Shown piece after piece: positions 1 to 36,720 of a stretch of DNA of 36,720 nt (position 1 is its first letter; each line of letters begins with the position of its first letter). Both the position numbers and the translations under genes were made by a program. Source of the stretch: an uncultured Gammaproteobacteria bacterium (GTDB lineage Bacteria > Pseudomonadota > Gammaproteobacteria > Arenicellales > JAANXG01); contig CAMYNX010000009.1 in NCBI GenBank assembly GCA_947259875.1, positions 1 through 36,720 on the forward strand, in the 5' to 3' direction. The notes beneath the pieces are model-generated. The model made no database searches. It worked only from the letters and a program-made list of their open reading frames with translations, and had not been told where the DNA came from.

Positions 1-22
1 AACCGGCTAGCGGCAGTAGATT

Positions 23-50
23 TAAAACGGGAGAGGGATCCTCAGTCCCG
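23..50 (-). terminator. Possible terminator of the histone-like gene
   Basis: Read on the minus strand, CGGGA and TCCCG (5 bp arms, with a GGATCC palindrome in the loop region) are followed by a short TTTT run, 12 nt after the stop codon of the lysine-rich gene. The stem is short, so this is a modest candidate for a Rho-independent terminator. Confidence 0.4.
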
Positions 51-61
51 CTTTCTTACGT

Positions 62-370
62 TTACCTCCTACTTTTTTTTTTAGCTTTCCGTTTAGTCGC
101 CTTCTTCTTCGTGGCCTTCTTCTTCGTGGCCTTCTTCTTCACCTTCTTCTTGGCTTTTTTCTTAGTAGCCTTCTTTTTGGCCTTTTTCTTAGTAGCCTTC
201 TTTTTGGCCTTTTTCTTTGTGGCCTTCTTTTTGGCCTTTTTCTTAGTCGCCTTGCGCTTGGTCGCCTTCTTCTTAGTTGCCTTTTTCTTAGTCGCCTTGC
301 GCTTGGTCGCCTTCTTCTTAGTTGCCTTACGTTTAGTCGCCTTCTTCTTAGCTCGTTTCTTTACTGCCAT
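62..370 (-). CDS. Histone H1-like / AlgP-like lysine-alanine repeat protein
   Basis: A 102-residue protein made almost wholly of Lys, Ala, Thr and Arg in repeats of the KKATKRKA/KKAKKKATK type. Such low-complexity basic proteins resemble eukaryotic histone H1 tails and the C-terminal parts of bacterial AlgP and HctB-type nucleoid proteins. They bind DNA non-specifically and are thought to help compact the chromosome or modulate transcription. No globular domain is visible: the repeat begins at about residue 5 and runs to the C-terminus (KKKSRR). The ATG at 370 is preceded by GGAG at a normal spacing, which supports this start. The underlying DNA is a run of short CTTCTTC/CTTAGT-type repeats, so copy number, and hence length, probably varies between strains. 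The repeat makes a precise family assignment impossible; a nucleoid-associated role is inferred from composition only. Confidence 0.75.
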   Translation of the reverse strand: MAVKKRAKKKATKRKATKKKATKRKATKKKATKKKATKRKATKKKAKKKATKKKAKKKATKKKAKKKATKKKAKKKVKKKATKKKATKKKATKRKAKKKSRR

Positions 371-1044
371 GACGCATCTCCTATCTATTAGGTTAGGAAA
401 ACGAGATTATGCTCACCAACGTGCAATCACCCACGATCTAACGCCCTGAAATCACTAGGAAAATCAGGTCCAGAGCAAGTCGTAGAAAGATGGGAATGGA
501 GGCACGCGAGGTGAATGCGATGACCTAACCGGTGTTGCCACTCGGTTAGCATCATCTTTCTCGTTGTTAAGGTAGCCAATATATTAATATTATCCCGCGT
601 ATAGGTTTCGTGTGCATCCTTACAATATTTTGGCATTCCAAATATGCCAACCAACGCTGACCTTAGCGGTGTCCTTTTAAAACTCCGATTACTACCTATT
701 CGAAGTTATGCGGAAAATATATTCACGTGTATACAAATGTCAAGCAAAAATACAACAAAACAAAATTTATTATTGTTTTTTTACAACATCATTTCTTACC
801 TGCTGCATCGCATTATAAAGTCCACACCAACAAATCAATGCTACTCGTCTTACGCGAACAACTTTATAAACCGTCAGCTTGTCATTGTTTATGCACGGCA
901 ATTCTTAACGAATACGCGAATCACAATACATCTAGACGCATTGTTATTGAACGTATTATCGCTAATGCGTATTGGATTGCATCGCAAAACGGTGGGATCA
1001 ATATCTTAGATCACAACACAAGCCGAGCGTGCAATGTCGCCTGG
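371..1044. other. Intergenic region, AT-rich in its second half, no convincing gene
   Basis: This 674-base stretch lies between the start of the histone-like gene and the stop codon of the norD-like gene. From about 700 to 1010 it is visibly richer in A and T than the neighbouring genes. Open frames exist on the plus strand (for example 727-1074), but they lack a ribosome binding site, show no recognisable motif and run into the end of the norD-like gene. I see no RNA gene, long hairpin or repeat of the 9743-34138 family here. It may contain the promoter of the histone-like gene and decayed or acquired sequence. Confidence 0.5.
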
Positions 1045-3132
1045 TTACGTTGTCAGATGCCGGTATATGTCTGAGACCTTTAGCGGCAATTTTCTTACCT
1101 CGTCGATCACCACGTAATTGACCGCACCATACATTCGTGGCAAATAATCATGGGCCTCGGTGTCAATGGTGATACAGAATGGATGAATGCCCTGATGCTT
1201 GGCTTCAATCAGGGCTTGACGGGTATCCTCAATGCCATATTCTCCACGATAACCGTCATAATCATCGGGTTTACCATCCGATAAGGTAATCAGCAGTTTG
1301 GTCCGGGCCTCGATATCCGCCAGCAAACCACTCAAATGGCGGATGATGACGCCCATACGGGTGTAGTCCTGTGGGCGAATTCCAGCGATTCGACGCTTTA
1401 CCTGGTCGCCGTAGTGCTCGTCAAAACGCTTGATTCGATAAAGCTCACACCGCTTGCGCGTCATGCCCGAGAACCCATAGATTGCATAGCGGTCGCCCAG
1501 TATCTCCAACGCTTCACACAACAAAACCAGCGCTTCCCGTTCAGCATCATTGATCCATCCTTTGGTTGAACCGCTCATATCCACCATGAATATCACTGCC
1601 ATATTACGTTCCAGGTTTCGATGCTTAGTAAACAATCGTTCGGACATCTCCAATCCAACATGCATATCGGCATACGCCTCGACGACCGCATTCAGGTCGA
1701 TGTCATCACCGTAGATCTGTTTCTTGAGAATACGATCCTCGCCGCGCAATGCCTCGAAGGTCTTCCGTAATCCCGATATCAGGCCCGCATAGCGACGCAG
1801 CACCTCGTCCACATAGCACTCCTCACTGGGGTGCAGCTCAATCTCTCGCAACACACACCAATCCTTGCGGTAGTGTTGGCGGCGAAAATCCCACTCGTTG
1901 TACAACCAGGCGCCCTCCTCGTGATATGCACCCTCCCAGACGCTCGCGGGTTGCTGACCCGTACCAGGCGTAGGCTGGTAGGCCCCGTCGCCGGCAGCCA
2001 CCAGGTATTCCTCTGGAATCTCACCAAAGTCTTGCAGAATCGAGCGGGACAGTGCGCGAATTTCCTCAGGCGGCGAGACCGGTCGGCCGTCTACAGTCCA
2101 TTCGATTTGGAGATCGTGCTGTCCATCTTGGGATGGTGGCCAAGTGGCTTGGAATCGAGGCGGTATCGAAGTTTGTTCGGCAGTGACTGAGTCTTCATCT
2201 AACTTGCGGTTTATTTGCCGCAAGCTCTGTTGGAACTTGTGTTTTTCCCGGTGCTGACGGGCACGCATTGCCGCCTCGGCGTTTTCGAGCAGCAATCTAC
2301 CCTGGAAACAAAATGGCGGCGGAAGACGGTCCCCAGTGGGATACAATTGTTGCAACGCGTAAATCGTATCGCGAACCGTTGTTTCTGGTGCCTTTAACCG
2401 GTTCACTGCGTCAGTCCAGCTTAACGGATAACTAATCTCCGCTTGCTCGCGTTGCAGGGTCATCATTTCCCGGTACAAGCCGGGTAGTTCACGTTCAATA
2501 CACGCGTTGAGACGTGCGGTTTCCAGTATATGAAACAAGCGAGCCGCGCGTTCTGGTTCTGCATAGCTGCCACATACATCAGTTAAGCTCGCTAACTCCC
2601 CAGGCACACGAAATGTACCGAACCAGGTTTGCGCCCACAGATGTGAACGTTGAGGCAGGTATAGATGCTCGGTATCTGTGTAGACAACCTCATTTGCCTG
2701 CAGCTTGAGTTCACGGCCTGCGAGTCCCTGCACATAATGCGCTAATATTCCCACCACCTCGTCGAAATTCTGGCCGAACTCTCTCAAGTGGAAATCCCTG
2801 GCGAATTGTTCAACCGCCTGAACGATGGCGCAGCCGGGATACAAACCTTGTTTGTCGTATACATCCATGAATTGGATAATCCATTTCTCGACACCATCAA
2901 GATCCATGAGGCGAAGCGCGTCGGGGGCTTGACTAGCAAATTGATAGCCCATCTCGGAATTGGTCCTAACGATCACGCTGACCCAATGAAGTATGAAGTC
3001 TTGTTGCTGACGGGAGAATTGTGACAAAGCTTGAGCCGGCGCTTCCGCGGTTCGCCGAGTCGACAAGACAGGATCGAGATATTCGTCTAGGTGTGCTTCC
3101 AGTTCATCGAATGTGAGAGAGCGTTTGGACAT
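1045..3132 (-). CDS. NorD/CbbO-type von Willebrand factor A domain protein
   Basis: About 695 residues from the ATG at 3132; an in-frame TTG at 3156 is a weaker alternative, and neither has a clear ribosome binding site. The C-terminal third is a VWA domain with an intact metal-ion-dependent adhesion site: DMSGS near residue 517, a Thr in the YTRMG segment and the SDGKPDD loop. The long N-terminal part is the poorly characterised region shared by NorD and CbbO. Proteins of this family work with a MoxR-class AAA+ ATPase to insert metals into, or reactivate, a client enzyme such as nitric oxide reductase or RuBisCO. The ATPase partner is encoded just upstream on the same strand with a 115-base gap, so the two are probably co-transcribed. 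No nor or cbb structural gene is adjacent, so the client is unknown and I give no symbol. Confidence 0.85.
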   Translation of the reverse strand: MSKRSLTFDELEAHLDEYLDPVLSTRRTAEAPAQALSQFSRQQQDFILHWVSVIVRTNSEMGYQFASQAPDALRLMDLDGVEKWIIQFMDVYDKQGLYPGCAIVQAVEQFARDFHLREFGQNFDEVVGILAHYVQGLAGRELKLQANEVVYTDTEHLYLPQRSHLWAQTWFGTFRVPGELASLTDVCGSYAEPERAARLFHILETARLNACIERELPGLYREMMTLQREQAEISYPLSWTDAVNRLKAPETTVRDTIYALQQLYPTGDRLPPPFCFQGRLLLENAEAAMRARQHREKHKFQQSLRQINRKLDEDSVTAEQTSIPPRFQATWPPSQDGQHDLQIEWTVDGRPVSPPEEIRALSRSILQDFGEIPEEYLVAAGDGAYQPTPGTGQQPASVWEGAYHEEGAWLYNEWDFRRQHYRKDWCVLREIELHPSEECYVDEVLRRYAGLISGLRKTFEALRGEDRILKKQIYGDDIDLNAVVEAYADMHVGLEMSERLFTKHRNLERNMAVIFMVDMSGSTKGWINDAEREALVLLCEALEILGDRYAIYGFSGMTRKRCELYRIKRFDEHYGDQVKRRIAGIRPQDYTRMGVIIRHLSGLLADIEARTKLLITLSDGKPDDYDGYRGEYGIEDTRQALIEAKHQGIHPFCITIDTEAHDYLPRMYGAVNYVVIDEVRKLPLKVSDIYRHLTT

Positions 3133-3247
3133 ATTGGGTTGGTCTGATAACTGCAATGTGGAACGTGCAACATTCGAATAATCAACAAATTTCCGGCGGC
3201 GGGCACGTATGTCCTCGAGACTTCCCGGTGTTTGACTGTGTGCCTGT

Positions 3248-4060
3248 TTAAAACAAGGAAGCCGAAAGTTCGTTCATCGCCGACAACATTTCTGGATCAT
3301 CGGAAAGCGCCTCGGACACCGCACCCCGACAAGCAGTGGCGGGATCAATCCCGGAGACAATAAGTTTCGCGGCATGCACTAATAATCGCGTGCTCGCTCC
3401 TTCGTCTAACCCGCTGCCTTTTAAATTGCGCGTCATACGTGCGTACTTCACCAACTTGTCAGCTCTCTCTTCATCCAATCCCGATTCGTTCTTCACGATG
3501 GTCCGCTCCAATTCTGCCGGCGGATAATCGAATTCTATGGCCACAAATCGCTGCCGAGTACTGTGCTTGAGATCCTTGAGGACGCTCTGATATCCGGGGT
3601 TGTATGAGATCCCCAGGCAAAATTCCGGCGGCGCCTGCAACAATTCACCGGTCTTCTCCATTGGCAGTACTCGTCTGTCGTCTGCGAGCGGATGAATAAC
3701 CACCGTCGTGTCCTTGCGGGCCTCGACGATCTCATCCAGGTAACAAATACCCCCAACTCGCACCGCGTGGGCCAGGGGGCCGTCCACCCAGCGGGTCTCG
3801 CCACCGATGATCAAATATCTCCCAACCAAGTCGGAGGCGGTAAGATCGTCATGGCAGGATACTGTGATCAACGGTCGGCGCAGCCGCCACGCCATGTGCT
3901 CCATGAACCGTGTCTTGCCGCAGCCGGTCGGGCCCTTTAACAAGATTGGAATCTGATTAGTATACGCGGCTTCAAACAACCCGATTTCTTTGCCCTGCGG
4001 TTCATAGTAGGGCTGCTCGGTTACGAAGTACTCTTGTGTCTTAAAGGCCTGGGTTTCCAC
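3248..4060 (-). CDS. NorQ/CbbQ-type MoxR-family AAA+ ATPase
   Basis: A 270-residue AAA+ ATPase, the usual length of the CbbQ/NorQ family. Walker A is GPTGCGKT near residue 43; Walker B is CYLDEIVEA near residue 106. The C-terminal CbbQ-type region follows. These ATPases form hexameric rings that remodel a client metalloenzyme together with a VWA partner (CbbO/NorD), here the next gene downstream. The start is GTG at 4060; no better ATG precedes the conserved N-terminal region. The gene is divergent from qmoA with a 288-base shared upstream region, so common regulation with the sulfur operon is possible but not shown. Whether the client is nitric oxide reductase, RuBisCO or another enzyme cannot be told from this window. 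Confidence 0.88.
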   Translation of the reverse strand: METQAFKTQEYFVTEQPYYEPQGKEIGLFEAAYTNQIPILLKGPTGCGKTRFMEHMAWRLRRPLITVSCHDDLTASDLVGRYLIIGGETRWVDGPLAHAVRVGGICYLDEIVEARKDTTVVIHPLADDRRVLPMEKTGELLQAPPEFCLGISYNPGYQSVLKDLKHSTRQRFVAIEFDYPPAELERTIVKNESGLDEERADKLVKYARMTRNLKGSGLDEGASTRLLVHAAKLIVSGIDPATACRGAVSEALSDDPEMLSAMNELSASLF

Positions 4061-4248
4061 TGTTCCACTTGCGATCTAGGTTGTTGAGTAGCGAACGTTG
4101 TGACATGGTAGCAACTTAGAGGGTGCGAGTGGAAAACGGAAACGAAATGTCAAAGCGAATTTTCGTTTTCATAGGGACCATACACCTACTCTATCACTTC
4201 ATACGAAAATTGTATCTGCGTGTAACGGCCTTACATAGCGACAGCTAA

Positions 4249-4276
4249 GCGGAACACATATATTATGCGGTTCCGC
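4249..4276. promoter_or_regulatory. Inverted repeat upstream of qmoA
   Basis: GCGGAAC (4249-4255) and GTTCCGC (4270-4276) form a perfect 7-bp inverted repeat with an AT-rich 14-base spacer, in the divergent region between the norQ-like gene and qmoA and 72 bases before the qmoA start. It could be an operator for a dimeric regulator or a hairpin in the qmoA leader. This is a sequence observation with no proven role. Confidence 0.3.
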
Positions 4277-4348
4277 CACGGCGACGTGATCGTCGCACGC
4301 TGCGGATCTTGAGCAACGAGATCAAATGCCTACCGGAGGACGTAATCC

Positions 4349-5641
4349 ATGACCGATGTGGTCGCAACCAATGAAACGATCTTGGTAGTAGGAGGCGGTA
4401 TCAGTGGCATGACTGCCGCGCTGGAAGCAGCAGAGTGCGGTAAACAGGTGGTACTGGTTGAGAAAAACCCCTCCGTTGGTGGACGGATAGCGCAGCTGTA
4501 TAAGTATTTTCCCAAGCTCTGCCGGCCAAGCTGTGGCCAGGAAATTAATCTGCGCCGGCTCAAAGTCAACAAGAGAATTCGACTTTTGACGATGGCCGAA
4601 GTTACTAACGTTGACGGCGCGGCGGGTGACTATGACGTCTCCATTACTATTCACCCCCGCTATGTAAACGAAAATTGCACGGCTTGTGGTGCCTGTGCCG
4701 AAGCGGTAACCGCGGAGATCGACGATCCATTCAATTACAACATGAAAACGATCAAAGCGGCCTATTTACCCTACAACATGGCTTATCCGCAGCGCTATGT
4801 GATTGATCCGTCAATCGTGGGCAGCGAAGACGCGAACAAGGCAAAAGCCGCTTGCAAGTACGACGCGATCGATCTCGACATGCAAGAGCAGACGATCGAA
4901 ATCAAAGTGGGCGCCGTGATTTGGGCCACCGGTTGGCGGCCCTATGATGCAGCCAAGATTCAACCTTATGGATACGATCGGTATCCCAATGTGATCACCA
5001 GCGTCGAATTCGAGCGCATGATGGATCCCTTCGGTCCCACCGGCGGCAAGTTATTGCGTCCTTCCGACGCTAAGGAGGCCAAGAGCATTGCCTTCATCCA
5101 GTGCGCCGGTTCACGAGACCGAAACCACCTGACGCATTGCTCGCGCATCTGCTGTATGGCCTCGCTAAAGCAGTCAACGTATATTGGTGAACAATACGGC
5201 GATGACGCTGATGCCAAAGCCACCATTTATTACATCGACATCCGCGCCATCGACCGGTTTGAGGACTTCTATAAGAAAGTCCAGGCGGATGAAAAAGTCC
5301 ATTTTATAAAGTCCAAGGTGGCTAACATCACCGAGAATCGAGATACCGGTGATGTTGTGCTGCATGGTGTCGACACCGAGGGTTATCACCGCTACGACAA
5401 TACCCACGATCTGTGTGTGCTGGCAATCGGCATGGAACCCAGCGTGAGAGCAGACCAGATCGCCGATAACGTTTCCGCCGATGCCAGTGGTTTTATTCAA
5501 ATGAATGGGGCCGGTGGGGCTATATTCGGCGCGGGCTGCGCCACTAATGCCTTGGACGTCAACCGAGCAGTGCAGAGCGCGACCGCGGCGACGCTACGCG
5601 CCATCCAAGTCGTCAATCGTGTATCGAGCGCGGAGGCCTGA
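4349..5641 (+). CDS. qmoA: Quinone-interacting membrane-bound oxidoreductase complex subunit A
   Basis: A 430-residue HdrA-like flavoprotein. The FAD-binding GGGISGMTAALEA motif starts near residue 15. The segment around LCRPSCGQEIN (near residue 52) is characteristic of QmoA, and CTACGAC near residue 110 and CSRICC near residue 265 supply cysteines of the HdrA type. QmoA is the flavin subunit of the complex that passes electrons between APS reductase (AprAB) and the quinone pool: towards APS in sulfate reducers, and away from it in sulfur oxidisers. GGAGGA eight bases before the ATG fixes the start. It heads a tight operon with qmoB, hdrC and hdrB. It shares architecture with the FAD part of qmoB, so the two are paralogues. 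No aprAB lies in the window. Confidence 0.92.
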   Translation: MTDVVATNETILVVGGGISGMTAALEAAECGKQVVLVEKNPSVGGRIAQLYKYFPKLCRPSCGQEINLRRLKVNKRIRLLTMAEVTNVDGAAGDYDVSITIHPRYVNENCTACGACAEAVTAEIDDPFNYNMKTIKAAYLPYNMAYPQRYVIDPSIVGSEDANKAKAACKYDAIDLDMQEQTIEIKVGAVIWATGWRPYDAAKIQPYGYDRYPNVITSVEFERMMDPFGPTGGKLLRPSDAKEAKSIAFIQCAGSRDRNHLTHCSRICCMASLKQSTYIGEQYGDDADAKATIYYIDIRAIDRFEDFYKKVQADEKVHFIKSKVANITENRDTGDVVLHGVDTEGYHRYDNTHDLCVLAIGMEPSVRADQIADNVSADASGFIQMNGAGGAIFGAGCATNALDVNRAVQSATAATLRAIQVVNRVSSAEA

Positions 5642-5645
5642 AAAA

Positions 5646-7907
5646 ATGTCTGAAAACAAGACCGCGGCGTATGTATGTAAGGGTTGTGGTATCGGCGACC
5701 GCTTGGATACCGATCAACTGGCTAAGATCGCGGAGAGCGAAGGTAAATGCTCCCTCGTTCGCCAGCACGATTTCTTATGCAATGCAGACGGCGTCAACAC
5801 CATCCGCAATGATATCGAAGGCGAAGGCGTCACCCATGTGGTGATTGCAGCCTGCTCACGTCGTGCCAAGACCGACGCGTTTGGATTTGATGACGTGGCT
5901 CTCGGGCGCGCAAATCTGCGAGAGGGAGTCATCTGGGTACGTCCCGATGCCGAAGAGGCCAGAGAAACCACCCAGGAAATGGCCGATGATTATCTGCGCA
6001 TGGCTTGCGCGGAGATCCAGTACATGAAACAACCCGCGGCCAATCAGAATGCGGGCACCAACAAAAACATCCTGGTCGTGGGCGGCGGTGTCAGCGGTAT
6101 GACCGCAGCGCTCGAGGCATCCAAGGCCGGATACGGGGTATTGCTGGTCGAAAAGACCGGTCAACTCGGCGGCTGGGCGGCAAAGCTATACAAACGCGTG
6201 CCCGATCGCGAGCCGTTTGCTGACCCACAAGACACTGGCGCGAGCGATCTAATAAAGTCCGTGGAACACGACAAGAACATCACCGTGTTCGTGAATAGCT
6301 CGATTACCCGAACCAGCGGTGCCCCCGGGCAGTTCAGTATTGATATCAGCGCCGAAAGTGGTGAGACGGTGACCGAAAACGTGGGCAGTATTATCCAGGC
6401 GAGTGGTTTTTCCAATTACGATGCCAACCAGTTGCCCGAGCTAGGCTACGGGAAGAGCCCGGATGTGGTCGATCAAGCGGAGCTCGAGCAATTAGCAAAA
6501 CAGGCCGCGGACGGTCCCATCAAGCGGCCGTCGGACGGTAAGGAAGTCGAGAGTGTCGTCTTCGTTCAATGCGCGGGGCAGCGTAGCGACAAACAGGGCC
6601 ACCTCCCCTATTGTTCCGGCCATTGCTGCAATACCAGCATTAAACAAGCGATGTATTTCAAGGACTCAAACCCCAACGTCGATACGATGGTGATGTACGA
6701 TGATCTGCGCACCCCGGGTAATGGCGAGGACTTTTATCGTTCGGCGCAAAGAAAGGGGGTAAGCTTCACCAAGGGTAAGACGCACCAGGTCAATCCCGTA
6801 AATGGCCAGTTGGAAGTCAAGTTCCACGATATGATCCTTGGTGAAGATGCGGTGGCAAAAGCGGACTTGGTGGTGTTGGCGACCGGTCAAGTCGCCAATT
6901 CGGGTGTCGACATCGAGCAAGCGACAACACTGGAGGTTGAGGATGAAGACGGACAGTCTGAGGCGACCGCTGAGGCCGACACCAGCGAGGTTCAAGTCCC
7001 GGTGGAATCCATACTCAACCTCACTTACCGTCAGGGTGTTGACTTGCCCCATCTGCGCCATGGGTTTAGCGACTCTCATTTCATATGTTTTCCTTATGAA
7101 ACTCAGCGTAGCGGCATCTATACCTGCGGTCCGGTACGGCGGCCAATGGACATTGTGCAAACGATGGAAGATGCCACCGGCGCCGCTCTCAAAGCAATTC
7201 AAGCGGTGGAGAACGCAACGTTGGGACGCGCTGCTCACCCACGCTCCGGTGACTTGAGTTTCCCAAGCTTCCGCCGCGAGGGTTGTACCCAATGCAAGCG
7301 GTGCACGGTGGAATGCCCATTCGGCGCCATCGATGAAGACGAACAACGTTATCCGGTATTCAATGAGTCTCGATGCCGACGGTGCGGAACCTGCATGGGG
7401 GCGTGTCCAGTACGGGTGATTTCATTCGAGAATTATTCCGTCGACACCGTTGGACAACAGATCAAGACCGTGGATATGCCCGATGAGTTCGATGAAAAGC
7501 CGCGCATTCTGGTGCTGGCCTGCGAGAACGATGCCTACCCGGCTCTGGATATGGCGGCCCAACAGGGCCTGGAGTACAGTGCATTTGTTCGCATCGTGCC
7601 GGTGCGCTGTCTCGGCTCGGTAAACACCATCTGGGTCACCGATGCCCTGAACAGCGGTTATGACGGCGTCATGTTAATGGGGTGTAAAAAGGGTGACGAC
7701 TACCAGTGCCATTTTGTGAAGGGCTCGGAACTGGCGCATTATCGGATGAGCAAGATCGACGACACATTGCAGCAACTACAGCTGGAGCCCGAGCGCGTGC
7801 AGACGTACGAAGTGGAAATCACCGACATCCAAAGATTGCCGACACTCATAAACGAGTACGTGGCCAAGATCGATGAAATCGGAATGAACCCGTTCAAGGG
7901 CTTTTGA
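5646..7907 (+). CDS. qmoB: Quinone-interacting oxidoreductase complex subunit B (HdrA-ferredoxin-MvhD fusion)
   Basis: About 753 residues from the ATG at 5646, four bases after the qmoA stop and preceded by GGAGG that lies inside the last qmoA codons; longer open-frame starts overlap qmoA and are unlikely. Domains in order: an N-terminal HdrA-type region with VCKGCGIGD near residue 10; an FAD domain with GGGVSGMTAALEA near 145; an HdrA-like cysteine cluster (CSGHCC) near 325; two [4Fe-4S] ferredoxin motifs, CTQCKRCTVECP near 547 and CRRCGTCMGACP near 577; and an MvhD-type [2Fe-2S] domain from about 620, with Cys residues in VRCLGS and MGCKKGDDYQC. This is the standard QmoB layout. An acidic, low-complexity stretch near residues 435-455 (EVEDEDGQSEATAEAD) is probably a flexible linker. 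It should relay electrons between QmoA and HdrCB. Confidence 0.92.
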   Translation: MSENKTAAYVCKGCGIGDRLDTDQLAKIAESEGKCSLVRQHDFLCNADGVNTIRNDIEGEGVTHVVIAACSRRAKTDAFGFDDVALGRANLREGVIWVRPDAEEARETTQEMADDYLRMACAEIQYMKQPAANQNAGTNKNILVVGGGVSGMTAALEASKAGYGVLLVEKTGQLGGWAAKLYKRVPDREPFADPQDTGASDLIKSVEHDKNITVFVNSSITRTSGAPGQFSIDISAESGETVTENVGSIIQASGFSNYDANQLPELGYGKSPDVVDQAELEQLAKQAADGPIKRPSDGKEVESVVFVQCAGQRSDKQGHLPYCSGHCCNTSIKQAMYFKDSNPNVDTMVMYDDLRTPGNGEDFYRSAQRKGVSFTKGKTHQVNPVNGQLEVKFHDMILGEDAVAKADLVVLATGQVANSGVDIEQATTLEVEDEDGQSEATAEADTSEVQVPVESILNLTYRQGVDLPHLRHGFSDSHFICFPYETQRSGIYTCGPVRRPMDIVQTMEDATGAALKAIQAVENATLGRAAHPRSGDLSFPSFRREGCTQCKRCTVECPFGAIDEDEQRYPVFNESRCRRCGTCMGACPVRVISFENYSVDTVGQQIKTVDMPDEFDEKPRILVLACENDAYPALDMAAQQGLEYSAFVRIVPVRCLGSVNTIWVTDALNSGYDGVMLMGCKKGDDYQCHFVKGSELAHYRMSKIDDTLQQLQLEPERVQTYEVEITDIQRLPTLINEYVAKIDEIGMNPFKGF

Positions 7908-7921
7908 GCAGGAGGAATGTA

Positions 7922-8545
7922 ATGAGTGACGTCAACACCGCCATGGTCCAGAAATATCGTAACGATTTTCTCAAAGAAGTCGAAGAAAACGTTGAAGAAG
8001 GCCATTGGGTAAAGATGTGTATGCAGTGCGGTGTGTGTTCAGGCTCCTGCCCATTCGGACCCGACTGGGATCACCCACCCCAAGAGATATTCATGATGAT
8101 CCGGGCCGGTAAACGTGATGAGGTTTTGACTACCGAGTCGATGTGGATGTGCACTTCTTGCTACAACTGTATCGTCCGTTGTCCGCGAGAACTGCCGATA
8201 ACCCATATCATGCATGGGCTGGCTAACTATGCCCACCGCCTGGGTATTGCGCCGAAGATGAATCCGACGCGCCGCTTTTCAAAAATATTTTGGAACAATA
8301 TCGCCAAGACCGGGCGCGTCAACGAATTGGCGCTGTCGCTGAAGTTATACTTCATGGATGGCTTCATGAGCGGTATCAAGAACGCGCTGGCGATGGCGGG
8401 CGTTGGTATCGGCATGCTCAAGACAAAACGACTAAATCCGTTCGCGCTCATTAACCATAAAGGCGTGAAGAATCCCAAAGAGCTTCATGTGCTACTGAAG
8501 AAGGCTCGAGAGATTGAAGATCGGCGCAAGGGCATAGCCAGGTAA
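7922..8545 (+). CDS. hdrC: HdrC-like iron-sulfur subunit of the Qmo complex
   Basis: A 207-residue protein with two complete [4Fe-4S] motifs: CMQCGVCSGSCP near residue 33 and CTSCYNCIVRCP near residue 77. AGGAGG lies at a normal spacing from the ATG at 7922, 14 bases after the qmoB stop. In the classical QmoC subunit an HdrC-like domain is fused to a membrane-bound haem b domain. Here the protein ends without any hydrophobic span long enough to cross a membrane, so it is the stand-alone soluble HdrC form. Together with HdrB downstream it replaces QmoC, an arrangement described for Gram-positive sulfate reducers and some sulfur oxidisers. Its likely role is to wire QmoB to the HdrB subunit. 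The symbol follows the family and not a proven heterodisulfide reductase activity. Confidence 0.88.
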   Translation: MSDVNTAMVQKYRNDFLKEVEENVEEGHWVKMCMQCGVCSGSCPFGPDWDHPPQEIFMMIRAGKRDEVLTTESMWMCTSCYNCIVRCPRELPITHIMHGLANYAHRLGIAPKMNPTRRFSKIFWNNIAKTGRVNELALSLKLYFMDGFMSGIKNALAMAGVGIGMLKTKRLNPFALINHKGVKNPKELHVLLKKAREIEDRRKGIAR

Positions 8546-8557
8546 CGGGAGTTCGTC

Positions 8558-9463
8558 ATGGCCAAGAAAGAATATTCATTTTATCCAGGTTGTAGTTCAG
8601 AACGTAAGGCCTCGGCCTCTAATTACATGGTGTCAGTTGACGCGATGTGCAAAAAACTTGATATCAAACTCAATGAGATCCCCGATTGGAATTGCTGCAG
8701 CGCCTCGATCGGCTACGCCGAGGGAGGAGAGTTACCACGTCATGTCATGAATGCGAGAAACATCGCGTTATCCGAACAACACAGTCCTGGCCAAGATATC
8801 GTCGCCACCTGCGCTGCGTGTTGGCTTGGCGCCAAAGAGACCGCTGATCGTCTCGATGCTTCCGAACAGCTGCTTGCGGACACCAAGGAAGTCCTCAAAG
8901 AAGCAGGACTCGATATTCACTTGAAAAATGAGACTCCGATTCGGCATATGGTCGAAGTCTTGATTGAAGACATCGGCTACGAAGGTATAAAAGAACCGAT
9001 GGTGAAATCCTTGGAGGGGATCAAATTTGCGGGGTACGTCGGATGCCAGACCAATAGGCCGTTTGGTGTCGACGGCGAATCGTTTGAAAACCCCGTGTAT
9101 CTGGATAAGATGGTTGAGACCGTCGGCGGTGAAGCCATCACGGACTACGAAAAAAAGGTAACTTGCTGTGGCGGTGCTCTCGCGTTTTCGGAACCCAAAA
9201 AGAGCCAGAAACAGATCAAAGATATCATCGAGGCTGCCTACGACCAAGGCGCCGACATGATCGTAACGCCGTGCCCGGTATGTCAAATGAATGTCGAGGT
9301 GTATCAAGATCAAATCAATAAACACTATGGAACCAAATTCCATATTCCGGTGACCTACTACAGCCAGTTGTTGACGGTTGCTTACGGTGGCAGCGCCAAG
9401 GAAGCGGGCCTTGACGGCAATATTGTCCGCGCCAAACAGCTCGAGGAAATCGCGGCGAAATAG
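8558..9463 (+). CDS. hdrB: HdrB-like CCG-domain subunit of the Qmo complex
   Basis: A 301-residue protein with two cysteine-rich CCG domains. The first has Cys in GCSSE, NCCSA near residue 47 and TCAACW near residue 85; the second has GCQTN near 168, TCCGG near 205 and PCPVCQ near 240. In HdrB these cysteines hold the non-cubane iron-sulfur clusters at the disulfide-reducing site. Here the subunit ends the qmoAB-hdrCB operon, 12 bases after hdrC, with GGGAG before the ATG. The natural partner (a heterodisulfide, another thiol, or a quinone reached through a further protein) cannot be read from the sequence. A strong hairpin terminator lies 35 bases downstream, so the operon ends here. Confidence 0.88.
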   Translation: MAKKEYSFYPGCSSERKASASNYMVSVDAMCKKLDIKLNEIPDWNCCSASIGYAEGGELPRHVMNARNIALSEQHSPGQDIVATCAACWLGAKETADRLDASEQLLADTKEVLKEAGLDIHLKNETPIRHMVEVLIEDIGYEGIKEPMVKSLEGIKFAGYVGCQTNRPFGVDGESFENPVYLDKMVETVGGEAITDYEKKVTCCGGALAFSEPKKSQKQIKDIIEAAYDQGADMIVTPCPVCQMNVEVYQDQINKHYGTKFHIPVTYYSQLLTVAYGGSAKEAGLDGNIVRAKQLEEIAAK

Positions 9464-9497
9464 ATTGCCCTAGCTCATTCCACCGCAAACCAACAGT

Positions 9498-9531
9498 ACG
9501 CCCCCATGATTATCGGGGGCGTTGTATTTTT
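9498..9531 (+). terminator. Rho-independent terminator of the qmoAB-hdrCB operon
   Basis: ACGCCCCC (9498-9505) pairs perfectly with GGGGGCGT (9515-9522) around a 9-base loop and is followed by a T-rich tail (TGTATTTTT). It lies 35 bases after the hdrB stop codon. Confidence 0.85.
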
Positions 9532-9559
9532 GGTAGGCACAACGCATTGACCAGTATGA

Positions 9560-9680
9560 TGTCATTCCAAACGGAACAAGGAACCTCACAATGCTTGATG
9601 ATAGCAACGCATTCAAGAGGTCAAGATCCCTTACTGCGACTGCGCGCAGCACAAGCCGCGCTGCGCTCGTCGAGATGACA
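9560..9680. repeat. Short dispersed repeat with TGTCAT ends
   Basis: The segment begins TGTCATTCC and ends CGAGATGACA, giving imperfect terminal inverted repeats, and contains the purine-rich AGATCCC and CTGCGCTCG words. This wording is typical of a short interspersed repeat seen in many bacterial genomes. No second copy lies in the window, so the assignment is by resemblance. Confidence 0.4.
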
Positions 9681-9742
9681 ACGCGAAAAAGTTTGCCCGC
9701 GACCGCGAGCCTTACAAGCTTTGTACTTTTTGTTTCACACGT

Positions 9743-9848
9743 TAACCCGTATATTGCATCAACGCGGTAAAAACAAGAACTGACATTGTGTATGGAGTAA
9801 GGAATTTGGCCAATGCCCGGTGTGACGCTTGGTGCAATATTCGGATTA
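9743..9848. repeat. TIR element copy 1 (MITE-like), upstream of the HAD gene
   Basis: The left end TAACCCGTATATTGCATCAA and the right end TTGGTGCAATATTCGGATTA are near-perfect inverted repeats of the family core GTATATTGCACCAAGG. The 106-bp element is the shortest complete copy and has none of the internal modules seen in copies 2-5, 7 and 8. Its right end lies 11 nt before the ATG of the HAD-family gene, so it occupies the place of the promoter and leader. Together with the terminator and the TGTCAT repeat it fills the 396-base gap after hdrB. Confidence 0.8.
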
Positions 9849-9859
9849 AACTCTCTCCC

Positions 9860-10543
9860 ATGAATTCGATACGTGCGGTAACCATAGATCTCGACGATAC
9901 CTTATGGGCAATCGCCCCGGTAATCGTCCAGGCCGAGAAACGCATGTATGATCTGCTGACGGCAAACTGCCCGGCGATAACCAAGTCCTATGGCGTGGAT
10001 GAACTGCGGGGGGTGCGTGCCCAGGTAGAAATAGATTTCCCAGAGTTGAAGCACGATCTCACCGCGATGCGCAAACTGACCATCGAGCGGGTGCTCCTGG
10101 AATGCGGTTATGACACTTCGTACGTGGAACCCGTATTCGACGAATTTATGCATGCACGCAACGACGTTGCCCTGTTTCCAGACGTGATCCCGTCACTTGC
10201 GCAACTATCGAAACGATTTCCCTTGGTTAGCATCAGCAATGGCAACGCTGATCTGAACCGAATCGGACTGCGCCATTTTTTTACCGCCTGCGTGTCGGCA
10301 AAAGAGGTAGGGGTCGCCAAGCCCCATTCCAGAGTATTCCTGACTGCCTGCGACCGAGCCGGTTACCCTCCTGAATGTGTTATTCATATCGGCGACCACC
10401 CTCATCAGGATATCCTTGGTGCCGCAAAGGTGGGTATGAAAACTATCTGGATGAACCGGGAGGGAAATATTTGGGATCACGAGCATCAGCCGGACGCGGA
10501 GGTATGCTCCCTGACCGACGCTATGAAACTACTCGTGGGCTGA
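9860..10543 (+). CDS. HAD-superfamily hydrolase, YigB-like
   Basis: About 227 residues from the ATG at 9860 (MNSIRAVTIDLDDTLW). All four HAD motifs are visible: I, DLDDTLW, with the nucleophilic Asp near residue 10; II, SISNGN; III, the Lys of GVAKPHS; IV, GDHPHQD. The spacing, with a helical cap between motifs I and II, and the motif IV wording resemble YigB, which dephosphorylates flavin-pathway phosphates (FMN and 5-amino-6-ribitylamino-uracil phosphate); the substrate here is unproven. An upstream in-frame extension to 9788 would run through the repeat element and is rejected. No Shine-Dalgarno sequence is visible between the repeat end (9848) and the ATG, which is odd. sohB follows after 24 bases, probably in the same transcript. 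Confidence 0.82.
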   Translation: MNSIRAVTIDLDDTLWAIAPVIVQAEKRMYDLLTANCPAITKSYGVDELRGVRAQVEIDFPELKHDLTAMRKLTIERVLLECGYDTSYVEPVFDEFMHARNDVALFPDVIPSLAQLSKRFPLVSISNGNADLNRIGLRHFFTACVSAKEVGVAKPHSRVFLTACDRAGYPPECVIHIGDHPHQDILGAAKVGMKTIWMNREGNIWDHEHQPDAEVCSLTDAMKLLVG

Positions 10544-10567
10544 CAATACATAACTTAGGAGTATCAA

Positions 10568-11566
10568 ATGTCGGAATTTTTGGTCGATTACGGTTTATTT
10601 CTAGCCAAAACACTAACAATCGTCATTGCAGTTGTTTTAATCATCGTTGTCAGTTTCGCGTTATCACGCCGGACCAGGTCGCTAGAGAAGTTAGAGGTGA
10701 AAAACCTCAACGATAAATTCGAGTCCATGCAACAACTCTTGAAAAGCCAGACCCTACCTAAAAAACAATGGAAAAAACTCGCGAAGGCAACAAAATCAAA
10801 AAAGAAAGCGGAACATAAGAAGAAAACAAAAGAACAGCGTAAACAAATATACGTCCTCGACTTCCATGGTGACATCAAGGCCACAGCGGTGGCGTCGCTG
10901 CGCGAGGAAATCACCGCCATCCTGACCATGGCGAGCACCGAAGACGAAGTCTTGGTTCGTTTGGAGAACAGCGGCGGCATAGTTCATGAACATGGTTTGG
11001 CCGCGTCTCAGTTGGGTCGGCTCCGTGACGCGGATATCAACCTCACCGTATCGGTAGACAAGGTAGCCGCCAGTGGTGGTTATATGATGGCATGTGTCGC
11101 CGACAAAATAATCACCGCTCCATTTGCGGTCATCGGATCAATCGGGGTGCTGGCGCAATTGCCAAATTTTCATAATTTGCTGACCAGGCACGGCGTGGAA
11201 TTTGAACAGCAGACAGCCGGTGAATACAAAAGAACGATCACCATGTTCGGTAAGAACACCGAAAAAGAACGCACCAAACTTCGCGAACAAATCGAGGAGA
11301 TGCATGATCTTTTCAAGGACTTCGTTGCCAAGCACCGGCCTCAGTTGGATCTAAAAAAGGTCGCTACCGGGGAATATTGGTATGGCACCAAGGCGCTGAA
11401 CTTGAATCTCGTTGACGAACTCAACACCAGTGATGATTATCTGCTCGCAGCCAAGGACCGCGCAGACATTTATGAAATCTCGTACACGGCAAAGAAAACG
11501 GTCACCGAGAAACTGCTGTCCAGCGTTGAAGTAGTGTTGGAACGGTTTGGACTGGGGAGAATGTGA
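10568..11566 (+). CDS. sohB: Inner-membrane serine peptidase SohB (family S49)
   Basis: A 332-residue protein with an N-terminal membrane span (about residues 12-32), a Lys-rich linker (about 70-95) and an S49 signal-peptide-peptidase-like domain. The nucleophile is the Ser in AASGGYMMA near residue 169 and the general base is the Lys in GEYKRT near residue 220, giving the Ser-Lys dyad of SppA/SohB enzymes. SohB is a membrane-bound peptidase facing the periplasm; its substrates are poorly known. AGGAG precedes the ATG at 10568. It follows the HAD gene closely and converges on prc, with only 22 bases between the two stop codons. Confidence 0.9.
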   Translation: MSEFLVDYGLFLAKTLTIVIAVVLIIVVSFALSRRTRSLEKLEVKNLNDKFESMQQLLKSQTLPKKQWKKLAKATKSKKKAEHKKKTKEQRKQIYVLDFHGDIKATAVASLREEITAILTMASTEDEVLVRLENSGGIVHEHGLAASQLGRLRDADINLTVSVDKVAASGGYMMACVADKIITAPFAVIGSIGVLAQLPNFHNLLTRHGVEFEQQTAGEYKRTITMFGKNTEKERTKLREQIEEMHDLFKDFVAKHRPQLDLKKVATGEYWYGTKALNLNLVDELNTSDDYLLAAKDRADIYEISYTAKKTVTEKLLSSVEVVLERFGLGRM

Positions 11567-11588
11567 TAATCGAACGGATCGAAAACGG

Positions 11589-13682
11589 TCAGCGGTGAAA
11601 GGTTATCAGTTTCTTACCGCTTAGCTGAATCACGTCAAACAGGATCTCTGCCGCCTCGGTGCGTAGGATGTCGTTGTCTTCCTCATCCCCATCCTCATCC
11701 TCATTCGCAACGTCATTCCCGGATAACTGATCGCGCTTTAACGGCGTCAAACCGCGGGAAACTCGATACAGATTTAGCCGCTCGAGGCGAGCCTGCTCTA
11801 TTCGGTCCCGACTCGCTACGCGTTCTGACTCCAGCAAACTGATAGTCTTTTTTTCTCGCGCCTGCTTGGCCGCTTCTGCTTCTGATAATAAGTACTTAAA
11901 CCCCGATTTAGCCTGTGCCCGCGTGCGATGCCGAAGCTTGGCCTCGTCGATTACTTTGCCGCTGATCTCGGCCGCTACATAACGGGCCGGCTGTATCGAC
12001 GCCCACGGCAGCGCGTTCTCCAAGGCCCGCTCACCCTGCTTTTGCACGTCGATAGCTGTCGGAAATACGATATCCGGAATGACACCGCGGTGCTGCGTGC
12101 TGTCGCCGTTGATGCGAAAGAACTGCGCGATGGTAAATTTCAGTTGCCCCAGCCCAGCCACCTTGGCGAAACGATCCAGGCTGATCAAACGCTGCACCGT
12201 TCCCTTGCCATAGGTAGGCTCACCGATGACGATTCCTCGACGATAATCCTGAATCGCTCCGGCGAAAATTTCTGAGGCGGAGGCGCTCTGGCGGTCAACC
12301 AGTACCGCTAGCGGCCCAGCATAGGCAATAGCTGGGTCTGGATCGTCATTAACACTGATACGTCCAGCGGAATCCCTGACTTGCACGATGGGGCCGGCGC
12401 GGATAAACAGGCCTGTTAACTCGGTCGCCTCTGCCAGCGACCCGCCGCCATTGCCGCGAAGATCGATCAGAATACCGCGGACGTTTTCCTCTTCCAGTTC
12501 ACGAAGCAAACGCCGCACATCACGCGTCGTGCTGCGAAAACTTCTCTCACCTTGTTCGCGGGCTTCGAAATCGGTGTAGAAGGTCGGCACACGGATCACT
12601 CCGATTTTTGCGGTGCCACGGGAAGTCGGCAGTTTGATTACCTGTTTCTTCGCTGCCTGTTCTTCCAACTTAATCGTGTTTCTCACCAAGGTGATTATTT
12701 TCGTCGGACCATCCGGCGATGTGGCCTTGGGCAGAACTTCGAGACGAACCACCGTCCCCTTTGGACCGCGAATCAAATCCACTACATCGGGTAAACGCCA
12801 GCCGATAACATCGACGATTGCATCGTCCGCTTGCGCCACACCCGTAATTCTGTCATCGACGTGAAGCAGTCCACTTTCATCAGCCGGGCCACCGGCAATG
12901 ATCCGGCGTACCATTGTATATTCGTTTTCCGACTGCAACGCCGCTCCGATACCCTCCAGGGAAAGACTCATGCGAATCTTAAAATTCTCGGAGGCACGCC
13001 GATCGAAATAGGAGGTGTGCGGTTCGATCGAGGCCGTATAGGCGTTAATAAAAGTCTGATATATGTCTTCGCTGGTGAATTGACTAACGCGATCAAACAA
13101 CCGGCGATAACGCTTTTCCAAGGTTTCGGAAACTTCCGTACCAGACTTGCCAGCCAAGCGCAAACCAAGCGAATCGTTCTTTACTCTTTTACGCCAAATT
13201 TCACTAAGCTCAGCAACGTTCCGTGCCCATGTCATCTCACTGCGATCCAGCACGAATTCTTCATCAATTTTATAATCAAAATCCCGGCCCAATAGCTCGA
13301 CTGCGTAATTGATCCGCTCTTTCAGCCGCTTTCGCAGTACCTTGAATATCTCAAAAGCAGGATCCAATTCAGTGTCGCGAATCGCGTCATCAAGCCGGTA
13401 ACGATACTTTTCAAAGCGGTCGATATCAGAGGCCAAGAAATAGCTACGATTCGGATCGAGAGACGCCAGATATCGTTCGAATATTAAATCGGAAAGTTCG
13501 TCATCAAGCTGGCGCTTTCGATAATGATAGCGGCGGATAAACTGGTTAATGATTTCAGTTGCTTTGCGATGCTCGGGGGTTGCGAATAGACGATCCACGC
13601 TCACAGGGTTGACTTTGGCGCCGGCGACGCCGCACCATACCCAGAGCACCAGGACTATTATGGATGACAGTTTTGTCCGCAT
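11589..13682 (-). CDS. prc: Periplasmic carboxy-terminal (tail-specific) protease Prc
   Basis: About 697 residues from the ATG at 13682 (an in-frame TTG lies two codons upstream), close to E. coli Prc (682 residues). It has a signal peptide (MRTKLSSIIVLVLWVWCGVAGA), an N-terminal helical region, a PDZ domain (about residues 230-320) and the S41 catalytic domain. The nucleophilic Ser lies in RQSASASEIFAG near residue 465 and the Lys in GEPTYGKGTVQ about 25 residues later, the spacing expected for the Ser-Lys dyad. The C-terminal part matches the Prc tail region. The enzyme degrades periplasmic proteins and trims the C-termini of cell-envelope proteins such as penicillin-binding protein 3. A run of Asp/Glu (DEDGDEEDND) near residue 670 is an unusual acidic patch. 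Confidence 0.93.
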   Translation of the reverse strand: MRTKLSSIIVLVLWVWCGVAGAKVNPVSVDRLFATPEHRKATEIINQFIRRYHYRKRQLDDELSDLIFERYLASLDPNRSYFLASDIDRFEKYRYRLDDAIRDTELDPAFEIFKVLRKRLKERINYAVELLGRDFDYKIDEEFVLDRSEMTWARNVAELSEIWRKRVKNDSLGLRLAGKSGTEVSETLEKRYRRLFDRVSQFTSEDIYQTFINAYTASIEPHTSYFDRRASENFKIRMSLSLEGIGAALQSENEYTMVRRIIAGGPADESGLLHVDDRITGVAQADDAIVDVIGWRLPDVVDLIRGPKGTVVRLEVLPKATSPDGPTKIITLVRNTIKLEEQAAKKQVIKLPTSRGTAKIGVIRVPTFYTDFEAREQGERSFRSTTRDVRRLLRELEEENVRGILIDLRGNGGGSLAEATELTGLFIRAGPIVQVRDSAGRISVNDDPDPAIAYAGPLAVLVDRQSASASEIFAGAIQDYRRGIVIGEPTYGKGTVQRLISLDRFAKVAGLGQLKFTIAQFFRINGDSTQHRGVIPDIVFPTAIDVQKQGERALENALPWASIQPARYVAAEISGKVIDEAKLRHRTRAQAKSGFKYLLSEAEAAKQAREKKTISLLESERVASRDRIEQARLERLNLYRVSRGLTPLKRDQLSGNDVANEDEDGDEEDNDILRTEAAEILFDVIQLSGKKLITFHR

Positions 13683-13940
13683 TACCAACCGCTTTTAAAA
13701 ATACTGCAGCACCCCCAGCCGCACCTTGCCCGATGAGCGCAAGGCGAGATATTAGATAATAGACCAGAGGGCGTGTTAACCGCCAGCGGCACGCCCCCGA
13801 TTGTTGCGAAAAGTCTTAAGTCTATGAAAGTTATAACAAAAAATATCTGTTCCTGGCCCATAGTACACTCCTTCGCCGACCGCCTAGGTTCCCGGTTTGT
13901 TTGACCCATACATCCAGCCTATATACCAGCCTATATAAAC

Positions 13941-15272
13941 GTGACCGGATACGAGCAAAATAAACAACGCCTGGTCCCGCAGATCCGTGCCCAGGGGCGA
14001 GACATTCGCCTAAACAAACAGACCTCCAACCTGTTCCGCGACCGCAAGCCCGGTCCTGAGACTCGGCTCGATGTCTCTGCATTCAATCACGTATTAAAGG
14101 TCGACAGTGCTAACGATTGGGTAGAAGTCGAAGGCATGACGACGTATCAAGACTTGGTCGATGCGACGTTAACGCACGGCGTGATGCCAGCCGTGGTGCC
14201 ACAACTGAAATCGATCACCATCGGCGGCGCCGTGGCCGGGATCGGTATCGAATCAACATCATTCAAACATGGCTTAGTGCATGAAAATGTATTGGAAATG
14301 GAGGTGTTAACTGGTAACGGCGATTTCGTTACTTGCACACCGGACAATGAACACCAGGACTTGTACTTTGGGTTTCCTAACTCCTATGGAACTCTAGGCT
14401 ACGTAATGAAACTCAAAGTAAGAACGATACCAGTTAAACGCTATGTCAAACTTCAGCACCTTCAATACCATGACGCAAACTCCTACTTTGATGACGTGGA
14501 TCATTGGACACAAAAAGACATTGATTTTATCGACGGTACGGTGTTCTCTCCGACAGAACTCTATCTTTCTATCGGCACATTTATCGATGAAGCCCCTTTT
14601 ACCAGCGATTATACTTTCGAGAATATTTACTACCGTTCGATCCGTGACAAACGCATCGATTACTTGACCATTTATGATTACATCTGGCGCTGGGATACCG
14701 ATTGGTTCTGGTGTTCCAATAATGTGTTCGCGCAGCACCCGTTGATACGGCGCATATATGGCCGTAGTCGCCTGAATTCCGTCTTTTACACGAAGCTCAT
14801 GCGCTGGAACGCAAAATACGGGGTGACCCATTTCGCCCGTCGGCTGGCAAGGACCTATGGGGAAACTGTGATTCAGGATGTGGATATACCGATACAACGG
14901 GCATCGGAATTTTTGGAACATTTTGATCGTGAGATAGGTATTCGGCCGGTATGGATATGCCCATTCAAGGCTGCCAACCCGGACCAAGCGTTCCCACTGT
15001 ATGCAACGGACCCGAAGACGACTTATGTCAATTTTGGGTTCTGGGATGTGGTGCGGGGACGTGAAAAGCGGCCGGAAGGCTTTTTCAATCGCAAGGTGGA
15101 AGCAAAGGCGGAGGAATTGGGCGGCATCAAATCTTTATATTCGGATTCGTTTTACACTCGCGATAAATTTTGGGGACTGTATAACAAATCAGCCTATGAT
15201 GCGTTGAAAACCAAGTACGATAACTCCGGACGGTTTAAAGATTTGTATCAGAAATGCGTCCAACGACAATAA
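13941..15272 (+). CDS. FAD-binding (PCMH-type) oxidoreductase, DHCR24-like
   Basis: A 443-residue flavoprotein. The N-terminal FAD-binding type 4 (p-cresol methylhydroxylase-type) domain shows the typical run LDVSAFNHVLKVD, EGMTTYQDLVD, VVPQLKSITIGGAVAGIGIE and GTLGYVMKLKVRT over residues 30-160. The overall layout resembles the delta-24-sterol reductase (DHCR24)-like oxidoreductases found in many proteobacteria; the bacterial substrate is not known. The start is GTG at 13941; no Shine-Dalgarno sequence is visible, but a duplicated CCAGCCTATATA word (about 13914-13937) lies immediately upstream. There is no signal peptide or membrane span. It is divergent from prc. A GACCCC/GGGGTC hairpin without a T-run (15273-15294) follows the stop. 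Confidence 0.8.
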   Translation: MTGYEQNKQRLVPQIRAQGRDIRLNKQTSNLFRDRKPGPETRLDVSAFNHVLKVDSANDWVEVEGMTTYQDLVDATLTHGVMPAVVPQLKSITIGGAVAGIGIESTSFKHGLVHENVLEMEVLTGNGDFVTCTPDNEHQDLYFGFPNSYGTLGYVMKLKVRTIPVKRYVKLQHLQYHDANSYFDDVDHWTQKDIDFIDGTVFSPTELYLSIGTFIDEAPFTSDYTFENIYYRSIRDKRIDYLTIYDYIWRWDTDWFWCSNNVFAQHPLIRRIYGRSRLNSVFYTKLMRWNAKYGVTHFARRLARTYGETVIQDVDIPIQRASEFLEHFDREIGIRPVWICPFKAANPDQAFPLYATDPKTTYVNFGFWDVVRGREKRPEGFFNRKVEAKAEELGGIKSLYSDSFYTRDKFWGLYNKSAYDALKTKYDNSGRFKDLYQKCVQRQ

Positions 15273-15294
15273 GACCCCCAAATTCTCTGGGGTC
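15273..15294 (+). terminator. Hairpin after the FAD oxidoreductase gene
   Basis: GACCCC and GGGGTC form a 6-bp stem (extended by one mismatched position) with about a 10-base loop directly after the stop codon. No T-tract follows, so it may be a weak terminator or an mRNA-stabilising hairpin. Confidence 0.35.
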
Positions 15295-15395
15295 AACGCA
15301 ATGACAGGTGTTCATGGAAAAACCGCGATACAGCGACTGCGAGTAATTTGTCATGATCCAAGGGTTGTGGGCTATCACCGTTTAAAGAATTCCAG

Positions 15396-15785
15396 GTGGG
15401 CCTGTACGTCTCACAGCGCGATCAGGTGACACCGACCAAATATCAACGTATTTGGGACGTGGTCGCCGAAATTCCGCGCGGACGGGTCGCGACCTATGGA
15501 CAGATCGCGCGCCTCGCGGGTTTGGGGCAACGCGCGCGTTTGGTGGGTTATGCCTTGCATCATTCACCAATCGAAATCGAATTGGCTTGGCATCGCGTCA
15601 TCAACGCGCATGGAAAGATTTCGTTTCCTCAGAGCAGTGAGCGCTACCAACGCCAGCAGGTAAAGTTAGAAGCCGAGGGAATCGTATTCAAAAACGGCCG
15701 AGTAGACCTCGACACATACCGCTGGCGTCCAACTACCGAGGAGTTTCCGGATGAGTACTTCGCGCAGGAACGAGGCTTACAATGA
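15396..15785 (+). CDS. Alkyltransferase-like protein (ATL), MGMT family
   Basis: Up to 129 residues from the GTG at 15396; a second GTG at 15426 (VTPTKYQRIW) fits the family N-terminus equally well. The fold is that of the DNA-binding domain of O6-alkylguanine-DNA alkyltransferase: IPRGRVATYGQIARLAG and GYALHHSP are clear family motifs. In true alkyltransferases the active site reads PCHRV; here it is AWHRVI, so the acceptor Cys is replaced by Trp, as in E. coli YbaZ/Atl. Such ATL proteins bind alkylated guanine without repairing it and flag the lesion for nucleotide excision repair. The short tail after VDLDTYRW may be poorly conserved. Neighbours give no further clue. Confidence 0.85.
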   Translation: MGLYVSQRDQVTPTKYQRIWDVVAEIPRGRVATYGQIARLAGLGQRARLVGYALHHSPIEIELAWHRVINAHGKISFPQSSERYQRQQVKLEAEGIVFKNGRVDLDTYRWRPTTEEFPDEYFAQERGLQ

Positions 15786-15942
15786 CCTACCATCGACCGT
15801 GTGTATCCCACCGCCCTTGTTGTTGACTGATGGGTCTGCTGCTCTTCCTCGTGTAGCGGGCGATGCCCGCAAGCGCCAATTGCGCGATGCCTCGATTCCC
15901 AATGCGCAGTCATACCGAGTCCGGATTGTCACCGTCGAGTAC

Positions 15943-16157
15943 TAGCCCGTATATTGCACCAAGGCGCCCCGGCGCTGGCTCGGTCGCGAACAACTGGACT
16001 TGCGCTTTGCTCAACAGAAAAAAAGGGCCCGGAGTCACAGACTCTGCTCCCTTTTTTTCATCGCTCCAGCGCGGCGCTTGTCCCGCACAGCAGGGGAACT
16101 CCGCGCAGCACAAGTCGCATCACCATCATCTGGGGTCCTTGTGCAATATACGGGCCA
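15943..16157. repeat. TIR element copy 2, with internal terminator-like palindrome
   Basis: It starts TAGCCCGTATATTGCACCAA and ends TTGTGCAATATACGGGCCA. Two internal modules are shared with other copies but in reverse orientation: GCTGGCTCGGTCGCGAACA (the GAGCCAG module of copy 4) and GCTTGTCCCGCACAGCAGGG (the module of copies 5 and 6). Between them lies an A7-GGG...CCC-T7 palindrome at 16017-16059. Short open frames inside are not considered genes. With about 160 bases of featureless sequence before it, this fills the gap between the ATL gene and the FAH-family gene. Confidence 0.85.
16017..16059. terminator. Bidirectional terminator-like palindrome inside element copy 2
   Basis: A run of seven A plus GGG on one side, CCC plus seven T on the other, and an inner GAGTC/GACTC pair form a hairpin with an A-tract before and a T-tract after. 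This is the shape of a bidirectional Rho-independent terminator. It would stop transcripts entering the FAH-family gene from upstream unless that gene has its own promoter. Confidence 0.55.
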
Positions 16158-16173
16158 CCTGTACCTTAGGTTC

Positions 16174-17064
16174 ATGAAAATCGGAACCTGTCGTTTTCTC
16201 GAAAAAGACCATGTATTCGTCGCCGACGGCGACCTTGCCTGTCTCCCCGCCCTGGACCCTGCCCTGAACTACACCGGGTATGCAAGTGTGTTAAACGTGG
16301 TTGGTGCTGGCAGCTCGGCTTGGGGAGATCTTGCCCAATGGGTAAAGTCCGCACCGCAAACAGCCAAGATGGCGATGCGGGACTTGGAGCTATTGGCGCC
16401 GATTCCCCGGCCCACGAAAAACATCATGTGTCTGGGTTGGAACTACCGTGAACATGTGACCGAGTCCGCCGACGCCTCGCGACGTAATGCGGAACTGCCC
16501 AAGTACCCGATCGTCTTTACTAAATCGGTTTCCAGCGTCACCGGGCCATACGCCGGCATTCCTTATGACGCATCGGTATCCCGGGAAATCGACTGGGAAG
16601 TGGAGTTAGGCGTGGTGATCGGAACGCCGGCCCACAAGCTCACAAAACAACAAGCGCTAGCCTGCATATTCGGCTATACCGTGATCAACGATATCTCGGC
16701 ACGCGATTTACAGTTCCGCCATGAGCAGTTCTTCATTGGCAAAAGCCTCCCCGGTGCATGTCCCATGGGCCCGTGGATCGTGTCCGCCGATGAAATCGCG
16801 GATCCGCAAAATCTGGACCTACGATGTCGTGTCAACAACGATACAAAACAGGAATCAAACACCCGCTACATGATCTTCGATGTGGCGACAATCATAGCGA
16901 CTTTGTCTCAGAGTATGGTCCTGGAACCAGGTGATATCATCGCCACTGGCACCCCGAGCGGCGTGGGATTTGCACAAAAACCGCCGCGGTATCTGATGCC
17001 CGGCGACATCGTGGAATGTGAGGTGGCCGCTATTGGAAAGATCCGCAACCGGATCAACAATTAA
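16174..17064 (+). CDS. Fumarylacetoacetate hydrolase (FAH) family protein
   Basis: A 296-residue FAH-fold enzyme from the ATG at 16174 (MKIGTCRFLEKDHVF); longer in-frame starts lie inside the repeat element and are rejected. Family motifs: NIMCLGWNYREHV near residue 84, the metal-ligand region DWEVELGVVIG (Glu-x-Glu) near 140, INDISARD (Asp ligand) near 172, and the TGTPSGVGFA loop near 255. Members include acylpyruvases, oxaloacetate decarboxylase (FAHD1) and 2-hydroxyhepta-2,4-diene-1,7-dioate isomerases, all acting on 1,3-diketo or enol acids with a divalent metal. The exact substrate cannot be read. The leader (16158-16173) has only a weak TAGG, and element copy 2 stands directly in front of it. 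The next gene downstream is convergent. Confidence 0.85.
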   Translation: MKIGTCRFLEKDHVFVADGDLACLPALDPALNYTGYASVLNVVGAGSSAWGDLAQWVKSAPQTAKMAMRDLELLAPIPRPTKNIMCLGWNYREHVTESADASRRNAELPKYPIVFTKSVSSVTGPYAGIPYDASVSREIDWEVELGVVIGTPAHKLTKQQALACIFGYTVINDISARDLQFRHEQFFIGKSLPGACPMGPWIVSADEIADPQNLDLRCRVNNDTKQESNTRYMIFDVATIIATLSQSMVLEPGDIIATGTPSGVGFAQKPPRYLMPGDIVECEVAAIGKIRNRINN

Positions 17065-17155
17065 GAAACCCGATCGGTGACCGCGGACAGGAACGTTCTC
17101 ACGCTCCTGCCAGCCTGTTTCCATACCGATCAATTGCCCGAGCGACAGCAACACC

Positions 17156-17420
17156 GCTAGCCTGCATATTGCACCAGTATCCGGGAAGCTGGCGCAGGAC
17201 AGGGGCGGCTGAACGCGAGACTGGAGCGAAAGTCATAGCAGTAGCTATGGCTTGAGTGAAGTCCAAGTTCAGGTGCGCCTGGACCAGCCAGAGCCCGGAT
17301 AGGACACCGGCCGTGTACAAAGTGTACCCAAGACAAATGTTCTTGATTCGATGTCTATAAATTGTTTATCAATAAGTTACCTCAAGGCCGATGGCCGACT
17401 GGTGCAATATGCAGGCTAGC
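17156..17420. repeat. TIR element copy 3, between convergent genes
   Basis: The ends are a perfect 23-bp inverted repeat (GCTAGCCTGCATATTGCACC plus AGT). The GCTAGC word at both outer edges could include a CTAG target duplication. Inside is the module with the CATAGC-AGTA-GCTATG palindrome (near 17235-17250) that is shared with copies 4 and 8, followed by an AT-rich part (17325-17380). It lies between the convergent stop codons at 17064 and 17530, within a 465-base gap that contains no gene. Confidence 0.85.
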
Positions 17421-17529
17421 AGCAAGATTTCGTGGTGACTATCCATGACAAGAAGTGTGACCGGTCTGTGAGCCACTGCAACTGAGTCAGATCTATCGAA
17501 AACCGCAGCCGGATACCTCGAAACCGGCG

Positions 17530-18303
17530 CTACCCCGTGTCCAGCAGTATGTCCTTGGCCTGATTAATCTTGGCAGCAAGATAGGTCGACCCACCCCGAT
17601 CGGGGTGGAGCTTTTGCATTAAACGGCGGTGTGCGTCAATGATTTGCTCGCGCGTTGCATCGTCAGCAACACCGAGCACCTCACTCGCCTCTTGGCGGGA
17701 CATCTGACTGCCGGATGGCGGATAGCCTGCTTGCGATGCCCCGGCGGCAACATGCTCGCGCCACTCTTCGCCATGCGTGCGATCGAGATAGGCTTGCAGC
17801 AATGCCGCAGACTCCGCATCCTCCCGATGGCATTCTTCGTATAACTTTATCAGTTGCTCCTCGGAAAGCGCGGACAGTGGTTGACCGACGAACTGACCCC
17901 CTAGCACCACACCGTCTAATTCACCGCTGTCATGATCCAAACTCATGCGCAAATAACGCGATTCCACTTGCGACCTGCCGCCACTGCCCGCCCCACCAGG
18001 TCCAACTGTCCCTGCTCGCGCCGCGCGCGTGTTTTGCACCAAAGTGTAGATTTGACTCAGAATTGGAACATAACGGAGCAAAGACAACAGGCGGCCTAAA
18101 AACGGAATGGCGGAGGCCACCAGGGCGAATAACCAATGTAGGCGGCCCGTCGCCGTTAATAACAGCACCGCGATCACCGCGCCCCAAACTGCCCCGCGCC
18201 GCAGGTATCGGGCTACTTTTTTCGGATCCTCCTTGAGAATCCAATGGACCAGCAAAGCCGCGCCCGCGACCACAATAAACAGTACCAGCAGACGAAGAAT
18301 CAT
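17530..18303 (-). CDS. Membrane-anchored J-domain protein
   Basis: A 257-residue protein. The N-terminus has two or three hydrophobic segments (about residues 1-20, 38-56 and 58-75), and a C-terminal J domain carries the HPD tripeptide (LMQKLHPDRGG, near residue 235) in the position seen in Tim14/Pam18-like type III J proteins. J domains stimulate the ATPase of a DnaK-type Hsp70, so this protein probably recruits DnaK to the inner membrane; its client is unknown. The middle contains a Gly/Ser linker (GPGGAGSGGRS) near residue 105. The ATG at 18303 fits the membrane start, but the sequence upstream is element copy 4 beginning only 4 nt away, so the gene has no visible ribosome binding site. 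It is probably the last gene of the operon that begins with the DUF6279-like lipoprotein. Confidence 0.85.
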   Translation of the reverse strand: MILRLLVLFIVVAGAALLVHWILKEDPKKVARYLRRGAVWGAVIAVLLLTATGRLHWLFALVASAIPFLGRLLSLLRYVPILSQIYTLVQNTRAARAGTVGPGGAGSGGRSQVESRYLRMSLDHDSGELDGVVLGGQFVGQPLSALSEEQLIKLYEECHREDAESAALLQAYLDRTHGEEWREHVAAGASQAGYPPSGSQMSRQEASEVLGVADDATREQIIDAHRRLMQKLHPDRGGSTYLAAKINQAKDILLDTG

Positions 18304-18307
18304 GTGT

Positions 18308-18581
18308 TAGCCCGTATATTGCAACAAGGATCCCGGATGATAGCGAAGGGATCGGGCGTCTGGACGCCGCGCTGGAACGAAATGCATAGCCGTAGCTATG
18401 GATTGAGTGAAGGGCAAGTCCAGGTGTTCGAGACCGAGCCAGGGCCAGGATAGTCCCGCCCTTATTCTTACTAAGAAACCTGGAGAGCCGACTGTTTTCA
18501 TTTCCGTGACAACACGCTGTGAGTGTCTTCGATTGTGTACCAAGAATAAGGGCGGGGCGCCTTGGTGCAATATACGGCTTA
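18308..18581. repeat. TIR element copy 4, inside the VWA/J-domain operon
   Basis: It starts TAGCCCGTATATTGCAACAA and ends TTGGTGCAATATACGGCTTA. The last three bases are the complement of the TAA stop codon of the VWA gene, and the first base lies 4 nt from the start codon of the J-domain gene, so the element fills the whole intercistronic gap. The left end matches copies 5 and 6 (GGATCCCGGATGATxGCGAA). A central module with CATAGC-CGTA-GCTATG is shared with copies 3 and 8. It also holds a nested 15-bp inverted repeat, CCCGCCCTTATTCTT (18455-18469) and its complement (18542-18556), enclosing a 72-base segment unlike other copies. Confidence 0.88.
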
Positions 18582-19292
18582 TTTCCGTTTACCGATCTGG
18601 TGAACCAGCCGGCGTACCGGACCCGCTTTGTCCTTGCTGAAATCCTGCAGGGCGCGGTGTCCGCCCGCTGCATACACCGCCACCGCGCTCAACAATTCCT
18701 TGAGCTGCTGTGGGCTATCGGCGTCAAATGGACAACAGGCACCATTGCTCAGATGCGCAATCTGTTCGAAGGCCTGCGCGGCCCGCTGGTCATGCCCTTC
18801 ATGAAATACAAACGCGGGCACGCCAAGTAATCCCATTTCTCCAGCGATTTGACTTAGTTGATCTACATCTTCCTCGACACAGTCTCCGACAAACACCAAG
18901 GCTTGTACCTTTTGCTTCTTGGTTTCCTTAATCGCGTGCTTGAGCACCTTGCGAACCTGGGTCAGGCCCCCCAAGCAAAATACCGCCGTCATCCGCTTGA
19001 GGAGGTCCTGCGAACGCTTGTACCAGGGACTGTAATTGAACTCTCCGTAGCCACGATAAAAACACAATTGAATCTCCAACCCACCCAAGGATGCCGTTTC
19101 GGTGAACATCTGGGTTTGAATATGTGTTGCTCGATCCCAAGTCGGTTGCCGACTCGCGGTGGCGTCCAATGCGAAGATAAGCCGGCCCCGCTGACCCGCT
19201 ACCTTCACCACCGGCGCGGTCGCCACCTTGTCGAGAAATGCGGCAATCTTGGCCGCGGAGGACTTTGTCGGTAGACGTTTATCTTTGGCCAT
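18579..19292 (-). CDS. VWA-domain protein
   Basis: A 237-residue cytoplasmic protein with a von Willebrand A-like fold. FALDATASRQ near residue 40 is a MIDAS-type DxTxS motif, GGLTQVRKVL near 108 supplies the second-loop Thr, and VFVGDCVEED near 133 the third acidic loop. There is no signal peptide. The DNA stop codon (TAA at 18579-18581) overlaps the end of repeat element copy 4. The gene starts 2 bases after the stop of the upstream lipoprotein gene and precedes the J-domain gene, so the three probably form one operon. I know of no defined function; the pairing with a J protein suggests a role in protein assembly or envelope stress, which is inference. The C-terminus (HQIGKRK) shows no sign of truncation that I can judge. 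Confidence 0.8.
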   Translation of the reverse strand: MAKDKRLPTKSSAAKIAAFLDKVATAPVVKVAGQRGRLIFALDATASRQPTWDRATHIQTQMFTETASLGGLEIQLCFYRGYGEFNYSPWYKRSQDLLKRMTAVFCLGGLTQVRKVLKHAIKETKKQKVQALVFVGDCVEEDVDQLSQIAGEMGLLGVPAFVFHEGHDQRAAQAFEQIAHLSNGACCPFDADSPQQLKELLSAVAVYAAGGHRALQDFSKDKAGPVRRLVHQIGKRK

Positions 19293-19294
19293 CT

Positions 19295-20164
19295 TCAGTT
19301 CACCAGAGAACGGAATTGACGATTGATGTCGTTCACCCGCCTCAGAACCCGGTCGCGCTGCCGAGGTGTTAATGAACGATCAATCATCACGATCATGTCA
19401 CTGATAATGTCCCATGTTTTTTCAATCTTATTCCCTAGTTGGGGGCTGATGTCGTCCTGCTCAACCCACCAACGGTTCAGAAACCGCTCCAACCGATCAC
19501 TGGGAGCCGACTCCCGCAACATACTTAGTATCTCCTGCTGTTGGCGAATGCGGTAGTCATACCAATCCTCGTAGGTGTTGGGAATGGCATCGCTGAGGCG
19601 CGTTACCAAGCGCTCCTGGGCGATTGTTAATGTGCCGGTCCAACGTTTGAGACGACGAAATATTTGCTTCGCCCTTCGTGACTTGCGGTAATCCTCGGAG
19701 AACACCAGATACTTCGCATGATAGCGCCGATTCGCGGTATCCAGTTTGCGCGATAGGTATTCTATCTGCTCCGAATTTAACTGCGCCAATACCGGCGCCA
19801 CCACCGCCACGGTCTTCCGGGTGGTCGCCGCATACAGCTCGACGATCAAATCGAGTATTTTCCCGGTTTCTGTTTCGCTAAGTCCGTCTTGACCATATTC
19901 ATCGACTTTATCTAATAATTCAATGAATCTGGGCAGTTCCTCACGCCGGTGCTCGTCGAGGCGAAATTGCAGTTCGGGTTTTAAAAATTCTTTTTGCGTG
20001 GTAGTTAGATCCAAGTATTCATCCATGTAGCGGAACAGAATTCGATCCGCTTTCGAATAAGCGACCTTGATGGTACTGCACGCCATCAACGCCCCGACAC
20101 TCAATATAATCAGCAATGCAAATATACTGCGGAATATTGAGCGATATACTTGAACCGTAGACAT
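19295..20164 (-). CDS. DUF6279-like lipoprotein
   Basis: About 289 residues from the ATG at 20164 (MSTVQVYRSIFRSIFALL); in-frame starts exist further upstream (to 20233) but would put extra polar sequence before the signal peptide. The hydrophobic segment ends in the lipobox LMAC, so the mature protein begins at that Cys and is lipid-anchored. The rest is helical and rich in charged residues (YMDEYLDLTTTQKEF, LDEHRREELPRFIELLD, SLTPRQRDRVLRRVNDI), a pattern typical of the DUF6279 lipoproteins of gammaproteobacteria, whose function is unknown. It is divergent from the SpmA/SpmB-like gene and overlaps nearly with the VWA gene (2-base gap). Confidence 0.78.
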   Translation of the reverse strand: MSTVQVYRSIFRSIFALLIILSVGALMACSTIKVAYSKADRILFRYMDEYLDLTTTQKEFLKPELQFRLDEHRREELPRFIELLDKVDEYGQDGLSETETGKILDLIVELYAATTRKTVAVVAPVLAQLNSEQIEYLSRKLDTANRRYHAKYLVFSEDYRKSRRAKQIFRRLKRWTGTLTIAQERLVTRLSDAIPNTYEDWYDYRIRQQQEILSMLRESAPSDRLERFLNRWWVEQDDISPQLGNKIEKTWDIISDMIVMIDRSLTPRQRDRVLRRVNDINRQFRSLVN

Positions 20165-20243
20165 AATAATACTTAACCGTAACATACAACAATTATCCAA
20201 CGAACGTATGAAATTACCATACAAAATCGCCATTCATTGAAGC

Positions 20244-21473
20244 ATGTTGTCGCTCATTTGGCTGGGATTTTTTCTCGTAGCTTTTATAAGTACGCTGTAT
20301 CAGTGGCTGATGTTCGGCGACCCGCATATCTTTGCGAAGGTTGTCAGCGCCAGCTTCGATATGGCGAAACTCGGCGTGGAAATCGCGATCGGACTGATCG
20401 GTGTCTTGTGTCTATGGTTGGGCTTCTTCCAGATCGCCGAACGCGCCGGCTTGATCCAGACCCTTGCACGATGGCTAAGCCCCCTGTTTCACCATTTAAT
20501 GCCCGAGATACCGAAAGGACACCCCGCCGTGGGCTCGGTGACCATGAACTTGGCGGCCAATGTCTTGGGGCTCGACAATGCAGCCACGCCTATGGGTCTG
20601 AAAGCAATGCAGGATTTACAGTCATTAAACACATCACCGGAGACTGCGACCAATGCTCAAATCCTGTTCTTGGTGCTCAACACGTCGTCGGTTACGTTGT
20701 TGCCCGTTACGATCTTTCTGTACCGCACCCAGCAAGGTGCGACCGACCCCACCGCAGTGTTTATCCCCATTCTTTTGGCGACATCGGCATCCACGCTTGT
20801 CGGTCTGCTGATGGTGGCATGGATACAAAGATTAAAGCTGTGGCACCCGGTGGTGCTGGCTTACTTCGCCGTGTTCGCGGTGCTCATGGCGTTGTTCATC
20901 ACCTATCTTGGCGGGCTCAGCCCGGCATCCTTGAGCGAACAATCAAGCCTTATCGGCAACTTCGCGTTGCTCAGCGTCATTGCCACATTTCTATTCATGG
21001 GCTGGTATCGGAAAATAAATGTTTATGAGGCGTTCATAGACGGAGCCAAACAGGGATTCGAGGTATGTGTCAAGCTTATCCCCTTTCTCGTCGGCATGCT
21101 GGTCGCCATCGGTGTGTTACGAGCAAGTGGTGCGCTGGATGTGTTATTGACAATGTTGAGAATCCTAACTGAGTGGCTGGGTGTAAACACCGATTTTGTG
21201 CCTGCGGTGCCCACCGCACTCATGAAACCGCTGAGCGGCAGCGGCGCGCGGGCGATGATGTTGGAGACGATGAACACATATGGCGTGGACTCGTTTCCTG
21301 CCACCGTATCGGCGATTGTGCAGGGCAGCACCGAGACGACGTTCTACGTGTTGGCGGTATACTTTGGCAGTGTCGGCATTCGTCGGGTTCGACACGCAGT
21401 GACGTGCGGCTTGATCGCCGACCTCACCGGCGTCATCACAGCGATCGCCGTGGGCTACTGGTTTTTTTACTGA
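20244..21473 (+). CDS. SpmA/SpmB-like nucleoside-recognition (Gate) domain membrane protein
   Basis: A 409-residue polytopic inner-membrane protein. Hydrophobic segments run throughout, in two homologous halves: residues about 40-190 (SVTMNLAANVLGLDNAATPMGLKAM is a signature of SpmA) and about 245-405 (KPLSGSGARAMM and IVQGSTETTFYV are signatures of SpmB). The two spore maturation proteins of Bacillus are thus fused here, as in many non-sporulating Gram-negatives. The Gate domain is related to nucleoside transporters, but the transported substrate is not known. The ATG at 20244 is used; the ribosome binding site is weak. Its end is 13 bases from the end of the convergent rhodanese gene. Confidence 0.85.
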   Translation: MLSLIWLGFFLVAFISTLYQWLMFGDPHIFAKVVSASFDMAKLGVEIAIGLIGVLCLWLGFFQIAERAGLIQTLARWLSPLFHHLMPEIPKGHPAVGSVTMNLAANVLGLDNAATPMGLKAMQDLQSLNTSPETATNAQILFLVLNTSSVTLLPVTIFLYRTQQGATDPTAVFIPILLATSASTLVGLLMVAWIQRLKLWHPVVLAYFAVFAVLMALFITYLGGLSPASLSEQSSLIGNFALLSVIATFLFMGWYRKINVYEAFIDGAKQGFEVCVKLIPFLVGMLVAIGVLRASGALDVLLTMLRILTEWLGVNTDFVPAVPTALMKPLSGSGARAMMLETMNTYGVDSFPATVSAIVQGSTETTFYVLAVYFGSVGIRRVRHAVTCGLIADLTGVITAIAVGYWFFY

Positions 21474-21486
21474 TCCCCACTCAGTG

Positions 21487-21963
21487 TTATACGTTCGACT
21501 CGCCCTCTCCCAACTGTTCTGGAGTAACCCTGGGCGTGAAGTACTCGTCCCCGGAATCAACGCTGATCGTATTGCCATCCCCGTCAACCAGCGCTTGCTC
21601 GTAGTCATTCCAGCCACGCAGGCCGGTCTTTAGGGACCATACGTTTTTGTAGCCCATCAACTTCATAGTGTGGGCGGCAAGCAAACTTCGGTTTCCCGAG
21701 CGGCACACTACAACAATTTCTCGTGCACGGGCCGTTACTAAATCCGGAATGGTTTCTTCATAACCGTATTCGCAAGCGGTCTCAAGTATGCCGCGGGGCA
21801 CGAGTAACGAACCTTCGATATGCATCATCCCAAACTCATAAGGTTCACGCACATCCAAGATTAGCGGTCCCGATTCTCTTTTTAGTTTGTCAGAAAGATC
21901 CCACGGGAATATCTCTTTCACTTCGTCTTGAACCGATCTGAGTAAATCATTGAATCTTTTCAT
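21487..21963 (-). CDS. Rhodanese-like domain protein
   Basis: A 158-residue single-domain rhodanese. LILDVREPYEFGMMHIEGSLLVP near residue 35 is the conserved N-terminal motif, and the active-site loop VVCRSGNRS near residue 87 has the catalytic Cys that carries a persulfide. A C-terminal extension (residues 125-158, VDGDGNTISVDSGDEYF) is not part of the fold. There is no signal peptide, so it should act in the cytoplasm, where it may pass sulfane sulfur; this fits the sulfur metabolism suggested by the qmo operon but is not proof. It is divergent from the Gfo/Idh gene, with 101 bases between the starts. Confidence 0.88.
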   Translation of the reverse strand: MKRFNDLLRSVQDEVKEIFPWDLSDKLKRESGPLILDVREPYEFGMMHIEGSLLVPRGILETACEYGYEETIPDLVTARAREIVVVCRSGNRSLLAAHTMKLMGYKNVWSLKTGLRGWNDYEQALVDGDGNTISVDSGDEYFTPRVTPEQLGEGESNV

Positions 21964-22064
21964 TGTCAGGAGTACTGATCCGTCCTCAAAATATCAGGTT
22001 CGCGTTTCAGCGTCAGCTGTTGAATAATACGGATTATATGTTCTAACACTAATCGTAGGTAACA

Positions 22065-23108
22065 ATGACCGAGCAACGCATAAACGTCGGGGTTATCGGC
22101 GCCGGCGCCAATACACGCAAGATGCACATTCCAGGCCTGCAGGACATAGACGGTGTCGAGATCGTCAGCGTCTGTAACCGCAGCGTAGAGTCTGGAAAAC
22201 AGGTGGCGGACGAGTTCGGGATACCACAGGTGCACGGTTCGTGGCGGGAAGTGATCGACGATCCCAACATAGACGCCATCGTCATCGGCACGTGGCCCTA
22301 CATGCACAAGATACTAACTTGCGCCGCACTGGATGCGGAAAAGCACGTGTTGTGCGAGGCGCGCATGGCGATGAACGCCGCCGAGGCGCACGTCATGTGG
22401 GAGACCAGCAAGGCGCATCCGTCGTTGGTTGCGCAGATCGTACCGTCACCTTTTACCCTGCCCTTTGATCAGACTATTCAGGAGATAATACGCGATCAAT
22501 TACTGGGCGAGCTCATAGCGATTGATATGCGTCACGCGACCGGTGAGTTCCCAGATTACGATTACCCGATGACATGGCGGCAAGATATCCAGTTCAGTGG
22601 GCTCAACATAATGATGATGGGCATTTGGTATGAAGCCTTGGCCCGCTGGGTCGGACATGCATGCAGTGTGTTTGCGCGGTGTAAAGAGGTAGTAAAGCTG
22701 CGCACCGCCTCCGACGGTACGCGTGCACAGGCGGTTCGGGTGCCGGATCATGTCGATATCATCGCCGACATGGACTGTGGCGCTCAGGCGCGCATGCAGT
22801 TTAGCGCCGTGCTCGGCTTGGCGCAGCCTACAGCCGAGATATGGATATTTGGCACCCAAGGCACGCTGCGGTTGGACGGCGTTGAAAAAAGGCTTTATCG
22901 CGGGACCCGGGGTGAACAAGCATTGACCGAAGTCGACATACCTGAAAAGTCACGCGGTCAGTGGCGGGTGGAGGAAGAGTTCATCAACGCCATACGCGGT
23001 ATTGAAACCGTCAAGCTGACGACGTTCCAAGAAGGCGTACGCTACATGGAGTTTACCGAAGCGGTGTCGTTGAGCTCGGCTTCCGGCAAAACCATTGTCT
23101 GCCGGTAG
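22065..23108 (+). CDS. Gfo/Idh/MocA-family oxidoreductase
   Basis: A 347-residue protein with an N-terminal NAD(P)-binding Rossmann fold (NVGVIGAGANTRKMHIPGL, residues 6-24) and the typical C-terminal alpha/beta domain. In most family members the catalytic motif reads EKP; here the matching segment is HVLCEARMAMN near residue 103, with Ala-Arg in place of Lys-Pro, so the usual Lys is missing and the activity may differ. Later segments (QIVPSPFTLPFDQTI, MTWRQDIQFSGLNIMMMGIWYE) resemble the substrate-binding part. The substrate is unknown. AGGTAAC before the ATG at 22065 supports the start. Element copy 5 begins 5 bases after the stop. Confidence 0.82.
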   Translation: MTEQRINVGVIGAGANTRKMHIPGLQDIDGVEIVSVCNRSVESGKQVADEFGIPQVHGSWREVIDDPNIDAIVIGTWPYMHKILTCAALDAEKHVLCEARMAMNAAEAHVMWETSKAHPSLVAQIVPSPFTLPFDQTIQEIIRDQLLGELIAIDMRHATGEFPDYDYPMTWRQDIQFSGLNIMMMGIWYEALARWVGHACSVFARCKEVVKLRTASDGTRAQAVRVPDHVDIIADMDCGAQARMQFSAVLGLAQPTAEIWIFGTQGTLRLDGVEKRLYRGTRGEQALTEVDIPEKSRGQWRVEEEFINAIRGIETVKLTTFQEGVRYMEFTEAVSLSSASGKTIVCR

Positions 23109-23113
23109 CGGCT

Positions 23114-23240
23114 TGACCCGTATATTGCACCAAGGATCCCGGATGATGGCGAAGGGACTTGTGCTGCGCGCAGTGCCCCTGCTGTGCGGGGACAAGCGCA
23201 AGGTTGGGCGGCTGCATGCCTTGGTGCAATATGCAGATTA
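23114..23240. repeat. TIR element copy 5, between convergent genes
   Basis: The left end (TGACCCGTATATTGCACCAA) and the right end (TTGGTGCAATATGCAGATTA) are inverted repeats. The interior is GGATCCCGGATGATGGCGAA followed by the GTGCTGCGCGCAGTGCCCCT module. The 127-bp element fills the 140-base gap between the Gfo/Idh stop codon (5 bases before) and the gluQ stop codon (8 bases after). As a long hairpin it could act as a two-way transcript end for both genes. Confidence 0.88.
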
Positions 23241-23248
23241 AAGCACGG

Positions 23249-24244
23249 CTAATTCAGCCTGCTATGAGTACCGGTATCTCGTAAAACGTCTGTGTACGAG
23301 GACAGATCGTGGGCATTGAGCAATTCTCGGGCCGAGACCGGTGTCTCCAGTGGGCACAATCCGACCGAGGCTGCGAGTTGTCCGACCAACTGCGCCGGTT
23401 TTCCTCCTCGAGCACGAAACATCACGATCGATTCGGAACCGTCACGCTTGGACATCCGATTGCCATCGTCGTCTGCCAACAGCGGCACATGCCAGTAGCG
23501 TGGCGCTGGCAAGTCTAATGCACTAAGCAATGCTAATTGCCGCGGTGTGGATTCGCGCAGGTCAACACCACGCACAACGTCGGTGACACCCATTAATGCA
23601 TCATCAACCACCACCGCGAACTGGTAAGCAAAAACGCCATCTGATCGCCGCACCACGAAATCACCGACATCATGGCTGAGGTCCTGAACGATCGAACCCG
23701 TGACCACGTCCTCAACCTCGATCCTCCCGGCACCGACTCGATACCGCAACGCGGCCGAACGTATACCGTTGTTCCCGAAAGCCGATTCTTGTTCGCGACA
23801 CGTGCCCGGATATATGGGCCCGTCAGACCCATGAGGCGCGCTGGCCGCCTGCTGAATGTCCTTGCGGGAACAGAAACAGGGAAAGATTGTGTGTGCATCT
23901 TGTAACCGGGACAACGCGGTCGCATAGACACCATCCCGAGCCGATTGTTCGTAGGGACCGGTTTTGCCACCGACGTCCGGTCCTTCATCCCAATCGAGGC
24001 CCATCCAGCGCAAGTCATTGATAATCTGTTCGGCGCAACCCGGCCGCACCCTCGATCGATCGAGGTCTTCCATGCGCATGACAAATCGCCCACCAGCTAA
24101 TCGTGCCTGCAACCATGCCAACAACGCTGTACGCGCATTTCCCAGGTGTAACGGTCCGGATGGACTGGGTGCATAGCGGCCACCGGGCGCCCGATCTCGC
24201 AGGCGAATGGCGCGATCCAACATTCGCTCGTACTCAGAGGTCAT
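23249..24244 (-). CDS. gluQ: Glutamyl-Q tRNA(Asp) synthetase
   Basis: A 331-residue class I aminoacyl-tRNA synthetase catalytic core without an anticodon-binding domain, as in GluQRS (E. coli YadB, about 300 residues). It has GRYAPSPSGPLHLGNAR (HIGH-type motif, residues 22-38), a zinc site CFCSRKD...YPGTC (near residues 117-145) and the KMSKS-type motif NRMSKRDGS (near residue 252). The enzyme attaches glutamate to the queuosine base in tRNA-Asp. The ATG at 24244 overlaps the stop codon of the DsrE-like gene (ATGA), so the two are translationally coupled. Here gluQ is not next to dksA, its frequent neighbour. Confidence 0.93.
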   Translation of the reverse strand: MTSEYERMLDRAIRLRDRAPGGRYAPSPSGPLHLGNARTALLAWLQARLAGGRFVMRMEDLDRSRVRPGCAEQIINDLRWMGLDWDEGPDVGGKTGPYEQSARDGVYATALSRLQDAHTIFPCFCSRKDIQQAASAPHGSDGPIYPGTCREQESAFGNNGIRSAALRYRVGAGRIEVEDVVTGSIVQDLSHDVGDFVVRRSDGVFAYQFAVVVDDALMGVTDVVRGVDLRESTPRQLALLSALDLPAPRYWHVPLLADDDGNRMSKRDGSESIVMFRARGGKPAQLVGQLAASVGLCPLETPVSARELLNAHDLSSYTDVLRDTGTHSRLN

Positions 24245-24720
24245 TCAACGACGATGAGACGGTAGCCAAGTTCCACGTATTGCTGCGCCTGTGCCGGCCC
24301 CACCGCGGCAACATCCACGTAATCGGGAAACGCATCCGGCGGAATATCGTACCAACTGGCGTGGGTGCCGCAGACATGTACCGGGATATCATCCGCAGTG
24401 GTCATTTGCTTCACCAGACTATGCAGTTGCCTATAACGATCGGTCTTATCGGTGGTGAGGGCAAATTGCTCCGCGCCATGAGTGACTATCGCTATCGAAA
24501 GGCCGTGAAATCGGGCGCGTAATCGCTCGCTTTCTTGACGCAGCCTGGGCACTAAGGTGACGAGCCGATCCGGATCGCCGCTGATAATTTCAAACACCAC
24601 GCCGGATGGGGCTTGGGTCAGAGAAATGATCTCATCTACTTCACCACGCAGATCAGCCGTCGCAGACCATGCTGGAAACAAAAGCAGTGACAATAATATG
24701 AACTTGTTACGTATCGACAT
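24241..24720 (-). CDS. Secreted DsrE-like protein
   Basis: About 159 residues from the ATG at 24720 (a TTG one codon upstream is also possible). A signal peptide (MSIRNKFILLSLLLFPAWSATA) is followed by a DsrE/DsrF-like fold: VVFEIISGDPDRL near residue 40, LSIAIVTHGAEQFAL near 75 and the loop VHVCGTHAS near residue 115, whose single Cys sits where sulfur-carrier DsrE-like proteins have their active Cys. Periplasmic DsrE-like proteins are found in sulfur oxidisers, but their function is mostly unknown. The stop codon overlaps the gluQ start by 4 bases. Element copy 6 begins 15 nt upstream of the ATG, so no ordinary promoter region is visible. Confidence 0.8.
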   Translation of the reverse strand: MSIRNKFILLSLLLFPAWSATADLRGEVDEIISLTQAPSGVVFEIISGDPDRLVTLVPRLRQESERLRARFHGLSIAIVTHGAEQFALTTDKTDRYRQLHSLVKQMTTADDIPVHVCGTHASWYDIPPDAFPDYVDVAAVGPAQAQQYVELGYRLIVVE

Positions 24721-24735
24721 CAATTTAGGTTCGTC

Positions 24736-24817
24736 TAGCCCGCATGTTGCATCAAGGATCCCGGATCATGGCGAAGGGACTTGTGCTGCGCGTAGTTCCC
24801 CTGCTGTGCGGGGACCG
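24736..24817. repeat. TIR element copy 6, right end missing
   Basis: It starts TAGCCCGCATGTTGCATCAA, continues GGATCCCGGATCATGGCGAA and the GTGCTGCGCGTAGTTCCCCT module up to the GCGGGGACCGGG word, then stops matching; no right inverted repeat follows. The element is therefore truncated. It lies 15 nt upstream of the DsrE-like start codon. The rest of the 428-base gap up to the cytochrome gene (24818-25151) has an AATCAACGTTGATT palindrome at 24829-24842, no convincing gene and the cytochrome terminator. Confidence 0.8.
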
Positions 24818-25093
24818 GGCGACACATAATCAACGTTGATTATAGTGCGTATATCGTTCTAATTGGCCCATATCTTCAGCAACAGCCTGCAAATCCAACG
24901 TAACCCGGCAACTTGATCATCGCTGAGTGCTTGACGGCACCGGGTAAGCACAGATCTTTTTTGTGTCTTCAGGAATCCATTTCGCCGTGTCACGCATGCC
25001 AAAGTCAAGCATCGTCAATTCTATCTTCGCAACGCGTTTCCCTGGCAATACGCGGATCAACAGCATTAGCTGCTCGTTGATTCTTGTAATGAT

Positions 25094-25126
25094 AAAAAAA
25101 GGCGCGAGACAACAATATCTCGCGCC
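25094..25126 (-). terminator. Rho-independent terminator of the cytochrome c gene
   Basis: On the minus strand GGCGCGAGA pairs perfectly with TCTCGCGCC (9 bp) around an 8-base loop and is followed by seven T. It lies 26 bases after the cytochrome c stop codon. Confidence 0.92.
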
Positions 25127-25151
25127 CACGGACCTAACGTAACCTGATGGA

Positions 25152-25466
25152 TTACTTGGAACTATCAAGCATGTAAGTGACGGCCTCTTTAACCTGATCG
25201 TCGCTCAGATTTGCAAAGCCTCCCTTGGGCGGCATGTAACCGGCTTTGCCTTGATAACCTTTAATCGCATGCTCAACCAATGTATCCATACCTTGACCAA
25301 GGCGGTCTTTCCAAACACCGCTATCGCCGACTTTCGGCGCGCCGGCTACACCGGCCGCATGACAGGCGGCACACGACGAATCGTAGGTCGCCTTACCGTC
25401 GGCGATGACGTTGGACGATGAGAGCGCAATGGCCATCACGCTCCCCACAAACAGCAATTTACGCAT
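25152..25466 (-). CDS. Cytochrome c5-type protein
   Basis: A 104-residue periplasmic monohaem cytochrome. Signal peptide MRKLLFVGSVMAIALSSSNVIA, haem-binding CAACH near residue 34, and the distal Met in GYMPPKGG near residue 77, the signature of the cytochrome c5 (CytC5/CycB-like) group. It should carry electrons in the periplasm, for instance to a terminal oxidase or a sulfur or metal oxidase system. AGAGG before the ATG at 25466 supports the start. It follows the Met-rich gene by 37 bases on the same strand and is closed by a strong terminator, so the two are probably one transcript. Confidence 0.92.
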   Translation of the reverse strand: MRKLLFVGSVMAIALSSSNVIADGKATYDSSCAACHAAGVAGAPKVGDSGVWKDRLGQGMDTLVEHAIKGYQGKAGYMPPKGGFANLSDDQVKEAVTYMLDSSK

Positions 25467-25503
25467 AAGATTTTCCTCTTAGATGGTCGGTTAAGGGTTT
25501 GGT

Positions 25504-26205
25504 TTATTTCTTCTCAGGCTGTGGCGTCATCTCTTGCATCTGCTTCATCCATTGATCCATAAAGTTTATCTGAGACTGAGGCGCAGGCTGATTGAAATAA
25601 GGGCCCATGGCGCCCGGACTAGTCATAGACGGGTTGACCATCCCCATTGGATTTGTCATCGACGTCATGGGATTCATCATTCCACTCATGGGGTTCATCA
25701 TTCCACTCATGGGGTTCATCATTCCACCCATGGGGTTCATCATTCCACCCATGGGGTTCATCATTCCACCCATGGGGTTCATCATTCCACCCATGGGGTT
25801 CATCATGCCGGTCATGGGCATCATCATCGGTGCCATCATGGGTCCCATCATCATGGGATTCATCATCATCATCGGCGCCATCATGGGTCCCATCATCATC
25901 ATCGGATTGGCCATGGTCATCGGATTCATCATCGAACTGCCCATGCTCATCGGGTTCATCATCGGACTGCCCATGCTCATCGGGTTCATCATCGGACTGC
26001 CCATGCTCATCGGGTTCATCATCGGGTTGGCCGGCACGGACGAACCATGCCCGGCTTGACCGGATTGCATCCCACCCATCATCTGGGACATCATTTCGGT
26101 GTACGCCGCCATGGAATCATCTGAGTCGGCGGCCCGTACGCTTCCGATAACACATATAGTCGCTATCATCAGAGAAAGCGCCGAGAGTTTCTTTATGGAG
26201 TGCAT
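25504..26205 (-). CDS. Secreted methionine-repeat protein
   Basis: A 233-residue protein with a signal peptide (MHSIKKLSALSLMIATICVIGSVRA) and a long low-complexity core in which about one third of all residues of the protein are Met. Two repeat types are visible: NPMSMGSPMM (10 residues, about three copies, residues 60-90) and GMMNPMG/S (7 residues, eight copies, about residues 130-185), separated by PMM-rich sequence. The C-terminal part (INFMDQWMKQMQEMTPQPEKK) is not repetitive. Met-rich motifs of periplasmic proteins bind Cu(I) or Ag(I), so a copper-handling or oxidant-scavenging role is possible; this is inference. CAGGAG before the ATG at 26205 supports the start. The cytochrome c5-type gene follows on the same strand. 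Confidence 0.85.
   Translation of the reverse strand: MHSIKKLSALSLMIATICVIGSVRAADSDDSMAAYTEMMSQMMGGMQSGQAGHGSSVPANPMMNPMSMGSPMMNPMSMGSPMMNPMSMGSSMMNPMTMANPMMMMGPMMAPMMMMNPMMMGPMMAPMMMPMTGMMNPMGGMMNPMGGMMNPMGGMMNPMGGMMNPMSGMMNPMSGMMNPMTSMTNPMGMVNPSMTSPGAMGPYFNQPAPQSQINFMDQWMKQMQEMTPQPEKK
25668..25815 (-). repeat. 21-bp tandem repeat coding GMMNPM
   Basis: Eight near-identical 21-base units (plus-strand wording ATTCCACCCATGGGGTTCATC or with CTC for CCC) encode successive GMMNPMG or GMMNPMS blocks. The near identity at the DNA level points to recent expansion by slippage or recombination. Confidence 0.85.
25925..26035 (-). repeat. 30-bp tandem repeat coding NPMSMGSPMM
   Basis: About three and a half units of 30 bases (plus-strand words CATGCTCATCGGGTTCATC and ATCGGACTGCC) encode the 10-residue block NPMSMGSPMM in the same secreted protein. 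The last unit is slightly diverged. Confidence 0.8.
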
Positions 26206-26446
26206 TCGTTCAGCTCCTGTTTGCTAACGATCATTTTACCGAATTTCCAACAACGTATTGAGGCAAAAAATTTGCTTAGCCCAAAACGTCGCGCAGATGT
26301 AACCATCGACACGCGCCGCTCCACGACAACACTCGAATTCTAGCGGCTTCTTTGGCGCTACGGCAGCGTGCGAATATACGTTGATTTTACGTTTGTAGTC
26401 GGACAGATGAAACAGTTCGTATTTATACGCCTATAAGCACCGCGGG

Positions 26447-28024
26447 TCAGTGTTCACGGGTAGCCCGGAACTCAACATCGGGCCATCTCTCGGTGGTGAG
26501 CCGCAGATTAACCAAGTTCGGCGCAATGTAGGCCAGGCTGCCGGTCCCATCAACCGCCAGATGATTTTCGACTTTGTGGCGGAATTCCTCCTCAAGTTTA
26601 GGGTCCTCGCAGTGGACCCAACGTGCTGTGGCGACGCCGATCGGCTCAAAGGTGCACTCGACGCCGTACTCGTAACGTAATCGGTGCGCGACTACATCGA
26701 ATTGTAGCGCGCCGACCGCACCAAGAATCAAATCGTTATTCGTGAGCGGCCGAAACAATTGGGTGGCGCCTTCCTCACTTAGCTGTACGACACCCTTATG
26801 CAACGCCTTGGCCCGCAATGGATCTCGCAGCTGTACGCGACGAAACAGTTCGGGCGCAAAGTTGGGTATTCCCGAAAATTTCAAATCCTCACCCTCGGTG
26901 AAGCTGTCCCCGATTTGAATGGTACCGTGATTGTGCAGCCCGATAATATCTCCCGGATAGGCCTCGTCGGCTTGATCGCGTTTGGACGCCATAAAGGTGA
27001 CCGCATTGTGCACGGTAATGTCCCGACCCGCGCGCACGTGATGTAGTTTCTTGCCCTTTGCGAATCGACCCGAGGTTACGCGCACAAACGCGATGCGATC
27101 GTGATGCGCAGGATCCATGTTTGCTTGTATCTTGAATACGAAACCAGAGAACTTCACCTCGTCCGGGGATACGTTGCGATTAGCAGCATTACGGGCTCTC
27201 GGTGACGGCGCGTACTCGACAAAATGATCGAGTAACTCTTGCACACCTTGATCGTTTAATGCGGAGCCAAAAAACACCGGTGTCAACTCTCCCCGCAAAT
27301 AGGCTGTTTCGTTATAAGTATGACTCGCCCCTTGTACCAGCGTTACCTGATCTCGCAACTCGGCTGCCTCCGCACCAAGGTGATGATCCAAATCTTCGTT
27401 GCCTAAACCATTGATCACCGTGTCCTGCTGTGGATTTCCCGCCCGACCGGCGAACAGCAACACACTGTCGTCCACAAACCGGTAGATGCCACGGAACCGG
27501 GCACCGGTCCCGATGGGCCAGGTCATTGGAGCACAGTTGATCTTTAGTACCGATTCGATCTCATCCAGCAGATCGATGGGATCACGACCATCGCGATCCA
27601 TCTTATTAATAAAGCTCATTATCGGTGTATCGCGTAATCGGCACACATCCATCAACTTTATGGTTCGCTCTTCTACACCTTTTGCGGCGTCCATTACCAT
27701 TAACGCTGAATCAACAGCGGTCAGTGTGCGGTAGGTGTCTTCCGAGAAATCCGCGTGCCCGGGTGTATCCAGCAGATTGACGATACGGTGTTTGTACGCA
27801 AACTGCATCACTGATGACGTGACCGATATTCCACGTTGCTTTTCCAGTTCCATCCAGTCCGACGTCACGTAACGGCTGGCCTTTCGGGCCTTCACGGTAC
27901 CGGCAAGTTGTATCGCGCCGCCATATACCAATAGCCTTTCAGTTATTGTGGTTTTACCGGCGTCGGGGTGCGAGATGATGGCAAATGTTCGCCGCCGGGC
28001 GACTTCGTCGAGAAATGCTGACAT
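26447..28024 (-). CDS. prfC: Peptide chain release factor 3
   Basis: About 525 residues from the ATG at 28024 ([14 protein letters not shown]), matching the usual RF3 N-terminus and length (529 in E. coli); an in-frame TTG at 28039 is unlikely. It is a translational GTPase with G1 SHPDAGKTT near residue 18, G3 [15 protein letters not shown] near residue 87 and G4 NKMDRD near residue 140, followed by the RF3-type domains II and III. RF3 recycles RF1 and RF2 from the ribosome after peptide release. It lies alone on the minus strand; upstream is a 359-base gap filled mainly by element copy 7. The 241 bases after its stop hold no gene and probably include the promoter of the Met-rich gene. Confidence 0.96.
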
Positions 28025-28128
28025 CGAAAAATGAACCAAAAACGGGGCGGCGGATTATACCGCGCCACGGCATCTAAACAACCCTTGAGGTCGCATCCAT
28101 CACCCCACCCCTATTCATGAGCGAGATA

Positions 28129-28386
28129 TAGCCGTATGTTGCACCAACGCAGCGCTTGTCCCCGCGCAGCAGGGGAACCAGCCCCCGGATACCTTCCCCA
28201 CCCGCAGATCAAAAGCGCTGAATCGAGGGGGAATTTACGGGACCGTCGCCGGCAGGGAGGCCGGCGCCGAGCCTACATGGACGTATTCACGGCGTGTCCT
28301 GGAAATTGTCACTCGATTCAACGCTGCGTCCACGTCCCCCGATCCCTTCGCCACCATCCAGGATCTTTGGTGCAATACGCAGGCTA
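28129..28386. repeat. TIR element copy 7, with a stop codon in its right end
   Basis: It starts TAGCCGTATGTTGCACCAA and ends TTTGGTGCAATACGCAGGCTA. The final CTA is the complement of the TAG stop codon of the FmdB-like gene. The inner right part (CCCTTCGCCACCATCCAGGA) is the family's left-end module in inverse orientation, and the left part carries the CGCTTGTCCCCGCGCAGCAG module. In between is a GC-rich segment (28240-28300) with GCCGGC palindromes (CGCCGGCAGGGAGGCCGGCG) reminiscent of other widespread bacterial repeats. It is the mosaic copy with the most foreign interior. Confidence 0.85.
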
Positions 28387-28884
28387 AAGCTCATATAAGG
28401 TTTCGTCGACTTTGGGAGGTAGATACTTACGGCGCAGATCACTCAAGGTAGGTCTCGATTTCGCCATAAATGGATCTTCTTCCTCCAGCAAATCCCCCAT
28501 GTCTTGCTCGATTTCATCAGGATCCTCACCCGCCTCCATGCGTCGTATCGCCTCTTCCATACCATCACCCAATCTCATGCCGGTGGAATCGAATAGCTTA
28601 CGCATCAGCCGTGCGGCCTGCTTGGGATCATCTTCGTCCACACCCTCTATCTCACCGGCCAACGACATCATGGCGCTCTCGAGCTTAGATTCATCAATAT
28701 CAGCGAGAGCGTCATTTTCAGTATTTTGCTCGAGTCCCTTTGATACCGAGAACAAGGATACCTGTCGTTTTAGTTGCGGCAGATGGCATTTGGGACAACT
28801 TGGAACCGCTTCGGTGTTTATCCGCCGCGAGAAGAAATTAAAGATGGTGTGGCAGTCCTGGCAATAGAACTCGTAGATCGGCAT
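28384..28884 (-). CDS. FmdB-like zinc ribbon protein
   Basis: A 166-residue protein. The N-terminus (MPIYEFYCQDCHTIFNFFSRR) and the CPKCHLPQLKRQ segment near residue 35 give two Cys pairs of a FmdB/CxxC-CxxC regulatory zinc ribbon. The remainder is acidic and helical (GEIEGVDEDDPKQAARLMRK, GEDPDEIEQDMGDLLEEEDP), with no second known domain. The name comes from a putative regulator of formamidase genes, but the function of these ribbons is generally unknown. The TAG stop lies in the terminal repeat of element copy 7, so the last residues could have been set by the insertion. A TATAAT -10-like box (28921-28926, minus strand) lies 37 bases upstream. The gene is divergent from rlmI. Confidence 0.82.
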   Translation of the reverse strand: MPIYEFYCQDCHTIFNFFSRRINTEAVPSCPKCHLPQLKRQVSLFSVSKGLEQNTENDALADIDESKLESAMMSLAGEIEGVDEDDPKQAARLMRKLFDSTGMRLGDGMEEAIRRMEAGEDPDEIEQDMGDLLEEEDPFMAKSRPTLSDLRRKYLPPKVDETLYEL

Positions 28885-28993
28885 GGGTGCGGATTAATAC
28901 CTGATTAGAAAAACCCTGGGATTATAAAACAAAGCCCAATACACTGGGACTTTTTGAAACGTCTAGCCTCTCAAGCATTGGGAATCCAGAATA

Positions 28994-30205
28994 ATGACGG
29001 TGTCGGGCAACGAAGCAGCCACCCCTCTATACCTGAACAAAGGCGAGGAGCGGCGCTTATTGTCGGGTCACCTGTGGGTTTATAGCAACGAAATCAATAC
29101 CAAGCGCAATCCACTTGGTCATTTCGAACCGGGTGACGGTGTCGATATATACAGTCACAGCGGACGTTGGATGGGCAACGGCTATGTCAACCCGAACTCT
29201 TTGATTTGCGCCCGCATTGTCAGCCGCGACCGGTCTCATCCGCTGTCCCGCTCACTCCTTGTCCACCGAATCAAAGTGGCCCTGAGCTTGCGGCTCCGGC
29301 TTTTCCAACATCCCTACTACCGGCTCGTCTATGGCGAAGGTGATGGTCTACCAGGGCTTATCGTCGACCGTTATGATAAGTATTGTGTGGTGCAACTCAC
29401 AACAGCCGGCATGGAACGTCGGCGCGAAGACATATTAGCCGCCGTGGATAAGGTACTGCGGCCCACCGGTGTACTACTCCGTTGCGATAGCGAGATCCGC
29501 ATCCTCGAGGGTTTGGACAGCTACGTGGAATCGGTCGGCAGCATTCCAGAAGAGGTCGAGCTCATCGAGCACGACACCCGGTTTGCCATCCCGCTGCGAC
29601 ACGGTCAAAAGACTGGCTGGTATTATGATCAAACGGACAATCGCGCGCACATGTTGCGATTAGTTCGGGACCAGCGAGTCTTGGACGTGTGTAGTTATGT
29701 GGGAGCTTGGGGTATCCAAGCAGCTCACCACGGTGCATCCGAGGTGATGTGTGTAGACGCATCGAAGCGCATTCTGGATTTTGTGTCCAGGAACGCGCAA
29801 TTAAATGGAGTCGACGGTAAGGTTAGCAGCTTGCGCGGCGATGCATTTAAGGCCTTAAAAGAGTTGCATGCGACAGGGGCTCGCTTCGATGTTGTAATAT
29901 TGGATCCTCCGGCGTTTATCAAACGTAAAAAAGACATACGTTCGGGTGAGCAGGCGTATCACCGACTAAACCAAGCCGCATTACAACTACTTGGAAAAGA
30001 CGGCCTGCTAATCACCTGTTCGTGTTCCTTCCACATGCAAACGCATCGGTTCGTTCACATCGTGCATCGTGCCGCGCGTCATTTGGATCGGCATCTTCAG
30101 CTGATTTCCGAGGGCCGGCAATCGATGGATCATCCCGTGCATCCGGCGATGCCGGAGACCCGCTACTTAAAGTGTCTTTGTTTTCGAGTATTGCCTCGCC
30201 TGTAG
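28994..30205 (+). CDS. rlmI: 23S rRNA (cytosine-C5)-methyltransferase, RlmI-like
   Basis: A 403-residue protein with the RlmI layout: an N-terminal PUA-like domain (LYLNKGEERRLLSGHLWVYSNEI, about residues 12-85), an EEHEH/linker domain and a C-terminal class I SAM-dependent methyltransferase domain. The SAM motif DVCSYVGAWGIQAAHHGA lies near residue 235, and ILDPPAFIKRKKD near 305 and TCSCSFHM near 345 are the catalytic-loop motifs expected of the m5C methyltransferases of this group. E. coli RlmI methylates C1962 of 23S rRNA. The start is ATG at 28994 with GGGA upstream. It is convergent with ppsR, 88 bases apart. Confidence 0.9.
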   Translation: MTVSGNEAATPLYLNKGEERRLLSGHLWVYSNEINTKRNPLGHFEPGDGVDIYSHSGRWMGNGYVNPNSLICARIVSRDRSHPLSRSLLVHRIKVALSLRLRLFQHPYYRLVYGEGDGLPGLIVDRYDKYCVVQLTTAGMERRREDILAAVDKVLRPTGVLLRCDSEIRILEGLDSYVESVGSIPEEVELIEHDTRFAIPLRHGQKTGWYYDQTDNRAHMLRLVRDQRVLDVCSYVGAWGIQAAHHGASEVMCVDASKRILDFVSRNAQLNGVDGKVSSLRGDAFKALKELHATGARFDVVILDPPAFIKRKKDIRSGEQAYHRLNQAALQLLGKDGLLITCSCSFHMQTHRFVHIVHRAARHLDRHLQLISEGRQSMDHPVHPAMPETRYLKCLCFRVLPRL

Positions 30206-30293
30206 AAATCAGCGGTCACAAATCCTGCGCCAAGGTACAGATACTTGGGTTATGAATTCATTGATCCGCGCGCTATGCGCTATATATCCCTGG

Positions 30294-31115
30294 TTAAATC
30301 AGGTCTCGCTGTAGATCTGCCCGATGAATAATCGTGGTCGCGAGTTCTTCGATGGATTTGGAAGTGGTATTGACGTAGGGAATGTCCTCTTGCCGGAACA
30401 TCGCCTCGGCCTGGCTTACCTCATACTTACATTGCTTGAGCTGGGCATAGCGTCCCTTGGTAAATCGCGCTTGGCGAATCTGCGCCAGGCGCTCTGGATC
30501 GATACTGAGCCCAAACAACTTATTGCGGTATTTTTCAATGGGCGATGGCAAACGGCCAGTGTCCAGGTCGGCTGACGTGAGCGGGTAATTCGCGACATAG
30601 ATCCCGAAATGCAGGGATAGATACAAGCTCGTGGGGGTCTTGCCGGTACGTGACACACCGATAATGATCACTGAGGCTTGATTATAACTGCTGATGTGAA
30701 CTCCGTCGTCAGTGCGGACCGCATAATTGACCGCTGCAATCCGGCTCGTGTATTTCTCCGGATCAACAACACCATGCGAGCTACCGATAGCGTGTGACGA
30801 CTCGACACCCAATTCTTCCTCCAAAGGTTGGATAAACTGGTCAATCATGTCAAAAAACACGCCATTGCTGCGGGAAATAATTTCACGTATCTTATCGTTA
30901 ACTAACGTGGCGAAGACCAGCGGTGGCTCGTGTTCTTTACCCGCAGCCGAGTTTATTTGACGTACGGCTTGTTGGGCCTTCTCATCACTATCCGTAAACG
31001 GCAGAGACACCGTTTTGAACTTAATCGTCGGAAATTGGCTGAGTAACATATGCCCCATGGTCTGTGCCGTGATGCCGGTTCGGTCGGAGACTATAAACGC
31101 GTAGCGTTCCTTCAT
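30294..31115 (-). CDS. ppsR: Phosphoenolpyruvate synthase regulatory protein (DUF299 kinase/phosphorylase)
   Basis: A 273-residue protein of the PSRP family. AFIVSDRTGITAQTMGHMLLSQFP at the N-terminus and the P-loop-like IIIGVSRTGKTPTSLYLSL near residue 152 are family signatures. The protein both inactivates PEP synthase by ADP-dependent phosphorylation of a Thr and reactivates it by Pi-dependent removal. Its target gene ppsA lies divergently next to it, with start codons 86 bases apart, as in many proteobacteria. The two copies of TTGTCACA (31125 and 31169) in the shared region may be regulatory. Confidence 0.94.
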   Translation of the reverse strand: MKERYAFIVSDRTGITAQTMGHMLLSQFPTIKFKTVSLPFTDSDEKAQQAVRQINSAAGKEHEPPLVFATLVNDKIREIISRSNGVFFDMIDQFIQPLEEELGVESSHAIGSSHGVVDPEKYTSRIAAVNYAVRTDDGVHISSYNQASVIIIGVSRTGKTPTSLYLSLHFGIYVANYPLTSADLDTGRLPSPIEKYRNKLFGLSIDPERLAQIRQARFTKGRYAQLKQCKYEVSQAEAMFRQEDIPYVNTTSKSIEELATTIIHRADLQRDLI

Positions 31116-31124
31116 AGTATTCGT

Positions 31125-31176
31125 TTGTCACAGCCTTGGGGGCGTATGCAGAGAGACTCGGGGTTTAATTGTCACA
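31125..31176. promoter_or_regulatory. Direct repeat in the ppsR-ppsA divergent region
   Basis: TTGTCACA occurs at 31125-31132 and again at 31169-31176, 44 bases apart (close to four helical turns). The second copy is part of an upstream, non-preferred TTG start for ppsA. It could be a pair of binding sites or of promoter -35-like words, but no matching -10 box is obvious. Confidence 0.25.
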
Positions 31177-31201
31177 TAAAATTATCCCTGAAGGAGTTCT
31201 C

Positions 31202-33565
31202 GTGGACGATTATATCTTGTGGTTCGACTCTCTGGGCATGAAGGATGTTGCCCGCGTGGGCGGCAAGAACGCGTCTCTGGGAGAGATGATTCAACACCTA
31301 TCCGGTAATGGAATTACAGTCCCGACCGGATTCGCCACCACGGCCCGCGCCTACCGCGACTTCCTGCGCCAAGACAGTCTCGACAAACGCATCGAGAAAG
31401 CCTTGCGTGGCCTCGATATCGAGGACGTTGATGTCCTGACCACGACTGCAAGTGAAATCCGCCAATGGATCGTAGACACCCCGTTACCAGATCGCCTGCA
31501 AAAAGGAATCGTGGATGCCTATGACGAGATGACAAAGAAGCAAGGAAACACCATCTCAGTTGCGGTGCGTTCATCCGCGACTGCCGAGGACTTGCCCGAT
31601 GCCTCCTTTGCCGGACAACAAGAGACCTTTCTCAACGTGACCGGGCACGATGCAATCATAGACGCAGTCAGGGCGGTATTTGCTTCGCTTTATAACGACC
31701 GCGCTATCTCCTATCGCGTGCATCATGGATTCAGCCATGGCGACGTTGCCTTGTCTGCTGGTATTCAGCACATGGTGCGCAGCGATCTCGGCGCGAGTGG
31801 CGTAATGTTTAGTATCGATACCGAATCAGGGTTCCCCGATGTCGTCTTTATCACGGCTTCCTATGGCTTGGGGGAATGTGTGGTACAAGGCTCGGTGAAT
31901 CCGGATGAGTTCTATGTGCACAAACCTACGTTGCTGGCCGGACGACCCGCAATTCTTCGTCGCACGCGAGGCAGCAAGATGATGAAGATGGTGTATGGAC
32001 AGGGGGACGGACAGTCGGTAGAAACCGTAGATGTTAAGGATGCCGACCGTTTGCTTTTCTCGCTGAATGACGAGGATGTTCATGCGCTAGCGCGCATGGC
32101 GACAACCATCGAGAACCACTACGGCCTGCCGATGGACATTGAGTGGGGGAAGGATGGTAACGACGGTAAGTTATACATACTGCAAGCCCGTCCGGAGACG
32201 GTAGAAAGCCGTAGCAACAAGGGTGCACTGAAACGTTATCGACTCACGCAGGGCGGGCAAGTACTGCTGACTGGCCGCAGCATTGGACAGCGCATCGGAG
32301 CCGGTAAAGTGCGTATTGTCCCGACAATCGATGAATTATCCACGGTACAGGAAGGCGATGTGTTGGTGACCGACATGACCGATCCCAACTGGGAACCGGT
32401 GATGAAACGGGCGGCAGCAATAATCACCAACCGCGGCGGACGTACATGCCATGCCGCTATCGTCGCACGTGAACTTGGCGTGCCTGCGGTAGTAGGGTGC
32501 GGCGATGCCACCAATAAATTACCCAACGGCACCGAGGTGACAGTGTCGTGTGCGGAGGGTGACACCGGCAAGATATACAACGGTATCCTTGATTACGAGG
32601 TACAGGAAATCAGTCTCGAAAAGATGCCGGAACTGCCGTTTAAGATTACCATGAATATCGGCAACCCAGAGCGCGCGTTTGACTTCCAGTGGCTTCCTAA
32701 TGCAGGCATCGGGCTTGCGCGTTTGGAGTTCATCATCAATAACACCATCGGTATACACCCCAAGGCACTGATAAATTACGATCAGCTGGATAGTGAACTT
32801 AAGGAACAAATACACCAGCGCAGCGCTGGATATGACAGCCCGGTTGAATTCTATATACAAAAATTAGTTGAAGGAATCTCGACTTTGGCGGCGGCCTTCA
32901 CGCCGGAACCGGTGATTGTTCGATTATCGGATTTCAAATCCAACGAATATGTAAACATGCTCGGCGGGGAGCTTTACGAGCCTAATGAAGAAAATCCGAT
33001 GCTCGGTTTTCGCGGCGCCGCGAGATATCTTGGTGAATCTTTTCGCGATTGCTTCGAACTAGAATGCCGCGCACTCAAGTATGTGCGCGACGAAATGGGG
33101 TTTACCAACGTGTGGCTCATGATTCCTTTCGTCCGTACCCTGTCGGAAGCGGACCAGGTGATTGCCCTGCTCGCGGAAAACGAATTAGAGCGCGGTAGAA
33201 ACGATCTCAAGATAATTATGATGTGCGAGATTCCTTCCAATGCACTGCTCGCGGACCAGTTTCTCGAGCGTTTCGATGGTTTCTCTATCGGCTCTAACGA
33301 CCTTACCCAATTGACCCTCGGCTTGGATCGCGACTCCGCAGTCATCGCGCACTTGTTCGACGAACGTGATCCGGCAGTGAAGGAACTTCTGCGTCAAGCC
33401 ATTCAGGCCTGCAACAAGGCGGACAAGTACGTCGGCATCTGCGGTCAAGGACCATCGGATCATCCAGACCTTGCGCGCTGGTTAATGGATCAAGGCATTA
33501 CCAGCGTTTCCCTCAACCCGGATACGGTAGTGGAGACCTGGTTGTACCTGGCTGGTCAGGAATAA
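31202..33565 (+). CDS. ppsA: Phosphoenolpyruvate synthase (pyruvate, water dikinase)
   Basis: About 787 residues from the GTG at 31202, which follows a strong AAGGAG with 5-base spacing; the longer TTG frame at 31169 is rejected on that ground. The E. coli enzyme has 792 residues. Domains: N-terminal ATP-grasp nucleotide-binding domain ([11 protein letters not shown] near residue 18, [18 protein letters not shown] near 125), a central swivelling phosphohistidine domain with the catalytic His in [14 protein letters not shown] (near residue 416), and a C-terminal PEP-binding TIM barrel ([43 protein letters not shown], the last with the acid/base Cys). It converts pyruvate, ATP and water to PEP, AMP and phosphate, the first step of gluconeogenesis from C3 acids. 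The regulator ppsR is divergent from it. Confidence 0.96.
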
Positions 33566-33579
33566 ATGTTACCGGACCT

Positions 33580-33885
33580 TCAAGGGGACAACCGGTGCGG
33601 AGTGTCTCGGTTGCCGGCGGCAAACAATTCTACAAGTTTCTCGACTAGTTCAACCACCGGACAACTATCCGTGACGCGGTAATACATTTTTTGCGCGCGC
33701 CGCGTACCAATCACCACGCCGCTATCACGAAGACGAGAAAAATGTTGTGACACCGTGGAAGTCGACATGCCGTGGTTTCGCGCAAGCTCGCCCACGGATT
33801 GTTCTGCCCGCAACACACCGAGCGTCAAACGAAGACGTGCCGGATGGCTGAGAACTTTCAAGAACTGGATGATGTTACATTTCAT
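33580..33885 (-). CDS. ArsR-family winged-helix regulator
   Basis: A 101-residue ArsR/SmtB-type helix-turn-helix protein: FLKVLSHPARLRLTLGVL (helix alpha-3 region, near residue 8) and the recognition motif NHGMSTSTVSQHFSRLRDSGVV near residue 37 are clear. ArsR regulators repress genes until a metal, sulfide or oxidant releases them. Only two Cys are present (MKC at the N-terminus and SCPV near residue 75), and no classical CVC metal motif, so the inducer cannot be told. It is convergent with ppsA (14 bases between the ends). The decayed repeat element copy 8 starts only 3 nt upstream of its start codon, where the promoter would be expected. No target gene is obvious beside it. Confidence 0.87.
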   Translation of the reverse strand: MKCNIIQFLKVLSHPARLRLTLGVLRAEQSVGELARNHGMSTSTVSQHFSRLRDSGVVIGTRRAQKMYYRVTDSCPVVELVEKLVELFAAGNRDTPHRLSP

Positions 33886-33888
33886 TAT

Positions 33889-34138
33889 TAGCCCTATTAT
33901 TACACCAAAACAACCGAATGATGGAGCGGGTCATTGATCGCGTCACTCCAAACCATCGGTCGCCGTGGTCACAGTGCCCTGGTTGGTTTCGCCGATCGTG
34001 GCGCTGGCTGAAGCTTGAACTCTCGGTCTTGATCTTCATTCAAGCCATCACTACGGTTATTCCGATCGCTTCAACATCGCGCTCAGAACGGAATGTCTCG
34101 GCGCTACCTTCAGCGGTCTTAACGCAATATCCGGGTGT
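33889..34138. repeat. TIR element copy 8, decayed
   Basis: The left end TAGCCCTATTATTACACCAA and the inner CCGAATGATGGAGCGGG align with the family's left end, and TCTTAACGCAATATCCGGG (about 34117-34135) with its right end. Inside, CTTCATTCAAGCCATCACTA and CGGTTATTCCGATCGCTTCA (about 34028-34070) match the inverse complement of the central module of copies 3 and 4. It is the most diverged copy, hence the oldest. The 363-base gap it occupies contains no gene. Confidence 0.65.
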
Positions 34139-34248
34139 GATTATTATTCCCGCAGAAAATGAAAACGAATCAATCAGACCACACTACAGGGCGTAATCAT
34201 ATCATGCCGTGCGAAGCATATTGGTAACAACTCTTAAACTGCGTAGCA

Positions 34249-34872
34249 TCAAGGCACGGCGAGGAATTCGCGCCCTTGGAATCTCAAAACCGCTCCCTGC
34301 GGTTTGATTTCAACCACCGCAAGTTGACTATTTACAGTTTGTCCCTGCCGATAGATTTTTTGATTGATCATTACGAAACGACGACTGGGTTGCTCTGAAT
34401 AAGAGACTACGTTGACGACGATTTCAGACAAGCGCTGACGCATGCCATCATCCAGATCACCGATGGTAGGATAGCTTCTCGACGTGTGAGCGGTCGTCGC
34501 GGACCGGGATATTGGCGACGTGGCCGATTCAGGCGTTTTGACCGCCACCTTCGGAGGATCCGCATTCGTCAATGCCGGCTTCGTGACTGCCGTAGAGGCC
34601 GATTTTTGTGTTGCAACGACACGACGTGCACGGGCCGATACGGCCTGCGATTTCTCGCTAGTGGATTGGACCACATCGTCTTGACTCCAAAACATGACAC
34701 CGTAAATCGCCACCCCTAGCAGCATCAGCATTATTAACAGCACCAATGCCAACCATAACCAACGTCGACTTACGGGGGACTTCGGATAGCTATGCACAGT
34801 ACTCAACGTCGGCACATGGCCGAGCGATCTTTCACGCTCCGATTTTTTTAAAGCATCGAGTATGTAGGACAT
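34249..34872 (-). CDS. gspB: General secretion pathway protein B (GspB-like)
   Basis: A 207-residue inner-membrane protein. The N-terminus MSYILDALKKSERERSLGHVP is the hallmark of GspB/ExeB, a single membrane span follows (about residues 37-62), then a Thr/Ser/Ala-rich linker and the C-terminal GspB domain (EIVVNVVSYSEQPSRRFVMINQKIYRQGQTV and IKPQGAVLRFQGREF). GspB works with the ATPase GspA to let the type II secretion secretin pass the peptidoglycan. It starts one base after the gspA stop codon, so they are co-transcribed. The remaining gsp genes are not in the window; in many gammaproteobacteria gspAB stand apart from them. Confidence 0.88.
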   Translation of the reverse strand: MSYILDALKKSERERSLGHVPTLSTVHSYPKSPVSRRWLWLALVLLIMLMLLGVAIYGVMFWSQDDVVQSTSEKSQAVSARARRVVATQKSASTAVTKPALTNADPPKVAVKTPESATSPISRSATTAHTSRSYPTIGDLDDGMRQRLSEIVVNVVSYSEQPSRRFVMINQKIYRQGQTVNSQLAVVEIKPQGAVLRFQGREFLAVP

Positions 34873-34873
34873 T

Positions 34874-35986
34874 TCAACTAGCCGGTGATCGAATCAACAA
34901 AGGTAATGCGTCTCCTTGCAGCACGGCATTCAAGCGCATTAATGTCTCAACACCCACGACGCCGTCGGCATTCAGTGCATTACGCCTCTGAAACCCGATC
35001 ACATGTTGCAGCAGTTCGGCATCAAATACCGGCCTTTCTTCATCGAGCTCCGATAGATTGCCCTGTGACAACGCGACGCGATTGAGCGCCTGGCGCAACC
35101 AAAGCACATCCGCGCCGGCATCATCCAGTGACAGCTGCAGGCTACGTAGTGGTGGTGGCCGCCATAACAACCAGTAATCACCGAACCAGTACGGATCTAT
35201 ATCGGAGATCAGGTATTCTACTTGTTCTCCAACAAAATCGAGACTGACGCGCCTGTCGCCAACGTGAGTAACGACGACATATTGAGACACATCTGTTAAA
35301 GATTTCAACACCAGTATCGCGGCACGATTGTGGCTACGCAGATTATTCCACGTGCCGCGGCTCTTGAAACATCTCAATCCCAACCGTTCAATCTCTCGAC
35401 AGACCCGGCTGTCGTCGAACAATTCCAGACGCTCACCCCATAATGCCGTCAAATGGCTGAATGCTTCCGCCTTGCCGTTTAGCGCCGCGTACTCGCGAAG
35501 CAACTCGGATATCGAAGGGGCATCAATCGTCGCGGTGGCAACCATATCCGAAAGCTTGGTAACCCGTTGCGGCCCGAGGGATGCGGCAAGGGTGGGTGTG
35601 GCCGGTAACGGTTCCATAGGGGGATCTGATTGATCAGAATCCGTTTTTGCTATCAACGGCGTATCAACCCCTGCATCGGTATCTGGGCTTTGTTCCACTG
35701 AGATCTCCCGATTGAGCTCAACTGCGGCGGTTGTGAGCTTGTCTACCAGCTGTAATCCTGAAAACCAACCCACCACTCGATCACCCACCGGAGTAAACAC
35801 CAATACTGCCACCAACGACGCGACGGCAGGCAGCCATACCCAATGTGTCGCCCCGACCTTTTCTTTTTCCTCACCCAAGACTTCCACGGCAGCGTGGCGA
35901 GCGATAGACCTAGTTACCTGGGGTTTGTCCTGAGAGTACGCCCCCATCAGGGCGCGATCACAAATTACGTTGACTAATCTTGGCAC
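34874..35986 (-). CDS. gspA: GspA, C-terminal part downstream of a frameshift
   Basis: About 370 residues, opening with PRLVNVICDRALMGAY, which is the last helical motif of the AAA ATPase domain of ExeA/GspA, followed by a membrane span (WLPAVASLVAVLVFTPVGD, near residue 55), a C39-peptidase-like domain (about 150-280) and a peptidoglycan-binding domain (VIGFQRRNALNADGVVG, near residue 335). It has no ATPase motifs of its own and is clearly the continuation of the reading frame that ends at 35958. An internal GTG at 35986 would be the only start if translated alone. The join is described under the N-terminal part. Confidence 0.8.
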   Translation of the reverse strand: MPRLVNVICDRALMGAYSQDKPQVTRSIARHAAVEVLGEEKEKVGATHWVWLPAVASLVAVLVFTPVGDRVVGWFSGLQLVDKLTTAAVELNREISVEQSPDTDAGVDTPLIAKTDSDQSDPPMEPLPATPTLAASLGPQRVTKLSDMVATATIDAPSISELLREYAALNGKAEAFSHLTALWGERLELFDDSRVCREIERLGLRCFKSRGTWNNLRSHNRAAILVLKSLTDVSQYVVVTHVGDRRVSLDFVGEQVEYLISDIDPYWFGDYWLLWRPPPLRSLQLSLDDAGADVLWLRQALNRVALSQGNLSELDEERPVFDAELLQHVIGFQRRNALNADGVVGVETLMRLNAVLQGDALPLLIRSPAS

Positions 35987-36671
35987 ACCTCCCGAGTTCT
36001 GATAGACCTGATGCGGCGTTATCGGAAAACAATGTCTTCCTAACGCCGGCCACCTCTAAACGGTAACGAATATATTCAGAGGTCTCCTGACTGGATAGGG
36101 GCTGCAGGTGATAACGGGCGGTGATACGCTGATTGAGTTGGCGCAAATCGGCGCGCCGCAGGATCTTGGCCAATTCCGGTTGACCGATTAGAATAATCTG
36201 TAATAGTTTTTGCGTTGTCGTTTCGAGATTGGTAAGTAACCGAATTTGCTCTAATACTTGTCGCGATAGAAGTTGCGCCTCGTCGAAAATCAGCACCGTA
36301 TGTCGGCCCTCGGCGAAACTTTTCAATAAATAGTCATTGAGAAGATTTAAAAGCTGCTTTGGTGAGGCATGCACTGAATACTCTATTTTCAGTTCATCAC
36401 AAATCGCTGCCAGAAGTTCATTCTGATCCAAATTAGGGTTGAGCAGCATAGCGACGTCCACATTGTCTGGTAGCTGGGACAATAAACACCGACACAGCGT
36501 AGTCTTGCCAGTTCCGACTTCACCGGTGAGCTGGAGGAAACCCCCGGATTGCTGAACGCTGTAAAGCAGGTGCGCCATCGCTTCCCGATGCCGCTTGCTC
36601 ATATACAGGTAGCGAGGATCTGGAGATATTGAAAATGGCGGTTCGGAAAGCCCAAAGTAGGCGGCGTACAT
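35958..36671 (-). CDS. gspA: GspA, N-terminal AAA ATPase part, frameshifted
   Basis: About 237 residues from the ATG at 36671 (MYAAYFGLSEPPFSISPDPRYLY), with a GTG two codons upstream as an alternative. Walker A is GEVGTGKTT near residue 49, Walker B VLIFDEAQLL near residue 125; this is the ExeA/GspA ATPase that drives type II secretion secretin assembly. After residue about 222 the normal sequence is lost (GLSELGRCAKISQRNL). In the next frame the DNA reads VYQNSGGVPRLVN, the expected continuation, so one extra base (or two missing bases) lies near 36008-36011. Together the parts would make a normal GspA of about 590 residues. This may be a true mutation or a sequencing error. Confidence 0.85.
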   Translation of the reverse strand: MYAAYFGLSEPPFSISPDPRYLYMSKRHREAMAHLLYSVQQSGGFLQLTGEVGTGKTTLCRCLLSQLPDNVDVAMLLNPNLDQNELLAAICDELKIEYSVHASPKQLLNLLNDYLLKSFAEGRHTVLIFDEAQLLSRQVLEQIRLLTNLETTTQKLLQIILIGQPELAKILRRADLRQLNQRITARYHLQPLSSQETSEYIRYRLEVAGVRKTLFSDNAASGLSELGRCAKISQRNL

Positions 36672-36700
36672 AGTCACACCAGTCTGTTACCGAACCAGGG

Positions 36701-36706
36701 ATTATA
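36701..36706 (-). promoter_or_regulatory. gspA: -10-like box upstream of gspA
   Basis: ATTATA on the plus strand reads TATAAT on the minus strand, 30 bases before the gspA ATG. It lies within a 10-base palindrome ATTATATAAT, so it reads the same both ways. The matching -35 region would lie at or past the window edge, so this is a candidate only. Confidence 0.35.
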
Positions 36707-36720
36707 TAATGGGCAATGAC

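Follow-up and report, generated by a model that had tools for sequence, protein, structure and literature searches.

The Met-Rich Locus

The window, i.e., the whole stretch of 36,720 nucleotides analysed here, carries on its minus strand a gene for a methionine-rich (Met-rich) secreted protein of 233 residues (bp 25504–26205; 31% Met). The assignment is based on translation, orthologs, and dN/dS ratios. The neighbours of the gene in the window are prfC, a c5-type cytochrome gene, a DsrE-like gene, and gluQ. prfC (bp 26447–28039, minus strand) forms the upstream syntenic flank. The cytochrome gene (bp 25152–25466, minus strand) starts 37 bp downstream of the stop codon of the Met-rich gene and encodes a mono-haem cytochrome c of 104 residues. 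This cytochrome is an ordinary, c5-like member of the CxxCH class I fold, with nothing unusual about it: it matches PF13442 (3.9e-15) and, among PDB entries, cytochrome c-555 (4j20, 2.2e-28) and cytochrome c5 (1cc5, 6.6e-12).

Of the terminator-like sites in this region, the best lies directly behind the cytochrome gene: a hairpin of 12 pairs with a 4-base loop and a T run (bp 25100–25127, minus strand), which appears to close a two-gene unit. No minus-strand sigma-70-like promoter was found within bp 24200–26700, a result that says little for this organism. The original prediction that the Met-rich and cytochrome genes are co-transcribed is supported by the 37-bp gap, by the hairpin, and by a gene order that is kept in six relatives; the two genes are probably transcribed together.

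A Methionine-Rich Protein Built on Two DNA Repeats

The first 25 residues (bp 26131–26205, minus strand) form a Sec-like signal peptide, judged by eye from clear n, h, and c regions, with cleavage at an Ala-Ala junction (…GSVRA|AD). The N-terminus is conserved in two relatives, G002 and G004. Met accounts for 73 of the 233 residues and, if cleavage after residue 25 is assumed, for 71 of the 208 residues of the mature part, which further contains 30 Pro, 24 Gly, 19 Ser, 18 Asn, a single His, and no Cys. Residues 38–216 are devoid of Asp, Glu, Lys, and Arg. Although this long segment is uncharged, the GRAVY value of the mature protein is only −0.23.

Two tandem arrays, each with a 94% match, build the core. 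The 30-bp array (bp 25896–26025, minus strand) has 4.3 copies and encodes NPMSMGSPMM-type units, and the 21-bp array (bp 25666–25827, minus strand) has 7.7 copies and encodes GMMNPMG units; in exact form, the 21-bp unit occurs only four times in the window. Prolines in the arrays are spaced 7 or 10 residues apart, and the Met residues are disposed in 31 MxxM and 12 MxM spacings. The protein ends in a conserved, non-repetitive C-terminus, PQSQINFMDQWMKQMQEMTPQPEKK (bp 25507–25581, minus strand), defined by ortholog alignment and dN/dS. Thus, the description in the original prediction of a secreted protein that is one third Met, built by two perfect or near-perfect DNA repeats, holds, and the open reading frame lies exactly at the stated coordinates.

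The Met richness of this reading frame is far above chance. The maximum is 48 Met per 100 residues, as against 8 in 100 Markov windows of equal dinucleotide make-up, and the runner-up among the predicted proteins of the window contains 7% Met. No Pfam or NCBIfam model matches the protein at E values up to 1. Alignment-free structure prediction gave a mean pLDDT of 59 and a pTM of 0.22, with a helix over residues 121–183, and is too weak for a fold search. An antisense His-rich reading frame (bp 25534–26124, plus strand, 196 residues) was rejected as a mirror of the Met repeat, ATG reversed being CAT, a His codon. Elsewhere in the window, at bp 93–351, a 15-bp tandem repeat of 18 copies encodes Lys-Lys-Ala-Thr-Lys on the minus strand and resembles, by eye, the tails of histone H1-like and AlgP proteins.

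Met-rich stretches are familiar from copper proteins, where Ctr1-type Met motifs occur. The Met-only MxxM and MxM spacing and the adjoining cytochrome gene would suit a periplasmic Cu(I) store or chaperone, in which Cu(I) would be bound by clusters of Met thioethers, perhaps for a copper oxidase that takes its electrons from the c5 cytochrome. Well-known copper systems, however, rely on a handful of Met motifs, not on 70 Met arranged in NPM repeats, which counts against this reading, as does a mature part with only one His and no Cys. SilE- and PcoE-type proteins are Met/His-rich and belong to metal resistance operons. They share with the present protein a disordered, Met-rich, and periplasmic character, and SilE (PMC5008109) is an example of a Met-rich periplasmic protein for copper or silver. 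Such proteins contain His, whereas the protein studied here has hardly any, and its locus includes no metal operon. No copper gene is present among the neighbours identified in the window and in the corresponding loci of relatives, where selected reading frames were scanned. The copper store or copper-oxidase assembly factor of the original prediction therefore draws no support from genomic context, and we consider a copper role unlikely.

Orthologs and Turnover of the Arrays

The Met-rich protein is present in four of the five same-genus genomes, and also in G006 and G007. In six relatives the order prfC–Met-rich gene–c5 cytochrome gene is kept as far as the contigs extend, and DsrE-like and gluQ genes come next at most of these loci. 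The synteny spans three genera. Both termini of the protein are conserved in frame among orthologs, and ten pairwise comparisons over the last 48–50 codons gave dN/dS ratios of 0.12–0.47; the reading frame is therefore correct, with purifying selection acting on the C-terminus. In contrast to the ends, the arrays turn over fast: the exact 21-bp unit of the window is found in none of seven ortholog loci.

The arrays also mark the places where the gene is interrupted. In G002 the gene is split over two contigs, the assembly being broken by the array. In G001 (L028:4199-4937) and G004 (L031:4028-4749) the reading frame is interrupted within the Met array, and both frames go on beyond the break. 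These breaks reflect either assembly error or slippage; short-read assembly of repeats can explain them. G003 has 246 bp between prfC and the cytochrome gene and no trace of the Met-rich gene. The breaks, the contig end in G002, and the absence from G003 are the observations that would fit a non-functional reading frame, whether repeat-expanded, decaying, or a product of assembly. Such a frame is very improbable, given that both ends are conserved in frame with C-terminal dN/dS below 0.5, that the gene is intact in the window's genome (G000) and in G005, G006, and G007, that it is syntenic over three genera, and that the breaks are explicable by short-read assembly.

prfC lies directly before the c5 gene, with no Met-rich gene between them, in G003, in a Ca. 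Thioglobus MAG (L059), and in L060. Because the pair occurs without the gene in G003 and in the Ca. Thioglobus MAG, the prfC–c5 arrangement is probably older than the inserted Met-rich gene.

Met-Rich Relatives and Their Genomic Context

A profile of four orthologs found matches in 12 of the 109 genomes of the order. One of these, in G064, was rejected as an artefact, being another frame of a DDRSGKP-type simple repeat. A profile of seven sequences found matches in 9 of the 369 genomes of the class, and here the match in G184 was set aside as a different protein, one of the helix-hairpin-helix type that looks ComEA-like by eye and bears an NPCSMK tail. The remaining class-level matches are secreted proteins that are either Met-rich or built of MNPxxY repeats.

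Scored with the four-ortholog profile (A1), the Met-rich proteins of G046, G082, G012, G292 (two proteins), G321, and G122 each outscored all 200 of their composition-preserving shuffles, so that these seven proteins show an NPM-repeat grammar beyond composition. A reverse search used the A4 profile, built from the Met-rich proteins that bear haem plus a single small haem protein related to them; it has no row from the window's genus and one row from G008, which belongs to the same family. Among 398 genomes of the phylum, it matched a single one, and the match was the window's own gene (E 1.1e-5). The Met-rich proteins of these gammaproteobacterial families and the window protein thus likely belong to one shared family, as judged from their sequences, although common descent cannot be proved from sequence of such low complexity.

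An N-terminal DPxVWxxMMxQMM-like motif precedes CxxCHxxEDxxRY in the haem-bearing relatives. The window protein holds a similar stretch, SMAAYTEMMSQMM, without the haem motif, a likeness seen by eye. Short secreted haem proteins with the two motifs are encoded at L202:7651-8319 (minus strand), L152:1456-2247, L203:8598-9590 (minus strand), and L148:407-826, and in three of them a Met array lies behind; those that were scanned have no Pfam family.

The MNPxxY-repeat proteins were found in 7 of the 369 genomes of the class, with no Pfam match over the cut-off and no NCBIfam match. Three more such secreted proteins are encoded in the window's genome, at G000:C63:21379-21873 (L178), G000:C156:5185-5634 (L177), and G000:C19:11279-11956 (L179). 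In the shuffle test, the C63 and C156 proteins beat all 200 shuffles, and the C19 protein was reached by 2 of 200. Profile comparison of the window protein with the MNPxxY proteins aligned only 19 C-terminal columns, at 70%. Matches of MNPxxY proteins to JmjN and Ty5 gag fell below the cut-off and were taken as chance, and a plasmid search with one MNPxxY protein gave no match.

In several relatives the Met-rich gene sits among genes of sulfur metabolism. The arrangements are as follows. In G122, the Met-rich protein, which has CxxCH, precedes DUF302, SoxZ, and SoxY, in this order, and a YeeE-type sulfur transporter is encoded close by. The order in G321 is MNPxxY protein, DUF302, Met-rich protein with CxxCH, YeeE, SoxB, and thioredoxin. 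The order in G292 is YeeE, Met-rich protein with CxxCH, Met-rich array fused to DUF302, and DsrE2. In G046, DsrE2 and DUF302 follow the Met-rich gene, and thioredoxin lies on the opposite side. The G292 fusion (L202:8345-9598, minus strand) has about 20 NP units and stands beside DsrE2 and the YeeE-type transporter. YeeE-like SoxT proteins are described as importing sulfur for oxidation (PMC11582611), and DUF302 genes as located in the sox clusters of organisms that have no soxCD (PMC5037610). Since DUF302 was found in every one of 22 genomes, whether or not they carry the Met-rich gene, it is informative only where it is adjacent or fused. The window gene itself lies outside any sox, DUF302, YeeE, or DsrE2 cluster, between prfC and c5, and no Met-rich ORF was found in the sox region of G005 (L222) or G006 (L223).

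The union of haem motif and Met array in one polypeptide in G292, G321, and G122, together with the adjacent cytochrome gene in all six relatives that have the Met-rich gene at the locus, raises the question of a c5 cytochrome accessory, i.e., a Met-rich scaffold that would bind or order the haem protein for electron transfer. Against it, the prfC–c5 pair without a Met-rich gene (L059, L060, and G003) indicates that the cytochrome probably came first and works alone, and no comparison made here showed homology between the c5 gene and the short CxxCH segment. We regard the accessory role as decidedly unlikely.

Association with Dissimilatory Sulfur Oxidation

The marker dsrA was scored as TIGR02064 over the cut-off. 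It is present in the window's genome and in 63 of the 109 genomes of the order: in all 11 carriers of the Met-rich gene and in 52 of the 98 others (p = 0.0016). Counting G064 as a carrier changes these figures to 11 of 12 and 52 of 97 (p = 0.0099). In the class set, the window's genome aside, dsrA is found in 7 of 7 carriers and in 15 of 56 non-carriers (p = 0.0003), the latter being the first 56 listed genomes other than carriers out of the 369 rather than a random draw; with G184 as a carrier, the figures are 7 of 8 and 15 of 56 (p = 0.0017). The carriers are few and partly related, with two same-genus pairs, so the independent cases are fewer and common ancestry makes the association look stronger than it is. 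G001:C24, G002:C259, G004:C17, G005:C3, G006:C62, and G011:C26 hold a second, more distant DsrA (about 475 bits), next to a further and weaker match, either additional to or replacing the usual rDsr copy.

As for the Sox pathway, soxB is over the cut-off in six of the seven class-set carriers, the exception being G318 (86% complete), and in all five same-genus relatives of the window's genome; it was not found over the cut-off in the window's own genome, which is 91% complete. It is where a truncated Sox system is combined with rDsr that organisms store sulfur as an intermediate. PF00174 matches in 18 carriers were assigned as follows: SoxC in one (G321), only MsrP in seven, none in nine, and an unclassed fragment in G008. 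Sox systems that have no SoxCD are described as accumulating sulfane sulfur (PMC9959259).

The window also has, at bp 4349–9460 on the plus strand, HdrA-like, HdrA-like, HdrC-like, and HdrB-like genes in a row, a set that we take to be Qmo-like. A Qmo/Hdr-type complex is expected in sulfur oxidisers that use APS reductase.

The same PF00174 survey bears on the oxidant sink proposed in the original prediction. In a sacrificial protein of the MrpX/BcrX kind, Met residues would take up oxidation by hypohalous acids or by other oxidants, and MsrP/MsrQ would reduce them again. The very high Met content and an MsrP gene in the window's genome (G000:C36) would suit such a role, and MrpX of Azospira suillum and BcrX of Brucella, both MXKDX repeat proteins, are likewise short, periplasmic, and Met-rich. 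They are described as co-transcribed with msrPQ, with BcrX controlled by an ECF sigma factor (PMC8315932). The Met-rich locus, by contrast, has no msrPQ operon, and in a list checked by eye no ECF sigma factor was noticed there. MsrP lies elsewhere than the Met-rich locus, is absent from half of the 18 carriers, and is present in three of four family members that have no Met-rich gene; that is, MsrP does not track the gene. The repeat differs as well, being NPM-based and uncharged, not MXKDX, in a protein that matches neither Pfam nor NCBIfam. With no support from genomic context, the oxidant sink is quite unlikely. A true MrpX-like protein with MxKDx/MAKDG repeats was seen in an unrelated gammaproteobacterial MAG (L131:6803-7096, minus strand) and makes a contrast to the NPM type.

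Because dissimilatory sulfur oxidation, and not MsrP, tracks the Met-rich gene, context favours sulfur, and the protein is likely tied to this pathway. It is not essential to the pathway, as G003 has dsrA and soxB yet no such gene at the prfC–cytochrome site.

A Possible Role in Handling Zero-Valent Sulfur

We suggest that the Met-rich protein has a structural task in the periplasm of rDsr-type sulfur oxidisers, as the coat or matrix of globules of zero-valent sulfur. By analogy this is our best explanation, though a tentative one that falls a little short of probable; that the protein handles stored elemental sulfur rather than copper is the more probable of those two alternatives. The Sec-exported, uncharged, low-complexity protein would represent one branch of an unnamed Met-rich periplasmic group tied to the Sox, or zero-valent-sulfur, part of the pathway. 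After cleavage of the signal peptide, the NPM-repeat core, with its thioether side chains and spaced prolines, may be apposed to, or embedded in, the elemental sulfur or polysulfane of the periplasm, and would coat or disperse it in the manner of sulfur globule proteins. The conserved C-terminal helix, NFMDQWMKQMQ, may anchor or assemble the protein. The c5 cytochrome, from the same transcript, would carry the electrons of periplasmic sulfide or sulfur oxidation, and contact between the two proteins would be unnecessary. The sequences themselves show the gene, its export signal (on inspection), its conservation, the layout of the operon, the link to the wider family, and the placement of relatives in sulfur clusters; sulfur binding, the place of the protein in the cell, and any contact with the cytochrome are what we infer.

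Sulfur globule proteins are described as Sec-exported and repetitive, with regularly spaced prolines (PMC10386293; PMC7356093; PMC10892978). By description, then, the Met-rich protein resembles SgpA/B/C/D of Allochromatium vinosum in its probable Sec export (judged by eye), its repeats, its spaced prolines, its lack of charge, and its rDsr-type host. The differences are in size, composition, and hydropathy. SgpA–C are given as 11–13 kDa and called extremely hydrophobic (PMC10386293), whereas the Met-rich protein has 233 residues, is one third Met in NPM repeats, and with its GRAVY of −0.23 does not share the extreme hydrophobicity. Since these properties differ, and since the comparison is by description only, we do not file the protein as an Sgp. 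A search of open-licence PMC papers found no Met-rich sulfur protein of this kind.

A bolder proposal takes in the haem- and DUF302-bearing relatives. The arrays of Met thioethers would make up a sulfur-philic phase, in which periplasmic zero-valent sulfur is dissolved or by which it is coated, and the haem or DUF302 of some members would wire this store to electron transport and sulfur transfer; the lineage of the window would have swapped the haem version for a haem-less protein and a separate c5 cytochrome. We think this scheme rather unlikely as a whole.

Significance

How elemental sulfur is held and re-mobilised in the periplasm is an open question, and the known globule proteins explain only some lineages. 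The Met-rich group, found beside Sox genes and in haem- and DUF302-fused versions, offers candidates for a coat or a relay of stored sulfur. It also gives a handle on DUF302, a domain of unknown function. Finally, it provides a caution: not every Met-rich periplasmic protein need be a copper protein.
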